Part shown: one piece after another, positions 1-64,000 of the stretch
Position numbering within the stretch: the stretch's first letter is position 1
Layout of the letters: each line of letters opens with the position of its first letter
NCBI RefSeq assembly: GCF_014205215.1
Contig: NZ_JACHNC010000001.1
Location: 2,175,001 to 2,239,000 of the forward strand
DNA from: Actinoplanes lobatus
Lineage (GTDB): Bacteria > Actinomycetota > Actinomycetes > Mycobacteriales > Micromonosporaceae
DNA length: 64,000 nucleotides
Direction: 5' to 3'
The notes under the pieces: generated by a model
The model's database searches: none
What the model saw: the letters and a program-made list of their open reading frames with translations, nothing else
Told to the model about the DNA's origin: nothing
Program-made: the position numbers and the translations under genes

Positions 1-354
1 ACGATGCCGCCGCGGACGGTGCCGACGACCGTCACGCCCAGCCCGAGCCCGACGCCGTCGCACGCGCCCCGGTGCACCGGCGAACCGACCGCCGCCCAGA
101 TCGTCACGCTGCTCAAGGACAATCCGGCGGTGCCCGACCGGGAGCTGACCGTCGTCGAGGGGCCGTACTGCGCCGGAAAGTGGAGCTTCACCACGGTGAG
201 CCTGGGCGGCGCCGAGTCCGCTGAGCCGCTGTCGGTCGTCACCACCGGCAAGGGGGCGGCACTCACGTTCGTCACCGCGGGCACCGACGTGTGCAATCCA
301 CGGGTCAAGGCGGAGGCCCCGGCCGGGATCCGGGTGCTCGCCTGTGGTGAGTGA
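1..354 (+). CDS. C-terminal part of a hypothetical secreted or membrane protein (5' end outside window)
   Basis: An open frame runs from the window edge to a TGA at 352-354. The first visible residues form a Thr/Pro/Ser-rich linker of the kind that follows a membrane anchor or signal peptide. The rest is a small domain of about 90 residues with three cysteines (in RCTGE, PYCAGKW and DVCNP). I do not recognise the family. The gene is probably truncated by the window edge, because the first ATG lies at position 4 with no visible ribosome site. The stop lies 14 bases before the pheA start, so the two may be co-transcribed. Confidence 0.6.
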   Translation, partial: TMPPRTVPTTVTPSPSPTPSHAPRCTGEPTAAQIVTLLKDNPAVPDRELTVVEGPYCAGKWSFTTVSLGGAESAEPLSVVTTGKGAALTFVTAGTDVCNPRVKAEAPAGIRVLACGE

Positions 355-368
355 TTAGACTTCCGGGA

Positions 369-1298
369 ATGCCTGTCCGTTTCGCATACCTCGGCCCGGA
401 GGGCACCTTCACCGAGGCCGCGCTGCGCACCATCCCCGCCGCCGAGCAGGGGGAGCGCACCCCGGCCCGCAGTGTTCCCGAGGCGCTCGAGGCGGTGCGC
501 AGCGGCACGGCGGACGCGGCACTCGTCCCGCTGGAGAATTCGGTCGGCGGGGCGGTCCCGGTCACCCTGGACGAGCTGATCACCGGCAGCCCGCTGATGA
601 TCACGCGGGAGGTGCTGCTGCCGGTCGAGTTCGTGCTCGGAGCGCGGACGGCGGCGCCGCTCGCCGCGATCCGGTCGATCGCCGCGCACCCGCAGGCGTC
701 CGCCCAGTGCCGGCGCTGGCTCCAGGCGAACGTGCCGGACGCGGTCGTCGTCGACGTGCTGTCCAACGCGGCGGCCGCGATCAGCGCGGCCACCGGGGAG
801 TACGACGCGGCCATCTGCGCCCCGATCGGGGTGGGCCGCAACGGGCTCACGGTGCTGGCCGAGAAGATCGCCGACCGGGCCGAGGCGGTCACCCGGTTCG
901 CGCTGCTCACCCGGCCCGGCCCGCCGGCCGCCCCGACCGGGGACGACGTCACCTCGCTGGCCGTGTCGATCCGCCACGATCAGGTGGGGGCGTTGCTCGC
1001 GGTGCTGACCGAGCTGGCGGTGCGGGGCATCAACCTGTCCCGGATCGAGTCGCGGCCGACCGGGGAGCAGCTCGGGACGTACGTGTTCTTCCTCGACTGC
1101 ACCGGGCACGTGGCCGAGCCGCGTCTCGGCGAGGCGCTCCAGGGGCTGCGCCGGATCTGCGCCGAGGTCCGTTTTCTCGGCAGTTACCCGAAGCACCGCC
1201 TCCAGCCCGAGGCGCCGGTGGCGGCGCCGCCCGGCCTCTCCGATGACGACTTCGCCGACTCGGCGGCCTGGCTGGAACGGCTGCGCTCCGGAGGCTGA
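369..1298 (+). CDS. pheA: Prephenate dehydratase
   Basis: Converts prephenate to phenylpyruvate in phenylalanine biosynthesis. The 309-residue protein opens with the family motif FAYLGPEGTFTE. It has a catalytic domain to about residue 185, ending in the characteristic T-R-F (VTRFALLTR), and then a regulatory ACT domain. That domain carries GALLAVL and ESRP, the two motifs of the phenylalanine-binding site, so feedback inhibition is expected. It is a stand-alone enzyme without a chorismate mutase domain, as is usual in actinobacteria. A GTG at 351 overlaps the upstream stop and is in frame; I prefer ATG 369 because it places the first family motif at the expected distance. Confidence 0.95.
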   Translation: MPVRFAYLGPEGTFTEAALRTIPAAEQGERTPARSVPEALEAVRSGTADAALVPLENSVGGAVPVTLDELITGSPLMITREVLLPVEFVLGARTAAPLAAIRSIAAHPQASAQCRRWLQANVPDAVVVDVLSNAAAAISAATGEYDAAICAPIGVGRNGLTVLAEKIADRAEAVTRFALLTRPGPPAAPTGDDVTSLAVSIRHDQVGALLAVLTELAVRGINLSRIESRPTGEQLGTYVFFLDCTGHVAEPRLGEALQGLRRICAEVRFLGSYPKHRLQPEAPVAAPPGLSDDDFADSAAWLERLRSGG

Positions 1299-1307
1299 CC
1301 CGGCCGG

Positions 1308-1661
1308 TCAGGCCCACCCGAGCTCGTGAAGCCGCTGGTCGTCGATGCCGAAGTGGTGGGCGATCTCGTGCACCACGGTGATCGCGACCTCGTCCACCAC
1401 GTCCTCCTCGGTGTCGCACACCTTGAGGGTGGGCAGCCGGAAGATGGTGATCCGGTCGGGCAGCGCACCGGCGTAGTCCCAGCCGCGTTCGGTGAGGGCG
1501 ATCCCCTCGTACACCCCGAGCAGATCGTCACCGCCGCCCGGCGGAAGGTCCTCCACCAGGAAGACCACGTTGTTCATCAACGACATCAACTCGACGGGGA
1601 CCTCATCGAGGGCCTCGCCCACCAGCTCCTCGAAGCGTTCTGGACTCATGTCGACCGGCAC
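1308..1661 (-). CDS. Zincin-like metallopeptidase family protein
   Basis: A 117-residue protein with a clear zinc-peptidase signature near the C terminus, HEIAHHFGID. This is the HExxHxxGxxD pattern of the small MMP/DUF1025-type zincins common in actinobacteria. The N-terminal half, starting MSPERFEELVGEALDEVP, is typical of the same family. No signal peptide is visible, so it is probably cytoplasmic. Its substrate is unknown. It is convergent with pheA, with 9 bases between the stops. The family call is secure; the physiological role is not known. Confidence 0.85.
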   Translation of the reverse strand: MPVDMSPERFEELVGEALDEVPVELMSLMNNVVFLVEDLPPGGGDDLLGVYEGIALTERGWDYAGALPDRITIFRLPTLKVCDTEEDVVDEVAITVVHEIAHHFGIDDQRLHELGWA

Positions 1662-1725
1662 GAGCCCATTGTGCCCGGGTTTCCGGATTTCCGGCGCGAC
1701 CGGTGCCCGGCCGCGCCGGAGTGCC

Positions 1726-2154
1726 TCAGGACAGCTTCGCGACCAGGCTGATCTCCGCGCCCGGGCTGAGCAGGCGCGAGATCGGGCAGTTCTCCTTGGC
1801 GCCCGCTGCCAGCTCCTGGAACTTGGCGTCGTCGATCCCGGGGACGTCGCCGACGGTCTCCAGGTCGATGCGGGAGACGCCGAACCCGGCGTCGGTCTTG
1901 TCCAGGTGGACCTTCGCGACGGTCTCCACCGAGGTGGGCGTGAAGCCCGCGTCGGCGAGGCCCTTCGAGAAGGCCATCGAGAAGCAGCCGGCGTGCGCGG
2001 CCGCGATCAACTCCTCGGGGTTGGTCCCCTCACCCTCCTCGAAGCGCGACTTGAAGGAGTAGGCGCCCTGGAGGCCGCCCTTGCCGGTCTTGACAGTGCC
2101 GGAACCCTCGGTGAGGTTCCCTTCCCAGCGGGCAGAAGCAGAACGAATAGGCAT
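1726..2154 (-). CDS. OsmC/Ohr family peroxidase-like protein
   Basis: A 142-residue OsmC-type protein expected to reduce organic or lipid hydroperoxides using two cysteines. Both are visible, one in HAAxAGC-type context (HAGCFSMAFS, about residue 60) and one in ENCPISRLL (about residue 125). The N terminus (MPIRSASARWEGNL) and the GTNPEELIAAAHAGC segment are characteristic of the OsmC rather than the Ohr branch. A much longer open frame extends upstream, but the family start is the ATG at 2154. The neighbouring membrane-protein gene is divergent. Confidence 0.93.
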   Translation of the reverse strand: MPIRSASARWEGNLTEGSGTVKTGKGGLQGAYSFKSRFEEGEGTNPEELIAAAHAGCFSMAFSKGLADAGFTPTSVETVAKVHLDKTDAGFGVSRIDLETVGDVPGIDDAKFQELAAGAKENCPISRLLSPGAEISLVAKLS

Positions 2155-2220
2155 GTCCCCGACGCTATCCGATATCCCGCTCGTTGGTTCGCAGACCGGG
2201 CTGGGGTCATGATGGATCCC

Positions 2221-2886
2221 ATGTCGCAGGATTCTCCGCCAGAATCGGTCATCTCGTTCGGCGCCTCCGAGCGGCGAAGCTTCCTTCGTGACCTCGGTAG
2301 GGACCATCGGCTGCCGGTCCTGACCGCGGCGCTCGCCGCGGCGGCGGCGTTCGGGTCGCTGATCTCCGAGTGGCAGACCACAGACCTGGAAGGGCTGGCG
2401 TACGGCGACGGGTCCCTGCCCGGTCAGCGTGCCGTGCAGACCGAACTGGTCGACATGGGCGCGGCCGGCGGCGGCTACCTGATCGGGCTGTTCCTGCTGG
2501 CGATCACGGTCGTACTGGTCCTTTTCGGTCCGGGCGAGGGTCGCCGCTACGCCCGGCTCGCCGGCCTGACCACCGGGGGCCTGCTGCTCGCCCTGCTGGT
2601 GACGCTGGTTCCGGTGATCGCGGACACCAGCCTCGTCATCCCGAAGTACTTCCTCGTCGACCTGGCCGACGAGAACCTGACGATCGCGCCCGGCCGCGGC
2701 CTGTGGTGCGCGTTCGCCGCCGTGATCCTGGCGATGGTCGCCCTGCGCCTGCCCGAGCCCCGCCGGCGCGAGACCGCCGAACCGGCCCCGGTGGAGACCT
2801 ATCAGGACGACCTCGACCTGAGCATCGCCCCGACCGCACCGTTCGCGTCGATGCCCGGTGAGCTGGATCAGCCACACCGATCGTGA
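2221..2886 (+). CDS. Four-helix integral membrane protein of unknown function
   Basis: A protein of about 221 residues with four hydrophobic segments (near residues 25-45, 78-97, 108-128 and 155-173) and hydrophilic, acidic N- and C-terminal tails. The tail includes a [12 protein letters not shown] stretch. I do not recognise a family. The start could be any of three in-frame ATGs (2209, 2212, 2221). I chose 2221 because it is the best spaced from the G-rich stretch at 2198-2206. It is followed after 55 bases by serS, so shared transcription is possible. Confidence 0.7.
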
Positions 2887-2941
2887 CATCCGGGGATATC
2901 CGGGTGATGATCGGACCCGGACGCCGGTACGCTCGACAACC

Positions 2942-4198
2942 GTGATTGACCTGCGTCTGCTTCGTGACGACCCCGAACTGATCCGCGCCAGCCAGCGGCT
3001 GCGCGGTGAGTCCACCGAGCTCGTGGACGACCTGCTGCGTGCCGACGAGGAGCGCCGGGCCGCCACCCAGCGGTTCGAGACGGTCCGGGCGGAGCAGAAG
3101 TCCATCGGCAAAGAGGTCGCCAAGGCTTCCGGGGACGAGCGGGCCGCGCTGCTCGCGCGTACCAAGGATTTGGCCGTTGAGGTGAAGGCGGCGGAGGCCG
3201 CCGCCGGCGAGGCCGACCAGGCGCTGCGCCGGGCCCACCTCGCGGTGCCGAACGTGACCGTGGGCGCCCCGCCCGGCGGCGAGGACGACTTCGTCGTGCT
3301 GCGCGAGGTCGGCGACAAGCCGCAGATCGCCGAGCCGCGGGACCACCTGGAGATCGGGGAGGCGCTGCGGGCCATCGACACCGAGCGCGGCGCCAAGGTG
3401 TCCGGGTCGCGGTTCTACTTCCTCACCGGGGTGGGCGCCCTGCTCCAGCTCGGGATGCTCCAGCTGGCCATCCAGCAGGCGGTCGAGCACGGTTTCACGC
3501 CGTCGATCACGCCCACCCTGGTGCGGCCGGAGTCGATGGAGGGCACCGGCTTCCTGGGCGCGCACGCCAGCGAGATCTACCGGCTCGAGGCCGACGACCT
3601 CTACCTGGTCGGCACCTCGGAGGTGGCGCTCGCGGCCTACCACTCGAACGAGATCATCGACCTGAACAGCGGGCCGTCGCGGTTCGCCGGCTGGTCGACG
3701 TGCTACCGGCGGGAGGCCGGCTCGCACGGCAAGGACGTGCGCGGCATCCTGCGGGTCCACCAGTTCGACAAGGTGGAGATGTTCTCCTTCTGCCGTCCCG
3801 AGGAGGCGGAGGCCGAGCACCTGCGGCTGCTCGCCATGGAGGAGGAGATGCTGGCCAAGGTCGAGATCCCGTACCGGGTGATCGACGTGGCCGCCGGTGA
3901 CCTCGGGTCGAGCGCGGTCCGCAAGTTCGACTGCGAGGCGTGGGTGCCGTCGCAGGGGCGGTACCGCGAGGTCACCTCGACGTCGAACTGCACCACCTTC
4001 CAGGCGCGGCGGCTCAACGTGCGCTACCGGGACGCGGACGGCAAGCCGCAGATCGCCGCCACGCTGAACGGGACACTCGCCACCACCCGCTGGCTCATCC
4101 CGATCCTGGAGAACCACCAGCAGCCGGACGGTTCGGTACGGGTCCCGAAGGCGTTGCAGCCCTTCCTCGGCCGTGAGGTCCTGGAACCTGCCAGGTAA
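2942..4198 (+). CDS. serS: Seryl-tRNA synthetase
   Basis: Charges tRNA-Ser, and tRNA-Sec where present, with serine. The 418-residue protein has the N-terminal tRNA-binding coiled-coil arm (about residues 1-100). The class II core follows, with motif 2 visible as [12 protein letters not shown] followed by [10 protein letters not shown], and motif 3 visible as [16 protein letters not shown]. Length and motif order are normal. The GTG start at 2942 gives the family N terminus ([18 protein letters not shown]). A strong hairpin follows the stop at 4212-4249. Confidence 0.97.
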
Positions 4199-4211
4199 CA
4201 GTCTTGTCACC

Positions 4212-4249
4212 GGTCGGCTACCAGATGTCATAGCAGCTGGTAGCCGATC
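4212..4249 (+). terminator. Hairpin downstream of serS
   Basis: Arms at 4212-4224 and 4237-4249 pair over 13 positions. A perfect CGGCTACCAG/CTGGTAGCCG core sits around a 12-base loop. There is no T-run, so it may be a terminator of the actinobacterial I-shaped type or a leader hairpin for the phosphatase gene that starts at 4307. Confidence 0.55.
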
Positions 4250-4306
4250 AGGTGTACCGTTCTCCTTCCGCCCTCCGCGGGGGTCAGCCGACCCTCGGAG
4301 GTTTCG

Positions 4307-5116
4307 ATGAAGCCTGGGCTCCCCAAGCTGATCGCCACGGATCTGGACGGCACCCTGGTCCGCAGTGACAACACCGTCTCGGCGTACACGCACGAGGTCC
4401 TCGACCGGGTCCGCGCCGCCGGCATCCGGATCGTCGCCGCCACCGGCCGCGGCCCCCGCCTCACCTCGCTCACCCGCAACGACATCCGGGTCGCCGACTT
4501 CCTGGTGCTCGCCCAGGGCGGCTGGGTGCTCGACCTGGAGGACTCCCGCTACCTGCGGCAGGCCCGCCTACCCGGCCCGGCGCTCGGCCGGGTGCTCGGC
4601 GCGCTGGAGTCGGTGGCCGGGCCGCTGTCGGTGATGTTCGAGGCACTGGAGCACGACGAGTCCCCGCTCTGGGGCGACTACGACCCGACCTGGCGCTTCC
4701 CGGTGACCGTGGAGGACCGGCCACGCGCCGAGTGCCTCGACGCCGAGGTGATCAAGGCATTCGCCCGGTCGTTCGAGCTGGGCGTCGACGAGTTGCTCGC
4801 GATGGCCCACCGGGTGGTGCCGCCGGCCCTGGCGACGGTCACCCAGGCCGGCCTCGACTACGTGGAGATCTGCCCGCCCTCGGTGGACAAGGGCACCGGC
4901 CTGTCGGTGGTCGCCGAGTCGATCGGCGTCGACCCGTCGGACGTGCTGGTCTTCGGCGACATGCCCAACGACCTGCCGATGTTCGCCTGGGCCGGCTGGG
5001 GACGGGTGGCGGTCGCCAATGCACACCCGTCGTTGCTCGCGGTGGCCGACGATGTGACCCTCACCAATGACGAGGACGGCGTGGCGCACTATCTGGACCG
5101 GCTATTGTCCAGGTGA
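4307..5116 (+). CDS. HAD-superfamily (Cof-type) phosphatase
   Basis: A 269-residue haloacid dehalogenase-like hydrolase of the IIB/Cof group. Members dephosphorylate small phosphorylated metabolites. Motif I is DLDGTLV with the nucleophilic and acid/base aspartates. The lysine motif is in VDKGTGLS and motif IV is FGDMPNDLPMF. The large cap domain lies between about residues 85 and 185. A GGAGG lies about 6 bases before the ATG. The stop overlaps the start of a paralogous phosphatase, giving TGATG, so the two genes are translationally coupled. Confidence 0.9.
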   Translation: MKPGLPKLIATDLDGTLVRSDNTVSAYTHEVLDRVRAAGIRIVAATGRGPRLTSLTRNDIRVADFLVLAQGGWVLDLEDSRYLRQARLPGPALGRVLGALESVAGPLSVMFEALEHDESPLWGDYDPTWRFPVTVEDRPRAECLDAEVIKAFARSFELGVDELLAMAHRVVPPALATVTQAGLDYVEICPPSVDKGTGLSVVAESIGVDPSDVLVFGDMPNDLPMFAWAGWGRVAVANAHPSLLAVADDVTLTNDEDGVAHYLDRLLSR

Positions 5117-5913
5117 TGGCAGACTTCCGGCTCGTCGCCACCGACATCGACGGCACCCTGATCACCAGCGACCGCAGCCTGTCCCCCGGCACCCGGGAGG
5201 TGCTGGAGCGCATCCCGGTCCCGGTGGTCCTGGTCACCGGCCGCCCGTTGCGCTGGCTCAACCAGCTCAACGACCAGTTGTCGGCACCGCTGCCCGCGGT
5301 CTGCGCGAACGGCGCGGTCATCTACGACCCGGACACCGACGAGGTGCTGCGTGCCGATCCGCTGCCCGGCGACCTGCTGATCGACGTCGTGAAGCGCCTG
5401 CGCGACACGGTTCCGGACGTGTCCCTGGCCGTCGAGATCGAGGACGGCCGCGCCTTCCTGCACGAGGACACGTGGACCATCCGCTGGGAGCACGACGACC
5501 GGGTCCGGGTGATCGCCTCCCCGGAGGAGCTGACCGCGGCCCCCGCCGTGAAGCTGCTGGCCCGCTCCGCCACCGCCGACCCCGACGACTTCCTGGAGCT
5601 GGTCAGCCGCACCCTGGGCGACCGGGCCGAGGCGACCCGGTCGTCGTCGTCGGCGCTCGTCGAGATCTCCGCGGCCGGCGTCACCAAGGCCGCCGGGCTG
5701 GCCTGGCTCTGTGAGAGGCACGGCGTCACCGCTGACCAGGTCGTCGCCTTCGGCGACATGCCCAACGACATTCCGCTGCTGAGCTGGGCGGGCCGGGGCG
5801 TCGCGGTGGGCAACGCGCATCCCGCGCTGCGCGCGATCGCCGACGACGTCACCGGCACCAACGACGAGGACGGCGTCGCGCGCTACCTGCAAAAACTCTT
5901 CAAGCTTTGCTAG
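5116..5913 (+). CDS. HAD-superfamily (Cof-type) phosphatase, paralogue of the preceding gene
   Basis: A 265-residue phosphatase with DIDGTLI (motif I), VTKAAGL (lysine motif) and FGDMPNDIPLL (motif IV). Its C-terminal motif (TNDEDGVARYL) is nearly the same as in the upstream gene (TNDEDGVAHYL), so this looks like a tandem duplication. GTG 5113 is also possible; ATG 5116 makes the common TGATG overlap. The last codons and the TAG stop lie at the edge of a dispersed repeat element. The final KLC residues may therefore be supplied by inserted DNA rather than by the original gene. Confidence 0.9.
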   Translation: MADFRLVATDIDGTLITSDRSLSPGTREVLERIPVPVVLVTGRPLRWLNQLNDQLSAPLPAVCANGAVIYDPDTDEVLRADPLPGDLLIDVVKRLRDTVPDVSLAVEIEDGRAFLHEDTWTIRWEHDDRVRVIASPEELTAAPAVKLLARSATADPDDFLELVSRTLGDRAEATRSSSSALVEISAAGVTKAAGLAWLCERHGVTADQVVAFGDMPNDIPLLSWAGRGVAVGNAHPALRAIADDVTGTNDEDGVARYLQKLFKLC

Positions 5914-6101
5914 CTTGGCTCCGCTTCGCTCCGCGGCAAAACGCTGGGCTAGCTTTGCTCCGCTTCGCTCCGCGGCAAAACGCCTTGTAACCGGTGTCGA
6001 GGCAGGTGATCTCCCGCCGCCAGCAAACCCCGCTGGCGTCGGGAGATCACTTGCCTCGACACCGGCGGCGTTTTGCGGGAGTGGTGAGTGCACCGCCGTC
6101 C
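5909..6101. repeat. Dispersed stem-loop element, copy 1 (two 39-base direct repeats plus a long hairpin)
   Basis: Two direct repeats with a 39-base period begin at 5909 and 5948 (core CTCCGCTTCGCTCCGCGGC). A hairpin follows with arms 5991-6024 and 6032-6065 (32 of 34 pairs Watson-Crick, one G-T) and a 7-base loop, AAACCCC. GCAAAACGCC and its complement flank the hairpin as an outer arm. A closely related copy lies at 34849-35039 with compensatory base changes. The element fills most of the gene-free stretch 5914-6313. I see no coding sequence in the remaining 6102-6313. Confidence 0.85.
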
Positions 6102-6313
6102 TGCTCAGCGTGATTGCTCTGTGGCTGGCGCGTTCTGCCGCTCCCGCGGGCGGGAGCCGCGCGGCGAGGGTGCGTGGGCAGTGGCTTGCGAGAGGAACCC
6201 AGCGCTCACGCCCGGAACGCGCGGCATGGTCTGGAGTCGCACGGGGGCCGCGTCGAACCGGCGGGACGATCCGAATTCGGCGGAACGGGCGGCCCCGTAC
6301 GATAAAAGGGGTT

Positions 6314-6886
6314 TTAGAGGTATTGGCCGGTGCGGCCGTGCACGTTCTCCCCCTGGCCGGGAGCGCCGGCGCCCGGGATGAGGTTGCCCATCGGCAGGGC
6401 CGGGCGGCCCGGGACGCCACCGCGCATCTGCTCGAGTTGCAGGCGGGCGGCCATCTGCTGGGCGACGAGAGCCGCCTGGATGCCGTGGAAGAGGCCCTCC
6501 AGCCAGCCGACCAGCTGGGCCTGGGCAATGCGCAGCTCGGCCTCGCTGGGCGGGGTCTCGCCCTCGAACGGCAGGGACAGACGCTCCAGCTCCTCGCGCA
6601 GCTCGGGGGCGAGACCGTCCTCGAGCTCGGTGATCGACCGCTGGTGGATCTCCCGCAGCCGGCCGCGACTCGCCTCGTCGAGCGGAGCCGCCCGCACCTC
6701 CTCGAGCAGCTGCTTGATCATGCTGCCGATTCGCATGACCTTGGCGGGCTGCTCGATGAGGTTGCCGGGCTCCTCGGGCGTGAGCGAGCCGTCGGGCTCG
6801 ACCGTACCCATCGGGCGGCCGTCCGGGCCCACGACGATGACGGAGCCGTCTTCCTTGTGCTCGGTGGTACGGGTGTCGTCGGTCAT
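6314..6886 (-). CDS. bpa: Bacterial proteasome activator
   Basis: A 190-residue protein matching the Bpa family, the ATP-independent ring activator that opens the actinobacterial 20S proteasome and feeds it unfolded proteins. The C terminus is GQYL, the conserved tail that docks into the proteasome alpha ring. The middle holds the helical bundle (about residues 45-150), with IKQLLEEVRAAPLDEASRGR and LVGWLEGLFHGIQAA. The N terminus (DGSVIVVGPDGRPMG) is also typical. A GTG at 6904 is an alternative start. No proteasome core genes are in the window, as is usual for bpa. Confidence 0.9.
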   Translation of the reverse strand: MTDDTRTTEHKEDGSVIVVGPDGRPMGTVEPDGSLTPEEPGNLIEQPAKVMRIGSMIKQLLEEVRAAPLDEASRGRLREIHQRSITELEDGLAPELREELERLSLPFEGETPPSEAELRIAQAQLVGWLEGLFHGIQAALVAQQMAARLQLEQMRGGVPGRPALPMGNLIPGAGAPGQGENVHGRTGQYL

Positions 6887-6917
6887 GCGCCCATCTTCGC
6901 TCACCGGTTCGAGATCG

Positions 6918-7748
6918 TCAGGGGCGCAGTTCGGCTACCGCGCACTTGATGCTGCCGCCGCCCCGTTTGAGCTCGGAGAGATCCACGTGAACGGGGAGGT
7001 AACCGGCCTCGCGGACCTTGTGGCCCATCGCGACGGCCTCGGTGTTGAGGATCACGTGCCGGCCGTCGCTGACCAGGTTGAGGCCGAACGCCTCGGCGTC
7101 GGCGCGGTCGGCGATGACGGCGTCCGGGAAGAGCTGGCGCAGCACTTGCTGGGACGCCTCGGAGAAGGCGCCGGGGTAGTAGGTGACGTGCCGGTCGTCG
7201 AGGGCGGCGAGCGCGGTGTCCAGGTGGTAGAAGGCCGGGTCGACCAGCTTGAGCGAGATCACCGGGCGGCCCAGGACCTCCTGCGCCTCGGCGTGCGCGG
7301 CCGGGTCGGTGCGGAAGCCGTAGCCGGCCAGGACGATGCCGCCGTAGGCCGCGGGCAGGTACGCGAAGTCGCCCTCGCCCTCGTTGACGTGCTCCGGGGC
7401 GATGAAGTTCCAGCCCTCGTTAGCCAGGTAGAACGCCTGGTGGGCGGCGGCCTCGGCGGAGCGCTGCGGGTGCAGGAAGCGGGCGCCGTAGACGGTCCCG
7501 TCGACGGAGAAGGCGCCGTTGGCGGAGTAGACCATGTCCGGCAGGCCGGGCTCCGGGTCGAGCACGTGCACGACGTGGCCCAGGCCGGAGAGGGTGGTAC
7601 GGAGCTGGTCCCACTGCTTGACGGCAAGACGGGCGTCGACCGTGACGGTGGTGTCCATCCAGGGGTTGATGGCGTACTCGACCGTGAAATGCTCGGGGGG
7701 ACACATGAGGTATGTCCTGTTTCGCGGCAAGCGCTCCGTGTAGCTCAT
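6918..7748 (-). CDS. ddaH: Dimethylargininase / amidinohydrolase family enzyme
   Basis: A 276-residue member of the guanidino-group-modifying superfamily. It is expected to hydrolyse methylated arginine or a related substrate to citrulline through a catalytic cysteine. Visible signatures are LMCPPEHFTVEYAINPWM at the N terminus, NGAFSVDG, EGEGDF, the catalytic histidine in FYHLDTALA and the C-terminal cysteine in SIKCAVAEL. There is no clear ribosome site before ATG 7748. A TACCCT at 7757-7762 on this strand suggests leaderless initiation. The gene is divergent from an Lrp-type regulator, a pairing that suggests amino-acid-responsive control. The exact substrate is inferred. Confidence 0.88.
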   Translation of the reverse strand: MSYTERLPRNRTYLMCPPEHFTVEYAINPWMDTTVTVDARLAVKQWDQLRTTLSGLGHVVHVLDPEPGLPDMVYSANGAFSVDGTVYGARFLHPQRSAEAAAHQAFYLANEGWNFIAPEHVNEGEGDFAYLPAAYGGIVLAGYGFRTDPAAHAEAQEVLGRPVISLKLVDPAFYHLDTALAALDDRHVTYYPGAFSEASQQVLRQLFPDAVIADRADAEAFGLNLVSDGRHVILNTEAVAMGHKVREAGYLPVHVDLSELKRGGGSIKCAVAELRP

Positions 7749-7756
7749 GAGGTTAA

Positions 7757-7762
7757 AGGGTA
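7757..7762 (-). promoter_or_regulatory. Probable -10 element (TACCCT) of the dimethylargininase gene
   Basis: TACCCT matches the actinobacterial TANNNT -10 pattern. It ends 8 bases before the ATG at 7748, so the transcript would begin at or next to the start codon. Inference only. Confidence 0.4.
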
Positions 7763-7816
7763 GGTAGGCTAAGTTGCAGCAAACAGCCATGAATCTTGCT
7801 TCTCGGAGGCGAATCG

Positions 7817-8269
7817 TTGCAGATGGACGCCGTCGACCAGCGAATCATTGCGCTCCTCGTCGCGGACGCCCGCTCTTCGTACGCTGAGATCGGTGCAAGG
7901 GTGTCATTGTCGGCACCCGCGGTGAAAAGACGCGTCGATCGACTGCGCGCTGACGGGGTCATCAAGGGATTCACGGCCGTCATCGAACCCGCCGCCGTGG
8001 GCTGGACCACCGAGGCGTTCGTCGAGCTGTTCTGCACCGGGCGCACCACACCGGCGCAGATCACCGTGGCCACCCGCAGGCATCCCGAGGTGGTCGGCGC
8101 CTACACCGTCTCCGGACAGGCGGACGCGCTGGTGCACCTGCGGGCCGCCGACATCGGGCACCTCGAACAGGCGCTGGAGCGACTCCGGGCCGAGCCGTTC
8201 GTGACCTCGACCCGGAGCATGGTGGTGCTGTCGCGGCTGGTGGAGACGCCGACCGCGGTGCCGCTATAG
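7817..8269 (+). CDS. Lrp/AsnC family transcriptional regulator
   Basis: A protein of about 150 residues with the N-terminal winged helix (MDAVDQRIIALLVADARSSY and the recognition segment SLSAPAVKRRVDRLRADGVI). The C-terminal RAM/AsnC effector-binding domain follows (about residues 75-145). It probably senses an amino acid and controls the divergent dimethylargininase gene. GGAGG at 7805-7809 lies 7 bases before a TTG at 7817 and 13 before the ATG at 7823, so I favour TTG. Its stop overlaps the stop of the convergent downstream gene by 6 bases. Confidence 0.92.
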   Translation: MQMDAVDQRIIALLVADARSSYAEIGARVSLSAPAVKRRVDRLRADGVIKGFTAVIEPAAVGWTTEAFVELFCTGRTTPAQITVATRRHPEVVGAYTVSGQADALVHLRAADIGHLEQALERLRAEPFVTSTRSMVVLSRLVETPTAVPL

Positions 8270-9337
8270 GTACATGCCGGGGCGGTGCTCGTCGTCGGAC
8301 TTGCCCGCCGACGGCTTGTCACCCTCGCCGAAGAACCGCTTGCCACCGAACTCGCCGTGCAGCCGGTCGTCCAGCTCGTCGGCCAGACCGGTCATCACCT
8401 GCACCGCCAGCATGAGGTGGACCGCCTGGAAGTTGCGGCCGAACACCGGGATCGACGCCCACACGGTGTCCTGCGCGCAGTAGAGACGGCCGATCGGCAT
8501 GCGGTTGGTGAGCTCGGACAGCTTCACGTAGAGCTGCTCGGTCGGCTCGACCTCGGTGAGGATCGGGGAGAAGACGTCGACCAGGGGCGGATTGTCGCGA
8601 ACCCGGACGAATACCATCGCCGAGCCGGCCCGGATGCCGATGTCGCCGTCGGCGTCGACCTGGAGCTGGTCGACGGTGGTCTTGGACATGGTGGCCACGA
8701 CCGTACGGACCCGCTCCTCCAGCGGCACCACGTCGTCGGTCACCCCGGCCAGGGCGGCGTCGAGAGCCTCGTCGTCGTCCAGGCTCAGCCCGGCCTCGAT
8801 GCTGGGCTCGTGACGGGCGGTGCCGAGCGGGCTGGACTCGATCGGCTCGTCGTCCTCGTCGTGCACCAGGTAGACCAGGAAGGCCGGGTGCGGGGCGCCG
8901 TGCACGTCCCGCAGGGTGCGGGTGACGATGGTGGCGACCTGGGCGGCCCTGTCCTGCGACGAGCGCAGCCCGAACGAGTCGCCCGAGCCCGGCAGCACGC
9001 CCGGCGGCGACCAGCCGAGCGCGACCAGGTCGGCGACGGCGGCGCGATCCATCCGGAACTCCTGCGGCAGCGCCGCGTTGCCGACCGCGAGCGCCTCGAC
9101 GACGCCCTCCGGCAGCACCCGGATGCTGACCGAGTAGACGGCCGTGCCGGTGCCCGAGGCGGTGGGGTCGAGCGTCAGGTCGATGTGCGCGCCCGGCTCC
9201 AGGGTCGGCAGCAGTCCGGCCAGCGCGGCGGCGAACTCCCGCCACGCCTGGGTGACCTTCGCCTTCAGGTCGGCCGTGGTCGGCTCGTCGAGTAAACCGC
9301 CTTCGTACGCCTCGCTCGCGGCGCCTTCTGCCGTCAT
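8264..9337 (-). CDS. YbjN / T3SS-chaperone-like (TY-Chap) domain protein
   Basis: A 357-residue soluble acidic protein that appears to hold two related alpha/beta domains. One lies at about residues 25-170 and one at about 195-335, separated by an acidic linker (SLDDDEALDAALAG). The second contains IGIRAGSAMVFVRVRDNPPLVDVFSPIL and the C-terminal helix VMTGLADELDDRL. These resemble actinobacterial YbjN/CesT-like chaperone proteins, but the family call rests on general resemblance. Function would be peptide or protein binding rather than catalysis. A GGAGGT precedes the ATG. No secretion-system genes are nearby. Confidence 0.6.
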   Translation of the reverse strand: MTAEGAASEAYEGGLLDEPTTADLKAKVTQAWREFAAALAGLLPTLEPGAHIDLTLDPTASGTGTAVYSVSIRVLPEGVVEALAVGNAALPQEFRMDRAAVADLVALGWSPPGVLPGSGDSFGLRSSQDRAAQVATIVTRTLRDVHGAPHPAFLVYLVHDEDDEPIESSPLGTARHEPSIEAGLSLDDDEALDAALAGVTDDVVPLEERVRTVVATMSKTTVDQLQVDADGDIGIRAGSAMVFVRVRDNPPLVDVFSPILTEVEPTEQLYVKLSELTNRMPIGRLYCAQDTVWASIPVFGRNFQAVHLMLAVQVMTGLADELDDRLHGEFGGKRFFGEGDKPSAGKSDDEHRPGMYL

Positions 9338-9395
9338 GATCGCACCTCCGTTCCCGTCACCCTATCGAGCGATGCGGGTCCAGGGTGGACCGCCT

Positions 9396-9635
9396 CTAGT
9401 TGCCGGGAACGGCCCGGCGCAGCGCCAGCGCGCTGATCCGCTGAGCGGCGTCGGCCGGGTCGGCGCCCGCGGCCACGGCGAGCCCGAGAAGGTACGCGGA
9501 GACCGGCGCCCCGGGCCGCAGGACGTTGTGCGCGACATCGCGGGCCACGTCGAGGACCGCCTTGGTCGGCACGTCCACGTCACCGAGCCCCAACTCGGCG
9601 GCGACCTCGGCCACCCACTCGTCAAGCTCGCTCAT
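9396..9635 (-). CDS. Small DUF6457-type protein coupled to mobA
   Basis: A 79-residue protein (MSELDEWVAEVAAELGLG...) with a helical fold and a conserved DVARDVAHNVLRPGAPVSAY segment. It matches the small domain that in actinobacteria is often next to, or fused to, molybdenum cofactor guanylyltransferases. The start ATG overlaps the mobA stop (ATGA), so translation is coupled. A role in molybdopterin nucleotide handling is inferred from this association only. Confidence 0.7.
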   Translation of the reverse strand: MSELDEWVAEVAAELGLGDVDVPTKAVLDVARDVAHNVLRPGAPVSAYLLGLAVAAGADPADAAQRISALALRRAVPGN

Positions 9636-10231
9636 TGCGCCCATTCCTCCGCGGTGCGTAGATCGTCGTCGGTGTCGCAATCGAACCACGGGGGCGGGCC
9701 GGGCCGGCGCCAGGACACCTCGGCGACCCGGGAGTGATCGAGCAGCGCCCGGACCGGGGCGCCGTGCAGACCGCCGCGGGCCTCGGCCACCCGGTCGAGG
9801 GCGGCACGCAACCCGGCAGTACGCCAGACCCCGCACAGCAGTTGCAGGTGCCCGTCGGTGTCCCGGTAGACCGCGCCCTCCATCGGCGCCGACTCCAGGG
9901 TCAGCCGCAGCACGTCGACCGCCTCACCGGTCAGCAGGGGCAGGTCGGCGGCGAGCAGGGCGGTGTAGGTGACCTGCGACGGCACCAGGGCGAGCCCCGC
10001 CGCGGCCGCCGCGACCGGCCCACCACCGGGCGGTTCCTCCCGGGTGACGTGCACCGGAACCGGGAAGTCCGGCGCTATCCGGCCGACCACGACACGCGGG
10101 TCGGCGTCGTGCACCGCCGCCAGCACCCGGGTGAGCATCGACTGGCCGGCGACCGCGAGGGCCGGTTTGTCGGCACCGCCCATCCGCCGTGCCGCACCAC
10201 CGGCCAAGACCACTGCCGCGAATCCCCCCAC
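9632..10231 (-). CDS. mobA: Molybdenum cofactor guanylyltransferase
   Basis: A 199-residue NTP transferase expected to attach GMP to molybdopterin. The nucleotide-binding signature is AAVVLAGGAARRMGGADK near the N terminus (LAGGxxxRMGxxK). LLAADLPLLTGEAVD carries the metal-binding aspartate. I chose GTG 10231 because it places this loop at residue 4 and beyond, as in the family. The upstream open frame has no family sequence. It is divergent from fdhD, which belongs to the same cofactor theme. Confidence 0.85.
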   Translation of the reverse strand: MGGFAAVVLAGGAARRMGGADKPALAVAGQSMLTRVLAAVHDADPRVVVGRIAPDFPVPVHVTREEPPGGGPVAAAAAGLALVPSQVTYTALLAADLPLLTGEAVDVLRLTLESAPMEGAVYRDTDGHLQLLCGVWRTAGLRAALDRVAEARGGLHGAPVRALLDHSRVAEVSWRRPGPPPWFDCDTDDDLRTAEEWAQ

Positions 10232-10313
10232 GTGAGTACCGTATCCCGACCACGTGCCGGACGTGACCACGCGCTCGGTTCGACGCCTTCCGGGGACCCC
10301 GTAAGCTCCCGCT

Positions 10314-11141
10314 ATGGCCAGGAGCACGACCCGCCGCACGGTGGTCACCATCGATGTCAGCGTGTCGCCGGCCGCCCGCAGCCGCCAGGATCACCTGACG
10401 GCCGAGGAGCCGCTGGAGATCCGGGTTGGCAAGAAGCCGCTCGCGGTGACCATGCGCACCCCCGGCCACGACATCGACCTGGCGATGGGCTTCCTGCTCA
10501 GCGAGGGTGTGATCAGCCGGGCCGGGGATGTGACGACGGCCCAGCTGTGCGCCGGCACGGACACGCCGAACACCTACAACGTGGTGGACGTCGTGCTCGA
10601 TCCGAGCGTGCCGCCGCCGGTCACCGACCCGAGCCGCAACTTCTACACGACCAGTTCCTGCGGGGTCTGCGGCAAGGCCAGCATCGACGCGGTACGCGTA
10701 CGGTCGCACTTCGACGTGGCCGCCGACCCGATGCGGGTTCCGGCCGGGCTGCTCGCCGGCCTGCCGGAGAAGCTGCGCGCCGCCCAGCGCACCTTCGACC
10801 GCACCGGCGGTCTGCACGCCGCCGGCCTCTTCACCGCGGAGGGGGAGTTGGTGGTGCTGCGTGAGGACGTGGGACGGCACAACGCGGTGGACAAGGTGCT
10901 CGGGTGGGCGCTGCGGGAGGGCCGGCTGCCGTTGACCGGGCATGTGCTGCTGGTGTCCGGGCGGGCCAGTTTCGAGCTCACCCAGAAGGCGTGGATGGCC
11001 GGGCTGCCGATGCTGGCCGCGGTGTCGGCGCCGAGCACCCTCGCCGCGGAACTGGCCGAGGAAGCCGGAATGACACTTGTCGGTTTCCTTCGCGAACCGC
11101 GGATGAACGTCTACTCGGGCGCACATCGCGTCACCTCCTGA
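10314..11141 (+). CDS. fdhD: Formate dehydrogenase accessory sulfurtransferase FdhD
   Basis: A 275-residue protein that transfers sulfur from a cysteine desulfurase to the molybdenum cofactor before insertion into formate dehydrogenase. The catalytic cysteine loop is seen as TSSCGVCGKAS. Other family signatures are EEPLEIRV, HDIDLAMGFLLSEGVI, REDVGRHNAVDKVLG and VSGRASFELTQKA. Length is normal. The gene is divergent from mobA across about 80 bases. No formate dehydrogenase subunit gene is in the window, so its client enzyme must be encoded elsewhere. Confidence 0.95.
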   Translation: MARSTTRRTVVTIDVSVSPAARSRQDHLTAEEPLEIRVGKKPLAVTMRTPGHDIDLAMGFLLSEGVISRAGDVTTAQLCAGTDTPNTYNVVDVVLDPSVPPPVTDPSRNFYTTSSCGVCGKASIDAVRVRSHFDVAADPMRVPAGLLAGLPEKLRAAQRTFDRTGGLHAAGLFTAEGELVVLREDVGRHNAVDKVLGWALREGRLPLTGHVLLVSGRASFELTQKAWMAGLPMLAAVSAPSTLAAELAEEAGMTLVGFLREPRMNVYSGAHRVTS

Positions 11142-11165
11142 CCATTCCCCGGCAACGCCGCTCTG

Positions 11166-11183
11166 CATAGAGATTCATCTATG
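11166..11183. promoter_or_regulatory. Short palindrome upstream of phoD
   Basis: CATAGA at 11166-11171 and TCTATG at 11178-11183 form an inverted repeat with a 6-base centre, 17 bases before the phoD start. It could be an operator. It does not look like the direct-repeat PHO box known from Streptomyces. Confidence 0.35.
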
Positions 11184-11200
11184 AGACCGACGCTGCGGGC

Positions 11201-12838
11201 ATGCCGATCTCGCGCCGTACCCTGCTGACCTCGGCGGCCGGTGCCGCCACCGTGATTCCGCTGTCCGCCGCGACCACCCCCGGCCGCGGCCCGCTGCCGG
11301 CCGACCCGTTCACCCTCGGCGTCGCCTCCGGTGACCCGTCCCCGGACGGCTTCGTGCTCTGGACCCGGCTCGCCGTCACCCCACTCGCCGCGGACGGCCT
11401 CGGCGGCATGCCCTCCCGTGCCGTGCCGGTGACCTGGGAACTCGCCGCCGACGAGCGCTTCCGCCGGGTGATCCGCCGGGGCGTGACCGCCGCCCGCCCG
11501 GACCGGGCGCACAGCGTGCACGTCGAACTGGACGGGCTGGCGCCGGGCCGCGAGTTCTTCTACCGCTTCCATGCCGAGCGTTACACCTCGCCGACCGGGC
11601 GGACCCGGACCGCACCCGCCCGCTGGTCCCGGCCCAGCGCCCTGGCCATGGCGTTCGCCTCCTGCTCCCAGTACGAGCACGGCTACTTCACCGCCTACCG
11701 CCGGCTGGCCGAGGACGAGCCGGAACTGATCCTGCACCTCGGCGACTACCAGTACGAGTACGCGCCGGACACCTACAACATCCCCGGCGGCAACCCGCGC
11801 GACCACGAGGGCCCGGAGACCGTCACGCTGGCCAACTACCGGCAGCGGCACGCCCAGTACAAGACCGACCCGGACCTCCAGGCAGCGCACGCCGTCGCCC
11901 CGTGGGCGGTGGTCTGGGACGACCACGAGACCGAGAACAACTGGGCCGACGAGGTGCCCGAGCAGCCCGACCCGAACTTCCTGGCCCGGCGGGCCGCGGC
12001 GTTCCAGGCCTACTGGGAGAACATGCCGCTGCGGCGGTCGTCGATCCCGAACGGCATCGATATGCTGCTCCACCGACGGCTGCACTGGGGCCGGCTCGCC
12101 ACCTTCCACATGCTCGACACCCGGCAGTACCGCGACGACCAGGGGTGCGGCGACGGCTACAAGGACTGCGCGGCCGCCGCCGACCCGGCCCGCTCGATCA
12201 CCGGCGCCGAACAGGAGGCCTGGCTGCTCGACGGCTTCCGCCGGTCCACCGCCCGCTGGGACGTCCTCGGCCAGCAGGTCTTCTTCGGACAGCGGGACAA
12301 CAACTCCGGCCCCCAGAAGGTGCTGAGCATGGACTCCTGGGACGGCTACCAGGGCTCGCGGGACCGGATCACCCGCGGCTGGGTGGACGCCAGGGTCCGC
12401 AACCCGGTGGTGCTCACCGGTGACGTGCACGCGCACTGGGCCGACGAGCTCAAGCTGGACTGGAACGACCCCACCTCGAAGACCGTCGGCACCGAGCTGG
12501 TCTGCTCGTCGATCACCTCCGGCGGGAACGGGGCCGACGTGGCGAGCGGCAACCACACCTGGGCCGCCTGGAACCCGCACCTGCGCTTCTACAACAACCA
12601 GCGCGGTTACGTCCGGGCGCGGATCACCGGGGAGACGCTGATCGCCGACTTCGTGGTCCTGCCCTACGTCACCGAGGCGGGCGCGCCGGCGCACACCCGG
12701 GCCTCCTTCGTCATCGAGGACCGGGTGCCCGGCCTGCACAAGGTCGCCGACAACCCGACCCCGTCGCCCGGCCTGCGCACGACGGCGCCGGAGGACCAGG
12801 GCGCGGAGACCGTCCGCCAGGAGACCGAACGGCCCTGA
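11201..12838 (+). CDS. phoD: PhoD-type alkaline phosphatase/phosphodiesterase, Tat-exported
   Basis: A 545-residue secreted metallophosphatase that hydrolyses phosphate mono- and diesters for phosphate scavenging. The N terminus is a twin-arginine signal (ISRRTLLTSAAGAATVIPLS). The N-terminal Ig-like domain begins DPFTLGVASGDPSPDGFVLW. Metal-binding motifs are LHLGDYQYEY, WDDHETENNW and GDVHAHW. The active-site cysteine region resembles FASCSQY. Regulation by phosphate through PhoP is expected for the family but no clear PHO box is visible. The gene ends 4 bases from the convergent DUF4192 gene. Confidence 0.93.
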   Translation: MPISRRTLLTSAAGAATVIPLSAATTPGRGPLPADPFTLGVASGDPSPDGFVLWTRLAVTPLAADGLGGMPSRAVPVTWELAADERFRRVIRRGVTAARPDRAHSVHVELDGLAPGREFFYRFHAERYTSPTGRTRTAPARWSRPSALAMAFASCSQYEHGYFTAYRRLAEDEPELILHLGDYQYEYAPDTYNIPGGNPRDHEGPETVTLANYRQRHAQYKTDPDLQAAHAVAPWAVVWDDHETENNWADEVPEQPDPNFLARRAAAFQAYWENMPLRRSSIPNGIDMLLHRRLHWGRLATFHMLDTRQYRDDQGCGDGYKDCAAAADPARSITGAEQEAWLLDGFRRSTARWDVLGQQVFFGQRDNNSGPQKVLSMDSWDGYQGSRDRITRGWVDARVRNPVVLTGDVHAHWADELKLDWNDPTSKTVGTELVCSSITSGGNGADVASGNHTWAAWNPHLRFYNNQRGYVRARITGETLIADFVVLPYVTEAGAPAHTRASFVIEDRVPGLHKVADNPTPSPGLRTTAPEDQGAETVRQETERP

Positions 12839-12842
12839 CCGG

Positions 12843-13802
12843 TCAGCCCGCACGACGGTTCACCAGGGCCGGGGGCACTCCGCAGATCAGCACCTCGAAC
12901 AGCATCCGGGCGAGCTGGTGACCGGGCTCCGCGCTGAGGGCCCGGTCCACCGCCACCCGGGCCAGCGCGCCCCGGCCCAGCCGCCAGGCGGCGAACCCGA
13001 GCAGGCAGGCCGGAGCCGCCACGAACGCCTTCTCGACCCGCCGCACCACGTCGGTCCAGAGCCGGACCCGCCACTCCTCCGGACCGGTCCGGTCGAGCGC
13101 ATAGTCCTCCACACCCCGGTCCACCAGCAACGACCCGAGCCAGGCGACCTCGTCGTCGGTCAGGGCGGCACCGGACCGGTACCGCTTCTCGGCCTCCCGG
13201 ATCGCCAGGCGGCCGGCCCGCCGGATCCGCCGGACGTCGTCGAGCAACTCGGGAAAGCGGCTCCGGGCCCGTTCGGTGGCCGCCGCCATGGCCCTGCGGG
13301 CCGGGCCGCGCACCGCCGCGACCTGGGCCACCAGGTGCTCCCGGCTGGGCAGGGCGACCCGGCCGAGGTAGGTGGCCGAGGCCGCGATCACGCTGTCCGG
13401 CGGCGGGCAGGGCAGACCCTGCGGCGGGCAGCAGCCCGGGTCCTCGCACAGATACGACCACCAGCGGCCGTCGTCGACCCGGAGCACGTCGTCGATCCGC
13501 ACACCGGCGGCCCGCAGCGCCTCGGCGACGGACAGGACGACCGGGGTGACCCGCCGGGGCGGCCCGTAGCCGACGATCACCATCGCGTCGGGACGCTGCC
13601 GGGCCACCGCTCCGGCCACCTCCCGGGCGGTCTCCGCGCACCGGTCCGGCGGCGGCAGGTCGAGACACGCGCCGAAATCGAGCTCACGGCCGCGCAGGCC
13701 GACCAGGGCGAGGTCGTCGCGCGGGTGGTAGCCGAGCAGGAACGGCAGTGCCGCGAGGAGATCGGAGGGGGTACGGAGGACGAGGGAGCAGTCGCCTGTC
13801 AT
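12843..13802 (-). CDS. DUF4192 family protein
   Basis: A 319-residue protein typical of a family restricted to actinobacteria. The N terminus (LRTPSDLLAALPFLLGYHPRDDLALVGL) is the hallmark. The C-terminal third is helical, with ALDRTGPEEW and the tetratricopeptide-like stretch ALARVAVDRALSAEPGHQLA. A cysteine-rich loop (CEDPGCCPPQGLPCPPP) in the middle is common in the family and may bind metal. Function is unknown. It is convergent with phoD. Confidence 0.85.
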   Translation of the reverse strand: MTGDCSLVLRTPSDLLAALPFLLGYHPRDDLALVGLRGRELDFGACLDLPPPDRCAETAREVAGAVARQRPDAMVIVGYGPPRRVTPVVLSVAEALRAAGVRIDDVLRVDDGRWWSYLCEDPGCCPPQGLPCPPPDSVIAASATYLGRVALPSREHLVAQVAAVRGPARRAMAAATERARSRFPELLDDVRRIRRAGRLAIREAEKRYRSGAALTDDEVAWLGSLLVDRGVEDYALDRTGPEEWRVRLWTDVVRRVEKAFVAAPACLLGFAAWRLGRGALARVAVDRALSAEPGHQLARMLFEVLICGVPPALVNRRAG

Positions 13803-13892
13803 GCCCGGCAGCGTGCTCGCATTCGGCGGCCGGTGGGATGCCCTGTGGACGACACGCCGGCCCGTCCACAGGCGGCGATCGCAAAGGCGCAG

Positions 13893-14396
13893 CTAGGAGC
13901 GGAACGGCAACTCGTGCAGTTGCAGACCCTCCTGGTGCCAGGAGTGGGTGTGCCGGTCCAGGTCCATGGTCAGCTCGATCGACGAGACCACGTCGTAGCC
14001 GGCCGCGTGCAGACTGCGGATCGCCTCCACGTTGCGGGACTCCGGCGAGATGGTCAGCGCGGTCATCTCGCGGCGCTTGGCCTCGCTCGCGACGTGTTGC
14101 AGCAGGCGGCGGCCCACGCCCTTGTGCCGGTGGGTGATCGTCACGACGACCGGGTCGACCTCACCGGCCCGGCCCCGCATGATCAGCCCGACCATGCCGA
14201 TCACCCCGTCGTCGGCGTGGTCGGCCACCCACAGCCCGGAGAGGTCGAGCCTGGTCAGGTACTCCTCGAAACCGGCGCCGCCGTCGTCCTGGTGTTCCCC
14301 GTACATCTCGTTGTGCTGTCTGGTGAGCTCGGTCCACAGGCGCCTGCCAGTGGAGTGGTCACTCGGGCGGTACGAGCGCACGACGACAGGGGTCAT
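13893..14396 (-). CDS. GNAT-family N-acetyltransferase
   Basis: A 167-residue acetyltransferase with the acetyl-CoA binding motif A visible as HRHKGVGRRLLQHVASEAKRR (R-x-x-G-V-G). It is preceded by the beta-bulge strand EVDPVVVTIT. The C-terminal half (SRNVEAIRSLHAAGYDVV) is also typical. The N terminus (VVVRSYRPSDH) is that of a single-domain member. The acyl acceptor cannot be told from sequence. It is divergent from a kinase-like gene 56 bases away. Confidence 0.85.
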   Translation of the reverse strand: MTPVVVRSYRPSDHSTGRRLWTELTRQHNEMYGEHQDDGGAGFEEYLTRLDLSGLWVADHADDGVIGMVGLIMRGRAGEVDPVVVTITHRHKGVGRRLLQHVASEAKRREMTALTISPESRNVEAIRSLHAAGYDVVSSIELTMDLDRHTHSWHQEGLQLHELPFRS

Positions 14397-14452
14397 GACG
14401 TCATCTTGCCTCCGAATGGAGACTTACGTCACCAGAAGCGCAAGATAGCCGA

Positions 14453-15322
14453 GTGGACCTGGCGTATCTGCGCGCGCACCCTGAGCACCTCCCGACATTT
14501 CTGACCCACCAGCGAATCCGTGAGACACCGGTGGCCCGAGGCGTCTCCCGGCTCACCCTCGACGACGGAACATCCCTGTTCGCGAAGTCGTGGCCGTCCG
14601 GTCCGGCGCCCGACGGCATGTTCGCGGCGGAGGCGGCCGGACTGGCCTGGCTGCGCTCCTCGGAGACGGTTCCGGTACCGGAGGTCCTGGTCGCCCTACC
14701 GGATCTGCTCGCCACCGAATGGGTCCAGCCCGGCGAGCCCACCCGGCAGGCGGCGGAGACGTTCGGCCGCTCACTCGCCCACCTGCATCGCAGCGGCGCC
14801 GACACCTTCGGCGCTGCCTGGCCGGGCTGGATCGGCCCGCTACCGCTGGACAACACTCCCGGCACCGGCACGTGGGCCTCCTGGTTCGCCACCCGGCGCC
14901 TGCTTCCCTACCTCAAGATCTCGGCCGATCGCGGCGCAATCTCCGAGACCGACGTCACCCTCATCGAGCAGATCATCAAAACCCTCGAGGGGTACGCGGT
15001 GAGCGAACCGCCCGCACGAATCCACGGCGACCTGTGGCCGGGCAACCTGCTGTGGGCCGCCGACGGCCGTGCCTGGCTCGTCGACCCGGCGGCGCACGGC
15101 GGCCACCGGGAGACCGATCTGGCGACACTCTCCCTGTTCGGCGGGGTGCCGTACCTGGACGTCATCCTGGCCGCCTACCGGGAGCAGTGGCCACTGGCGG
15201 AGGGCTGGCAGGCCCGGGTACCGCTGCATCAACTGCACCTGCTGCTGGTGCACACCGCGGCGTTCGGCGGTGGGTACCGGGACGCGGTGCGGGCCGCCGC
15301 CACGGCCGTCCTGTCCTTTTGA
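14453..15322 (+). CDS. Fructosamine/ketosamine kinase-like phosphotransferase
   Basis: A 289-residue protein of the APH/choline-kinase fold, nearest in appearance to fructosamine kinases. It keeps the Brenner-type catalytic motif HGDLWPGNLLW and the metal motif in VDPAAHGGHRETDLATLSLF. The glycine-rich and lysine part is LTLDDGTSLFAKSW. The C-terminal segment is typical of FN3K proteins. It probably phosphorylates glycated amines for deglycation. The GTG start gives the expected N terminus. A small stem (CTATGGG at 15331-15337, CCCATAG at 15368-15374) lies between it and moaA. Confidence 0.82.
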   Translation: MDLAYLRAHPEHLPTFLTHQRIRETPVARGVSRLTLDDGTSLFAKSWPSGPAPDGMFAAEAAGLAWLRSSETVPVPEVLVALPDLLATEWVQPGEPTRQAAETFGRSLAHLHRSGADTFGAAWPGWIGPLPLDNTPGTGTWASWFATRRLLPYLKISADRGAISETDVTLIEQIIKTLEGYAVSEPPARIHGDLWPGNLLWAADGRAWLVDPAAHGGHRETDLATLSLFGGVPYLDVILAAYREQWPLAEGWQARVPLHQLHLLLVHTAAFGGGYRDAVRAAATAVLSF

Positions 15323-15380
15323 TCGTTGATCTATGGGGCGAAAGGCCCGGAACGGAGAGACGGGTTGCCCATAGGGCGAT

Positions 15381-16475
15381 ATGGCTAGCGGCGGGATGCG
15401 TGATGAGCGGCTAAATTCGACACGTGCGCATCTCCAGGAGATCAGCCGAGCCGGCCCGGTGGCGACCGTGACCGGGCTCGTCGACCGGTTCGGCCGCATC
15501 GCGACCGATCTGCGCGTCTCGCTGACCGACCGGTGCAACCTGCGCTGCACGTATTGCATGCCGGCGGAGGGCCTCGCCTGGATGCCGCAGCAGCAGCAAC
15601 TCTCCGACGACGAGGTGAAGCGGCTCGTCCGGATCGCGGTCGAGCGGCTCGGCGTCACCGAGGTGCGGTTCACCGGCGGCGAGCCGCTGATCCGGCGCGG
15701 CCTGGTGGACATCGTGGCGGAGACGGCGCGGCTCGATCCGCGCCCCAAACTGTCGGTCACGACGAACGGGATCGGCCTGGACCGGATCGCCGTCGGGCTG
15801 CGTGATGCCGGCCTCGATCGGGTGAACGTCTCGCTGGACACCCTCGACCCGGTCCGGTTCAACACGCTCACCCTGCGCGACCGGCACGCCGACGTGCTGG
15901 CGGGCCTGCGGGCGGCGGCCGATGCCGGGCTCACCCCCGTGAAGATCAATACCGTGCTGATGCGCGGGGTCAACGAGGACGAGGCGCCGGCGCTGCTGCG
16001 GTTCGCCCTCAGCCACGGCTATCAGTTGCGCTTCATCGAGCAGATGCCGCTCGACGCCCAGCATCAGTGGGACCGGCACGAGATGGTCACCGCCGAGGAG
16101 ATCCTCGCCGCGCTCGAGCCCTTCGATCTCCAGCCTGACAATGTTTCACGTGGAACGGCGCCGGCCGAGACCTGGCTGGTCCCCGGCTATGTCGACGCCG
16201 CCGGGGAACCGGCCCGGGTCGGCGTGATCGCCAGCGTGACCCGCCCGTTCTGTGGCGACTGCGACCGTACCCGCCTCACCGCCGACGGCCAGGTCCGCAA
16301 CTGCCTCTTCGCCACCGAGGAGAGCGATCTGCGCGGCCTTCTGCGGGGCGGGGCCTCCGACGAGGAGATCGGTACGGCCTGGCAGACCGCCATGTGGGGC
16401 AAACGCGCCGGACACGGCATCGACGATCCGTCCTTCCTCCAGCCCGCCCGTCCCATGTCCGCAATCGGAGGCTGA
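15381..16475 (+). CDS. moaA: GTP 3',8-cyclase (MoaA)
   Basis: A radical-SAM enzyme that starts molybdenum cofactor synthesis by cyclising GTP. The first [4Fe-4S] site is CNLRCTYC (CxxxCxxC form). The second is made by FCGDCDRTRLTADGQ and VRNCLF. The SAM-binding GGEPL motif is present (VRFTGGEPLIRR). The C terminus ends in GG, needed for activation of the enzyme. The 364-residue frame carries about 35 extra N-terminal residues, so the true start may lie further in (for example ATG 15396). moaD follows after 4 bases. Confidence 0.95.
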   Translation: MASGGMRDERLNSTRAHLQEISRAGPVATVTGLVDRFGRIATDLRVSLTDRCNLRCTYCMPAEGLAWMPQQQQLSDDEVKRLVRIAVERLGVTEVRFTGGEPLIRRGLVDIVAETARLDPRPKLSVTTNGIGLDRIAVGLRDAGLDRVNVSLDTLDPVRFNTLTLRDRHADVLAGLRAAADAGLTPVKINTVLMRGVNEDEAPALLRFALSHGYQLRFIEQMPLDAQHQWDRHEMVTAEEILAALEPFDLQPDNVSRGTAPAETWLVPGYVDAAGEPARVGVIASVTRPFCGDCDRTRLTADGQVRNCLFATEESDLRGLLRGGASDEEIGTAWQTAMWGKRAGHGIDDPSFLQPARPMSAIGG

Positions 16476-16479
16476 ACCG

Positions 16480-16722
16480 GTGCTCACGGTCCGCTACTTC
16501 GCCGGGGCACGCGCGGCCGCCGGCGGCACCTCCAGTGAGACGGTTGAGGCCGCGGACCTGGACGAACTGATCCAGGTCCTGGTCGAGCAGCATGGTGAGC
16601 GGTTGGCTCTGGTACTGAAGGCGGCCAGCTTCCTGGTGGATGGGCTCACCTGCCACGATCGGGCGGCGGCGCTGCCGGAGAGCGTTACGGTCGACATCCT
16701 GCCGCCTTTCGCGGGCGGCTGA
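16480..16722 (+). CDS. moaD: Molybdopterin synthase small subunit MoaD
   Basis: An 80-residue ubiquitin-like sulfur carrier. Its C terminus, LPPFAGG, ends in the Gly-Gly that is adenylated and thiocarboxylated before sulfur transfer to precursor Z. GGAGG at 16467-16471 lies 8 bases before the GTG start and overlaps the moaA 3' end, so the pair is an operon. The partner large subunit is encoded by moaE at 27.7 kb. The 3' end of this gene, including the stop codon, is the first unit of a degenerate tandem repeat. Confidence 0.92.
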   Translation: MLTVRYFAGARAAAGGTSSETVEAADLDELIQVLVEQHGERLALVLKAASFLVDGLTCHDRAAALPESVTVDILPPFAGG

Positions 16723-16925
16723 CACGCCCTCTGGCCACCACTCGCGGACAGGTGACACGCTCCCCGCCACCACTCACGGACGGCTGACGCACCTTCCGCC
16801 ACCACTCGCGGATAAGTGACACGCTCCCCGCCACCACTCACGGGCGGCTGACGCACCTTCCGCCACCACTCACGGGCGGCTGACGCACCTTCCGCCACCA
16901 CTCGCGGGCAGCTGACGCGGCTTCT
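16707..16925. repeat. 32-base tandem repeat array extending from the moaD 3' end
   Basis: About 6.5 degenerate units (core CCGCCACCACTCGCGGGC then GGCTGACGC). The TGA in each unit falls at 16720, 16753, 16785, 16817, 16849, 16881 and 16913, a spacing of 33 then 32. The first unit is the coding end and stop codon of moaD itself (encoding PPFAGG). There are no unique spacers, so this is not a CRISPR array. It fills the left half of the gene-free stretch 16723-17200. Confidence 0.85.
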
Positions 16926-16959
16926 CGCCGCGCTCTCGCGCTCCCGGTTAGCCCGAGGG

Positions 16960-17011
16960 GCGATCTTGGACGCTTTGCCACCGCCTTCGGTGGCCAGTCG
17001 TCCAAGATCGC
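16960..17011. terminator. Nested palindrome (candidate terminator or dispersed hairpin)
   Basis: A perfect 13-base inverted repeat (GCGATCTTGGACG at 16960-16972 and its complement at 16999-17011) encloses a second perfect stem (CCACCG at 16978-16983, CGGTGG at 16988-16993, loop CCTT). No T-run follows. It could end moaAD transcription. The rest of 17012-17200 shows no gene. Confidence 0.5.
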
Positions 17012-17200
17012 CGCGCCACTGGGGTTCAAGTAGCTGTGCACCTCCGGCTGGCTCTGCGGTGCCGAGACAGCACCGACGACCAGCCGAACAAGATCAGCCG
17101 CTATCCGGACAGTCCCGCGTCACTCTCCTGCTGCGCTGGTCGGCGGGTTTTGTCGTACCCCTGGGGCAGCATGTGCGGTGGGACCGACGGGGAGGCTGGG

Positions 17201-17761
17201 ATGCGGGTTGATGTCGCGAGCAGACGACGGAAGCCGGAATCGGTGCGGGCTGCATTTCCCGGGGCGACCGTCATCGACGTGACCTCGCGGGGGCCGGAGC
17301 CGTGGGTGCGGCTGAGCCCGTTCTACCCACACGGCGGCATTCCGATTCCACTCACGCCAGGGGCGGTCGGCGCCTCGGTCGAGGGGATCTGGCAGGCGCT
17401 GAAGGTGTTCGAGAGCGCCGATGTCGATCCGGGGAAGCTGGCCGTCACCTCGATGACCAGGATCAAACGGACCGTGCGCCGCTACGGGCCGGTTCGTGGT
17501 CATCGTGCCGGGCTGACCGGTCAGGAGTTGCTGGACTATCCGACCGCCCGTCAGCGGATCTACCTGCCGGCCTATCGGTGGGTGCTCGAGCACCGGGTCC
17601 CGGATCTCGTCGACCGGCTGCGCGGTCTGGCAGCGGGCGGCATCGTCCTGCTCGACTACACGACCAACGGCGACCCGGCCGACACCAGCAGCCCGCTGTC
17701 GCATGCCGCCCTGCTGGCCCGCTATCTGACCGGCCGATGGCCGGGCCCGGAGCCGGCATGA
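17201..17761 (+). CDS. Conserved hypothetical protein
   Basis: A 186-residue soluble protein starting MRVDVASRRRKPESVRAAFP. It continues with a strand-rich region (ATVIDVTSRGPEPWVRLSPF) and a helix-rich C-terminal half (YLPAYRWVLEHRVPDLVDRL). The C-terminal LDYTTNGDPADTSSPLSHAA segment looks conserved but I cannot assign a family. GGGGAGG lies 6 bases before the ATG, which decides the start over the longer frame. It stands alone on this strand, and 17762-17969 downstream shows no gene. Confidence 0.7.
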   Translation: MRVDVASRRRKPESVRAAFPGATVIDVTSRGPEPWVRLSPFYPHGGIPIPLTPGAVGASVEGIWQALKVFESADVDPGKLAVTSMTRIKRTVRRYGPVRGHRAGLTGQELLDYPTARQRIYLPAYRWVLEHRVPDLVDRLRGLAAGGIVLLDYTTNGDPADTSSPLSHAALLARYLTGRWPGPEPA

Positions 17762-17969
17762 GGGTGATGCGCTTGTATCGGCCAGCCACCTCCCGCGCCG
17801 TCGCGCTGTTTGACGGGTGGGACGGTCCGGCCCGGCATGCGGCTGCTGAGACGCCGCTGAGAACGTCGATCGTTCACGGCTCCAGGGGCTCGGGCTGGTC
17901 GGGGAAACTGGGTCGGGCAAGCTGGAGGGCACGGCCGCGGGTGGGGCCGGCTGGGGAGGGTTCGAGTTG

Positions 17970-19679
17970 GTGCTGTTCATCGCGATGGTCCTGGTGATCG
18001 TCGGTCTGATCCACTTCTACCTGTGGAAGAGGCTGGTCCGTGATCCACTGCGGCCCGGTCCGGCCCGCCGCGCCGGGACGGCTCTGGCGGTCCTGCTCTT
18101 CGTGCTGTTCCCGGTGACGATGGGCGGGGTGCGGGCCGGCCACCTCACGTGGCTGGCCTGGCCCGGCTATCTGTGGATCGCCGTGATGTTCTACCTGCTG
18201 ATCACGCTGCTCGTGCTGGAGATCCCCCGGCTGCTGGCGCTGCGGTTGTGGGCGCGTACCCCCGGAGAAGGCAGCGACCGTGCGTCGCACGCTCCCGGGA
18301 CCGCCGCCGCTCCGGGCAGCCCGGCAGCCGAACCCCTTCCCACCGCCGAGCCGGCACTGAACGGCTCGGCAAACGGGCACGCCAGCGCGCCGACAGCGAG
18401 CGAGCGCCGCGGTGAGCCGGCGCTGAGCAGCGCGGCGAGCGGGCACGGCAGCGAGTCGCTCGGTGGCGGTGAGGCGGCACTGAGCGGCAGTGGGGCGGTG
18501 ACGCTGGCCGCGGGTGGAGCCGCGGCCGTCGACACGGTCGACGAGGCCGGCGCCGCCGGTGAGAGCGGCGGCGCAAGCCGGCAGACAGCAGACGACGACG
18601 CGGCGGGACACGGGGACGCGGGCCGGGAGCCGGCAGACGGCGACGCGGCGGGACACGGGGACGCGGGCCGGGAGCCGACAGACGACGACGCGGCGGGACA
18701 CGGGGGCGCAAGCCGGCAGACAGCAGACGGCGGTCCGGCGGGACACGGGGGCGCAAGCCGGCAGACAGCAGACGGCGGTCCGGCAGGGCACGGGGGCGCG
18801 GGCCGGGAGCCGGCAGACGGCGACGCGGCGGGACACGGAGGTGGGGGTCAGGGGCCGGGAATGGACCGGCGGCTGCTCCTGGCCCGGGGGACGGCGATCT
18901 TCGCCGGGCTCACCGCGGCGAGCATCACCGGCTACGGCGTGAAGACCGCGACCGGGGCGCCGCAGATCGACCGCGTCCAGCTGCGGATCGCCAAGCTGCC
19001 ACGGTCGATGGACGGAACACGGCTGGCCGTGGTCTCCGACATCCACATCGGGCCGCTCACGGGGGTGGAGCACGCACGGCGCATCACCCGGGTGATCAAC
19101 TCGGTGAACGCGGACCTGGTGTGCGTGGTCGGCGACCTGGTCGACGGCAGTGTGGCCGAGCTGGGCCGGTTCGCGGCGCCGCTGGGTGGGATCGAGTCGC
19201 GGCACGGGGCGTTCTTCGTGACCGGGAACCACGAGTACTACTCGGGTGCCGAGGAGTGGGTCGAGGAGGTGGCCCGGCTCGGGATCCGGCCGCTGCGCAA
19301 CGAGCGGGTCGAGATCAACGGACTGGATCTGGCCGGTGTGAACGATCTCACCGGTGAGGAGCAGGGCGACGGCCCGGACTTCGCCCGCGCGCTGGGCGAC
19401 CGGGACACCACCCGGCCGGTGGTGCTGATGGCCCACCAGCCGGTGGCCGCCAAGGAGGCGGCGCCCTACGGGGTGGATCTCCAGGTCTCCGGGCACACGC
19501 ACGGCGGCCAGATGGCCCCGTTCAACATGCTCGTGAAATTGCAGCAGCCGGTAGTCTCCGGCTTCGGGAAGGTGGACGGCGTGCCGGTGTATGTGACCAA
19601 CGGCGCGGGTTTCTGGGGTCCTCCGGTGCGGGTGGGCGCGCCCCCGCAGGTCACGGTCATCGAATTGCGTGTGGCGTAA
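17970..19679 (+). CDS. Membrane metallophosphoesterase with a repeat-expanded linker
   Basis: A 569-residue protein. Three hydrophobic segments occupy about residues 1-90. A low-complexity linker runs to about 290. A further anchor (RRLLLARGTAIFAGLTAAS) precedes a calcineurin-like phosphoesterase domain of about 250 residues. Metal ligands are in DIHIGPL, GDLVDG, GNHEYYSG and GHTHGGQ, so the enzyme should be active on a phospho-ester outside or at the membrane. The linker holds six near-identical 15-residue repeats (GHGDAGREPADGDAA type). GGGAGGG precedes the GTG start; TTG 17967 is an alternative. Confidence 0.85.
   Translation: MLFIAMVLVIVGLIHFYLWKRLVRDPLRPGPARRAGTALAVLLFVLFPVTMGGVRAGHLTWLAWPGYLWIAVMFYLLITLLVLEIPRLLALRLWARTPGEGSDRASHAPGTAAAPGSPAAEPLPTAEPALNGSANGHASAPTASERRGEPALSSAASGHGSESLGGGEAALSGSGAVTLAAGGAAAVDTVDEAGAAGESGGASRQTADDDAAGHGDAGREPADGDAAGHGDAGREPTDDDAAGHGGASRQTADGGPAGHGGASRQTADGGPAGHGGAGREPADGDAAGHGGGGQGPGMDRRLLLARGTAIFAGLTAASITGYGVKTATGAPQIDRVQLRIAKLPRSMDGTRLAVVSDIHIGPLTGVEHARRITRVINSVNADLVCVVGDLVDGSVAELGRFAAPLGGIESRHGAFFVTGNHEYYSGAEEWVEEVARLGIRPLRNERVEINGLDLAGVNDLTGEEQGDGPDFARALGDRDTTRPVVLMAHQPVAAKEAAPYGVDLQVSGHTHGGQMAPFNMLVKLQQPVVSGFGKVDGVPVYVTNGAGFWGPPVRVGAPPQVTVIELRVA
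18570..18845. repeat. 45-base in-frame tandem repeat in the metallophosphoesterase linker
   Basis: Six units of 45 bases encode two alternating 15-residue variants, one with GASRQTAD and one with DAGREPADGD, each ending AAGH or PAGH. The near-identity at DNA level points to recent expansion. The frame is kept. Confidence 0.9.
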
Positions 19680-19744
19680 CCCATCAAGATCGGTAAGTGT
19701 GTTTGAGCGTGGCGAAGCTTGGCGGAACCGACGGCCGTGACAGG

Positions 19745-22700
19745 ATGCGGAACGTGGCGGTCAGCACGGATACATATGTCGCGGACCTGCACATTCACTC
19801 CCGCTATTCGCGGGCGTGCAGCCGTGATCTGACCCTGCCCAACCTGGCCTGGTGGGCCCGGCGCAAGGGCATCACCCTGCTCGGCACCGGCGACTTCACC
19901 CACCCGGCCTGGTTCGAGCACCTGCGGGAGAGCCTCGAACCGGCCGAGCCGGGCCTGTTCCGGCTGGCCGATGAGAAGCCGGTGACGAAGCGGCTGCCGG
20001 GTTCGCTGCGCGGCACCGACCCGGCCCGGTTCATGCTGAGCGTCGAGATCTCCACGATCTACAAGCAGGACGACAAGACCCGCAAGGTCCACCACCTGCT
20101 CTACGCTCCCGACTTCGAGTCGGTCGCGAAGATCAACACGGCGCTGGCCCGGATCGGCAACCTGACCGCGGACGGCCGCCCGATCCTGGGCCTGGACTCG
20201 CGGAATCTTCTGGAGATCACCCTGGAGGCCGGCGGCTATCTGGTTCCGGCGCACATCTGGACACCGTGGTTCTCCGCCCTGGGGTCGAAGTCGGGTTTCG
20301 ACGCGATCGCCGACTGCTACGCCGACCTGGCCGACCACGTCACCGCGGTGGAGACCGGCCTCTCCTCGGACCCGGAGATGAACTGGCGGGTCTCCAGCCT
20401 GGACCGCTACCGCCTGGTCTCGAACTCGGACGCGCACTCGCCGGCCGCCCTGGCCCGTGAGGCGACCCTGTTCACCGGCACCCCCGACTACTTCGCGGTG
20501 CGGGACGGCGTCGGCCAGGCCGGGACGCTCGAGTTCTTCCCGGAGGAGGGGAAGTACCACGCCGACGGCCACCGGGCCTGCGGGGTGAACTGGGAGCCGG
20601 AGCGGACCCGGCAGGCCGGCGGCCGCTGCCCGGAGTGCGGGCGCCAGCTGACCGTCGGCGTGCTGAGCCGGATCGAGGACCTGGCCGACCGTCCGCTGGG
20701 CTTCCAGAAGGACGACCACGTCGAGCACCTGATCCAGCTGCACGAGATCCTCGGCGAGATCCACGGTGTCGGCCCGAAGTCGAAGACGGTGGAGTCCCAG
20801 CTCAACCATCTGGTCGCCACACTCGGCGCGGAGCTGGACATCCTGCGAAAGGTACCGGTGGACGAGATCGGCAAGGCGGGCGGCGACGAGCTGCGCGAGG
20901 CGATCACCCGGCTCCGGAGCGGCGATGTGCGGCGGGTGCCCGGCTATGACGGCGAGTACGGCGTGATCACCCTCTTCGACTCCGGTGAGCTGCGTAACCG
21001 CAACAGCGCCCCGCAGGTGGAGACACTGTTCGACTTCCCGGTGGAGACGCCGAAGCCGAAGCCGGAGCCGATGGCGGCGAAGCCGAAGGCCAAGCCGCTC
21101 AAGGAGAAGCCGGCCCCGCCACCGCTGGCCCCGCCGCCCAGCCCGCACGAGCCGTTCGAGCCGATGCTGGCCGGGATGGAGGAGGTCGGCACCGGTCTGC
21201 TGGACCGGCTGGACGCGATGCAGCGGGTGGCCGCGTCGGCGCCGGGCGGTCCGCTGCTGATCGTGGCCGGCCCGGGCACCGGCAAGACCCGGACACTGAC
21301 GCACCGCATCGCGTACCTCTGTGCCGAACTGGGTGTCTTCCCGGAACGCTGCCTGGCCATCACGTTCACCCGGCGGGCCGCGGCGGAGCTGAGGGAGCGT
21401 CTCGAGGCGCTGCTCGGCGACGTGGCCGAGGACATCACGGTGGGCACTTTCCACTCGCTGGGCCTGACGGTGCTGAAGGAGAACGCGAAGGCGGCCGGGC
21501 TGGGCTCGGGCTGGCGCATCGCCGACGACCAGGAGCAGGCGCGGGCCCGGGAGCAGGCCGGCGAGGACGACGCGGCGTACCGGAAGCTGCTGCGCCAGCA
21601 GGACCTGGTCGACCTGGACGATCTGATCAGCGTGCCGGTGGCGCTGCTGCGGGAGGACCAGGCGCTGGTCGAGAAGTACCGCAGGCGCTGGCAGTGGATC
21701 TTCGTGGACGAGTACCAGGACGTCGACGAGCTCCAGTACGAGCTGCTGCGCCTGCTCAGCCCGCCGAACGGCAACCTGTGCGCGATCGGCGACCCGGACC
21801 AGGCGATCTACTCGTTCCGGGGTGCCGACGTGCAGTACTTCCTGCGGTTCAACTCCGACTTCGTGGACGCCCGCCTGGTCCGGTTGACCCGCAACTACCG
21901 GTCGTCGGCGCCGATTCTGGCCGCCGCGGTGCAGGCCATCGCCCCGACGACTCTGGTTCGTGGCCGCCGGCTGGACCCGGCGCGGCTCGACCCGGAGGCC
22001 GCGCTGGTGGGCCGCTATGCCGCCCGCAGTGTCGCGGACGAGGCCGACTTCGTCGTCCGTACGATCGATGAGCTTGTCGGTGGTCTCTCGCACCGCTCGC
22101 TGGACTCGGGCCGGGTGGACTCCCGTGCCGCCACAGCCGGGAATCTGTCGTTCTCCGACATGGCGGTGCTGTACCGCACCGACGCCCAGTCCGGCCCGAT
22201 CATGGAGGCCCTGTCCCGGGCCGGCATCCCGGTGCAGAAGCGGTCGCACAACCGGCTGCGGGACCGGGCCGGGGTCGCCGAGATCTCCCGGGAGCTGCGG
22301 CACGCCGGTAGTGGGGGCGGTTCGCTCGCGACCCGGGTGAGGCTGGCCGGTCAGGTGCTGGCGCAGCGGTTCGCCGCCCCGACGCTGGACGGTGGACAGC
22401 TGGCGCCGGAGGACATCTGGACCGCCACCGAGCTGCTGATGCCGCTGGCCCACCGGGTGGGTGAGGATCTGCCGCTGTTCCTGCAGCAGCTGGCGACGGG
22501 CGCCGAGGTGGACGCGCTGGATCCGCGGGCGGAGGCGGTGAACCTGCTGACTCTGCACGCCGCGAAGGGCCTTGAGTTCCCGGTGGTCTTCCTGGTCGGT
22601 TGTGAGGACGGTCTGTTGCCGCTGCGCTGGCCCGGTTCTGCCCCGTCGGAGGAGGAGACGGCCGAGGAGCGCCGACTGTTCTTCGTGGGCCTGACCCGCG

Positions 22701-22867
22701 CCCAGGACCGGCTGTATGTGAGCCATTCGGCGAAACGGTCGCGGCACGGCAGCGAGCGGGAGCAGAGCCCCACTCCGTTCCTCGATGTGATCGATTCCGG
22801 GCTTTTCGAGAAGCTGGGTGAGGCAACCCCGGCTCGCCCGAAGGATCGTCAGCTCAGACTGCTGTAA
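19745..22867 (+). CDS. PHP-domain nuclease fused to a UvrD-type DNA helicase
   Basis: A 1,040-residue two-part enzyme. The N-terminal part (about residues 1-390) is a PHP domain with metal ligands in DLHIHSRYSRACS, GTGDFTHP, SVEIS and SNSDAHSP. A zinc-ribbon (CGVNWEPE, then CPECG) follows. After a Pro/Lys-rich linker (about 425-465) comes a complete superfamily 1 helicase: GPGTGKTRT (Walker A), VDEYQDVDE (II), GDPDQAIYSFRGAD (III), LTRNYRSS (IV), LTLHAAKGLEFPVVF (V) and EERRLFFVGLTRA (VI). It probably processes damaged or stalled DNA, with the PHP part acting as nuclease or phosphatase. GTG 19697 is an alternative start. Confidence 0.9.
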   Translation: MRNVAVSTDTYVADLHIHSRYSRACSRDLTLPNLAWWARRKGITLLGTGDFTHPAWFEHLRESLEPAEPGLFRLADEKPVTKRLPGSLRGTDPARFMLSVEISTIYKQDDKTRKVHHLLYAPDFESVAKINTALARIGNLTADGRPILGLDSRNLLEITLEAGGYLVPAHIWTPWFSALGSKSGFDAIADCYADLADHVTAVETGLSSDPEMNWRVSSLDRYRLVSNSDAHSPAALAREATLFTGTPDYFAVRDGVGQAGTLEFFPEEGKYHADGHRACGVNWEPERTRQAGGRCPECGRQLTVGVLSRIEDLADRPLGFQKDDHVEHLIQLHEILGEIHGVGPKSKTVESQLNHLVATLGAELDILRKVPVDEIGKAGGDELREAITRLRSGDVRRVPGYDGEYGVITLFDSGELRNRNSAPQVETLFDFPVETPKPKPEPMAAKPKAKPLKEKPAPPPLAPPPSPHEPFEPMLAGMEEVGTGLLDRLDAMQRVAASAPGGPLLIVAGPGTGKTRTLTHRIAYLCAELGVFPERCLAITFTRRAAAELRERLEALLGDVAEDITVGTFHSLGLTVLKENAKAAGLGSGWRIADDQEQARAREQAGEDDAAYRKLLRQQDLVDLDDLISVPVALLREDQALVEKYRRRWQWIFVDEYQDVDELQYELLRLLSPPNGNLCAIGDPDQAIYSFRGADVQYFLRFNSDFVDARLVRLTRNYRSSAPILAAAVQAIAPTTLVRGRRLDPARLDPEAALVGRYAARSVADEADFVVRTIDELVGGLSHRSLDSGRVDSRAATAGNLSFSDMAVLYRTDAQSGPIMEALSRAGIPVQKRSHNRLRDRAGVAEISRELRHAGSGGGSLATRVRLAGQVLAQRFAAPTLDGGQLAPEDIWTATELLMPLAHRVGEDLPLFLQQLATGAEVDALDPRAEAVNLLTLHAAKGLEFPVVFLVGCEDGLLPLRWPGSAPSEEETAEERRLFFVGLTRAQDRLYVSHSAKRSRHGSEREQSPTPFLDVIDSGLFEKLGEATPARPKDRQLRLL

Positions 22868-23537
22868 GCCCGGCGAGCGCTCCGGCGAGCAGGGCCGGCC
22901 CGAACGGGATCGGCCGTGCTCGCCGCCGCACCAGCAACCAGGTGGCGACCGCGCCGTTGAGCAGGTGGGCGGTGCCGAGACCGACGGCCACCGCCGGCCA
23001 GCCCGCGAACCCGAGCAGGAACGCCAGTGCCGCGCCCAGTTTCACGTCGCCGAGGCCGAGTCCGCGCCCGGGCAGCATCGCGATCGCCAGGTACCCGGCG
23101 CCGGCCAGCGCGCCGGCGGCCAGGGCCGGGCCGATCCGGCCGGGCGCCAGCAGGGCGAGCGGTGTCCCCGCGCCGAGGGCGAGTGTGCCGACCAGTTTGT
23201 CGGGCAGGCGCAGGCAGCCCAGGTCGATCGCCGCGAGAAGCACTCCGGGGATCGCGGCGAGCAGGTGGACCGGCAGTTGGGGTACCGGTCCGAGCAGGAC
23301 CGCCAGCAGGCCGCCGACCAGTGACAGCGTCCCGGCCGGGACGATTCCGCCGCGGCAGCAGGCCGGTCCGGCGTGGATCCAGCCGGCCGCTCCTGGTGGG
23401 AACGGCCGGTCACAGCGGGCACACGCCGGCCGTGCCGGTTCTCCGAAGGGGACGGTCAGCCGGTACGCGACACGGGGCAGGAACGCCCCCGCCGCCGCCC
23501 CGAACAGCATCGACAAGATCACCAAGTGTGATGACAC
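22854..23537 (-). CDS. Prepilin peptidase (A24 family)
   Basis: A 227-residue polytopic membrane aspartyl protease that cleaves type IV prepilin-like leaders. The two catalytic aspartates are in DLGCLRLPD and GLGDVKLGAAL. The N-terminal cytosolic loop has one CxxC (CARCDRPF), but the second pair is reduced to ACCRGG, so the zinc site looks degenerate. About six further hydrophobic segments follow. No pilin or pilus assembly genes are near. The 3' end overlaps the convergent helicase gene by 14 bases. The start is uncertain; an inner GTG near 23522 is possible. Confidence 0.82.
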   Translation of the reverse strand: MSSHLVILSMLFGAAAGAFLPRVAYRLTVPFGEPARPACARCDRPFPPGAAGWIHAGPACCRGGIVPAGTLSLVGGLLAVLLGPVPQLPVHLLAAIPGVLLAAIDLGCLRLPDKLVGTLALGAGTPLALLAPGRIGPALAAGALAGAGYLAIAMLPGRGLGLGDVKLGAALAFLLGFAGWPAVAVGLGTAHLLNGAVATWLLVRRRARPIPFGPALLAGALAGLTAV

Positions 23538-23613
23538 GAACGTGAAAGGTAGCCGATTGTCCGCCGCACGCTACGGTGGCAGGCAGCGTAGACCGCTTCT
23601 GGAGGGACCCCCG

Positions 23614-24219
23614 ATGTCGCAGAACGGGCCGTACCCTGGTCAGCCATGGCTGGGTGGGAGCCCCGAGGAGCCGTACTCGGAACCCGCCGACCCGTGGGGC
23701 GCGAACGAGCAGCCGTGGAGCCAGCCGCCGATTCCACAACAGCAGCCGCCGCAGCCGGGCTGGAAACCGCCGGCCGAGTGGAAGCCGCCACCGGCGCGGC
23801 GCGGTTTCGCGATGGGCGCGCTGGTCGCCGTGCTCACTGTCCTCATCGGTGGCGGGGTGGCCACCGGCGCCTGGTTCTGGCTGGGCCGCGACAAGGAGAC
23901 GAAGACGCCGGTGGCGGCGACCACGACGGCGCCGGCCGGGCACGGGGCACGACCGCAGACCAGTGAGGACGCCCGGTTCGTGGCGAAGGGTCAGTGCGTC
24001 CGCAACGAGGGCACCGACAACGAGCCTGAGCTGCGTGTGGTGGTCTGCACGGCGAACACCTACCTGGTGCTGAAGCGGATCGACGGCAAGACCACCGGTG
24101 AGAAGGACGCGGTCGGCAAATGCTCCAAGGTGACCGGTTACACGAAGTGGTACTACTACGACACCGAATACGACGACGTGGACTTCGTGCTCTGCCTCAA
24201 GGAGTATTCCACGGTCTAG
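23614..24219 (+). CDS. LppU/SCO3897-type membrane-anchored protein
   Basis: A 201-residue protein with a Pro/Trp/Gln-rich cytosolic N terminus (about 1-68), one membrane helix (about 69-93), a short Thr/Ala linker and an extracellular domain with four cysteines (QCVRN, VVVCTA, GKCSK, FVLCLK). The domain pattern CVRNEGTDNEPELRVVVC and the ending FVLCLKEY fit the LppU/SCO3897 family, whose function is unknown. GGAGGG lies 7 bases before the ATG. The TAG stop is part of a CTAG-rich intergenic region. Confidence 0.8.
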   Translation: MSQNGPYPGQPWLGGSPEEPYSEPADPWGANEQPWSQPPIPQQQPPQPGWKPPAEWKPPPARRGFAMGALVAVLTVLIGGGVATGAWFWLGRDKETKTPVAATTTAPAGHGARPQTSEDARFVAKGQCVRNEGTDNEPELRVVVCTANTYLVLKRIDGKTTGEKDAVGKCSKVTGYTKWYYYDTEYDDVDFVLCLKEYSTV

Positions 24220-24278
24220 GGAATCCGCTAGAAAACCCTAGATGGTGATATCGAGGCGACTCTAGCGTTCGCGCTAGA
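24216..24278. promoter_or_regulatory. CTAG-rich regulatory region with a perfect hairpin
   Basis: CTAG occurs five times in 62 bases (24216, 24228, 24238, 24262, 24274), although this tetranucleotide is scarce in high-GC actinobacterial DNA. CTAGGG and CCCTAG form one inverted repeat. TCTAGCG at 24261-24267 and CGCTAGA at 24272-24278 form a perfect 7-base stem with a TTCG loop. The stem sits just upstream of the probable -10 of the ATPase gene and may be an operator or a terminator. Confidence 0.55.
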
Positions 24279-24286
24279 CGGCCCGA

Positions 24287-24292
24287 TACGGT
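24287..24292 (+). promoter_or_regulatory. Probable -10 element (TACGGT) for a leaderless transcript
   Basis: TACGGT fits TANNNT and ends 7 bases before the GTG at 24300, the spacing expected when transcription starts on the start codon. No ribosome site is seen before that GTG. Confidence 0.45.
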
Positions 24293-24299
24293 GCTACGC

Positions 24300-25505
24300 G
24301 TGGATCCGGTGCGAAATCCGTACGCTCCCGGCGCCGGTCAGCGCCCACCCGAGCTGGCGGGCCGCGGTCGCGAGCTGGACGCCTTCGACGTCGTTCTGGA
24401 GCGGGTGGCCCGCGGCCGTCCCGAGCGCAGCCTGGTCCTGACCGGCCTGCGCGGCGTGGGCAAGACGGTGCTGCTCAACACGCTGCGTTCGGCCGCGATC
24501 GGCCGCCTCTGGGGCACCGGCAAGATCGAGGCCCGGCCGGACCAGTCGTTGCGCCGCCCGGTCTCCGGCGCGCTGCACATGGCGATCCGCGAGCTGGCCC
24601 CGCACCACCGCGACCCGGACCGGGTGGACGAGGTGCTCGGCGTACTCAAGGCGTTCGCGCTGCGGGCCAACGAGACCAACGCGAAGATCCGGGACCGCTG
24701 GGCGCCCGGCATCGACGTGCCGCCGGCGCGCGGCCGCGCCGACTCCGGCGACATCGAGATCGACCTGGTCGAGCTGTTCACCGACGCCGCCTCGCTGGCC
24801 ACCGACGTCGGCACCGGGATCGCCCTGTTCATCGACGAGATGCAGGACCTCAGCGCCACCGATGTGTCGGCGCTCTGCGCGGCCTGCCACGAGTTGTCCC
24901 AGCTGGGCGCGCCGCTGATCGTGGTGGGCGCCGGGCTGCCGCACCTGCCGGCCGTGCTGTCCGCCGCCAAGTCGTACTCCGAGCGGCTGTTCCGGTATGC
25001 ACGGATCGACCGGCTGGACCGGGACGCCGCCGATCTGGCGCTCGGCGTGCCGGCCGAGCGGGAGGGCGTGGACTACGACCAGGAGGCGCTGGACCTGCTC
25101 TACGAGAAGTCCGGCGGGTATCCGTACTTCGTCCAGGCGTACGGGAAGGCCACCTGGGATCACGCGCCGCAGTCGCCGATCACCGCCGACGACGTCCGGG
25201 TGGCCGCGCCCGAGGCCGAGGGCGAGCTGGCGGTCGGCTTCTTCGGCTCCCGGTTCGAGCGGGCCACCCCGGCCGAGCGGGAGTACATGCGGGCCATGGC
25301 GGCGCTCTCCGACGACCCCGGCAACGACATGGACGCCGCGGTGCCGACGTCGGACATCGCCACCTCGCTGGGCCGTAAGCCGGCCAGCCTCTCGCCGGCC
25401 CGCGACGCACTGATCAAAAAAGGACTCATCTACTCCGGCGAGCGCGGGACGGTGGCGTTCACCGTCCCGCACTTCGGCCGCTACCTCAGAACACAGCCGG
25501 TGTAG
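24300..25505 (+). CDS. AAA/ORC-type ATP-binding protein
   Basis: A 401-residue ATPase with a Walker A motif GLRGVGKTVLLNTL, Walker B IALFIDEMQDL and a C-terminal winged-helix-like region (SDIATSLGRKPASLSPARDALIKKG). This is the STAND/ORC-like layout, seen in stand-alone regulators and DNA-associated ATPases. An N-terminal RNPYAPGAGQRPPELAGRGREL is typical of actinobacterial members. The role is unknown; control of a partner or DNA binding is plausible. GTG 24291 is also in frame, but GTG 24300 fits a leaderless start. A DoxX gene follows after 27 bases. Confidence 0.82.
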   Translation: MDPVRNPYAPGAGQRPPELAGRGRELDAFDVVLERVARGRPERSLVLTGLRGVGKTVLLNTLRSAAIGRLWGTGKIEARPDQSLRRPVSGALHMAIRELAPHHRDPDRVDEVLGVLKAFALRANETNAKIRDRWAPGIDVPPARGRADSGDIEIDLVELFTDAASLATDVGTGIALFIDEMQDLSATDVSALCAACHELSQLGAPLIVVGAGLPHLPAVLSAAKSYSERLFRYARIDRLDRDAADLALGVPAEREGVDYDQEALDLLYEKSGGYPYFVQAYGKATWDHAPQSPITADDVRVAAPEAEGELAVGFFGSRFERATPAEREYMRAMAALSDDPGNDMDAAVPTSDIATSLGRKPASLSPARDALIKKGLIYSGERGTVAFTVPHFGRYLRTQPV

Positions 25506-25509
25506 TCGG

Positions 25510-25529
25510 CCGGTTACGGGTATAACCGG
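25510..25529. promoter_or_regulatory. Palindrome before the DoxX gene
   Basis: CCGGTTA at 25510-25516 and TAACCGG at 25523-25529 form a perfect 7-base inverted repeat around CGGGTA, three bases before the ATG at 25533. It overlaps a TATAAC that could act as a -10. It may be an operator or a hairpin controlling initiation. Confidence 0.4.
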
Positions 25530-25532
25530 GGC

Positions 25533-26042
25533 ATGAGGCCCGTACGCACCGCAGCCCGAGCCATGCTGGCATCGATCTTCGTGTTCGACGGCATCCGTGC
25601 CCTGGCCCGCCCCGAGGAGCGGGCTGAAGCGGTCCGCCCGTTCACCGACCGGGTGACGCCGCTGCTGGAGCGCACGGACCCGCGCCTGCCCACCGATCCG
25701 GTCACCCTGGTGCGGGCCAAGGCGGCCGCCGACGTGCTGGCCGGTCTCGCCCTGGCCACCGGGCGGTTCACCCGGCTCTCCGCCGCCGTGCTGGCGGTCG
25801 GCCTGATCCCGCACACCGCGACCGACAAGGGTGACCGCGATCACCTGCTGCGCAATCTCGGTCTGCTCGGCGGGCTGCTGCTCGCCGCCGCCGACACCGA
25901 GGGCCGGCCGAGTCTGCGCTACCGCACCACGCACGCGGTGGATCGCAGCCAGCGGTCGGTGCGCCGAGCCGTGCGCACCGCGAAACGGGAGGCGAGGATC
26001 GCCGCGACGGCCGCCGCCACGGCGCGCAGATTGCCCGGATAA
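25533..26042 (+). CDS. DoxX family membrane protein
   Basis: A 169-residue protein with the DoxX-type arrangement: an N-terminal helix (TAARAMLASIFVFDGIRAL), a central pair of membrane segments (ADVLAGLALATGRFTRLSA, LSAAVLAVGLIPHTA) and NLGLLGGLLLAAAD. A basic C-terminal tail of about 45 residues follows (RSVRRAVRTAKREARIAATA). DoxX proteins are linked to redox or thiol homeostasis, but the function here is unknown. It lies close behind the ATPase gene and may be expressed with it. Confidence 0.78.
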   Translation: MRPVRTAARAMLASIFVFDGIRALARPEERAEAVRPFTDRVTPLLERTDPRLPTDPVTLVRAKAAADVLAGLALATGRFTRLSAAVLAVGLIPHTATDKGDRDHLLRNLGLLGGLLLAAADTEGRPSLRYRTTHAVDRSQRSVRRAVRTAKREARIAATAAATARRLPG

Positions 26043-26222
26043 CAACCTTATCGCGGCGTTTGCGTTAAAGCGGACAAGGGACCGCGCGGTCGGTCTGCGC
26101 CTTCTAAGCTCGCTTCCGCTCGGCTACGACGTGCCGCCGATCCCGACCGCTTCGCCCTTCGTGCGAGCGGCGGGTCGACCGGCAGGCCATGCCGTGCCCG
26201 GTAACGAGACGGGGGTCGCGCC

Positions 26223-27578
26223 ATGCCGGCGAAGCGAAGAGGGGCGCACAACGCTGCGCGCATGCGGTTCGGGCTGGTCGTTCTCGGCGGCCTGCTCACC
26301 CTGGCGGTCATCACTCTCTACCTTCAGCGGTACGCGCTGAGCACCCTCGCCGTGGAACACACCGCCATCCGGGGGTGGCTCGACGGCGCGGACCTGTACG
26401 CCTACCGCGCCCCCGGCAACCAGGCCGGCGCCGCGCTGCCACCCGCACTGGCCATGCTGCTCGCACCCCTGACCCTGCTGCCGCTGCGTGCCGCCGGCTG
26501 GCTGCTGGCCGTGGCCGGGGTGGCGGCTCTCCTGCTGACCACGCTGGTCGTCGCCGGCCCGGTGGCCCGTCGCCACGGTCGCCGCCGCACCCCGTTCGTC
26601 CTGGCCGCGGCCGCGTGCGCGCTGCTCTCCGAACCGGTCCGGGCCACCATCGGCCTGGGCCGCCCGGAGTTGCTGATCCTCGCCCTGCTGGCCGCCGACC
26701 TGATCGCCCTGCGCCGTGCCGAGCGTGCCCGGCACCGCATCCTGGCCGACCTGCCGGGCCCGCGCCGCCGCACCGCCCTGGACCGCGGACCGCACTGGTT
26801 CCCGGACAGGTTCCGTCGTCGTCTGCGCCGGATCTGGATCACCGGCTCGTGGGCGGGCGTGGGCAGCGGTCTGGCCGCCGCGCTCTGCGCCGTACCGTTG
26901 CTCTTCATCGTCTTCCTGCTGCTCACCAAGCAGCGCCGGGCCGCCGTGACGGCCCTGTTCACGGCCGCGGTGGTCACCCTGGCCACGCTGGCGGTGGCTC
27001 CCGACGAGACCCTTTCCTGGTACGGGACGGTCATGTGGGAACTGGACCGCCCCGCCCCGGTCAGCGCCCCGGACAATCAGTCACTGGCCGGTGTGATGGC
27101 CCGTCTCTACGGTTTCCCGGCGCCACCGGTGCTGGTCTGGTTCGCCTTCGGGATGCTGCTGCTCGCCGTGGGCCTCATCCGGGCCCGCTCGGCCCACACC
27201 GACGGCGACGAGGTGGCGGCCTTCACCCTGGTCGGCCTGACCGGCGCCATCACCGGCCCGGTGTCCACCTCGGCCGAGACGCTCTGGCTGCTCCCGGCCG
27301 TTCTGGTGCTCGCCGACACCGGCATGCGCCGCCGCCTGGGTGGCCGGCTGCCCCGTTCCACCCGTCTCACCGGCGGCGCGTTCCTGGCCGGGGCCCTGCT
27401 CGTCTACCTGGCCCTGCTGGCGCCACCGTCCTGGTCGCTGCCCTGGAACATCCCGGCCTTCGCCCTGATCCTGCTGGTCAACACCCTCCCGTGGCGGCAT
27501 GGCACCCCGTCCCTGCCCACCCCGCGCCCGGGCCGCGCCTCCCGCCCCGCGGCGATCCCTCTCCCACGCGGCGGCTGA
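26223..27578 (+). CDS. GT87/DUF2029-like polytopic membrane glycosyltransferase
   Basis: A 451-residue protein with about ten hydrophobic segments and the layout of the actinobacterial polyprenyl-phosphate-mannose-dependent (GT-C fold) transferases. The extracytoplasmic acidic loop near the N terminus (RGWLDGADLYAYRAPGN) takes the place of the usual catalytic acidic motif. SAPDNQSLAGVMARLYG is the NQS motif seen in GT87 proteins. It probably adds mannose or a related sugar to a cell-envelope glycan. A basic N terminus (MPAKRRGAHNAARMRF) precedes the first helix; ATG 26262 is an alternative start. Confidence 0.75.
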   Translation: MPAKRRGAHNAARMRFGLVVLGGLLTLAVITLYLQRYALSTLAVEHTAIRGWLDGADLYAYRAPGNQAGAALPPALAMLLAPLTLLPLRAAGWLLAVAGVAALLLTTLVVAGPVARRHGRRRTPFVLAAAACALLSEPVRATIGLGRPELLILALLAADLIALRRAERARHRILADLPGPRRRTALDRGPHWFPDRFRRRLRRIWITGSWAGVGSGLAAALCAVPLLFIVFLLLTKQRRAAVTALFTAAVVTLATLAVAPDETLSWYGTVMWELDRPAPVSAPDNQSLAGVMARLYGFPAPPVLVWFAFGMLLLAVGLIRARSAHTDGDEVAAFTLVGLTGAITGPVSTSAETLWLLPAVLVLADTGMRRRLGGRLPRSTRLTGGAFLAGALLVYLALLAPPSWSLPWNIPAFALILLVNTLPWRHGTPSLPTPRPGRASRPAAIPLPRGG

Positions 27579-27708
27579 TCCACGGAGCCTGGCCCGCGAT
27601 CTCAGCCCGGCGGGCGCGGCACGGGCTTGAATGGCACCCGGCTCGCGGTGCGCTACGGGACTGCCATTGTTCGTCGAGGGCTGGCACTCTCGTACGAAAT
27701 CGTGGGTT

Positions 27709-28158
27709 TTAAGGGCAGTTGACCCATTCTTCGGTGCCGTCGTGGAAGACCTGGCGTTTCCAGATCGGCAGGCGGGCCTTGGCCTCGTCGACCAGGCGGG
27801 CGCACGCGGCGAAAGCGGCCGCGCGATGCGCGGTGCTGACCGAGGCGACCAGGGCGACGTCGCCGATCTGGAGGGTTCCGATGCGGTGTGAGACGGCCAC
27901 CGCGTAGACCGCCGGGTCAGCGGCGATCTCTGACGCCACCTCGCGGAGGATGGCGGCGGCGGTGGGGTGACCCTCGTACTCCAGGAGGGTGACGCCGCGA
28001 CCGTGGTCATGATCGCGGACCACGCCCTGGAACGAGACCACCGCACCGGCCCGGGGGTCGGCGACGTCGGCCTCGTGAGCGGCCAGATCGAGCGGTGCGT
28101 CGATCACCTCGGCCCGGATGACGCCGGCGCCGGTCTCGGTGGGGTTCTCGGTGGTCAC
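27709..28158 (-). CDS. moaE: Molybdopterin synthase large subunit MoaE
   Basis: A 149-residue catalytic subunit that converts precursor Z to molybdopterin using sulfur carried by MoaD. Family signatures are GAVVSFQGVVRDHDHGRGV, LEYEGHPTAA, HRIGTLQIGD and the C-terminal lysine-rich LPIWKRQVFHDGTEEWVNCP. The GTG start overlaps the moeA stop (GTGA), so translation is coupled at the end of the moaC-mog-moeA-moaE operon. Confidence 0.94.
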   Translation of the reverse strand: MTTENPTETGAGVIRAEVIDAPLDLAAHEADVADPRAGAVVSFQGVVRDHDHGRGVTLLEYEGHPTAAAILREVASEIAADPAVYAVAVSHRIGTLQIGDVALVASVSTAHRAAAFAACARLVDEAKARLPIWKRQVFHDGTEEWVNCP

Positions 28159-29372
28159 GGGCGCTCCCCGGGCGTCAGCGGAAGGGGCAGGAATCCGATG
28201 GTGTCGCCGGCGGCGGCCTGGGTGCCGGGGCGGACGACGGCGAAGCCGTGGGAGTTGGCGAGGCCGCGCAGCATGGCCGAGCCGACGTGGCCGACCGGGG
28301 TGGCGGTCCGGCCGGTGGTGTCGAGCGCGGCGAGGGCCAGGTGGGTGAAGTCGCCGCGGCCGGCGATCCTCGTGCCCGCGGTGACCTGCGGCAGTGGGGG
28401 CAGATCGCGGCCGCGCAGGCCGGCCAGCAGCGGCGCGACCAGGGTGACCAGGGCGATGATCGCGGATTGCGGGTTTCCGGGGAGGCCGGCGAGGAAGCGC
28501 GGGCGTCCGTCCGGGCCGGGCACCCGGGCCAGGAGCATCGGGAAGCCGGGGCGCACCGCGACGGTGTTGACGATGTACTCGGCGCCCAGCTCGGCGAGGG
28601 CGGGGTGCAGGTGGTCGACCGGGCCGTGCATGGTGCCGCCGGTGGTGCAGACCAGGTCGGCGGTGTCGAGGGCGGACCGGATGGCGTCGAGGTGTGCGTC
28701 GAGCGTGTCCTTGACCGGGCCGGTGACCGTGCCCACTCCTGCGCCGTAACGGCGCAGCCAGGACGGCACCTGCGGGCCGAGCGAGTCGCGGACCCGGCCG
28801 TTGCCGGGCGGGCCCGCGGTGAGCAGTTCGTCGCCGAAGACCAGGAGTGCGGCGCGCGGGACCGGGCGGACCTGGAGGGTCTCGTAGCCGCAGGTGGCGG
28901 CGACACCGATGACCGCCGGGTCGATCGCCGTGCCGGCGGGTAGCAACTCCTCGCCGCGGTGCGCCTCCTCGCCGGGCAGGCGCCAGTCGGGGACGGCCCT
29001 CGGTTCGCCGGTGACCCGGCCGTCCGGGCCGGTTGCCGAGTCCTCGATCCGGACCAGGGCGGTGGCGCCCTCCGGCACCATGGCGCCGGTGGCGATCTCG
29101 ACGCAGTCGCCGTCCGTGGTGAGCGGGGGCGGGGTGCCGCCGGCCAGGACCCGGCCGACCGGGCGCCAGGGCGCCGGACCGCGGACCGCCCAACCGTCGA
29201 TGCTCGAGGTGGGGAAGGCCGGCAGGTCGGTGAGGGCGCGCAGCGGCTCGGCCAGGGTCCGGCCGTCGGCCTCGCCCAGCGGAATCTCCTCGGCGCCGCC
29301 CGCCGCGGCCTGCCCCGCCGCGAAGGCGAGGGCTCGGGCCAGTTCCCAGTCCACAGGGGTCGACTCGGTCAC
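28155..29372 (-). CDS. moeA: Molybdopterin molybdotransferase MoeA
   Basis: A 405-residue enzyme that inserts molybdate into adenylylated molybdopterin. The N-terminal region carries LPAFPTSSIDGWAVRG and EIATGAMVPEGATALVRIED. The central MPT-binding domain has CTTGGTMHGPVDHLHPALAELG (TTGGTS-like, with M in place of the usual S-type residue) and AGLPGNPQSA. The C-terminal domain is the barrel at about residues 330-405. It is the third gene of the cofactor operon. A 61-base gap separates it from mog, and the gap contains a partial copy of the mog 3' end. Confidence 0.93.
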   Translation of the reverse strand: MTESTPVDWELARALAFAAGQAAAGGAEEIPLGEADGRTLAEPLRALTDLPAFPTSSIDGWAVRGPAPWRPVGRVLAGGTPPPLTTDGDCVEIATGAMVPEGATALVRIEDSATGPDGRVTGEPRAVPDWRLPGEEAHRGEELLPAGTAIDPAVIGVAATCGYETLQVRPVPRAALLVFGDELLTAGPPGNGRVRDSLGPQVPSWLRRYGAGVGTVTGPVKDTLDAHLDAIRSALDTADLVCTTGGTMHGPVDHLHPALAELGAEYIVNTVAVRPGFPMLLARVPGPDGRPRFLAGLPGNPQSAIIALVTLVAPLLAGLRGRDLPPLPQVTAGTRIAGRGDFTHLALAALDTTGRTATPVGHVGSAMLRGLANSHGFAVVRPGTQAAAGDTIGFLPLPLTPGERP

Positions 29373-29388
29373 CGGCGAAGCCTATCGC

Positions 29389-29453
29389 TCAGTGGTCGCC
29401 GCCCCGGAGTTGGTCCGGATCTGGTTCGAAGCGTCAGTGGTCGCCGCCCCGGA
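29389..29453. repeat. Direct repeat of the mog 3' end
   Basis: Twenty bases at 29389-29408 (TCAGTGGTCGCCGCCCCGGA) recur exactly at 29434-29453, where they encode the last codons and stop of mog. GGATCTGGT is also repeated. This is a local 45-base duplication lying in the mog-moeA spacer. Confidence 0.8.
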
Positions 29454-29907
29454 TCTGGTCCACGGTGTGCGCGAGCAGCGGCCCGAGCACGGCCAGCCCG
29501 TCCTTGGCGCCGCCGGTCGAGCCGGGGAGATTCACGATCAGGGTGCGGCCGGCCACCCCGGCGAGCCCGCGGGAGAGAGCGGCGGCGGGGACCCGGTCGC
29601 GGCTGTGGGCGCGGATCGCCTCGGCGATGCCGGGGATCTCGAAGTCGAGCAGCCCGCGGGTGGCCTCCGGCGTGCGGTCGGTTGGTGTTACGCCGGTTCC
29701 GCCGCTGGTCAGGACCACGTCGACGCCGTCGGCGACGGCGGTGCGAAGCGCTTCGGCGACCGGGTCACCGTCCGGTACGACAACCGGCTCGCCCACCTCG
29801 CAGCCGAGCTCGCGCAGCCCGGTGACGAGCCGGGGGCCGCTGGTGTCGGCGTAGACCCCGGCCGCGGCCCGGTTGGAGGCGACGATCACGCGGGCCCGGA
29901 TGGTCAC
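29434..29907 (-). CDS. mog: MogA/MoaB family molybdopterin adenylyltransferase
   Basis: A 157-residue protein that adenylylates molybdopterin to prepare it for molybdate insertion by MoeA. Family motifs are RARVIVASNRAAAG, VVLTSGGTGVTPTDRTPEA and LIVNLPGSTGGAKDGL. GTG 29907 is the likely start because it overlaps the moaC stop (GTGA). The longer frame begins inside moaC. In actinobacteria this gene is often called moaB or mog without distinction. Confidence 0.92.
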   Translation of the reverse strand: MTIRARVIVASNRAAAGVYADTSGPRLVTGLRELGCEVGEPVVVPDGDPVAEALRTAVADGVDVVLTSGGTGVTPTDRTPEATRGLLDFEIPGIAEAIRAHSRDRVPAAALSRGLAGVAGRTLIVNLPGSTGGAKDGLAVLGPLLAHTVDQIRGGDH

Positions 29908-30395
29908 GGCCGGTCCTCCGGGCGGATCCACTCGCCGGTCTTGCCGCCCTCTTTGCGCAGCACCCGGACCGATTCGATGCTGGCCGCCGGGTCCACCGCC
30001 TTGATCATGTCGATGAGCGCGAGGCCGGCCGTGGCGACGGCGGTGAGCGCTTCCATCTCGACGCCGGTCCGGTCGGCGGTCTTGGTGATCGCGGTGATCT
30101 CGACCGTGGTGGCGGTGGGCTCCAGTTCGACCTTCACGCCGTGCAACCCGATCGGGTGGCAGAGCGGAATCAGGTCGGGTGTCCGCTTCGCGCCCATGAT
30201 CCCGGCCAGCCGGGCCACCGCGAGCGCGTCGCCCTTGGGCAGGCCGTCACGGCGCAGCAGGTCGATGACCTCAGCGGTGGTACGGACCCGGCCGGCCGCG
30301 ACGGCACGGCGGTCGCTCACGGTTTTGCCGGAAACGTCGACCATCCGGGCGGCGCCGGTCTCGTCAACGTGGGTGAGTTGGCTTTCCTGGGGCAT
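29904..30395 (-). CDS. moaC: Cyclic pyranopterin monophosphate synthase MoaC
   Basis: A 163-residue enzyme that completes precursor Z from the MoaA product. Motifs are LTHVDETGAARMVDVSGK, the substrate-binding LIPLCHPIGLHGVKV, GVEMEALTAVATAGLALIDM and IKAVDPAASI, with the conserved KSGG region as LRKEGGKTGEW. It is first in the operon moaC-mog-moeA-moaE. A TAGGCT at 30402-30407 on this strand lies 6 bases before the ATG, and no ribosome site is seen, so the transcript may be leaderless. Confidence 0.95.
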   Translation of the reverse strand: MPQESQLTHVDETGAARMVDVSGKTVSDRRAVAAGRVRTTAEVIDLLRRDGLPKGDALAVARLAGIMGAKRTPDLIPLCHPIGLHGVKVELEPTATTVEITAITKTADRTGVEMEALTAVATAGLALIDMIKAVDPAASIESVRVLRKEGGKTGEWIRPEDRP

Positions 30396-30768
30396 ACCGG
30401 AAGCCTAGTTCGTTTGCCCTTCACATCTTGTCCACACTGCTCAGGGGGCATCTAGGTGGTAACGAAATAGAATTCGTCACGGCTGGACGATGCGATTCTC
30501 ATCGCAATGAGTTTCCATTCAGAAACTGTCCGTGATGGCGTGGCAGGCTATTGCCGCATACTGCGCATACCGACACGATCTGCTGGAAATCAGCGTTACA
30601 CGCGCCTAACTTATCCCCTGTCAGGACGACAGCGGACAAAGTGGAGGAAACGCCATGTACGGCGAAAAAGAGTGGGGCTGAAAATCGCGTAATGCGCGGA
30701 CAGACGCTTATCAATTAGGTTGAGCCTTGAGCGACGATCCGGTCGCGCTCGGCTACGACAAGGAATCG
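30396..30768 (+). promoter_or_regulatory. AT-richer leader region upstream of the GGDEF-EAL gene, with a short uORF
   Basis: This 373-base spacer is clearly lower in GC than its surroundings. It holds the divergent moaC promoter and the leader of the c-di-GMP gene. Inside it, GGAGG at 30643-30647 lies 7 bases before an ATG at 30655. That ATG opens a reading frame of 8 codons (MYGEKEWG) ending at 30681. The arrangement resembles a leader peptide or upstream ORF. No riboswitch consensus could be recognised by eye. Confidence 0.45.
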
Positions 30769-33264
30769 ATGACTCGCACACGAGGCGACGAAAACGTGAC
30801 CGATCAGCGGCTTCGGCTGCTCATCGGTCTCGTCGTCGTTCTGGGGGTCTGCGCCACCGCGGGCTTCCTGGCGTACGCGCTGAGCCTCCCCGGCCCACCC
30901 CCGCACCCACTGGTCCTGGCCGTCTTCGGCGCCGGCCTGATCATCGCCAACCGGGTCCGGGTGCACGTCCGCGTCAAGTCCAACGTCGACAGCAACACCT
31001 GGGGCGAGGTCCCGGTCCTGATCGGACTGACGCTGATCCCGGCGCCCTGGGTGGTGTTCTGCACGATTGCCGCGATCACCGTGATCCGCTGCCTGAGCTG
31101 GCTCGGGCCGCAGAAGACCGCGTTCGGCATCGCCAAGGGCGCGCTCACCACCGGTGCGGCGGCGGCCGTCTTCCTGTTCTTCGACGTCCAGCCGGATCTG
31201 GTCCGGCCACCCTTCCCGATGCTCCCGATCGTGGCGGCGCTGATCGCCTTCATCGTGGTCGACCACCTCGCCTTCGTACCGGTGCTGTCGGTCGCGACCG
31301 GCGGCAGCCTGTGGCAGGTCGCGCTGCACGACTGGACCACCAAGCTCATCCTGCATCTCGGTGAGCTGGCGGCCACCCTGATCGTCGTCGGCGTGCTGGC
31401 CACCGGCACGAACCCGCTGCTCCTGCTGGTCGTCCCACTCGTTGTGGTGTGCATGCACCTGTGGCAGTCCCGCAGCGTCCGGACCCGGGAGGAACGGGAG
31501 TCGTGGCAGCGTCTGGCCAAGGCGACCGACGAGCTCAACGCGGTGGACCTCACCCAGGTGCTGCACTCGGCGACGACGCGGGCCGCGCAGATCTTCTCGG
31601 CGGTGGAGGCGGCCATCGACCTGGCCGCCCGGACCGTACGCGCCACCGAGACACACGTCCTCGCCGACGGCCCGCTGCTGGTCACCACACCTTCGCCGCC
31701 CGACGAGACCACCGTCGACCTGGTGGCGCACGACGGCAGCGTCCGGGTCGGGGTGCTGCGCCTGCGGTTCGGCGGGACGGTCCGGCTCACCGAGGTCGAG
31801 CAGTACAAGCTGCGTACCTTCGCGTCGGCGGTGTGCACCGCCATCCGGAACGCCCAGGCGTACGCCGAACTGGCCCGCATCGCCGCGGAGAACGCGCATG
31901 CCGCCGCACACGACCCGCTCACCGGCCTGGCCAACCGCCGCCGGCTGTACGAACACGCCGACCGTCTCTTCCGGTCCACCGCCCACACCGGCCTCTTCGC
32001 CCTGCTGCTGATCGACCTGAACCACTTCAAGGAGGTCAACGACACGCTCGGGCACGCCGCCGGCGACGAGGTGCTGCGCCAGGTGGCCGGCCGGCTGCGG
32101 GACGCGGCCGCCCCCGGTGACCTGGTCGCCCGGCTCGGCGGTGACGAGTTCGCGGTGCTGCTCACCGCTCTGCCGACGCCCGCGCTGGCCGGGCACCGGG
32201 CCACCGGCATGCTCGCCGCCCTGGACGCCGGCATCGAGGTCGAGGGCATGCAGCTGACCGTCGAGGCGGCCGGCGGCATCGCCCTGGCCGCCGGCACCGG
32301 CAGCGTCGAGGAGCTGATGCGCCGCGCCGACATCGCCATGTACCAGGCGAAACGCGCCGGCGAACCGACCTTCGTCTACGCCCACTCCCGGGACACCGCC
32401 GACCTGGACCGGCTGGTGCTCACCGGCGAGTTGCGGCGCGCGGTGGCCGAGCACGAGTTCACCGTCGACTTCCAGCCGATCGTCGACCTGGGCAGCGGCG
32501 AGGTGGTCGCGGCCGAGGCGCTGGCCCGGTGGCGGCACCCCCAGCAGGGCAATCTCACTCCGGTGCAGTTCCTCGAGACGGTCGAACGGTCCGGGCAGCT
32601 GCCGGCGTTCGCCGACGCGGTGCTGGAGCAGTCGCTGCTCGCCCTCCAGACCTGGCGGGAGGCGGGCTTCGACCTGCCGGTCGCCGTGAACGTGTCGCCG
32701 CGCAGCCTGCTCGACCCGAAATTCCCGGCGGCCGTGCTGACCCGGCTGTCCCGGCACGACGTCCCGGCGAACCGGCTGGTCCTCGAACTCACCGAGACCC
32801 TCACCGTGAGTCAGCTCGACGTGGTCGAACGAACCCTCGCCGAGCTGCGCAACGCCGGTGTCAAGCTGGCCATCGACGACTTCGGCACCGGTGTCTCGTC
32901 GCTCTCCGTGCTCTCCCGGATCCCGGTGCACCAACTCAAGATCGACCGGGAGTTCGTGGCCGGGGTGGAGACCTCGGCGGAGGCGGCCGCCGTCATCCGC
33001 ACCACCGTCGACCTGGCCCGCAACCTGCACCTCACGGTCGTCGCCGAAGGCGTCGAGAGCGAACCGCAACGGCACGCCCTCTGGCAGCTCGGCTGCACGG
33101 CCGGGCAGGGACACCTGTTCGCCCGGCCGTACTCGGCGGTCCGATTCCTCAGCGTCCTGCGGCGCGGCTCGGGCGGACGGCCGGGCGTGCTGGCGGTGGC
33201 ACTGCACGACGGGGGTTCGGTGGTCCGGCTGCCTGTGCGCCGTCTGCCAAACTTGCCCGCGTGA
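30769..33264 (+). CDS. Membrane-bound GGDEF-EAL c-di-GMP synthase/phosphodiesterase
   Basis: An 831-residue protein with five to six N-terminal membrane helices (about 12-225), a GAF-like cytosolic region (about 245-375), a GGDEF domain (HDPLTGLANRRRL then RLGGDEFAVLL) and an EAL domain (about 550-800). The GGDEF active site is intact. The EAL metal and catalytic residues are visible in AEALARW, VNVSPRS, LELTET, AIDDFGTG, QLKIDREF and AEGVES, so both activities are possible. It should tune c-di-GMP, which controls development in filamentous actinobacteria. AAGGA precedes ATG 30769; TTG 30727 and GTG 30796 are alternatives. Confidence 0.93.
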   Translation: MTRTRGDENVTDQRLRLLIGLVVVLGVCATAGFLAYALSLPGPPPHPLVLAVFGAGLIIANRVRVHVRVKSNVDSNTWGEVPVLIGLTLIPAPWVVFCTIAAITVIRCLSWLGPQKTAFGIAKGALTTGAAAAVFLFFDVQPDLVRPPFPMLPIVAALIAFIVVDHLAFVPVLSVATGGSLWQVALHDWTTKLILHLGELAATLIVVGVLATGTNPLLLLVVPLVVVCMHLWQSRSVRTREERESWQRLAKATDELNAVDLTQVLHSATTRAAQIFSAVEAAIDLAARTVRATETHVLADGPLLVTTPSPPDETTVDLVAHDGSVRVGVLRLRFGGTVRLTEVEQYKLRTFASAVCTAIRNAQAYAELARIAAENAHAAAHDPLTGLANRRRLYEHADRLFRSTAHTGLFALLLIDLNHFKEVNDTLGHAAGDEVLRQVAGRLRDAAAPGDLVARLGGDEFAVLLTALPTPALAGHRATGMLAALDAGIEVEGMQLTVEAAGGIALAAGTGSVEELMRRADIAMYQAKRAGEPTFVYAHSRDTADLDRLVLTGELRRAVAEHEFTVDFQPIVDLGSGEVVAAEALARWRHPQQGNLTPVQFLETVERSGQLPAFADAVLEQSLLALQTWREAGFDLPVAVNVSPRSLLDPKFPAAVLTRLSRHDVPANRLVLELTETLTVSQLDVVERTLAELRNAGVKLAIDDFGTGVSSLSVLSRIPVHQLKIDREFVAGVETSAEAAAVIRTTVDLARNLHLTVVAEGVESEPQRHALWQLGCTAGQGHLFARPYSAVRFLSVLRRGSGGRPGVLAVALHDGGSVVRLPVRRLPNLPA

Positions 33265-34457
33265 CCAAGCCGTCCGATCGGGCCGTCGATCTGCTCCTCT
33301 ACACGATCTCCGCGGTCTTCGCGCTGGTCACCGCCCTCACGTCGACGCTGCTGCCACACCGGGCGTGGGGCGCGATCGCCGCCTGCGGCTATCTGGCCGC
33401 GGCACTGCTCGTGTACGTGGTGGGCCGTCGCGACATCCTGACCTGGGCCACCTGGGGAGCGGTGGCGATGCTTCCGCTCGTCGTGCAGGCGGCGCAGCGG
33501 GCCGGTGGGCGTACCGACCGGGCCCAGGAGGAGGTGGTCGTCGTCGAGCACATGGGTGAATCGCTGCTGCACACCGGCACGCCCTACCTGAGCCGCGCCG
33601 AGATCGCCGCCATCCCGCTCGACGAACGCCTGCTCGGCTACCGCCCCTACCAACCCGGCATGTCCCTCTTCGGGCTGCCCCGGGCCATCGCGGGTGATCA
33701 CTGGTGGACCGACGCCCGCATCTGGTTCGCGATCGTCACGGTGGCCGCGCTGGTTGCCGCCGTCACCCTTCTGCGTCCGTCAAACCCCTCGATCGTACGG
33801 GCGATGCAGGCGGCCACCGTCCTGCCCGTGACGGCGCTGACCCTCGCCACCGGTGGGGACGACATCCCCGTACTGGCGCTGTGCCTGCTGGCCCTGGCCC
33901 TGTTCGCGAGCGGCCGCCCCGGATGGGCCGGAGTCGCCGTCGGCGCGGCCGCCGGGCTCAAACTCTTCGCGCTCCCCGTGGTGGCCGTCCTCGCGGCGCT
34001 GTCCATCGCCACCGGCACCTGGCGGCGCCTGCTGCCCGGCGCCCTCGGCATCCCGGTGCTCGCCGTGCTCCCGCCCCTGCTGGTGAACCCCGACGCCCTC
34101 ATCGAGAACGTCTTCCGCTTCACCCTCGGACACGGCCTCGTGACGAGCCCCGCACAGTCCCCGTTCCCCGGGTACCTGATCTCCCAGGCGGTTCCCGGCG
34201 GCCGCTACATCGCCGCCGGGCTGCTCGTGGCCGCGGCCGCCGTCATCGGGGTGCTCCTGGTGCGCCGCCCACCGCGTACCGCTGCCACCGCCGCCCTCTT
34301 CTGCGGATACGGGCTTCTCGCCGCGATCCTGTTGATGCCCACGACACGGTTCGGCTACCTGCTCTACCCGGTCGCCCTACTGCTCTGGGCGCCCGCCCTG
34401 CGGATGTTCTCCGGTCGCACTCAGCAAGCACACAGCTTCTTCCGCCCCACGGCATGA
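33261..34457 (+). CDS. GT87/DUF2029-like polytopic membrane protein
   Basis: A 398-residue protein with about nine hydrophobic segments, in the general style of GT-C mannosyltransferases. The first large extracytoplasmic loop holds EHMGESLLHTGTPYLSRAEI and GYRPYQPGMSLFGLPRA (the Y-P-G motif region common in DUF2029 proteins). GAAAGLKLFALPVV resembles the GxxxxLK segment of GT87 proteins. The GTG start overlaps the upstream stop (GTGA). This couples it to the c-di-GMP gene and suggests an envelope or exopolysaccharide output. The family is probable; the sugar is unknown. Confidence 0.72.
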   Translation: MTKPSDRAVDLLLYTISAVFALVTALTSTLLPHRAWGAIAACGYLAAALLVYVVGRRDILTWATWGAVAMLPLVVQAAQRAGGRTDRAQEEVVVVEHMGESLLHTGTPYLSRAEIAAIPLDERLLGYRPYQPGMSLFGLPRAIAGDHWWTDARIWFAIVTVAALVAAVTLLRPSNPSIVRAMQAATVLPVTALTLATGGDDIPVLALCLLALALFASGRPGWAGVAVGAAAGLKLFALPVVAVLAALSIATGTWRRLLPGALGIPVLAVLPPLLVNPDALIENVFRFTLGHGLVTSPAQSPFPGYLISQAVPGGRYIAAGLLVAAAAVIGVLLVRRPPRTAATAALFCGYGLLAAILLMPTTRFGYLLYPVALLLWAPALRMFSGRTQQAHSFFRPTA

Positions 34458-34467
34458 CACAGCCTTG

Positions 34468-34473
34468 TACCGT
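34468..34473 (+). promoter_or_regulatory. Probable -10 element (TACCGT) for a leaderless transcript
   Basis: TACCGT fits TANNNT and ends 7 bases before ATG 34481, which has no ribosome site. The gene may have its own leaderless promoter in addition to read-through from upstream. Confidence 0.4.
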
Positions 34474-34480
34474 CATTGAA

Positions 34481-34843
34481 ATGCATATGACCTGTCCCAA
34501 GTGTCACGGCGAGATGCGGGTCTACGAGCGCAGCGGCGTCACGATCGACCAGTGCACCGAGTGCCGCGGAATCTTCCTGGACCGTGGCGAGCTCGAGAAG
34601 CTCTTCGCGGCCGAAGCCACCTACAACAACCGGCCCGGCACCGGAGCGCCGGTTCCCCCGCCGCCCCCGCCGCCGGCCCACCACCAGCCGGGTTACGCGC
34701 CGCCTCCGCCGCAGCCCGCCTACGGCGCGCCGGCCGCCCACTACCCGCCCGCCGCGCCGATGTACGGGCACCGGGGCCACTACCGGCGCGCCCACCACGG
34801 CCACTACCGCCGGCGCGGCTTCTTGCACGACCTCTTCGACTGA
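34481..34843 (+). CDS. zf-TFIIB zinc-ribbon protein with a His/Pro/Tyr-rich tail
   Basis: A protein of about 120 residues. The first 50 form a TFIIB-type zinc ribbon (MTCPKCHGEM, then QCTECRGIFLDRGELEKLF). The remainder is a low-complexity tail with a poly-Pro run and repeated GHYRRAHHGHYRRRG near the end. Such proteins are common in bacteria, with unknown function. An ATG at 34454 overlaps the previous stop and would add nine residues; ATG 34481 gives the usual family start. The second dispersed stem-loop element begins 5 bases after its stop. Confidence 0.8.
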   Translation: MHMTCPKCHGEMRVYERSGVTIDQCTECRGIFLDRGELEKLFAAEATYNNRPGTGAPVPPPPPPPAHHQPGYAPPPPQPAYGAPAAHYPPAAPMYGHRGHYRRAHHGHYRRRGFLHDLFD

Positions 34844-34848
34844 GCTGG

Positions 34849-35039
34849 GCTAGCTTTGCTGCGCTTCGCTCCGCGGCAAAACGCTGGGCTAGCTTTGCTG
34901 CGCTTCGCTCCGCGGCAAAACGCCTTGTAACCGGTGTCGAGGCAGGCGATTTCCCGCCGCAGCACACCCCGCTGCGTCGGCAAATCGCTTGCCTCGACAC
35001 CGGCGGCGTTTTGCGGGGACGTTGAGTGCACCGCCGTCC
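34849..35039. repeat. Dispersed stem-loop element, copy 2
   Basis: The layout is the same as copy 1. Two 39-base direct repeats start at 34849 and 34888. A hairpin follows, with arms 34931-34963 and 34971-35003, loop ACACCCC and the outer GCAAAACGCC arms. Relative to copy 1, T-A became C-G (34947/34987) and C-G became T-A (34951/34983). One C-G pair near the apex is missing from both arms. The gene-free spacer holding this element runs from 34844 to 35114. Confidence 0.85.
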
Positions 35040-35114
35040 AGCTTGGGGTGACCGCTCCGCGGCTGGACGGGTATTGGCGTGCCTCGCTGTGCGGGTTGTG
35101 CCACGGTGAGGGTT

Positions 35115-35849
35115 ATGTCTGGTGATCGGCCCGTGGATGTGGCGGCGCGGCTTGTGCGGGAGCGGTTTTCGGGGGCGCTTGCGGCCTTTCTCGGGGGGAG
35201 CGCGCCTACCGGGCGACGGACGCCGTGGTCGGATCTGGACATCGTCGTGGTTCTGGACGGGCCGCCCGCCCCGTTTCGGGAGACGCTGCGGTTCGAGGGC
35301 TGGATCGTCGAGCTGTTCGTGCAGACGGAGACCTCGATCGAGTACTACTGGGGTGTCGATGCCGAGCGGCGGCGTACTCCACTGCTGCGGATGGTGGCCG
35401 ACGGCGTGATCCTGGCCGGTGGTGACGGCGCGGCGCCGGCCTTCCAGGAGCGGGCCGTCGCACTGCTGGCGGCCGGTCCTGCGGCGCCGGACGCCGAGAC
35501 GGTCGACTATCAGCGGTACCTGTTGACCGATCTGGTGGACGATCTGCGCGGCTGTACCGACCCGGTGGAACTCGCCTATCTGGCGGCGACCCTGATGCTG
35601 GCGGCCTCCGACTTCCTTCTCCTGGCCGGGAATCGGTGGTCAGCGCGGGGCAAGTGGCTGCCCCGGCGCATCGGCGAGGTGGACCCGGACCTTCCCGGAC
35701 GACTCGTGGCCGGCCAGCGGGCGGTGGTCGTAGACGGCGACCGGGAGCCGCTCATCGCCGCCGTGCTGGCTGTCCTCGACTCCGCGGGCGGACCTCTTCA
35801 AGAAGGTTTCATGCTGTCCGGCAAAGATCCCGGCCGAAACTCAGAGTGA
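35115..35849 (+). CDS. Nucleotidyltransferase-domain protein
   Basis: A 244-residue protein with the polymerase-beta-like active-site pattern GGSAPTGRRTPWSDLDIVVV (GS near DxD) in the first 45 residues, so it is probably an aminoglycoside-type or minimal nucleotidyltransferase. A helical C-terminal region (about 130-230) is present, with LAYLAATLMLAASDFLLLAG. The substrate is unknown. No antitoxin partner gene of the HEPN type is adjacent, so it is not an obvious MNT/HEPN pair. GTGAGGG lies just before the ATG. Confidence 0.75.
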   Translation: MSGDRPVDVAARLVRERFSGALAAFLGGSAPTGRRTPWSDLDIVVVLDGPPAPFRETLRFEGWIVELFVQTETSIEYYWGVDAERRRTPLLRMVADGVILAGGDGAAPAFQERAVALLAAGPAAPDAETVDYQRYLLTDLVDDLRGCTDPVELAYLAATLMLAASDFLLLAGNRWSARGKWLPRRIGEVDPDLPGRLVAGQRAVVVDGDREPLIAAVLAVLDSAGGPLQEGFMLSGKDPGRNSE

Positions 35850-36108
35850 CTGCTCGGAAGCGCCGCGGCTCCATATTGCGCGTTTTGCCCCGCAAGAACT
35901 CATCGATTTTTGCTCGCTGAATTGCCAGCACGGTGGCGTTCATCACTCATAGTAATTACAAGACGGAGTCATTTCGCTACTTAAGAGTGAACTATTTCGA
36001 TAGGCTTCTCTTTTCGTGTGCGTTACGAAGTTACTGGAATACGCAACGTCGCGGATCTTGGGTATTGTCTCCTCGCCCCCCACTGTCGCGGCGAACGGAG
36101 GAAGAACC
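35850..36108 (+). promoter_or_regulatory. AT-rich promoter region of the YbaB-like gene
   Basis: A 259-base spacer whose middle (about 35880-36060) is markedly AT-rich for this genome, with CTTAAG and several TTCG/TATT stretches. GGAGGAAG at 36097-36104 is the ribosome site of the next gene. I see no coding sequence and no repeat shared with other spacers. Confidence 0.45.
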
Positions 36109-36438
36109 GTGACTGGAATCACCGATCACTCCCTGCGGAACGACCTGGAAGACGTCTACGGCCGGTATGAGGAGATGCGTTCCGGAGTGGACGAGCTCCA
36201 GCGCAGCCTGGCCACCATGCAGGTGAGCGCCGAATCCGAGGACGGCGTCGTCCACGCCACCGTCGATGCGGACGGCCGGCTCGTCGACCTCCGCCTCGAC
36301 CAGCAGGCCTGCCGGGATTGGAACGTGGAAACCCTGGCTCGCGTCATCGTGGAAACAGTCCAGCACGCCTCTGCTGGCACATCACGCGAGATCGAAAGTC
36401 TGGTGACCAATCACCGCAGCCCGGACAGCGAGGACTAA
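36109..36438 (+). CDS. YbaB/EbfC-like small protein
   Basis: A 109-residue protein with an N-terminal helix (NDLEDVYGRYEEMRSGVDELQRSL), a central beta stretch (AESEDGVVHATVDADGRLVDLRLD) and a C-terminal helix (VETLARVIVETVQHASAG). This order is that of YbaB/EbfC nucleoid-associated proteins. In actinobacteria such paralogues often sit alone or with WXG100 systems. A strong GGAGGAAG precedes the GTG start. DNA binding is inferred from the fold only. Confidence 0.7.
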   Translation: MTGITDHSLRNDLEDVYGRYEEMRSGVDELQRSLATMQVSAESEDGVVHATVDADGRLVDLRLDQQACRDWNVETLARVIVETVQHASAGTSREIESLVTNHRSPDSED

Positions 36439-36459
36439 TAGCACCCCCGGCCCCCAGAA

Positions 36460-36501
36460 GCGCGGCGCACGTCTCCACCCCGGACGAATTACGCGCCGCG
36501 C
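36460..36501. terminator. Candidate bidirectional terminator between the YbaB-like gene and dnaB
   Basis: GCGCGGCGC at 36460-36468 and GCGCCGCGC at 36493-36501 form a 9-base inverted repeat with a 24-base loop between two convergent genes. There is no strong T-run, so it is weak evidence. Confidence 0.4.
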
Positions 36502-36555
36502 CCGGCCACTTTCTTCTTCGGGCGGCACTACGCCGTACCGAGGAAAATGTCGTTT

Positions 36556-37998
36556 TTAGATCGCCATGTCGATGAAGCGCGACAGGTGCAGCTGAGCGGC
36601 CACCGTCACGGTGTCGGTGGGGCCGTTACGGTGCTTGGCCACGATGAAGTCGGCCTCGCCCGCGCGTGGCGACTCCTTGTCGTAGTAGTCGTCACGGTGC
36701 AGCAGGATGACCACGTCGGCGTCCTGCTCGATCGAGCCGGACTCACGCAGGTCGGACAGCTGGGGCCGCTTGTCGGTGCGCTGCTCGGGGCCACGGTTCA
36801 GCTGGCTGACCGCGATCACCGGACACTCGATCTCCTTGGCCAGCAGCTTCAGGCCACGGGAGAGCTCCGAGACCTCCTGCTGACGGCTCTCGGTCTTCTT
36901 CGGCGAGGACATCAGCTGGAGATAGTCGATCACCAGGAGGCGCAGGTTGTGGCGCTGCTTGAGGCGGCGCGCCTTGGCCCGGATCTCCATGAGGTTCATG
37001 TTCGGCGTGTCGTCCACGAAGATCGGCGCCTGACTGATCTCGCCCATCCGGCGGGCCAGCTTGGTCCAGTCGTCGTCGGAGAGCTGGCCGGAACGCAGCG
37101 TGTGCAGCGGCACCCGCGCCTCGGCGGAGAGCAGGCGCATCACCATCTCGATCTTGCTCATTTCGAGCGAGAAGATGGCGCTGGCGTGACCGTGCTGGAT
37201 CGCGGCGTTGCGGGCGAAGTCCATGCTCGCGGTCGACTTACCGAGACCGGGACGACCGGCCACGATGATCAGCTGGCCGGCGTGCAGGCCGTTGAGGAGG
37301 CGGTCGAGGTCCTGGAAGCCGGTGGGCACACCGGTCATCACGCCACCGGAGGCGCCGACCGCCTCGATCTCGTCGAGGGTGGGCTGGAGCATGTCGCCGA
37401 GGGCCGCGAAATCCTCGCTGACCCGCTTTTCGGTCACGTCGTAGATGGCCTGCTGGGCCAGGTCGACGATGTCGTCCACGTCGCGGCCGCCGTGGCCGTT
37501 CGCGCCGTAGCCCAGCTGGACGATCTTGGTGCCGGCCTCGACGAGGCGGCGGAGGATGGCCCGCTCGGAGACGATCCGGGCGTAGTAGGCCGCGTTTGCC
37601 GCGGTGGGGACGCTCTCGATCAGGGTGTGCAGGTACGGCACACCGCCGATGCGCTGGAGGTCACCGGAGTCGGCGAGGGCCGCCGCGACGGTCAGGGCGT
37701 CGGCCGGCTCGCCCCGCCCGTACAGATCGAGGATGACGTCGTAGATCGTCGCGTGGACCGGGCGGTAGAAGTCGGTGACCTTGAGGATCTCCACGACGTC
37801 CGCGATCGCGTCCTTGGAGAGCAGCATGCCGCCCAGGACACCCTGCTCGGCCGCCACGTCCTGGGGTGGGGCCTTGTCGTAGCCGCCACCACCGTCCTGT
37901 GGCCCCTTGCCGTTCCCGCCGCCGCCCCCGTTGAAGGAGCCGCCACCGCCCTGGGACGGCGGCCGCGACTCCGGCCTCGCGTCGTCGGTGATCGACAC
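36556..37998 (-). CDS. dnaB: Replicative DNA helicase DnaB
   Basis: The hexameric fork helicase. The 480-residue protein has a Gly/Pro-rich N-terminal extension (about 10-42), the N-terminal primase-interacting domain (AAEQGVLGGMLLSKDAIADV onward) and a RecA-like ATPase. The ATPase carries GRPGLGKST (Walker A), SLEMSKIEMVMRLL (H1a), LLVIDYLQLMSS (Walker B) and VSQLNRGPEQR. No intein interrupts it, unlike some mycobacterial copies. GTG 37998 has a GGAGGGGG ribosome site about 10 bases upstream, so I prefer it to GTG 38016. The 5' spacer carries DnaA-box-like repeats. Confidence 0.96.
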   Translation of the reverse strand: MSITDDARPESRPPSQGGGGSFNGGGGGNGKGPQDGGGGYDKAPPQDVAAEQGVLGGMLLSKDAIADVVEILKVTDFYRPVHATIYDVILDLYGRGEPADALTVAAALADSGDLQRIGGVPYLHTLIESVPTAANAAYYARIVSERAILRRLVEAGTKIVQLGYGANGHGGRDVDDIVDLAQQAIYDVTEKRVSEDFAALGDMLQPTLDEIEAVGASGGVMTGVPTGFQDLDRLLNGLHAGQLIIVAGRPGLGKSTASMDFARNAAIQHGHASAIFSLEMSKIEMVMRLLSAEARVPLHTLRSGQLSDDDWTKLARRMGEISQAPIFVDDTPNMNLMEIRAKARRLKQRHNLRLLVIDYLQLMSSPKKTESRQQEVSELSRGLKLLAKEIECPVIAVSQLNRGPEQRTDKRPQLSDLRESGSIEQDADVVILLHRDDYYDKESPRAGEADFIVAKHRNGPTDTVTVAAQLHLSRFIDMAI

Positions 37999-38175
37999 CC
38001 CGGACTCCCCCTCCACTCGGCCATGGCCGCTCTCACGATCGAACCGCCTCGGTACATCCCTTTCGACTGATCCGGCACCGGATTCAGTGGTTCGCTCCGA
38101 TCAAAGTCAGCACGTGAGGCTGGACCACTGTACGAATCACCGACCCGCCCGCCCAACTGCTCCGGTGGACGAGTC

Positions 38176-38240
38176 TCTGGACAACCTGTGGACAGCCCCG
38201 GCGACTCCTGTGGGTAGCCCTGTGCACACCATGTGGATAA
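38176..38240. promoter_or_regulatory. Array of DnaA-box-like 9-mers upstream of dnaB
   Basis: Four sites lie in the same orientation: TCTGGACAA (38176), TGTGGACAG (38187), TGTGGGTAG (38209) and TGTGGATAA (38232). The last is the exact complement of the E. coli box TTATCCACA. The first two differ by one base from the complement of the actinobacterial TTGTCCACA, and the third is weak. Spacings of 11, 22 and 23 bases place them on about the same helix face. They lie in the 38017-38391 spacer, which shows no gene. Confidence 0.5.
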
Positions 38241-38391
38241 CTCTCGGGTGCGACGAACCCGAGCAGGGGATTTGCTGTTCTGACCTGTGGAGGGCAGAAA
38301 AGGTTCTGGATCTGCGGAAATACCGGCTCGGGTGAGCAAGCCGTCGCACTGAGGCGTTGCGGTTCCGTCTCAGGCACGTCACCCTTTCCAG

Positions 38392-41300
38392 GTGGACCAA
38401 CGGGAGTGGGACTACGGCACCCGCATGTCGCGCAGTCGGCGCGCTGCGGGGTCTTGGCCCACCCGGGAACCGGAGATCGCGGAGCCGGAGCCCCGTTGGG
38501 CCTCTCTGACCGACACCGGCAGCATGGCTCCCAGCGACGAGGCACTGACCTGGCAGCAGCGCGCCGACGACTGGGCGCAGCAGGCCGAGATCGAGCCCTA
38601 CCAGGGTGGCGGCGGCCAGGCCGTGGAGCCGGCCAACCGCTGGTCCTCCGAGGTGACCTCCACCGGGCGGCCGACCTTCCCGGCCGACGGCGTCGGCTGG
38701 CGCACCGAGACCGCCGAGTGGCGGGCCACCGGGGCGCGCTGGCGGCAGACCACCGAGTGGCGGTCGTCCACCGGGTCGCACGTGTGGCGTTCCACCACCG
38801 AGAGCTGGCAGGACGAGGAGGAGCAGCGGGCCGCCGCGGAGCGGGAGAAACCCTCCATACCCGGCACGGCGTGGCCCACCCCCGAGTTGGAGGCCGAGAC
38901 GCCGTCCTGGCGCCGGAGCGACCCCGACACGTCCTCGTCCTGGCGGCGGAGCGATCCGGACACGTCGTCGTCCTGGCGGCGCACCGACGGCCCCGCCGTG
39001 ACCAGCCCGGTCGAGCAGACCTGGTCGAAGAGCAACCCGTCGTGGCAGCAGCCGTCGGCACAGCAGCCGTCGACTCAGACGCCGAGCTGGCAGCAGCCGC
39101 AACAGCCGCAGACGCCGAGCTGGCAGCAGCCCTCCGCCGCGGCACCGTCGTGGCAGCAGCCGCAGCAGCCGCAGCAGACGCAGCAGACGCCGTCCTGGCA
39201 GCAGCCGTCCACGCAGACCCCGTCCTGGAAGGAACCCCAGCAGACCCCGTCCTGGCAGCAGCCCTCCGCCCAGCTGCCGTCCCGCCGACGGGAGACGGAG
39301 ACCGGGGCCCCGTCCTGGAACCGTTCCGACAACCCGCCGCCGGGGGAGAACACCACCGGCATACCCCGCTGGGAGCGGACCGAGGCGCCCGGCTGGCAGC
39401 GTTCGGCCGCCGAGGACGCGCGTCACCTGGTCCGTGAGGACGACCGGGCGGCGTGGCGCCGCGAGGCGGACTACACCGAGCGGCCCACCCGGGTCGGCCG
39501 CCGCCGTGCCGCCGAGAGCGGCGGCGCCCCGGCCGGTGGCACCGGCTGGACGAGCGGTGCCGACACCGACAACTGGGCCGGCCACACCGACACCGGCAGC
39601 ATCCCCGTCGTCTCCGACCAGGCGCTCTCCCCGGACGCGACCACCTGGGGCGCCCGGTCCGCCCCGCCGTCGCGCCGTGAACGCGGGCGGTATGCCGAAC
39701 CCCCGCCGCCACCGCCGGAGCAGCCGCCGGCCCAGCGTGGCCAGCCGGAGCCCCGGCCGGGCAAGCCGCGCTACAACGCCAACCCGACGAACTGGCGCGA
39801 GGACACCGCCTCCTGGGACGCGGAGCAGGACACCAGCAACTGGACCCGGGATCCGGACACCGGCCAGTGGAGCCGTGCGGAGGACGACCCACGGGTCCTC
39901 GCCTGGCGGGCCGAGGCGGCTCGTCGCGAGTCGACGAAGCCGGACGAGCCGGGCGGTGACGGCGGGCGTCGCCCGCGGCGTGCGGAACCGGTCGGTGGGG
40001 TGCCCGGCGGGCCGCTGCCGAGCAGCTCCGTCCCCGGCCCCTCGGAGACCGGTGCGACCTGGCCGACGAGCGCCATGCCCGGCAGCCGTCCACGGAGCGC
40101 CCTGCCCGGGCCGATAAGCCCGGTCGACGACACTCAGGCGGGCCGGCGGCGGCGCGCCGAGGAGCAGACGTACCCCACCGGCAGTGCGGGCCGCCGGCGG
40201 GCGCCCGAGCCGCCCATGGCCGAGCCGATCGGTCCGGCGGCGCGGCGGGCCCCGCAGGAGCCCCGGCGTGAACCCGACGACTATCCACCGCCCGGTGGCC
40301 GGCCGGGTCCGCGGCCGCCGCAGTGGTCGGATCCCGGTGGACAGGCGCCGCGCCGGTCCGCGTACCGGGACGAGCCCTACGGGGGCGGCCGGCGTGAACT
40401 CCCGGCCGGCAGCTCGGGGCCGTCCTACCCACAGCCGGGGCCGGGTTATCCACAGCGCTCGGAGCCGTCGTACCCGCAGCAGTCCGGGCCGTCCTGGTCC
40501 GAGCCGTCGCGCCCGGAGCCCTCACGCCCGGAGCAGCCGTCCTGGTCCGAGCCGTCGCGCCCGGAGCCCTCGCGCCCGGACCAGCCGTCCTGGTCCGACC
40601 CGTCGTGGTCGGTGCAGGAGCAGCCGCAGCGCGGCCTTCCGCCGCGCGGCTCAGCGCCGCAGCAACGGCCCTACGGCACCCCGGCGGGCGCGCTTCCGGC
40701 CGGGCCGTCCGCCCCGGAGCAGCCCACCTACGGGGGTACGCCACGCGAGCTGCCGCCCGGCCGTTCCGGGTACGGCAGCCCGGCCGCCGAGTCGACGTCG
40801 AGCGGGCTGTCCTGGCTCGAGCAGGAACGTCAGCGGCTCCAGGAACCCCAGGGCCCGGCGTACGGCGGTGCCGGCGGCCCGTCCTGGCTGGACCAGGAAC
40901 GGCAGCAGCGGTCACCCAGCGCCCCGACCTCCAGCGGCCCGTCCTGGCTGGACCAGGAACGCCAGCAGCGATCAGCCAGCGCCCCGACCTCCAGCGGCCC
41001 CGCCTGGCTGGACCAGGAACGCCAGCAGCGGTCACCCAGCGCCCCGACCTCCAGCGGCCCCGCCTGGCTGGAGCAGGAACGGCAGCGGCCGGCCCAGCAG
41101 GGACCGACCTACGGCAGCGCCCGCGCCCTGCCGGCCGGCAGTGACGCCGGGTCACGCTGGACCGATCCCGCCGGGACCGGCGGCCCCCGGGCGCTGCCCA
41201 CCGGAGGCGGCGCCTCGTCCTGGTCGGAGCAGCAGAAGCCGGCGTACGGCGACGGCGACCTGTCCGGTCGCTGGCCGGACCCGCTGGCGGACCAGTCCGG

Positions 41301-42063
41301 CCGGGGTGGCTACGGCGACCAGGGCGCCGGTGGTGGTTTCGGTGAGCGCCCGCCCATGGCGGACTGGCTCGCCGCCGAACGCGCCAACCGGCGCGGGGCC
41401 GACTATCGAGGGAGCGCCGGGCAGGACGGTGAGACCGACTGGCGCCAGGAGCTGTCCCGCCAAAATGAACTCGCCGAGGGCGAGTCCCGCCGTTACGACA
41501 CGTCGGACTTTCCCCCCTTTCGGCCAAGTGGCTCGGCCGCGGTCGCCGGAGCGTCGAATCTGGCCCTGAGCGCCACGTCAGTGATCTCGACAGCCCCGGG
41601 GGGTGACTCCCCTACCGGGGACGACACTTCGTGGCCGCCACGGCGTTCCACGGGCGCTTTCCAGGGCACCGGATCGTACGAGCGGCGGCCGATGAGCGGC
41701 GATCTCCTCGCCGGTCGCTCGCCCGACCTGCTGGACCCGGTCGACGACGAGGAAGAGCCGGAGGTCAGCAGCCCGCTGGCCGCGGTTGGCTACACCGTCG
41801 TGTGGTACGGCGTACCGGTCGTGCTCTTCGTCCTGGCGATGTTCCTGCTGAACAGCGGGCAACGTTCGACCGCGCTGGACACGCTGGCCGGTGCCGCACC
41901 CGAGTTCGGCATCGCACTCGTGCTGAGCATGCTGGTGGCCTTCGGCCTTCGGTCGGCGACGACGGCCTGGAAGTCGCCGAGCATCGGCCTGGCGGCGGCG
42001 GTGGTCGGTGGCGGCCTGGCCACCGTGTTGAGTTCCGCCATCACCGGCAACAGCCTGAGCTAG
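38392..42063 (+). CDS. Giant Trp/Gln/Pro-rich repeat protein with C-terminal membrane helices
   Basis: A 1,223-residue protein of unknown function. Residues about 100-145 place tryptophan every 6-9 residues (W-R-x-T pattern). Next come three SWRRSDPDTSS repeats, about nine SWQQP-type repeats, then W-x6-W segments with DT (TNWREDTASWDAEQDTSNW). Further on are SRPEPSRPEQ repeats and a 20-residue repeat (SWLDQERQQRSPSAPTSSGP). The last 110 residues hold three hydrophobic segments, so it is probably held in the membrane by its C-terminal end. It is divergent from dnaB and convergent with rplI. GTG 38392 lacks a ribosome site; ATG 38425 is possible. Confidence 0.8.
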   Translation: MDQREWDYGTRMSRSRRAAGSWPTREPEIAEPEPRWASLTDTGSMAPSDEALTWQQRADDWAQQAEIEPYQGGGGQAVEPANRWSSEVTSTGRPTFPADGVGWRTETAEWRATGARWRQTTEWRSSTGSHVWRSTTESWQDEEEQRAAAEREKPSIPGTAWPTPELEAETPSWRRSDPDTSSSWRRSDPDTSSSWRRTDGPAVTSPVEQTWSKSNPSWQQPSAQQPSTQTPSWQQPQQPQTPSWQQPSAAAPSWQQPQQPQQTQQTPSWQQPSTQTPSWKEPQQTPSWQQPSAQLPSRRRETETGAPSWNRSDNPPPGENTTGIPRWERTEAPGWQRSAAEDARHLVREDDRAAWRREADYTERPTRVGRRRAAESGGAPAGGTGWTSGADTDNWAGHTDTGSIPVVSDQALSPDATTWGARSAPPSRRERGRYAEPPPPPPEQPPAQRGQPEPRPGKPRYNANPTNWREDTASWDAEQDTSNWTRDPDTGQWSRAEDDPRVLAWRAEAARRESTKPDEPGGDGGRRPRRAEPVGGVPGGPLPSSSVPGPSETGATWPTSAMPGSRPRSALPGPISPVDDTQAGRRRRAEEQTYPTGSAGRRRAPEPPMAEPIGPAARRAPQEPRREPDDYPPPGGRPGPRPPQWSDPGGQAPRRSAYRDEPYGGGRRELPAGSSGPSYPQPGPGYPQRSEPSYPQQSGPSWSEPSRPEPSRPEQPSWSEPSRPEPSRPDQPSWSDPSWSVQEQPQRGLPPRGSAPQQRPYGTPAGALPAGPSAPEQPTYGGTPRELPPGRSGYGSPAAESTSSGLSWLEQERQRLQEPQGPAYGGAGGPSWLDQERQQRSPSAPTSSGPSWLDQERQQRSASAPTSSGPAWLDQERQQRSPSAPTSSGPAWLEQERQRPAQQGPTYGSARALPAGSDAGSRWTDPAGTGGPRALPTGGGASSWSEQQKPAYGDGDLSGRWPDPLADQSGRGGYGDQGAGGGFGERPPMADWLAAERANRRGADYRGSAGQDGETDWRQELSRQNELAEGESRRYDTSDFPPFRPSGSAAVAGASNLALSATSVISTAPGGDSPTGDDTSWPPRRSTGAFQGTGSYERRPMSGDLLAGRSPDLLDPVDDEEEPEVSSPLAAVGYTVVWYGVPVVLFVLAMFLLNSGQRSTALDTLAGAAPEFGIALVLSMLVAFGLRSATTAWKSPSIGLAAAVVGGGLATVLSSAITGNSLS
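40881..41090. repeat. 60-base in-frame tandem repeat in the giant Trp-rich gene
   Basis: About 3.5 units with an exact 60-base period encode WLDQERQQRSPSAPTSSGP-type segments that differ at few bases. Degenerate relatives flank the array. The units stay in frame, so expansion lengthens the protein. Confidence 0.85.
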
Positions 42064-42106
42064 CCGGCTGCGGCCGGAAACAGCCGGCTGCGGGCCAGGA
42101 ACACGA

Positions 42107-42136
42107 AAGGCGCCCCGGGCGAGCCCGGAGCGCCTT
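42107..42136. terminator. Bidirectional terminator hairpin after rplI
   Basis: AAGGCGCCCCGGGC at 42107-42120 pairs with 42123-42136 over 14 positions with one mismatch. It sits between the convergent stops of rplI and the giant Trp-rich gene and probably ends both transcripts. Confidence 0.65.
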
Positions 42137-42152
42137 CGGCGTAGTGCGGAGA

Positions 42153-42602
42153 CTACTTGGCGGCCACCACGTTCACCGGGAACGTCGCGGTCACCTCGGG
42201 GTGAAGCTTGACCTGCACGTTGTACGAGCCGGTGGTCTTGATGTGACCCGGGAGCTCGAGACGACGCCGGTCGAGAGCCGGACCGCCGGCGGCCTTGACC
42301 GCGTCGACGATCTCGGCCGGGGTGATCGAGCCGAAGAGGCGGCCACCGTTGCCGGAGCGCGCCTTCAGCGTGACCTTGAGGCCGGCCAGCTGGCCCTTGA
42401 CCTCGTTGGCCTGGCCCAGGTCACGGATCTCACGAGCCTCGCGGGCCCGCTTGATCACGACGACCTGCTTCTCGGCGCCCTTGGTCCACTGGATCGCGAA
42501 CCCCTGCGGGAGCAGGTAGTTGCGGCCGTAGCCGTTCTTCACCTCGACGATGTCGCCGGGGGTGCCGAGGCCGGACACTTCATGAGTGAGGATGATCTTC
42601 AT
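42153..42602 (-). CDS. rplI: 50S ribosomal protein L9
   Basis: A 149-residue large-subunit protein with the two-domain L9 shape. The N-terminal RNA-binding domain is [20 protein letters not shown] followed by [17 protein letters not shown] long linker helix comes next ([18 protein letters not shown]), then the C-terminal domain ([20 protein letters not shown]). It is the last gene of the operon rpsF-ssb-rpsR-rplI. A GAGAGGGGGCA ribosome site precedes the ATG. Confidence 0.97.
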
Positions 42603-42616
42603 CTCGGTGCCCCCTC

Positions 42617-42856
42617 TCAGCGCGCCGTGGCCGTGTACGGCAGGAGCGCCATCTCACGGGCGTTCTTGACCGCGCGGGCGATCTGCCGCTGCTGCTGGGA
42701 GGTCACACCGGTGACGCGGCGGGCACGAATCTTGCCGCGGTCGGAGATGAACTTCCGCAGGAGCGCGGTGTCCTTGTAGTCGATGTAGGTGATCCCGTCC
42801 TTGTCGAGCGGGTTCACCTTCTTCTTCGGCTTGCGAAGCGCCGCAGCCTTAGCCAT
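42617..42856 (-). CDS. rpsR: 30S ribosomal protein S18
   Basis: A 79-residue small-subunit protein that pairs with S6 in the platform. The core reads [20 protein letters not shown] and [20 protein letters not shown], with the usual basic N terminus ([14 protein letters not shown]). No zinc-type CxxC is present, so it is the cysteine-free paralogue class. It lies 14 bases upstream of rplI and downstream of ssb. Confidence 0.97.
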
Positions 42857-42896
42857 TGCTCAAACTCCTGTTAGTGATCCTGGAAAGCCCGGAGGC

Positions 42897-43457
42897 TCAG
42901 AAGGGAGGCTCGTCGTCGAACGAGGAGTTGCCGCCGCCACCGCCGGAACGGTTGCCGCCGGCCGGAGCAGCCGTGGCCCAGGGGTCGTCGAAGTCGTTGC
43001 TGTTGCCACGACCGCCGCCGCTGTTGCCGCCGGACTGCCGGTTGCCACCACCGCCGGAGGAGCCGAAACCGCCCCCTCCGCCGCCGCCGGACCTGCTCGC
43101 CTTCTGCACCTTCGCCGTGGCGTAGCGCAGGGACGGGCCGATCTCGTCGACCTCGAGCTCATAGACGGTGCGCTTCTCGCCCTCTTTGGTCTCGTAGGAC
43201 CGCTGGCGCAGCCGACCCTGCACGATCACCCGAGCGCCACGTGTCAGCGACTCGGCGACGTGCTCGGCGGCGTCGCGCCAGATGTTGCACGCGAGGAAGA
43301 GTGGCTCGCCGTCTTTCCATTCGCCCGTTTGCCGATCCAAGGTCCGCGGCGTCGAAGCGATGCGGAACTTGGCGACCGCCGCACCCGAAGGGGTGAAACG
43401 GAGCTCCGGGTCGTCGGTCAGGTTGCCGACGACCGTGATGGTGGTTTCTCCTGCCAT
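42897..43457 (-). CDS. ssb: Single-stranded DNA-binding protein
   Basis: A 186-residue SSB. The OB fold covers about residues 1-115 ([56 protein letters not shown]). A Gly/Asn/Ser-rich disordered linker follows, and the acidic tip DDEPPF recruits repair and replication partners. This is the essential paralogue, placed between rpsF and rpsR as in other actinobacteria. A GAGGAGAAG ribosome site precedes the ATG. Confidence 0.97.
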
Positions 43458-43521
43458 GAACTTCTCCTCGCCGCTTCAGTCGTTGCCGCAAAGGGTCTCA
43501 GGACCCTCTGACAAAAACGCC

Positions 43522-43812
43522 TCAGCGGGTCTCGGGACGGATGACCTTGGTACGCAGGATGGACTCGTTCAGCCGCAGCTGACGGTCCAGCTCGGCCACG
43601 GCCTCGGGCGTCGCCTGCAGGTCGACGACCGCGTAGATGCCTTCAGCCTTCTTGTTGATCTCGAACGAGAGCCGGCGACGGCCCCAGATGTCGAGCTTCT
43701 CCACCGAGCCACCCGCGGTCCTGATCACGTTCAGGTACTGGTCGAGCGACGGGGCGACGGTGCGCTCCTCGAGCGAAGGGTCGAGGATCACCATGAGTTC
43801 GTAATGACGCAA
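43522..43812 (-). CDS. rpsF: 30S ribosomal protein S6
   Basis: A 96-residue protein with the S6 hallmarks [39 protein letters not shown] and [20 protein letters not shown]. It is first in the rpsF-ssb-rpsR-rplI operon. The start codon is TTG at 43812, nine bases after a perfect CAGGAGGT (43822-43829 on this strand). That ribosome site can pair with an upstream ACCTCCTG, which suggests control through the leader. Confidence 0.97.
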
Positions 43813-43870
43813 GACTTTCTCACCTCCTGTGGGCTATGCGGCCACGGTATTTCCGTGGCAGGAGGTCTTG
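43813..43870 (-). promoter_or_regulatory. rpsF leader RNA that can hide the ribosome site
   Basis: On the minus strand the leader has ACCTCCTG (43866-43859), then a perfect hairpin (GCCACGG at 43859-43853, CCGTGGC at 43847-43841, loop AAATA), then CAGGAGGT (43829-43822), the ribosome site. The two 8-base segments are exactly complementary. An outer CAAGAC/GTCTTG pair also exists. The position and the product fit an S6:S18-binding autoregulatory leader. That identity is inference. Confidence 0.55.
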
Positions 43871-43966
43871 TGTCGAACGCAGAAGGAAAGCCGTGGGAGT
43901 CAAGCGCCCACGGCGGACACACTGCGAACCGAGCCAGCATACCCACGCGGGCCGCCACGCCAAAAC

Positions 43967-43996
43967 GACGGCCCCGTCCGGGTGGACGGGGCCGTC
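43967..43996 (-). terminator. Rho-independent terminator of the secreted-protein gene
   Basis: A perfect 13-base stem (GACGGCCCCGTCC at 43967-43979, complement at 43984-43996) with a 4-base loop. On the minus strand it is followed by GTTTTGG. It ends the transcript of the gene that stops at 44106. The rest of 43871-44105 should hold the rpsF promoter. Confidence 0.7.
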
Positions 43997-44105
43997 GACG
44001 GGAGCCGCGGGGCGCCCGTCCCGATTCGTTGGGTGGGACCTGGGGAGGAACGACCACACCGATGAGGTTGGGCGCGCACGCCCCGCGGAGCTTGCTAGGA
44101 CGAGC

Positions 44106-45122
44106 TTAGACCATATTTGTACGAGATGCACGTTGTGACGCGATTGCCCGAATCGCAGCGGTCGCCACGCCCAGGACGCAGACCAGGGCGGTCAGGCCCA
44201 GCAGGCCGAGCGGGTGCCCCTCGTCGATCCGGCCCACCGCGGCGACCGGCTCGGCGGCCGCGATACTGCCCGTCGCGGTCGTCTCCGCGGCCGGCCCCGC
44301 CCCGGCCGTCGTGGGCGGGGCGACGTCCTCCCGGGCCGGGGGCTGCGGCGCGGTTACGGCGTCGGGCAGGATCGTCCTCCGGTCTCCGGGCGGCATGCCG
44401 GCGAACGCGGGCGTGCCGATCCCCGTACCCCTGATGATCTTGTCTTTGATCCGCGGCGCGACGCCGCCCTGCGGCAAGGCCTGTGCCGCGATGTTCACGT
44501 TCCGCATCGCGGTGGCCGGCCTCGGGTCGGAGGGGTGGCGGACCCCCGAGCGCCCGGACTTCGGCTGGCCCCGGTCGGGACGCGAATGCGGCGCCAGACC
44601 ATCGGGCAGATCCGAACCGAAGGTACGGGAGTGCGCCGGCGATCCCGGTCCGGCCGGTTTGGCCACCGTCACCGCGGCGCCGTTCCCGCCGGAGGGGACC
44701 GGAACCGGGTCGGACTGGGCCGTGGAGTCCGTCGGCGTGGCCGTGACCAGCATCGGAACCGGATTCTCATCGAGGGGGCAGTCCGGTGTGAGCAGCACCT
44801 CGGTGGTGCCGCGCCGGAACATGACCTCGGCCGTACCGTTCGCGGGAATGGTGCCCTTCGGTGCTCCGGCGAGCTTGAGCTGGGCGTCGTGCCCGGTCTG
44901 GTTGACCACCCGGACGACGCTGCTGGCCGGCACCCTCATCGACTCGACGTTCGGCTTCGACCCGCAGGACAGGCCGAGCATCCCACCGCCGCCGAAACTG
45001 ACCTGGCGATCGTTCCCCTCGAGCTGTTCGGCACTCGCCGTCCCGTTCGTGAGCAGCGGCACGCCGAAGATCAACGCACTCAACCCCAGCGCCGCCATCC
45101 GGTATCGGAACTGCCGCGACAT
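44106..45122 (-). CDS. Secreted, C-terminally membrane-anchored hypothetical protein
   Basis: A 338-residue protein with a signal peptide (MAALGLSALIFGVPLLTNGTASA) and a compact domain of about 95 residues with two cysteines (LSCGSKP, TPDCPLD). The domain's strand pattern (SSVVRVVNQTGHDAQLKLAG) recalls a cupredoxin- or Ig-like beta sandwich. A long Pro/Ser/Gly-rich stalk follows (about 135-295), with a final hydrophobic helix (GLLGLTALVCVLGVATAAIRA) and a basic tail. No sortase LPxTG motif is present. I do not recognise a family. It sits in the conserved rpsF region as an insertion relative to other actinobacteria as I recall them. Confidence 0.7.
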   Translation of the reverse strand: MSRQFRYRMAALGLSALIFGVPLLTNGTASAEQLEGNDRQVSFGGGGMLGLSCGSKPNVESMRVPASSVVRVVNQTGHDAQLKLAGAPKGTIPANGTAEVMFRRGTTEVLLTPDCPLDENPVPMLVTATPTDSTAQSDPVPVPSGGNGAAVTVAKPAGPGSPAHSRTFGSDLPDGLAPHSRPDRGQPKSGRSGVRHPSDPRPATAMRNVNIAAQALPQGGVAPRIKDKIIRGTGIGTPAFAGMPPGDRRTILPDAVTAPQPPAREDVAPPTTAGAGPAAETTATGSIAAAEPVAAVGRIDEGHPLGLLGLTALVCVLGVATAAIRAIASQRASRTNMV

Positions 45123-45250
45123 GCACCATCCCCTAGTCCACCGCCGGGCGCGCCCGGCAATTCGTCAAGCGTGATCAATGAGCTAACGAGGAGCGGCGGA
45201 GGCCGGTGACGCGACGGGAGAGCGTCGTACCCGCGTCGTAGGCTCGTCCC

Positions 45251-46027
45251 ATGCGCATCGGAGCCCATGTCGATTCCGCCGACCCGCTGGCCGAGGCCGC
45301 CGCCCGCGGGGCCGACGCCGTGCAGTTCTTCCTGACCGACCCGCAGAAATACAACTCGCCCAAACCACGCGAGGACGCGGAGCGGATCCGGGCTTCCGAG
45401 GTGGAGGTGTTCGTGCATGCGCCGTACATCGTGAATGTCGCCTCGCTGAACAACCGGATCCGCATCCCCAGCCGCAAACTGCTGATGGCGCACGCCCGCG
45501 CCGCCGCCGAGCTGGGCGCGAAGGGCCTGATCGTGCACGGCGGGCACGTCGGCGCGGGCGCCGATCTCACCGCCGGCTTCACGAACTGGCGAAAGGCCTT
45601 CGAGTATGCGGAGAGCGAAGGCGGCCTCCCGCTTCCGGTGCTGATCGAGAACACCGCGGGTGGGGACAACGCGTGCGCCCGCCGCTTCGACGATCTGGCC
45701 CGCCTGTGGGACGAGGTCGGCCGCTTCGGGGCCGGGTTCTGCCTGGACACCTGCCATGCGTTCGCGGGCGGGGAGGATCTGACCGGCATCGTCGACCGGA
45801 TCAAGTCGATCACCGGACGGATCGACCTGATCCACGCCAACGATTCGAAGGGTGGATTCGACTCCGGCCAGGACCGCCACGACAACATCGGCAATGGGAA
45901 GATCGATCCCGAGTTGGTGGTGGCCGCGATCCGGGCTTCCGGTGCTCCCGCCATTGTGGAGACGCCGGGCGGGGTGAAGGGGCAGAGCGCCGACATCGCC
46001 CTTCTGCGGGAGCGGGCGGGCAGCTGA
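45251..46027 (+). CDS. Deoxyribonuclease IV / AP endonuclease family protein
   Basis: A 258-residue TIM-barrel enzyme of the endonuclease IV family, expected to cut DNA at abasic sites in base excision repair. Metal-site residues are visible in MRIGAHVDSAD, IVHGGHVG, LIENTAGGD, GFCLDTCHAFA, HANDSKGGFDSGQDRHDNIG and ETPGG. It is slightly shorter than E. coli Nfo, as is usual for the actinobacterial form. It stands between the secreted-protein gene (divergent) and a membrane protein gene that begins 21 bases after its stop. Confidence 0.9.
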   Translation: MRIGAHVDSADPLAEAAARGADAVQFFLTDPQKYNSPKPREDAERIRASEVEVFVHAPYIVNVASLNNRIRIPSRKLLMAHARAAAELGAKGLIVHGGHVGAGADLTAGFTNWRKAFEYAESEGGLPLPVLIENTAGGDNACARRFDDLARLWDEVGRFGAGFCLDTCHAFAGGEDLTGIVDRIKSITGRIDLIHANDSKGGFDSGQDRHDNIGNGKIDPELVVAAIRASGAPAIVETPGGVKGQSADIALLRERAGS

Positions 46028-46048
46028 CGTAGGGCCACCGGGAGGGTC

Positions 46049-48484
46049 ATGACCGAGCAGCCGCAACCGAAGTCGTCCGTGGCCGCCGCGGAGACTTCCG
46101 CGCGCCGTGGGCCGCGGCGGTTGCTCGGGCTCCTGCCGCCGCGGCGTGCGACCACACCGGTGAGCAAGAAGGACGAACCCGGCGACGGTACGGCGGAGTC
46201 GCCCAGCGGCAAGGCCGGCCGCTCGGAGAAGACCGCGCCCGAAGCAAGGACCGGGACTTCGGAGAAGACCGCGCCGAAGGCAAGGGCCGGAACGCCGGAG
46301 AAGGCCGCACCCGACGCGAAGAGCGGGACGCTGGAGAAGAAGGCGGGCACTCCGGCGACGGAGAAGTCGCCGACGGCGAAGGACGCCCGCCCGCCCGGCG
46401 CGCCACCGGATCCGTGGAGTGCCTTCGCCGCGATCCCGGAGCAGCCACCCAGCCTCTTCCGGCGGGCGCTGCGGGCGCTGAGCCGGTCGGTCATCCATGA
46501 GTACGCGCTCGTCGTCTACGCCGGCTGCCTGCTCGCCGTGATGATGACCTGGCCCACCCTGCGCTATCCGATGCACACGCTGCCGCAGGACCTCGGCGAC
46601 CCGACCCGCCAGGCGTGGCGCGTCGCCTGGGCCGGGCATGCGGTGATCGACGACCCGGCCCGGCTGTGGCAGTCGAACGCCTACTACCCGCAGAAGGACA
46701 GTTTCGCCTTCGGCGACAGCCTGTTCGGGTACGCATTCGCCGGGATGCTCGGCGACGGCCCGAGTGCCGCGATCCTGCGGTACAACATCCTGTTCGTGCT
46801 GGCCCACGCGCTACTGCTGATCGGTGCCTACGCCCTGGTCCGCCAACTCGGCGCCCGGCCCACCGGTGCGGCGGTGGCGGCGGTCGCGTTCGCCTACGCG
46901 CCGTGGCGGCTGGCGCAGGAGGGGCATCTCAACATCATCTCGGCGGGCGCCATCCCGCTGGCACTGGCCATGCTCGCGCGCGGGCACGGCTGTTCGCTGC
47001 GGTACGGCTTCCGGCCCGGGCGCCGGCGCGCCGCCTGGGCCGCCGCCGGGTGGCTGATGGCGATCTGGCAACTCACGCTCGGCTTCTCCCTGGGCATTCC
47101 GTTCGCGTACCTGCTGGCCCTGATCCTGATCACGCTGGTCGTCACCGGGTCGATCAGCGGTTTCCGCCAGTCCCGGCGAGCGAAGCGCGCCGCGGCTGTG
47201 CCCGGACGGCGCTGGAGCCTGCGGCGTGGCAAGCGCGCGGCGCCGGCGGAGCCGGAGGTGCGGCCGGTGGCGGCACCGCTGAAGCCCGGTGTGACCGGGC
47301 CGGAGACGCCGCCGGCGACCGATCCGCAGGCGGCCGGCCGGCCGAGGTCCGAGGTTCAGGTGGCCGCTTCGATGGAGGTGGGCAAGGCCACGCCAAAGCC
47401 GGGACCGCGTACCGATGTGCTGGAGAGCCCACCCCGGCGACGGTGGATCAGCCTGGGCCGTTACCTGGCGGGCCCGTCCAGGCCGGAGCGGAAACCGGTC
47501 ATCGGCTGGCTGCTCACCAACATCAACATCCTGGGCGCGACGATCTTCCTGTCCGTCGGCATTCTGATGGCCGTGCCGTACATCCGGCTCAAGGACACCG
47601 GATCACGGATCGAGGAGATCACCTTTTTCTCGCCACCGCTGCGGAGTCTGTTGATCGGCCCGGCCGAGTCCCGCGTCTGGGGCGCCGCACACGCCACCCC
47701 ACGGGCCTCGCTCGGCTGGGCCGCAGAGATGTCCCTGCTTCCCGGCTTCGCGCTGTACGCCCTGGCCCTGGCCGGCCTGTTCCTCTCGGTGTGGCGGCTG
47801 CGGCACCGCGCGCTGCTGATCACCGGTCTCGTGGTCACGGTGATCCTCACCCTGGGGACCAACTTCTTCGGCGGCCACTGGACGTACCTGCCGCTGTTCA
47901 GCCATTTCCCGGCCTCGTTCGATCTGCGCATCCCGGGCCGCCTGATGCTCTGGGTGACCCTGCTGCTGGCGATCCTGGCGGCGGGCGCGGTGGACGACTT
48001 CGTCCGCCGGATCGAGCACTGGGCCGCCCAGCGGATCCCACCGTGGCCCGGGCCGTGGCTGCGCCTGGCGACGTTGATCCCGCTGATCCTGGTGGCCCTG
48101 GAGGGCTGGAACACCACGGCACACCCGCAGGTGGCCGCGCAACCGGCTGCTCTGCGTACCGTCCCCGGACCGATGCTGGTCCTGCCCACCGCGGACCTGA
48201 CCGATCAGACCGTGCAGCTGTGGACCACCTCGCGGTTCCAGCAGATCGCCAACGGTGGAGGCGGTTTCAACACGGCCCAGCAGAACGAGTTGCGTGCCAA
48301 GGCGGCCGGCTTCCCGGACGCGACAAGCATCGAGTACCTGGAGTCGATCGGCGTCCGGAAGGTTCTGCTGCTGCGTGACCAGGTGGCCGGCACCTCCTGG
48401 GAGGACGCCGCCGACCTGCCGGTGGACGCGTTGCAGATCCGCCGGGAGGATCTCCCGGACGCCGTCGTCTTCTACCTCAACTGA
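46049..48484 (+). CDS. Large polytopic membrane protein, probable GT-C-type glycosyltransferase
   Basis: An 811-residue protein with a disordered, Lys/Glu/Ala-rich N terminus (about 1-130). This tail contains about four imperfect repeats of the SEKTAPEARTGT type. Eleven to twelve membrane helices follow, with a cytosolic charged loop (about 370-480). The first external loop has LPQDLGDPTRQAWRVAW, where the acidic GDP..QAW pattern resembles the catalytic region of YfhO-like GT-C transferases. The C-terminal 100 residues (GPMLVLPTADLTDQTVQLW, YLESIGVRKVLLLRDQ) form a soluble domain. Sugar and acceptor are unknown. Its stop overlaps the convergent GT87 gene by 13 bases. Confidence 0.72.
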   Translation: MTEQPQPKSSVAAAETSARRGPRRLLGLLPPRRATTPVSKKDEPGDGTAESPSGKAGRSEKTAPEARTGTSEKTAPKARAGTPEKAAPDAKSGTLEKKAGTPATEKSPTAKDARPPGAPPDPWSAFAAIPEQPPSLFRRALRALSRSVIHEYALVVYAGCLLAVMMTWPTLRYPMHTLPQDLGDPTRQAWRVAWAGHAVIDDPARLWQSNAYYPQKDSFAFGDSLFGYAFAGMLGDGPSAAILRYNILFVLAHALLLIGAYALVRQLGARPTGAAVAAVAFAYAPWRLAQEGHLNIISAGAIPLALAMLARGHGCSLRYGFRPGRRRAAWAAAGWLMAIWQLTLGFSLGIPFAYLLALILITLVVTGSISGFRQSRRAKRAAAVPGRRWSLRRGKRAAPAEPEVRPVAAPLKPGVTGPETPPATDPQAAGRPRSEVQVAASMEVGKATPKPGPRTDVLESPPRRRWISLGRYLAGPSRPERKPVIGWLLTNINILGATIFLSVGILMAVPYIRLKDTGSRIEEITFFSPPLRSLLIGPAESRVWGAAHATPRASLGWAAEMSLLPGFALYALALAGLFLSVWRLRHRALLITGLVVTVILTLGTNFFGGHWTYLPLFSHFPASFDLRIPGRLMLWVTLLLAILAAGAVDDFVRRIEHWAAQRIPPWPGPWLRLATLIPLILVALEGWNTTAHPQVAAQPAALRTVPGPMLVLPTADLTDQTVQLWTTSRFQQIANGGGGFNTAQQNELRAKAAGFPDATSIEYLESIGVRKVLLLRDQVAGTSWEDAADLPVDALQIRREDLPDAVVFYLN

Positions 48485-49986
48485 ACGACCGGGCCGGGCT
48501 CGTCCGGGAGAACCGGCGCCTCCTGGGACGGGCCCACCCGGAAGTAGCCGCGGAACGCGGTGAGCCAGGAGGCCTCCGGACCGTCGAGCGGGCCGGCGTC
48601 CGGGTCCGCGCCGCCGTAGGAGCGCCGGACATCGTCCAGTTCCGGCCGCCAGACCTCGCGGGCCACCAGGAAGAACAACACCGCCACGGTGACCAGGCGC
48701 AGGGTGGAGGCCAGAACGAAGGTGCCCTCCGGGATGACGGTCTTGCCGCCGGCACCGATCAGCTCGGCGTAGAAGGCGGCCAGGTAGCCGATCTCGGCGA
48801 TGGTCCACGCGATGACGGCACCCCACTTGGGACGGGCCAGTGCGATCAGCGGAAGCAGCCAGAGCACGTACTGCTGGGACCACACCTTGCTGAAGATCAG
48901 GAAGGCGGCGACCACGAGGAAGGCGAGCTGGCTGATCCGCGGACGACGCGGAGCGAGCAGGCCCAACAGCAGGATGCCCACACAGGAGAGACCGAAAAGC
49001 GCGTACGAAAGGTAGTTGAGGGTCGGGGTGTGGTCGCTGAGCCACTGGAACGGGCCCTGGTCGCCCACCGTGCCCGCGTTCCACTTCCCGTCCAGGTAAC
49101 GCCCGATGTACCAGAACGTGCCCCAGTCGACCGGCCGCTCCGAGTTGAGCCGGAAGAACCGCAGCCAGCTCTCGTGCCAGAAGACCATGACCGGCAGGTT
49201 GACCAGCAGCCAGGTCGCACCCGTGGCGAGGAACGAGCTGATGAACGGCCGCAACCGCCCGGTGCGCAGCGCCACGATGAGGATCGGCCCGAGGATGAAC
49301 AGCGGCCACAGTTTGGCCGCCGCGCCCAGCCCGAAGAGCACCCCGGCCGCGACCGGACGCCGTCGCGCCCAGAGGAACAGGCCGAGGGCGAACAGTCCGA
49401 TGGCCAGGAAGTCCCAGTTGATCGTGGCGGTGACCAGCACGATCGGGGAGGCCGCGAGGATCGCCGCGTCCCATGGCCGGCGGCGCCGCAACGCCAGGAC
49501 CACAGCGACGCTGAGGACCGCGAACAGGCAGAGCACCAGCGCGTTGACGTTGTAGAACCAGCTGCCCTGGTTGATGTTCGGGTGGCTCTCGCCGTACGCG
49601 TGCACCGGCAGCCCCAGCATGCCCATGAAGTAGCCGGTGACCACCGGGTACTCGACCGGGTGGTCGACGTAGGGCACCTTGCCCTCGTTCAGGCCCTCGG
49701 CGTAGTAGAGCGCCAGCACGTCGGTGTAGCAGTACCGGGTGTACTGGACGTTGTTCTGCCAGTTGCCGTCCATGCAGGGCGATTTCTGCACCCAGGAGAG
49801 CGCCAGGACCAGGCAGGCCAGCGCCATCACGATGCGCGGCGCGGTCCAGAACCGGCCGGGCCGGGAGCCGGGTGGCACGGCGTGTGCGCCGAGTGGGCCG
49901 CCGATGGCTTGGGAGAGTCCCCGCACGAAACCGTCCGAGGTGGCATTCGCGACGTCAGGCCGATCGGTGGGCGGTTGGGCGCTCAT
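48472..49986 (-). CDS. GT87 family (Rv0051-like) membrane mannosyltransferase
   Basis: A 504-residue protein with about ten membrane helices. The external acidic loop with paired cysteines (VQKSPCMDGNWQNNVQYTRYCYTDV), VPYVDHPVEYPVVTGYFMG, the GLGAAAKLWPLFILGP motif and WSQQYVLWLLPLIALARP all mark GT87/DUF2029 transferases that use polyprenyl-phosphate-mannose. It occupies the position of Rv0051 between ponA1 and rpsF in Mycobacterium, so it belongs to a conserved cell-wall and division block. The acceptor is not established from sequence. Confidence 0.82.
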   Translation of the reverse strand: MSAQPPTDRPDVANATSDGFVRGLSQAIGGPLGAHAVPPGSRPGRFWTAPRIVMALACLVLALSWVQKSPCMDGNWQNNVQYTRYCYTDVLALYYAEGLNEGKVPYVDHPVEYPVVTGYFMGMLGLPVHAYGESHPNINQGSWFYNVNALVLCLFAVLSVAVVLALRRRRPWDAAILAASPIVLVTATINWDFLAIGLFALGLFLWARRRPVAAGVLFGLGAAAKLWPLFILGPILIVALRTGRLRPFISSFLATGATWLLVNLPVMVFWHESWLRFFRLNSERPVDWGTFWYIGRYLDGKWNAGTVGDQGPFQWLSDHTPTLNYLSYALFGLSCVGILLLGLLAPRRPRISQLAFLVVAAFLIFSKVWSQQYVLWLLPLIALARPKWGAVIAWTIAEIGYLAAFYAELIGAGGKTVIPEGTFVLASTLRLVTVAVLFFLVAREVWRPELDDVRRSYGGADPDAGPLDGPEASWLTAFRGYFRVGPSQEAPVLPDEPGPVVQLR

Positions 49987-50068
49987 GCCTTGGCATCATG
50001 CCGCATCAACGGCCGCGAGGGGTGACAGGCCACGGTGGCGTCCCGATCTTCACAGGTGTCCCATACGA

Positions 50069-50101
50069 AACGGCGCCCACCTCGTCGAGGTGGGCGCCGT
50101 T
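50069..50101 (-). terminator. Terminator hairpin downstream of ponA
   Basis: A perfect 15-base stem (AACGGCGCCCACCTC at 50069-50083, complement at 50087-50101) with a 3-base loop, 17 bases beyond the ponA stop. A short T-run (GTTTCGT) follows on the minus strand. Confidence 0.75.
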
Positions 50102-50117
50102 GTCAACGATCGGGGCG

Positions 50118-52736
50118 TCAATCGCCGTCTTCGTCGTTTCCGTTTCCGGTGTTGTTGCCGCCGTTCGGGCCACCGTTGTTCCCACCCGGGCCGGCGGGGC
50201 CGCCGGTGATCTGGCACAGCGGGTTGTCCGGGAAGGTCTGGCAGAACTGGCTGTTCTGGTCGGTGGTGGGCACCTCGACCGGGGCGACACCGTTGGCGTA
50301 CTCGCTGTTCTCGTTACCGGTCGGGATGCGCTCGGGGAAGTCTTTCTCCTCCCACTTCATCGCCTCGGCCGTGGTCTCGATGAACTCTTCCCAGATGGCG
50401 GCCGGAGTGCCGGAGCCGAACATCGGGCCGCCGTCGGCCTCTTTCAGGGAGACACGGTTACCGGAGCCACCCACCCAGACGGTCGCGGCCAGCTGCGGGA
50501 TGCCACCGACGAACCAGGTGTCACCGTTCAGGTTCTGGCCGTTGACCTTGACTTCCCAGGTACCACTCTTGGCGACCGACTCACGGCCGCTGATCGTGTT
50601 GCCGGCGTGCTCGGGGATCTTGGACATGACGCCGAGCAGGTCGGACATCTTGTCGGCGGCGAAGACCCGGTTTCCGCTCTTGTCCGCGCTGTGGATGACC
50701 TTCTCGGCGCCGGTCTTGCCGTCACGCTGCTTGATCGTCTTGATGAAGTGCGCGTTGTGGTGCACACCCTCGTTCACGATGGTGGCGACACCCTCGGCGT
50801 GCTCCAGCGGAAGCACCCGGTACTGGCCGAACGCGACCTCGTTGTCGAAGTTGTTCTTCCACGTGGCGGCCTTGGTCTTGTCCAGGTCGATCTTGTCGCC
50901 GTCGTCGTTCCACATGGTGCTGACACCGGCGGCGTTCGCGGCCGCGATCACCTTGTCCTGGCCGATGCCTTCCGCGATCCAGTAGAACGGGAAGTTGTAC
51001 GACTTGACGGTCGCGGTCTCCAGGTCACAGTGCGTGATCTTGCCGCCACAGACACTGTTGTCGTCCGCACCGGCGTTGCTGATCTTGCCGCCGCCGACCT
51101 TCTCCTTGGTGCCGTCCCAGATCGTCTTGAAGGAGATGTCCTCCTTCAGGCCGGCCGCCAAGGTGTAGATCTTGAAGGTCGAGCCCGGGGACTGGCCACC
51201 GTTCGCCGGAACACCACTGCCGTCACCGGACATGTAGCCGGCGTAGTCGATGCCGTTCGGGTCGTCACCGCCGTAGTACCCGAGCACCTCGCCGTTCGTC
51301 GGGTCGATACCGATCACCGCGGCCTGGTACTTCCGCGAGCGCAGCGCGTACATCGGCGAGGTCTTGCTCAGCTTCGACCCGGCCTTCTCCGCCGCCGCCT
51401 GCACCTTCGGGTTGATCGTGGTGGTGATCGTGAAGCCGCCCTGCTTGAGCGCCTCCTCCGAGATGCCGAGCTGCTTCAGCTCGTACTGCACGTGCCGCAG
51501 AACCATGCCGACCGGCTTCTGATCGGGGCTCTTCTTGTTACTGGCCTTGGCGATCGGCTTGACCGCCGGGTACTTCCGGGCCTCGTACTCGGCCTTCGGG
51601 ATCCAGCCCATCTCGTACATGTTCCGCATGGTGTACTCCCAGCGGTCCATGGCGTCTTTTTTGTTGTAGTTGGGGTCGTAGCCCGCGTGCGTGTCGGTCG
51701 GGTAGGGCTGCTTGATGATCGAAGCGAGCACCGCCGCCTCGTACGCGTTGATCGCGTTCTTGGCGTTCGTCTTCACCGACTTGCCGAAGTAACCCTGAGC
51801 CGCCGCCTCGACGCCGTAACGTCCCTCACCGAGGTCGATGTAGTTCAGGTACATGCCCATGATCTCGGGCTTCTCGTACTCCGACTCGAGCTTCCGGGCG
51901 ATCACCGCCTCGCGCAGCTTGCGGCTGTAGCTGATCTCCTTCTCGTCAGCCACGTGCCGGGCGTACTGCTGGGTGATGGTCGAGGCGCCCTGCCGGTCGC
52001 CGCCGGTGAAGTTGTTCCACGCGGCGCGGGCGATGCCCTTCATGTCGATGCCGTTGTGCGTGTAGAAGTTCTTGTCCTCGGCGGCCGCGACAGCTTTCTG
52101 CATGACGTCGCTGATCTGCTGGTACGGCACGTTGATCCGGGGTTCGCCCTCTTTCGCGAGGACGTTCTTGCCGGTGGCGTCGTAGATGATGTTCATCTGC
52201 GCCTCCGCCTCCGGCGTGGGCAGCTTGACGTCGTCGAAGAAGTAGGTGCCACCGACGATGCCGACGCCGAGCATGATGACCAGCACGGCGGCGGCCGCGG
52301 TCAGGATGTTGGCGCGCCGGTACTTCTTGTCGGCCTTGCTACGGGGCCTCTTGCCGCCGGACCCACCGGAGCCGCCGGATCCACCACCGCCGCCGCCGGG
52401 AGGCCCACCGCCGCCCGGTGGCACGGAGGCGCGGCCACCGATGGACGCGCCGCCCACCGAGGCACGGCCGCCGACCGGGGCGGCGCCCACCGAGGCACGG
52501 CCGCCGACCGGGGCACGGCCGGGGGCGGAGCCGACGGATGCCCGGCCGGCACCGGCGGAGCCCACCGACGCCCGTCCCGGCTGACCGCCTACCGAGGCGG
52601 CACCGGATGGACGCCGGTAAGCGTCCGGGCCGGGCCTGGCCTCGTCGGCTGGCTGGTCGTCAGGCGTGGAAGCAGCGGACGGCCCGGGCACTCGTACCCG
52701 GGCTCGTGCGGACTGCGGATCGCCGTACGCGTTCAT
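50118..52736 (-). CDS. ponA: Class A penicillin-binding protein (transglycosylase/transpeptidase)
   Basis: An 872-residue bifunctional peptidoglycan synthase. A cytosolic tail of about 140 residues has repeated GRASVG units and a poly-Gly stretch. One membrane helix follows (ANILTAAAAVLVIMLGVGIV), then the GT51 domain (AAAEDKNFYTHNGID with the catalytic Glu, and GASTITQQYARH) and the transpeptidase domain. The serine motif is SPGSTFK, the second motif is SYN (KSYNFPFY) and the third is KSG (AKSGTWE) in place of the more common KTG. The C-terminal tail is Asn/Gly-rich. It lies in the conserved order DUF5318-ponA-GT87. Confidence 0.95.
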   Translation of the reverse strand: MNAYGDPQSARARVRVPGPSAASTPDDQPADEARPGPDAYRRPSGAASVGGQPGRASVGSAGAGRASVGSAPGRAPVGGRASVGAAPVGGRASVGGASIGGRASVPPGGGGPPGGGGGGSGGSGGSGGKRPRSKADKKYRRANILTAAAAVLVIMLGVGIVGGTYFFDDVKLPTPEAEAQMNIIYDATGKNVLAKEGEPRINVPYQQISDVMQKAVAAAEDKNFYTHNGIDMKGIARAAWNNFTGGDRQGASTITQQYARHVADEKEISYSRKLREAVIARKLESEYEKPEIMGMYLNYIDLGEGRYGVEAAAQGYFGKSVKTNAKNAINAYEAAVLASIIKQPYPTDTHAGYDPNYNKKDAMDRWEYTMRNMYEMGWIPKAEYEARKYPAVKPIAKASNKKSPDQKPVGMVLRHVQYELKQLGISEEALKQGGFTITTTINPKVQAAAEKAGSKLSKTSPMYALRSRKYQAAVIGIDPTNGEVLGYYGGDDPNGIDYAGYMSGDGSGVPANGGQSPGSTFKIYTLAAGLKEDISFKTIWDGTKEKVGGGKISNAGADDNSVCGGKITHCDLETATVKSYNFPFYWIAEGIGQDKVIAAANAAGVSTMWNDDGDKIDLDKTKAATWKNNFDNEVAFGQYRVLPLEHAEGVATIVNEGVHHNAHFIKTIKQRDGKTGAEKVIHSADKSGNRVFAADKMSDLLGVMSKIPEHAGNTISGRESVAKSGTWEVKVNGQNLNGDTWFVGGIPQLAATVWVGGSGNRVSLKEADGGPMFGSGTPAAIWEEFIETTAEAMKWEEKDFPERIPTGNENSEYANGVAPVEVPTTDQNSQFCQTFPDNPLCQITGGPAGPGGNNGGPNGGNNTGNGNDEDGD

Positions 52737-52908
52737 TCCCTCACACCTACCGGTCGCGGGGGCGCGGTCGGGAGGCCCGGACGAGCCGTCCCCACACTGC
52801 GCCTCGAGCGGGCGTTATGGGCTGCGGTCCCGGCAGCCCCCTTGTCATGTGCCTGCGCGGACCGTACGCCGGTCCCAAACCCGTACACGTTAACCAGTTC
52901 GGTCCGGT

Positions 52909-53376
52909 TCATCTCCGGACCTCCCCGTTGTGTGACGAGTCACCTGTCCGGTGGGATCCCCCACCACCGGACGAGACCATAGCGCCGGAGTGCAACGTCT
53001 CCTCAGCGGCGAGGCCGTCGCGACCGAGCACGAACCTCTCGACCAGGTGATTCCACGCACAAGCGCGGCACACCTCCACGACGAAGACCTGAAACTCACG
53101 CAGCGTCATCGCCATGACGGGCAGTTCGGCCAGTTTGCGGGCCTGCCCGGCGGACTGCTTGAGCTCGTCGCCATAGACGTAGTGCACGAGCGTCAGGTTT
53201 TCCCGGCGGCAGATCGGGCAACGCTCGTCGATGGGCTCACCATGGTACGTAGCCGCGTTTCTCAAGTAAGGAGACGCATCGCAGACTTCGAGCGTGCCGA
53301 TTCGGCCGCTCCGTACGTCACGCAGGACTGCTCGCTTCTGTAGCGAGTAGTCGACGACCTGCCGCTGCGTGCGCAT
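52909..53376 (-). CDS. DUF5318 family protein (Rv0049-like)
   Basis: A 155-residue protein starting MRTQRQVVDYSLQKRAVLRDVRSG. It has two CxxC pairs (RCPICRRENL and VCRACAWNHL) that probably form one zinc site. The core EVCDASPYLRNAATYHGEP is conserved in actinobacteria. It sits just upstream of ponA on the same strand, matching Rv0049-ponA1 in Mycobacterium, so a role tied to cell-wall growth is plausible but unproven. The Ser/Gly/His-rich C-terminal tail (about 130-155) is variable. Confidence 0.85.
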   Translation of the reverse strand: MRTQRQVVDYSLQKRAVLRDVRSGRIGTLEVCDASPYLRNAATYHGEPIDERCPICRRENLTLVHYVYGDELKQSAGQARKLAELPVMAMTLREFQVFVVEVCRACAWNHLVERFVLGRDGLAAEETLHSGAMVSSGGGGSHRTGDSSHNGEVRR

Positions 53377-53489
53377 GGCGAAGAGAGTACGCGGTCGTCG
53401 CTTTCCCGGCGAACGCCATCACGCTGCGTGGCGCGGCGACTGCACACGATGCCCGAGTTGCGCCCTCGCCCGTCCCGATCTACGGTGAC

Positions 53490-53510
53490 GATGTATCGGG
53501 CCGATACATC
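53490..53510. promoter_or_regulatory. Perfect palindrome, probable PadR operator
   Basis: GATGTATCGG at 53490-53499 and CCGATACATC at 53501-53510 are perfect 10-base arms about a single G, 25 bases before the padR start. The ATGT...ACAT ends match the known PadR-family operator pattern, so autoregulation of padR-ino1 is likely. Confidence 0.7.
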
Positions 53511-53535
53511 GGAGCACACTTGTGAGGAGGGGCCA

Positions 53536-54162
53536 ATGCTGGACATGGCGATCCTCGGCCTCTTGCAGGAGGCTCCGATGCATGGGTACGAGCTCCGCAA
53601 GGAACTCGCCACCAAGCTCGGCACACTCCGCGCCGCGATCAGTTACGGCACTCTTTACCCCACGTTGAAGCGGCTGAAGCTCGCCGGCTGGATCGGTGAG
53701 GCAGAGGCCAACAACGACATCATCCCCCCGATGACCAGCAAGCGGGGGCGGGTTGTCTACAAGATCACGGCCGAGGGCAAGGAGCATTTCGCCGATCTCC
53801 TCACCCAGGCCGGCCCGGAGACGTACGACGACGCGGGTTTCGGGGTCCACTTCACCTTCTTCTCCAGGACCGATCGCGCCACCCGGCTGCGCATCCTGGA
53901 GGGCCGCCGGCGCCGCATCGAGGAGCGCCGCGAGGGGCTGCGCGAGGTGCTCGCCCGCGCCGCCGACCGCCTCGACGCGTACACGCTCGAGTTGCAGCGG
54001 CACGGGCTGGACGCGTGCGAGCGCGAGGTCCGCTGGCTGGAGGAGCTGATCACCAACGAGCGCTCCGGCCGTACCCCCGCTTTTCGAAATCGTGCCGGTC
54101 TCGCCGGCGCTCTCAACCCCGATCCCCCGGAAACACCGAGTCCGCAACCGGACCGGCCGTGA
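53536..54162 (+). CDS. PadR family transcriptional regulator (Rv0047c-like)
   Basis: A 208-residue regulator. The winged helix is residues 1-85 ([50 protein letters not shown]). A long C-terminal coiled-coil dimerisation region of the PadR/Vir type follows (about 105-185). GAGGAGGGG lies before ATG 53536, which decides the start over the longer frame. It precedes ino1 by 23 bases and is probably co-transcribed with it, as in Mycobacterium and Streptomyces. The effector is unknown; inositol status is a reasonable guess. Confidence 0.92.
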
Positions 54163-54185
54163 TGAACAACAAGGAGGCAAACGCG

Positions 54186-55265
54186 ATGGGTTCCGTCCGC
54201 GTCGCCATCGTCGGTGTGGGTAACTGCGCCTCGTCCCTCGTGCAGGGCGTGGAGTACTACAAGAACGCCGACCCCAACGACCGCGTCCCGGGTCTCATGC
54301 ACGTGACCTTCGGCGACTATCACGTATCGGACGTGAAGTTCGTCGCGGCGTTCGATGTGGACGCCAAGAAGGTCGGCATGGACCTCAGCGAGGCGATCGT
54401 CGCCAGCGAGAACAACACCATCAAGCTGACCGACGTGCCGCCGAGCGGCGTGTCCGTTCAGCGTGGTCCGACCTTCGACGGTCTCGGCACCTACTACCGC
54501 GAGATCATCGAGGAGTCCTCGGCCGAGCCGGTCGACGTCGTGCAGGCGCTGCGCGACGCCGAGGTCGACGTCGTCGTCTCCTACCTGCCGGTGGGCTCCG
54601 AGGAGGCCGACAAGTTCTACGCGCAGGCCGCGATCGACGCCGGTTGCGCGTTCGTGAACGCTCTGCCCGTCTTCATCGCCTCCGACCCGGTCTGGGCGAA
54701 GAAGTTCGAGGACGCGGGCCTGCCGATCGTCGGTGACGACATCAAGAGCCAGGTCGGCGCCACCATCGTGCACCGCGCGCTGGCGAAGCTGTTCGAAGAC
54801 CGCGGCGTCGAGCTGCTGCGCACGTACCAGCTCAACTTCGGCGGCAACATGGACTTCATGAACATGCTGGAGCGCAACCGCCTGGTCTCGAAGAAGATCT
54901 CGAAGACCCAGTCGGTGACCTCGCAGATCCCGCACGAGATGTCGAAGAGCGACGTGCACATCGGCCCGTCCGACCACGTGCCGTGGCTCGACGACCGGAA
55001 GTGGGCCTACATCCGCCTGGAGGGCCGCTCCTTCGGTGACACCCCGCTGAACGCCGAGCTCAAGCTCGAGGTGTGGGACTCGCCGAACTCGGCCGGTGTG
55101 ATCATCGACGCGGTCCGCGCTGCGAAGATCGCCAAGGACCGCGGCGTCGGTGGCCCGATCCTCTCGGCGTCCTCCTACTTCATGAAGTCCCCGCCGGTGC
55201 AGTACAGCGACCACGACGCCCACGCGGCCGTCGAGGCCTTCATCAAGGGCGACATCGAGCGCTGA
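54186..55265 (+). CDS. ino1: Inositol-3-phosphate synthase
   Basis: A 359-residue NAD-dependent enzyme that converts glucose 6-phosphate to inositol 3-phosphate, the first step to mycothiol and phosphatidylinositol. The nucleotide-binding loop is [15 protein letters not shown]. Catalytic-region motifs are [27 protein letters not shown] and SKSD-type [16 protein letters not shown]. Length and motifs fit the short actinobacterial form. AAGGAGG at 54170-54176 is a strong ribosome site. A perfect terminator follows at 55301. Confidence 0.96.
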
Positions 55266-55300
55266 AAAGCATCACCTGAGCGAAGCGCAAGCTGAGCGGC

Positions 55301-55331
55301 AAAGGCCGGCCCACGTCGTGGGCCGGCCTTT
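55301..55331 (+). terminator. Terminator of padR-ino1
   Basis: A perfect 14-base stem (AAAGGCCGGCCCAC at 55301-55314, complement at 55318-55331) with loop GTC, ending in TTT. It lies between the convergent stops of ino1 and ogt and may serve both. Confidence 0.8.
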
Positions 55332-55355
55332 CGCACATCCCGATCCGGTACGGCG

Positions 55356-55811
55356 TCAGCTCCAAGCCTTCTGCAGCGCGACCCGGGCCTCGATCTCGAG
55401 CAGGATCCGTTTGCGGTCGAGGCCGCCGCCGAAGCCGACCATCTTGCCGCCGGCGCCGACCACCCGGTGGCAGGGGACGATCACCGGGATCGGATTGCGG
55501 TTGCAGGCCGTGCCGACCGCGCGGGCCGCACCCGGATCGCCCAGCGCCGTGGCGATCGCCCCATAGGTGATCATCTCGCCGTAGGGGATCTTCGCGATCT
55601 CGCCCCAGACGGCCCGCTCGAACTCCGACCCGCCGCGCAACTCGAACGGCACGGTGAAGTCGGTGAGCGCGCCGGAGAAATAGTCCCGCAGCTGCTCGAC
55701 CGCCGGATGCTCCGTGGACGGCCCCGGCCGGGCGGCGAAACGCACACCCACCACGGCCGGGCCGTCGACGGTCACACCGAGCGGGCCGATCGGCGTCTCG
55801 ATGACGAACAT
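55356..55811 (-). CDS. ogt: Methylated-DNA-protein-cysteine methyltransferase
   Basis: A 151-residue suicide repair protein that removes O6-alkyl groups from guanine. The active-site cysteine is in VIVPCHRVVG. The preceding helix-turn-helix (YGEMITYGAIATALGDPGAARAVGTACNRNP) and the N-terminal domain (MFVIETPIGPLGVTVDG) are standard. ATG 55811 gives the family start; the longer frame reads into the next gene. It lies 31 bases downstream of a secreted-protein gene on the same strand. Confidence 0.94.
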   Translation of the reverse strand: MFVIETPIGPLGVTVDGPAVVGVRFAARPGPSTEHPAVEQLRDYFSGALTDFTVPFELRGGSEFERAVWGEIAKIPYGEMITYGAIATALGDPGAARAVGTACNRNPIPVIVPCHRVVGAGGKMVGFGGGLDRKRILLEIEARVALQKAWS

Positions 55812-55842
55812 GCCCCCAAGTCTGCCCCGGGGGTACGACAGG

Positions 55843-56583
55843 TTACTTGACCTTGACGCCGTCGACGGCCGTCGCGGCGTTGCGAGCGGCGCCACCGGCG
55901 TAGACGACCTGCCACACGCCGGTCTTGGTGGCGGTGAACTTCTTGCTGTAGACGCCCTTGCCGTTGGTGGTGGCGGTGCCCTTGTAGGTGAAGGTGGTAG
56001 CGCCGGCCGGCTTGAAGTAGACCTTGACCTTGGCGCCGCCGAGCACCTTGCCGTTGACCTTGAGGACGCCCTTGGCGGTCAGCTTCTTGCCCTTGACGAC
56101 CGGCTCGGGAGCGGCGTTCAGGGTCAGCTTGGAGGGCCGCTTCAGGTAGATGCTCTTGCTCACGAGGTTGGTGAGCTCGGGCTCGTCGTCGCCCGCCGCC
56201 AACTGGGCGCCGTAGACCTCGATGGTCCAGCGGCCGGCCGTGTCCTTGCCGCACATCTTGAACGTGCCCTTGTAGGTGGCCGTCGAGCCGACCTGCGCGA
56301 ACTGGCCGCCCTTGACGGTCTTGCCGCCCGGGGCGTTGATGTCGGCGCCCACGCCGGCGATCTCGTAACCGGCGGTCGGGATCGGCTCGCTGGTGACGGC
56401 GGTGATGGTGAAACTCTGGCAGCCGGCCTTGGAGCCGAGCACGAAGACGCTCTTGCTGACCGCGACCGACTTGACGGTGATGTCGAGGGTGGCGGCCTGC
56501 GCGGGTGACGCGACGGCCATCAGACCCGCGGTGGGGACGACGGCCAGCAGGGCGGCGAAGGCGCGGGAGCGTACGGAAGTCAT
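55843..56583 (-). CDS. Secreted Ig-like repeat protein
   Basis: A 246-residue protein with a Sec signal peptide (MTSVRSRAFAALLAVVPTAG, cleavage expected after PAQA). Two beta-sandwich regions follow. The second (KLTLNAAPEPVVKGKKLTAKG to YSKKFTATKTGVWQVVYAGG) resembles bacterial Ig-like or carboxypeptidase-regulatory-like domains with a GKxLTAKG start. Two cysteines (AGCQSF, KMCGKD) sit in the first domain. No catalytic motif is seen. Cell-surface or extracellular binding is a guess. Confidence 0.72.
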   Translation of the reverse strand: MTSVRSRAFAALLAVVPTAGLMAVASPAQAATLDITVKSVAVSKSVFVLGSKAGCQSFTITAVTSEPIPTAGYEIAGVGADINAPGGKTVKGGQFAQVGSTATYKGTFKMCGKDTAGRWTIEVYGAQLAAGDDEPELTNLVSKSIYLKRPSKLTLNAAPEPVVKGKKLTAKGVLKVNGKVLGGAKVKVYFKPAGATTFTYKGTATTNGKGVYSKKFTATKTGVWQVVYAGGAARNAATAVDGVKVK

Positions 56584-56724
56584 GTTTTGTCCCTGGGGTT
56601 CGGAGGGGCCGTTCAGGGGGATGATCACTGCAGTTTAGAACGCTACCGTTTCGACGCAACCCGGTTTCCACAGGACATGCAAAGATTCCGATCCTTCCCG
56701 CGTCTGTCCTGGTGGAGGTGACCG

Positions 56725-56784
56725 GTGAAGCAGTCACTGGAAGACGAGTTCACCGGCCGGGACCTGAGCATCGGCGTGCCGTAG
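56725..56784 (+). CDS. Putative 19-residue small protein
   Basis: GGAGG at 56714-56718 lies 6 bases before a GTG that opens a 20-codon frame (MKQSLEDEFTGRDLSIGVP). The frame ends one base before the convergent cca stop. The ribosome site is as good as any in the window. There is no known homologue that I can name. It could be a true small protein or a remnant of a longer gene. Confidence 0.35.
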   Translation: MKQSLEDEFTGRDLSIGVP

Positions 56785-56785
56785 G

Positions 56786-58216
56786 TCAGGAGATGTGGCC
56801 CTGCTCCCGGGCCCACTTGAAGAGCTCCGCCTCGGCTTCGTCCCGGTCGAGCGGCCCGTGGTCGAGACGGAGCTCCTTCAGGAAGCGCCACGCCTGACCC
56901 ACGATCGGGCCCGGCGGCACGCCGAGCAGCTCCATGATCGCGTTGCCGTCCAGGTCGGGGCGGACCTTGGCGAGGTCCTCCTCGGCCGCGATCCGGTCGA
57001 TCCGCACCTCCAGCGCGTCGTAGTCCGCGGCCAGCTGGGCGGCCTTGCGCCGGTTTCGGGTGGTGACGTCGGAACGGGTCAGCTTGTGCAGCCGGGACAG
57101 CAGCGGGCCGGCGTCGGTCACATACCGCCGGACGGCCGAGTCGGTCCACTCGCCCCGCCCGTACCCGTAGAAACGAAGGTGGAGGGCGACCAGCCCGACC
57201 ACCTCGCCGGTCACGTCCTTGGGGTATTTCATGGCTTTCATCCGCTGCTTGGTGAGCCGCGCGCCGACCACCTCGTGGTGGTGGAAGCTGACCCGGCCGT
57301 CGCGCCCGACCGCCTTGGTGGCGGGCTTGCCGATGTCGTGCATGAGCGCGGCCATCCGGAGCACGAAGTCCGGGCTCTCGTCGCCTTCGAGCCGCATCGC
57401 GTTGCTCACCACGATCAGCGTGTGCTCGTAGACGTCCTTGTGCTGTGCGTGCTCGTCGATCTCCAGTTTCAGGCCGGAGATCTCGGGCAGGAAGCGGTCG
57501 GCCAGCCCGGTGTCGACGAGCAGCCGCAGCCCGGCGAGCGGGTCGGCGCTGGACATCAGCTTGGTGAACTCGTCCCGGATCCGTTCCGCGGTGATCCGGT
57601 CGAGATCAGTGGCCATGTCCGACATGGTGGTCACCACCGCCGGGTCCACCGTGAACCGGAGCTTCGCCGCGAACCGCGCCGCCCGCAGCATCCGGAGTGG
57701 ATCGTCGCCGAACGAGACCTGCGGCGCCGCCGGCGTACGGATCACCCGCGCCGCGAGGTCCCGCAGCCCACCGAACGGGTCGGTGAACTCGTGCCCCGGC
57801 ACCGACACGGCCATCGCGTTGATCGTGAAGTCACGCCGCGACAGATCGTCCAGCAGCGACGTCCCGTAGGACACCACCGGATTGCGCGTCACCCCGTCGT
57901 AGGCCTCGGCCCGGAACGTGGTGATCTCGATCCGCAGCCCGTTCTTCTGGATGCCGATCGTGCCGAACTCGCGCCCGGTCTCCCAGATCGCGTCGGCCCA
58001 CCCGTTCACCACGGTGAGGGTCTGCTCGGGATGGGCGTCGGTGCAGAAATCGAGGTCGTCGCCGAGGCTGCCGAGCAGCGCGTCGCGGACCGAACCGCCG
58101 ACCAGATGCAGCTCGTGACCTGCGGCGGCGAACCGCCGCCCGAGCTCGTCGGCGACGGGGGACACGCGGAGCAGCTCGGCTACCGCTTTCTGCTGGGCGG
58201 AATTCAGAACAGACAT
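56786..58216 (-). CDS. cca: CCA-adding tRNA nucleotidyltransferase
   Basis: A 476-residue enzyme that builds or repairs the 3' CCA of tRNAs. Signatures are the nucleotidyltransferase core VGGSVRDALLG with DLDFCTDAHPEQ (D-x-D), RRDFTINAMAV, the RNA-binding DPLRMLRAARFAAKLRF, and a C-terminal HD domain (LMHDIGKPATK, HHHEVVGARL). The HD part suggests additional phosphohydrolase activity, as in E. coli. It keeps the position of pcnA next to murJ and sigM in actinobacteria. A murJ-flanking gene is divergent. Confidence 0.95.
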   Translation of the reverse strand: MSVLNSAQQKAVAELLRVSPVADELGRRFAAAGHELHLVGGSVRDALLGSLGDDLDFCTDAHPEQTLTVVNGWADAIWETGREFGTIGIQKNGLRIEITTFRAEAYDGVTRNPVVSYGTSLLDDLSRRDFTINAMAVSVPGHEFTDPFGGLRDLAARVIRTPAAPQVSFGDDPLRMLRAARFAAKLRFTVDPAVVTTMSDMATDLDRITAERIRDEFTKLMSSADPLAGLRLLVDTGLADRFLPEISGLKLEIDEHAQHKDVYEHTLIVVSNAMRLEGDESPDFVLRMAALMHDIGKPATKAVGRDGRVSFHHHEVVGARLTKQRMKAMKYPKDVTGEVVGLVALHLRFYGYGRGEWTDSAVRRYVTDAGPLLSRLHKLTRSDVTTRNRRKAAQLAADYDALEVRIDRIAAEEDLAKVRPDLDGNAIMELLGVPPGPIVGQAWRFLKELRLDHGPLDRDEAEAELFKWAREQGHIS

Positions 58217-58319
58217 GGGGGTACCAGGGTATCTGCCCGGAGGTCCGCTTCAGGGTGGTGGGTGGGGCGGTTGGATGGCGGCCGTGGCCGTGGGGAGTGT
58301 CGCCGGGCAGGATGACAGG

Positions 58320-59213
58320 ATGCCCGTTTCCGAGGCGCTGCGACGCCTGGCCGTGACACCTGCCTTCTGGACGGGTGAGCCGTTCGACACCGAGGGTCTG
58401 CCCGCCGAGGTGCACCTCTCGTTCCCGGTGGTGGGCGGCTACGCGCTGGTGCTCGACATCGAGCTGCCCTCCGGCGACCGCGCGCTCGGGCTGCGCCGGC
58501 CGTCGGCCAGCGAGCCGGTGCAACTGGGCTGGGCGCCGCCGTCGGGTCCGTACCCGGCGGCTCTGCGCTGGTGGGAGCTGGAGCGCTTCGCCCGGGTGAT
58601 CGCCCTGTCCGACCCGCTGCTGCCGCATCCTGGCCTGGTGGTGGCCTTGCTGTCGCCGTTCGCGCCGGCCGCCGACGGCGACGATCCGGCGGAGATCGCG
58701 GCGGTGCGCGAGGCCGCGTACCGGTCGCTGCACCGGGAGATCCCCTTCGACGAGCAACTGGCGGCCCTGACAGGCGGTCCGGAGCAGGCCCCGCTGCCGC
58801 TCTTCACGAGCGAGCGCTGGTGGCCGATGCCGCGGGTGCCGTCGCCGCAGGTCCTGGACGAGGCCGCGATCGCGTCCCTGAGCACCCCGGCCCAGGCGCG
58901 GCTCCAGGTCCGTGCCGGGCATCGCTTCCCGCACGAGGACCTTTCCGATCTGGTACGCCACGCGAGCGCTCTGCTGACCGAGTTGCCGAATCAGGACTGG
59001 TACGCCGCGACGCGCTCGCTGGCCGGGCGGATCGTCGGCTCGGGCGACCTGACGGCGGTGCCGGACCTGCTCGGCGCGCTGACCGGGGCGGGCTGCGACC
59101 ACCCGACCGTGCTCGATGCGTTGAGTGAGCCTCTCGTTCCGCTGGAGGCGTGCTGGGTGGTGGAGACCTTGGCCGGGGCCGAGCCCGGCACCCTCCTCCG
59201 TCACCACGTGTGA
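58320..59213 (+). CDS. Conserved hypothetical protein between cca and murJ
   Basis: A 297-residue soluble protein starting MPVSEALRRLAVTPAFWTGEP. The N-terminal half is strand-rich and has GGYALVLDIELPSGDRALGL and PAALRWWELERFARVIAL. The C-terminal third is helical, with an HEAT-like feel (LPNQDWYAATRSLAGRIVGS, DLLGALTGAGCDHPTVLDAL). I do not recognise a family. ATG 58320 follows GACAGG. Its end lies 49 bases before murJ on the same strand, so it may be the first gene of the murJ-pseudokinase-sigM transcript. Confidence 0.7.
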   Translation: MPVSEALRRLAVTPAFWTGEPFDTEGLPAEVHLSFPVVGGYALVLDIELPSGDRALGLRRPSASEPVQLGWAPPSGPYPAALRWWELERFARVIALSDPLLPHPGLVVALLSPFAPAADGDDPAEIAAVREAAYRSLHREIPFDEQLAALTGGPEQAPLPLFTSERWWPMPRVPSPQVLDEAAIASLSTPAQARLQVRAGHRFPHEDLSDLVRHASALLTELPNQDWYAATRSLAGRIVGSGDLTAVPDLLGALTGAGCDHPTVLDALSEPLVPLEACWVVETLAGAEPGTLLRHHV

Positions 59214-59262
59214 TGTCTGCCTTTATGGTGGCTCCATCATCGGTAGGGCTCGGGAGGCTCGG

Positions 59263-60996
59263 GTGAACGGCGGCCTGTACCGCAGCACGCATGCGACACC
59301 GGACGGACAACCGCCGGCGCAGGAGGGCGTCACCGTCGTCTCGGTGGACGCCCCGGACCCGGAGCAACAGCGGCCCGCCGCACCCGAGGGGGGCAGCACC
59401 ACCGGGCAGAGCGCGATCATGGCGATCGGCAGCCTGGTGAGCCGTTTGATCGGCTTCGTCCGCAACGCGATGATCGGCATGGCCCTGGGCGGCTACGTGG
59501 GCAGCGCCTTCACCAGCGCCCAGTTCCTGCCCGGCCAGATCTACGAGCTGCTGCTCGGCGGGATCCTCTCCAGCGTGCTGATCCCGCTGCTGGTGCGGCG
59601 CCGCAAGGCGGATCCGGACGGCGGCCAGGAGTTCACCCAGAAGCTGCTGACCTTCGCGGTGGTCATGCTCGGCATCGCGACGCTCCTGGTGGTGGCCGGG
59701 GCGCCGTTGATCACCGCGATCCAGGCCAGCGCCAAGACCCCGGACGCCTACCGCGACCTGGTCACCAACTTCGCGTACCTGATCCTGCCGATCATCTTCT
59801 TCACCGGTGTGTCCGCGCTGATCGGCGCGGTGCTGAACGTACGCGGGCACTTCGCCGCGCCGATGTGGGCGCCGATCCTCAACAACATCGTGGTCATCGC
59901 GGTGTGCGGGGTCTTCCTCATGGCCTTCGGCTCGGAGCAGGAGCTGACGCCGGAGAACATCAGCCCCGGCGCGATCGCGCTGATGGGCGGCGGCATGCTG
60001 CTCGGCATGGTGGTGCAGGCGATCGGCCTGCTGCCGGCGCTGCGCAAGGTCGGCTTCCACTGGAAGTGGCGCTGGGACCCGCGGTCGCTCGGGATGCGCG
60101 AGATCGGCAACCTGGCCGGCTGGATGCTCTGCTACGTCGCGGCCAACCAGGTGGCGGTCTTCGCGGTGGCCCGCATCCTGAACGACGTCGCCGGCGAGAA
60201 GAGCCCCAGCACCATCGGCTACAACAACGTCTTCCTGCTCATCATGATGGCGCACGGCATCATCGGCGTCTCGGTGATGACCGCGCTGCTGCCGAAGATG
60301 AGCGCGGCCGCCGCCGACGGCCGGTACGCCGAGGTCAGCGCCGACCTGACCCGCGGCATCAAGCTGGTCTCCGCGGCTCTCGCCCCGATCGTGGTCGCCT
60401 ACGCCGTGCTCGGCGCGCCGATCGCGGTCGTGCTCTTCGAGGGCGGGCGGATCACCAACGACGACGCGCTGGCCATGGGCACGGTCCTGACCGTGGCCGC
60501 GTTCGCCGTGCTGCCGCTGTCGATCAGCTTCCTCTGCACGAACGCCTTCTACGCGCTCCAGGCCAACAAGTCGGCCGCGCTGATCAACCTGCCGGTGGTG
60601 GCGGTCCGGATCCTCGGGTACTTCGTACTGGCCGGGCTCCTCGAGGCCTCGCTGGTCGCGGCGGGCATGACCGCCGCCAACGCGATCTCCTACCTGCTGT
60701 CGGCGCTGATCTCGCTGGCCGTCCTGCGGCGCCGGATCGGCCGGCTGGACCTGGGTTCGGTGGCCGGCTCGCTGCTGCGGGTGGTGCTCGCCGCCGGTGT
60801 CGCGGCGGCCGTGGGCCTGCTGGTGGTCAGCCTGCTGCCCGGCTCGGGCGAGCCGGACGGCCGGGTCGAGGCGATCGTGCAGATCGCCGTCGGCGGTGCG
60901 GTGATCCTGATCGCCTACCTGGGTACGGCCCTGCTGCTGCGTGTTCACGAGGTGAGCCAGGTGGTCGGGATGGTTCGCCGGAAGATCGGTCGCTGA
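59263..60996 (+). CDS. murJ: Lipid II flippase MurJ (MviN)
   Basis: A 577-residue MOP-superfamily transporter that moves lipid II across the membrane. A Pro/Ala-rich cytosolic tail of about 45 residues precedes about 14 membrane helices. Family segments include GSLVSRLIGFVRNAMIGMAL, FFTGVSALIGAVLNVRGHF, NNVFLLIMMAHGIIGVSVMTALLPKMS and FLCTNAFYALQANKSAALIN. Unlike Mycobacterium Rv3910, no kinase-like or sugar-binding domain is fused at the C terminus; that part is encoded by the next gene. GGGAGG lies 5 bases before the GTG. Confidence 0.95.
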   Translation: MNGGLYRSTHATPDGQPPAQEGVTVVSVDAPDPEQQRPAAPEGGSTTGQSAIMAIGSLVSRLIGFVRNAMIGMALGGYVGSAFTSAQFLPGQIYELLLGGILSSVLIPLLVRRRKADPDGGQEFTQKLLTFAVVMLGIATLLVVAGAPLITAIQASAKTPDAYRDLVTNFAYLILPIIFFTGVSALIGAVLNVRGHFAAPMWAPILNNIVVIAVCGVFLMAFGSEQELTPENISPGAIALMGGGMLLGMVVQAIGLLPALRKVGFHWKWRWDPRSLGMREIGNLAGWMLCYVAANQVAVFAVARILNDVAGEKSPSTIGYNNVFLLIMMAHGIIGVSVMTALLPKMSAAAADGRYAEVSADLTRGIKLVSAALAPIVVAYAVLGAPIAVVLFEGGRITNDDALAMGTVLTVAAFAVLPLSISFLCTNAFYALQANKSAALINLPVVAVRILGYFVLAGLLEASLVAAGMTAANAISYLLSALISLAVLRRRIGRLDLGSVAGSLLRVVLAAGVAAAVGLLVVSLLPGSGEPDGRVEAIVQIAVGGAVILIAYLGTALLLRVHEVSQVVGMVRRKIGR

Positions 60997-61223
60997 TCCC
61001 CCGATAAACGTCCTGAACAGGTGATTCTCGACTGATCAGACACTGATTCAGCCGATTCGTGTCGCCTGGCGCCGATGCCGCGCCGGGGGGACGACCTGCC
61101 AGACCATGGCCGAGTACGGGTATGGTCGGTGTCGGCATGTGCGCCGGAGCCTCGTGTTGTTCAGCGCCCGAGTCTGCAGCACCCGAGAAGCACACCGAGG
61201 AATGCACCACCGAGGGAGGACTG

Positions 61224-62780
61224 GTGACCCAGGTCGGCGAAGGCCACGAGACCGCGGCCGACGGAGCCGGGCCGGTCATGACCTTCGGTGCCCCCACCGT
61301 CGGTGAGATCCTGGCCGAGCGCTACCAGCTGGAACAGCACGTCAACAACGACAGTGCGGGCCGGCAGGTCTGGCGGGGCATCGACGTCATCCTGCGCCGG
61401 GCGGTCGCCGTCGTTCTCCGGCATCCGGGCGGTGACTCGGCCACCGAGATGCTCCAGGCCGCCGTCGCGGCGAGCCGGGTGATCCACCCCAACCTGGTCG
61501 GCGTCTATGACGCGATCGACGAGCAGCAGCGGGCCTACGTGGTCCGGGAGTGGGTGGACGGCGAGTCGCTGCGCGATCTGATCGGCGCCGAGGGTCCCCT
61601 GGACCCGGCGCGGGCGATCGCCATCGCGCACTCGGTGGCCGACGCGCTCACCGCGGTGCATGCCACCGGCATGGTGCACGGCAATGTGCATCCCGGCAGC
61701 ACCCTGATCGCCGACGACGGCCGGGTCGTGCTGGCGGACGCGCGGGCCGACGCGGCCGGCAGCAACGAGACGGACGTCCGCGCGGTCGGCGGCATCCTGT
61801 ATTTCGCTCTCACCGGTCACTGGCCGCACGCCGAGGTGGGCCAGTCCGGCCTGCCGGATGCGAATCGCGACAGTTCCGGCAACCCGGCGGCTCCGCGTCA
61901 GATCCGGGCCGGTGTCCCGGCGTACCTCGACGATCTGACCATGGACCTGCTGGACCGTCGCGTCGCCGCCCCGGCGTCCGACGCGCTCACCGCGGAGCTC
62001 GGCCGGCTGGACGCCGCCTCCGAGGACGACGAGTACGAGGACGTCGGTCCCCTGCGCTTCGTGCAGGGCGGCGGTTCGGGCTCCAGCGAGCCGGTCCGTA
62101 GCGCGCCGAAGATCCTGCTCGGGGTCGGCGCCCTGGTGGTCATCGCGATCATCGGCCTGATCTTCGGCATCAACGCGATCAACGACACCAGCTCCAACGC
62201 CGACAACGGCCAGTCGACGACGGCCGGCGGCGCCACGGGGCAGGACGGCACCCCCGACGTGACGCAGACCCAGGCGCCCGTGCCGAAGCAGATCAAGCTG
62301 ACCGCCGACATGGTGCGCATCGTCGACCCGCCGCCCGGCGACCGTGACGACGCCTCCGAGGCGAAGCTGACCGTCGACGGCAACCAGGAGACCGCGTGGA
62401 AGCTGGCGTGGTATTCGCAGCCCAAGTTCGGTAACAGCAAGAAGGGCATGGGCCTGCTGATCGACCTGGGCGAGGCACGGTCGCTGTCCGAGGTGCAGGT
62501 CACCACGTCGGCGCCGGGTGTGGTGATGGACCTGCGGGTCGGCACCAGCGACCCGGGCGACAGCTCCAACGGTGACAAGAAGGTGCTCGAGCAGTTCACG
62601 TCGCTCAGCGACGCCGAGGGCGGCCCGACCAAGAGCACCGGCACCAAGCACGTGCTCTCCGTTGCCGACCCGACCCAGAAGTACCAGTACGTCATGGTCT
62701 TCCTGAGCGAGCTGCCGCGTAACGAGGACACCCCGGGCTACCAGGTCAACGTCAACGAGATCGAGCTGTACGGATACTGA
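61224..62780 (+). CDS. Membrane pseudokinase with extracellular discoidin-like domain
   Basis: A 518-residue protein. An N-terminal kinase-like domain (about 30-285) keeps RYQLEQHV and AVAVVLRHP, but the catalytic HRD loop is HGNVHPGS and DFG is absent (LADARAD). It should therefore not phosphorylate. One membrane helix follows (about 296-317), then a Thr/Gly linker and an external beta-sandwich of about 150 residues (AWKLAWYSQPKFGNSKKGMG, QVNVNEIELYGY) resembling the domain fused to mycobacterial MviN. It probably recruits FHA proteins to regulate MurJ after phosphorylation by another kinase. GGGAGGA precedes the GTG. Confidence 0.85.
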   Translation: MTQVGEGHETAADGAGPVMTFGAPTVGEILAERYQLEQHVNNDSAGRQVWRGIDVILRRAVAVVLRHPGGDSATEMLQAAVAASRVIHPNLVGVYDAIDEQQRAYVVREWVDGESLRDLIGAEGPLDPARAIAIAHSVADALTAVHATGMVHGNVHPGSTLIADDGRVVLADARADAAGSNETDVRAVGGILYFALTGHWPHAEVGQSGLPDANRDSSGNPAAPRQIRAGVPAYLDDLTMDLLDRRVAAPASDALTAELGRLDAASEDDEYEDVGPLRFVQGGGSGSSEPVRSAPKILLGVGALVVIAIIGLIFGINAINDTSSNADNGQSTTAGGATGQDGTPDVTQTQAPVPKQIKLTADMVRIVDPPPGDRDDASEAKLTVDGNQETAWKLAWYSQPKFGNSKKGMGLLIDLGEARSLSEVQVTTSAPGVVMDLRVGTSDPGDSSNGDKKVLEQFTSLSDAEGGPTKSTGTKHVLSVADPTQKYQYVMVFLSELPRNEDTPGYQVNVNEIELYGY

Positions 62781-62817
62781 GACCTCACGGCGTGTTCCCC
62801 TGCACTAGATTGCTGAC

Positions 62818-63477
62818 GTGACTTTCCGGGACGGATCAGGCGCGACGCCGAGCGACGCCGAGCTGGTCCGTGCCCACGTGGCCGGCGATCGGGAGGCGTT
62901 CGCCGAGCTGGTCCGCCGCCATCGGGACCGGCTCTGGGCGGTGGCGCTGCGGACCGTCGGCGACCGCGAGGAGGCCGCCGACGCGGTTCAGGACGCCCTG
63001 CTCAACGCACATCGCAACGCGGCCCGGTTCCGCGGCGAGGCGGCCGTCACGACGTGGCTGCACCGGATCGTGGTGAACGCCTGCCTCGACCGGATCCGCC
63101 GGCGGCAGGCGCACCCGACCGTGCCGCTGCCGGAGGGCAACCGTGACGACGACCGCCCCTCCGGTCCGGAGCCGGCCGCACCCGCCCCCGACCAGGACAC
63201 GGTTCTCGTGGTGCGGGAGGCGCTGGCCGCCCTGCCGGTCGAGCAGCGGGCCGCGATCGTGCTGGTCGACGTTCAGGGGTACGGCGTGGCCGAGGCCGCG
63301 GCGATGCTCGGCGTGGCGGAGGGCACGGTGAAGAGCCGGTGCGCCCGCGGCCGCGCCAGAATGGCGGTGACCCTGGGGTATCTCCGGGGGAACCGGACCG
63401 GCGGTGGGACCGTCCCATCCAGGTCGGAGTCGGCGGGACCGCTGCCGACCGGACCGGAACGGAGGGAGCCACGGTGA
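62818..63477 (+). CDS. sigM: ECF RNA polymerase sigma factor SigM
   Basis: A 219-residue group 4 sigma factor. Region 2 spans about residues 15-85 (DREAFAELVRRHRDRLWAVA, AADAVQDALLNAHRNAARF, TTWLHRIVVNACLDRIRRR). Region 4 spans about 135-190 (ALAALPVEQRAAIVLVDVQG, VAEAAAMLGVAEGTVKSRCA). The place next to murJ and the overlap with a downstream membrane anti-sigma gene are those of actinobacterial sigM, which responds to envelope or oxidative stress. The GTG at 62818 has no clear ribosome site. Confidence 0.92.
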   Translation: MTFRDGSGATPSDAELVRAHVAGDREAFAELVRRHRDRLWAVALRTVGDREEAADAVQDALLNAHRNAARFRGEAAVTTWLHRIVVNACLDRIRRRQAHPTVPLPEGNRDDDRPSGPEPAAPAPDQDTVLVVREALAALPVEQRAAIVLVDVQGYGVAEAAAMLGVAEGTVKSRCARGRARMAVTLGYLRGNRTGGGTVPSRSESAGPLPTGPERREPR

Positions 63478-64000
63478 CGGGCGCCGAGTTCGACGGGGTC
63501 GACCTCGACCTTCTCGCCGACTATGTCGGTGGCGCCCTGGACGGCACCCCGGACCAGGAGCGAGTGGCCACCCTGGTGTCCGGGGACCCGGCCTGGCGCA
63601 GGGCTTTCGAGATGCTGGAGCCGGGCATGATCGCGGTCGAGGCGGCGCTGCGGGAGTTCGAGCCCGAGCCGATGCCCGGCGATCTGGCGGCCCGCCTGGA
63701 CGCGATGTTCCGGGTTCCGGAGGAGATTCCGGGCGGTGCGGACGCCGTACCCGCGAAGATTGTTGATCTTGATGGGGTGCGGCGTGCGCGGGCACGACGG
63801 TGGGCCGCGCCGATCGGAGTGGCGGCCGCCGTGCTCGCGTTCGCCGGATTCGGCGTGAGCCAGCTCTCCGACGTGGGCGTGACCAACGACAGCGCGGAAA
63901 GCACCGCGGCCGGAGGAGCCGCCGACCAGAGCGCCCCGCTGATGGCCAGCATCCCGGCGGACAACGTGATCTTCAGCGACACCGACTACACCGCCGGCAC
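63474..64000 (+). CDS. Membrane anti-sigma factor partner of SigM (3' end outside window)
   Basis: The frame opens with a GTG that overlaps the sigM stop (GTGA) and stays open to the edge, giving 175 residues. The N-terminal cytosolic part (VTGAEFDGVDLDLLADYVGG, DPAWRRAFEMLEPGMIAVEA) is helical and acidic. A single membrane helix follows (WAAPIGVAAAVLAFAGFG), then an external Ser/Ala/Gly linker. This is the layout of an RsmA-like anti-sigma factor that would hold SigM at the membrane. There is no HxxxCxxC zinc motif. The function is inferred from layout and position. Confidence 0.75.
   Translation, partial: MTGAEFDGVDLDLLADYVGGALDGTPDQERVATLVSGDPAWRRAFEMLEPGMIAVEAALREFEPEPMPGDLAARLDAMFRVPEEIPGGADAVPAKIVDLDGVRRARARRWAAPIGVAAAVLAFAGFGVSQLSDVGVTNDSAESTAAGGAADQSAPLMASIPADNVIFSDTDYTAG

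Follow-up and report, generated by a model that had tools for sequence, protein, structure and literature searches.

Results

The Two Copies in the Window

How paired bases come to change together without a harmful intermediate is an old question, and the element described here offers a natural test of how the arms of a hairpin are kept matched. In the stretch of DNA analysed (64 kb, hereafter the window), two copies of a stem-loop had been predicted to differ in their stems while keeping their pairing. Reading the sequence confirmed that both copies and their differences are real, and every base named in the original prediction was correct: positions 6007/6049 are T-A in copy 1 and the corresponding 34947/34987 are C-G in copy 2, 6011/6045 are C-G and 34951/34983 are T-A, and one C-G pair near the apex is absent from both arms of copy 2. 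The 39-base direct repeats are a leader unit repeated in tandem, at 39-base spacing, in both copies (CTAG at 5910 and 5949, and at 34850 and 34889). Two differences had been missed, namely a change in a single arm (G at 6043, C at 34981, giving a C.C mismatch with 34953) and the apex loop, which is AAACCCC in copy 1 and ACACCCC in copy 2. The features are listed below, where R1 is a covariance model built from 37 copies (122 positions, 46 pairs).

5910..5948, + strand: first leader unit, copy 1 (sequence)
5949..5975, + strand: second leader unit CTAGCTTTGCTCCGCTTCGCTCCGCGG, copy 1, with a small stem 5960-5963/5972-5975 (sequence)
5957-6078: core, copy 1
5976..5984, + strand: outer stem, 5' arm, copy 1, partner 6067-6075 (model R1)
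5985..5990, + strand: TTGTAA bulge, unpaired, copy 1 (fold, alignment)
5991..6024, + strand: main hairpin, 5' arm, copy 1, 33 pairs, conserved mismatch position 6017 (fold, model)
6025..6031, + strand: apex loop AAACCCC, copy 1, the commonest loop in the family
6032..6065, + strand: main hairpin, 3' arm, copy 1, mismatch partner 6039 (fold, model)
6067..6075, + strand: outer stem, 3' arm, copy 1 (model R1)
6079..6128, + strand: 3' tail, copy 1, common to other copies of its own and the sister genome (BLAST extent)
34850..34915, + strand: two leader units, copy 2, 39 bases apart, the second reaching the outer stem (sequence)
34897..35016, + strand: core, copy 2, comprising leader end, outer stem and main hairpin (model R1, 123.3 bits)
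35017..35066, + strand: 3' tail, copy 2 (repeat D7)

Both copies folded far better as RNA than 200 shuffles each (z = -10.7 for copy 1 and -8.7 for copy 2), and the opposite strand of copy 1 also folded better than its shuffles (z -7.5). When the covariance model was run on the 64-kb window (E up to 0.01), it returned these two copies with their own opposite-strand echoes and no other match. Copy 1 lies between convergent genes, encoding a HAD-type hydrolase and a bacterial proteasome activator (ORF list, Pfam), and the upstream hydrolase gene (5113-5913, Pfam PF08282) stops at the TAG at 5911-5913 of the first leader unit. The leader units of copy 2 sit closely behind the upstream gene's own TGA (34841-34843); the product of that gene, read directly, has a CPKC...CTEC pattern, and the next gene, on the same strand, is of the nucleotidyltransferase type. 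The window also contains an imperfect tandem array at 16734-16951 with a 32-base unit (GCCACCACTC..) in about six units, a tandem array of a 45-base unit at 18521-18880, and 48-60-base and shorter repeats at 39022-39281 and 40473-41089, which perhaps encode low-complexity protein.

A Dispersed Family in Actinoplanes

BLAST with copy 1 against the window's genome gave 62 matches, many of them palindrome echoes or fragments. The covariance model found 32 strong copies (at least 83 bits) and 5 weak, non-overlapping ones (31-53 bits) in that genome, the other 30 of its 67 rows being opposite-strand echoes; the pair in the window is thus not a chance likeness. The model search of the genome and its relatives, which had been proposed along with the original prediction, revealed a dispersed family of which both window copies are members. 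When 200 genomes of the bacterial family were sampled with stricter filters, at which weak matches are lost, 31 matched, comprising 29 Actinoplanes genomes (the window's own included) and two weak matches in one other genus. Among the genomes listed, 29 of 36 Actinoplanes genomes carried copies and 7 did not, and a further 149 matchless genomes stand outside that list. By BLAST, 19 of 40 genomes matched, again with the window's own included; all 19 are among the 24 genomes of the genus, and none of the 16 from other families matched. At the locus of the other genus with the weak hits (L115:1430-1700), GCTCCGCTTCGCTCCGC lies ahead of a different, near-perfect hairpin of about 29 pairs by eye.

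The element consists of a hairpin region of about 120 bases plus a leader, with a 33-pair main hairpin whose base and loop are fixed and whose arms are free in sequence. Its consensus runs from the leader CTGAGCTAGCTG through GCTCCGCTTCGCTCCGCGG, the outer stem, CGCC-TTGTAA-CCGGTG, the free arms with the apex GC-AAACCCC-GC, to CACCGG-C-GGCG. The second leader unit CTAGCTTTGCTCCGCTTCGCTCCGCGG is among the best-conserved parts of the family, and extra leader units stand ahead of 24 of 158 copies. Around the collected cores, the information content of the flanking sequence climbs steeply 12 bases ahead of the core and stays low from base two past the outer stem onwards; the 3' tail, which varies by lineage, has low information in the genus-wide flanks. 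The strong copies (32) of the window's chromosome lie at 0.2-5.2 and 9.4-9.9 Mb, with none at 5.2-9.4 Mb of 10.37 Mb. Fragments with leader and/or tail only occur at 9696043-9696136, 1036831-1036908 and 1121498-1121561 of the chromosome, and may be what hairpin deletions left behind. The literature searched, which had most subscription journals outside its reach, contained no description of the element.

Covariation of the Paired Bases

The prediction that sequence varies while pairing is kept now extends to 92 copies from relatives and to 44 distinct copies of two sister genomes. In the alignment of 37 rows, which was made by sequence, both sides change in 28 of the 46 pairs (167 cells, as compared with 45.7 in shuffles). 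The 92 copies, from 91 loci of relatives (part of those collected), showed double-sided change in 37 of 46 pairs (631 cells versus 174.5 in shuffles; 16 to 20 pairs in a control with slid partners), and the 44 distinct rows of the two sister genomes by themselves in 25 of 46 (141 cells versus 30.1); these two sets were fitted to the model and are therefore biased towards it, and kinship among rows inflates the counts. In the relatives, 8 of the 9 outer-stem pairs change on both sides, and one free-arm pair taken as an example is A-U in 41, U-A in 41, G-C in 7, C-G in 2 and unpaired in 1 of the 92 copies. The copies are many, yet they covary, the reverse of the pattern that had been held to count against the original prediction.

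Paired Changes in the Arms and Possible Exchange among Copies

We examined a young subfamily of 42 copies among 53 aligned rows. Counted per pair, its distinct departures comprised 9 double Watson-Crick states and 2 paired deletions, together with 13 one-sided mismatch, 4 G-U and 2 half-deletion states. Four double states each occur in one young copy. Three of them recur in other copies from the pair of sister genomes, so that exchange could have supplied them; the fourth, an outer-stem change from C-G to A-T in L295, is seen in no other copy aligned from these genomes.

In eleven full-length, same-orientation sister pairs, one Watson-Crick pair had been replaced by another through change on both sides 12 times, and a whole pair had been gained or lost 4 times (once with ambiguous alignment); one-sided changes numbered 15 and half-indels 2. 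Five of the 15 one-sided changes fall in the small leader stem, 6 in the defect pairs 50, 51 and 58, and 4 elsewhere. In the free arms and outer stem, double changes exceed single ones by 12 to 4, which favours coupled change of the arms there; exchange among copies and strong selection may also contribute. Mean core identity was 0.843 for copies of the same genome (868 pairs), 0.785 for the same locus in different genomes (104 pairs) and 0.760 for neither (1671 sampled pairs). Since copies within a genome are more alike than copies at the same locus, homogenisation or re-insertion appears to outweigh descent.

One explanation of these data dispenses with any process between the arms: whole hairpins would be exchanged between dispersed copies, and rare classical compensatory mutation would make the new types. 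The greater likeness within genomes argues for it, as do the recurrence of paired variants across many copies and the three private double states known from elsewhere in the two genomes. The L295 change without a donor among the other aligned copies speaks against it, as does the loss of one base pair, on both arms, from 14 of the 42 young copies, perhaps in a single event. We rate this explanation as rather less likely than not.

Routine copying of DNA from arm to arm may rewrite the arms, in which case covariation would arise largely without selection on RNA. The coupled changes are of the kind expected, whereas persistent mismatches, such as C.T below the upper stem (114 of 153 distinct cores) and A.C at one pair (70 of 147), speak against frequent copying, because copying should erase them. 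An approximate search for loop inversion flagged 18 of the 158 cores, and the non-standard rows shown were forward loops or shortened or diverged copies. We regard this process as possible and rather doubtful. If it did operate, the family would show in nature that covariation need not prove selection on an RNA structure, and its copies would record template switching in a bacterium.

Turnover, Placement and the Search for a Mobiliser

Forty-five genomes had the copy 1 locus, which was fetched for 30 of them, with both neighbours inside the fetched stretch in 28; by the model, the element was present only in the window's genome. For copy 2, among 30 fetched, only the window's genome and the sister genome carried the element. 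Two additional model hits in the fetched loci, scoring 24 and 28 bits, fall outside the gaps. The host gene of copy 1 ends in QKLFKLC with a TAG from the element, and its sister counterpart ends in RTLFNL. At L069 the difference between the genomes starts exactly at CTGAGC, and the last codons of the host gene differ. For the 19 of 32 copies that could be compared with the sister genome, 12 were shared, 2 were in opposite orientation, 3 were absent and 2 had lost the hairpin through deletion or decay. Inspection by eye, confined to L069, L071 and copy 1 of the window, showed no evident target-site duplication, and the host bases differed. In the gaps of L212 and L287, the sister genome carries other repeated blocks with AGCCAGCC motifs.

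Placement was assessed in a collection of 158 higher-scoring fetched copies (32 from the window's genome, the rest from 34 others), with neighbours predicted by a simple gene caller that had learned from ten genes of the window, rather than taken from an annotation. Both neighbours were called for 152 copies: 108 lie between convergent genes, 31 between genes running in the same direction along the element, 7 between genes running in the same direction against it, and 6 between divergent genes. After merging of linked loci, 63 of 96 were convergent. The baseline, from 364 kb of the window's genome only, was 58 convergent gaps of 306 (19%), with 192 same-direction and 56 divergent. Of 142 upstream genes that share the strand of the element, 58 have their stop codon within the leader and 9 within the core (67 of 142 in total), and in roughly half of the copies the leader adjoins or provides the stop codon of the preceding gene. 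This suggests that an element, as it spreads, can provide a gene's 3' end together with its stop codon. Copies sharing an upstream gene family formed 25 groups; 24 span different genomes, and the remaining group (L047) consists of two tandem copies in a single genome.

The original prediction had raised a REP-type element spread by transposition. The placement, with convergent gaps and a supplied stop codon, fits a REP-type element; for transposition, a REP-associated transposase was sought through the Y1 family (PF01797), and no link to the repeats was found. Five of 10 element-bearing genomes gave no Y1 match, and 12 fetched Y1 loci (of 19 matches) contained no convincing element; the hits there numbered three, at 14-17 bits and E 0.06-0.3. 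A Y1 transposase was accordingly dropped as the mover. The Y1 matches of the window's genome lie at 6.5-8.0 Mb. No match indicating a mobile-element origin was found among plasmids or phages, and none for the pattern in viral contigs; nor did the search, which covered Y1, plasmids and phages, reveal the decayed end of a known insertion sequence.

These data bear on whether the element is a selfish, non-autonomous mobile hairpin (REP/HUH or MITE-like) that a transposase reads as single-stranded DNA, its position reflecting tolerance and serving no host function. Its dispersal, its presence or absence and its opposite orientations between sister genomes would follow, and the fixed leader, bulge, loop and mismatches resemble marks for protein recognition. 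The Y1 results, the L069 junction and the 24 groups that tie copies behind one gene family across genomes all weigh against this, and we consider it unlikely.

Wobble Pairs and the Transcribed Strand

In 153 distinct cores, 6311 of 6847 paired cells were Watson-Crick, 131 were G-U and 224 were A-C; setting aside the small stem of the leader and five defect pairs left 29 G-U and 89 A-C. Since an RNA formed on one strand should tolerate G-U above A-C, this is a poor match to one-strand RNA. Where the original prediction had proposed selection on a structure or a copying process, a two-stranded structure (cruciform or two-way RNA) or copying fits, and its one-strand form fits poorly. We also considered that two-way transcription forbids wobble, which predicts a difference by gene context, and G-U by context did not confirm this: G-U made up 0.68% of cells in same-direction and 0.41% in convergent contexts, A-C exceeding G-U in both, and the few copies with both genes running against the element had 5 G-U and 4 A-C, opposite to the two-strand prediction. 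Among double-changed cells, 375 of 899 were of the transition type and 524 were not; these cells are not independent and, as the states look saturated, the transition share was not decisive as a test of mechanism.

The strong covariation, the strong fold and the 31 same-direction gaps along the element as compared with 7 antisense would suit an ordinary structured RNA (an mRNA 3'-end stabiliser or small RNA) selected on one transcribed strand through compensatory mutations, which is nevertheless improbable given the rarity of G-U even where both genes run along the element (7 versus 18 A-C), the mostly convergent placement, the frequent (non-independent) non-transition double changes, and the absence of any Rfam match at gathering score in the window. 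Eight permissive-threshold Rfam hits around copy 1, mostly to microRNA and small-RNA models, were all below gathering score and were judged to be chance.

Discussion

To the reading that we prefer we give an even chance: the element is a REP-like, dispersed 3'-end element of Actinoplanes that blocks transcription in both directions, and its arms are kept alike through copying from one arm to the other, exchange among copies and selection. The element probably acts as a two-way block, judging from the convergent placement, the strand-symmetric pairing and the contact with stop codons; such a block would account for both the convergent placement and the rarity of wobble. The hairpin would serve as a terminator or RNA-end hairpin usable from either strand. 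A GC-rich hairpin, as in intrinsic terminators, is present, and TTTT occurs in the outer stem of many copies and is replaced in others. Terminator-like sites numbered 1 and 0 in the two copy regions, not above shuffles, and no canonical T-run follows the hairpin. Any termination at the window copies would thus be T-poor or factor-dependent; T-poor termination occurs in actinobacteria. As for the arms, one may be copied onto the other by template switching within the inverted repeat, so that pairs would change together, while whole hairpins may be exchanged between copies and selection may remove those that lose the hairpin. The element would spread as a unit with a fixed leader end and a ragged tail, moved by an enzyme or by recombination. 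Against this preferred reading, convergent gaps may simply tolerate insertions and, when everything in the 11 sister pairs is counted, one-sided changes match double ones. The persistent mismatches, the G-U counts by gene context, the recurrence of three of the four private double states, the missing T-run and the failure to find a mobilising enzyme also count against it.

With dozens of similar young copies and a sister genome, the family displays pairs changed or deleted on both sides and, in its free arms, few intermediates with wobble; it could separate compensatory mutation from copying between arms and from exchange between copies.

Integron attC sites are long, imperfect hairpins behind genes, in which structure is kept despite sequence change and mismatches are fixed, and they form cassette arrays. 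The Actinoplanes hairpin is likewise long, imperfect and placed behind genes, with structure kept and mismatches fixed, whereas its copies are mostly single rather than arrayed as cassettes. Bidirectional intrinsic terminators are hairpins between convergent genes, readable from both strands. The Actinoplanes hairpin can also be read from both strands in convergent gaps; in contrast to such terminators, the window copies have no T-run, and the hairpin belongs to a dispersed homologous family with a fixed leader.

REP palindromes of the GTAG and CGTC families are hairpins scattered behind genes, chiefly where the flanking genes converge or run in one direction; the ends of GTAG types often supply the stop codon TAG, and roles in termination and mRNA have been proposed (PMC3733652). 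They are 20-40 bases long, carry a GTAG or CGTC tag and have frequent G-T pairs, and the GTAG types occur with RAYT transposases (PMC3733652). The Actinoplanes element resembles REPs in its placement behind genes (108 of 152 convergent) and its supply of stop codons (67 of 142 in leader or core). It differs in size, with 122 model positions and 46 pairs; in the foot of its consensus, CGCC-TTGTAA-CCGG and CCGG-C-GGCG, which has no GTAG or CGTC; in its scarce G-U pairs (131 of 6847 cells); and in having no RAYT/Y1 transposase link that we could find.

At template-switching or quasipalindrome hot spots, the arms of inverted repeats are corrected to each other, and compensatory changes arise in one event (PMC8794818, PMC7202029). 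In RNA genes such as rRNA, 61.0% of instantaneous compensatory changes were of the transition type, and loop inversion is one sign of template switching (PMC8794818); among the double-changed cells of the Actinoplanes family, which are not independent and look saturated, the share is 375 of 899. Compared with the template-switched RNA genes described there, the Actinoplanes family is dispersed, its arms take all four pairs and no clear loop inversion is apparent; coupled arm changes are nonetheless what that account leads one to expect for inverted repeats such as the Actinoplanes hairpin (PMC8794818).
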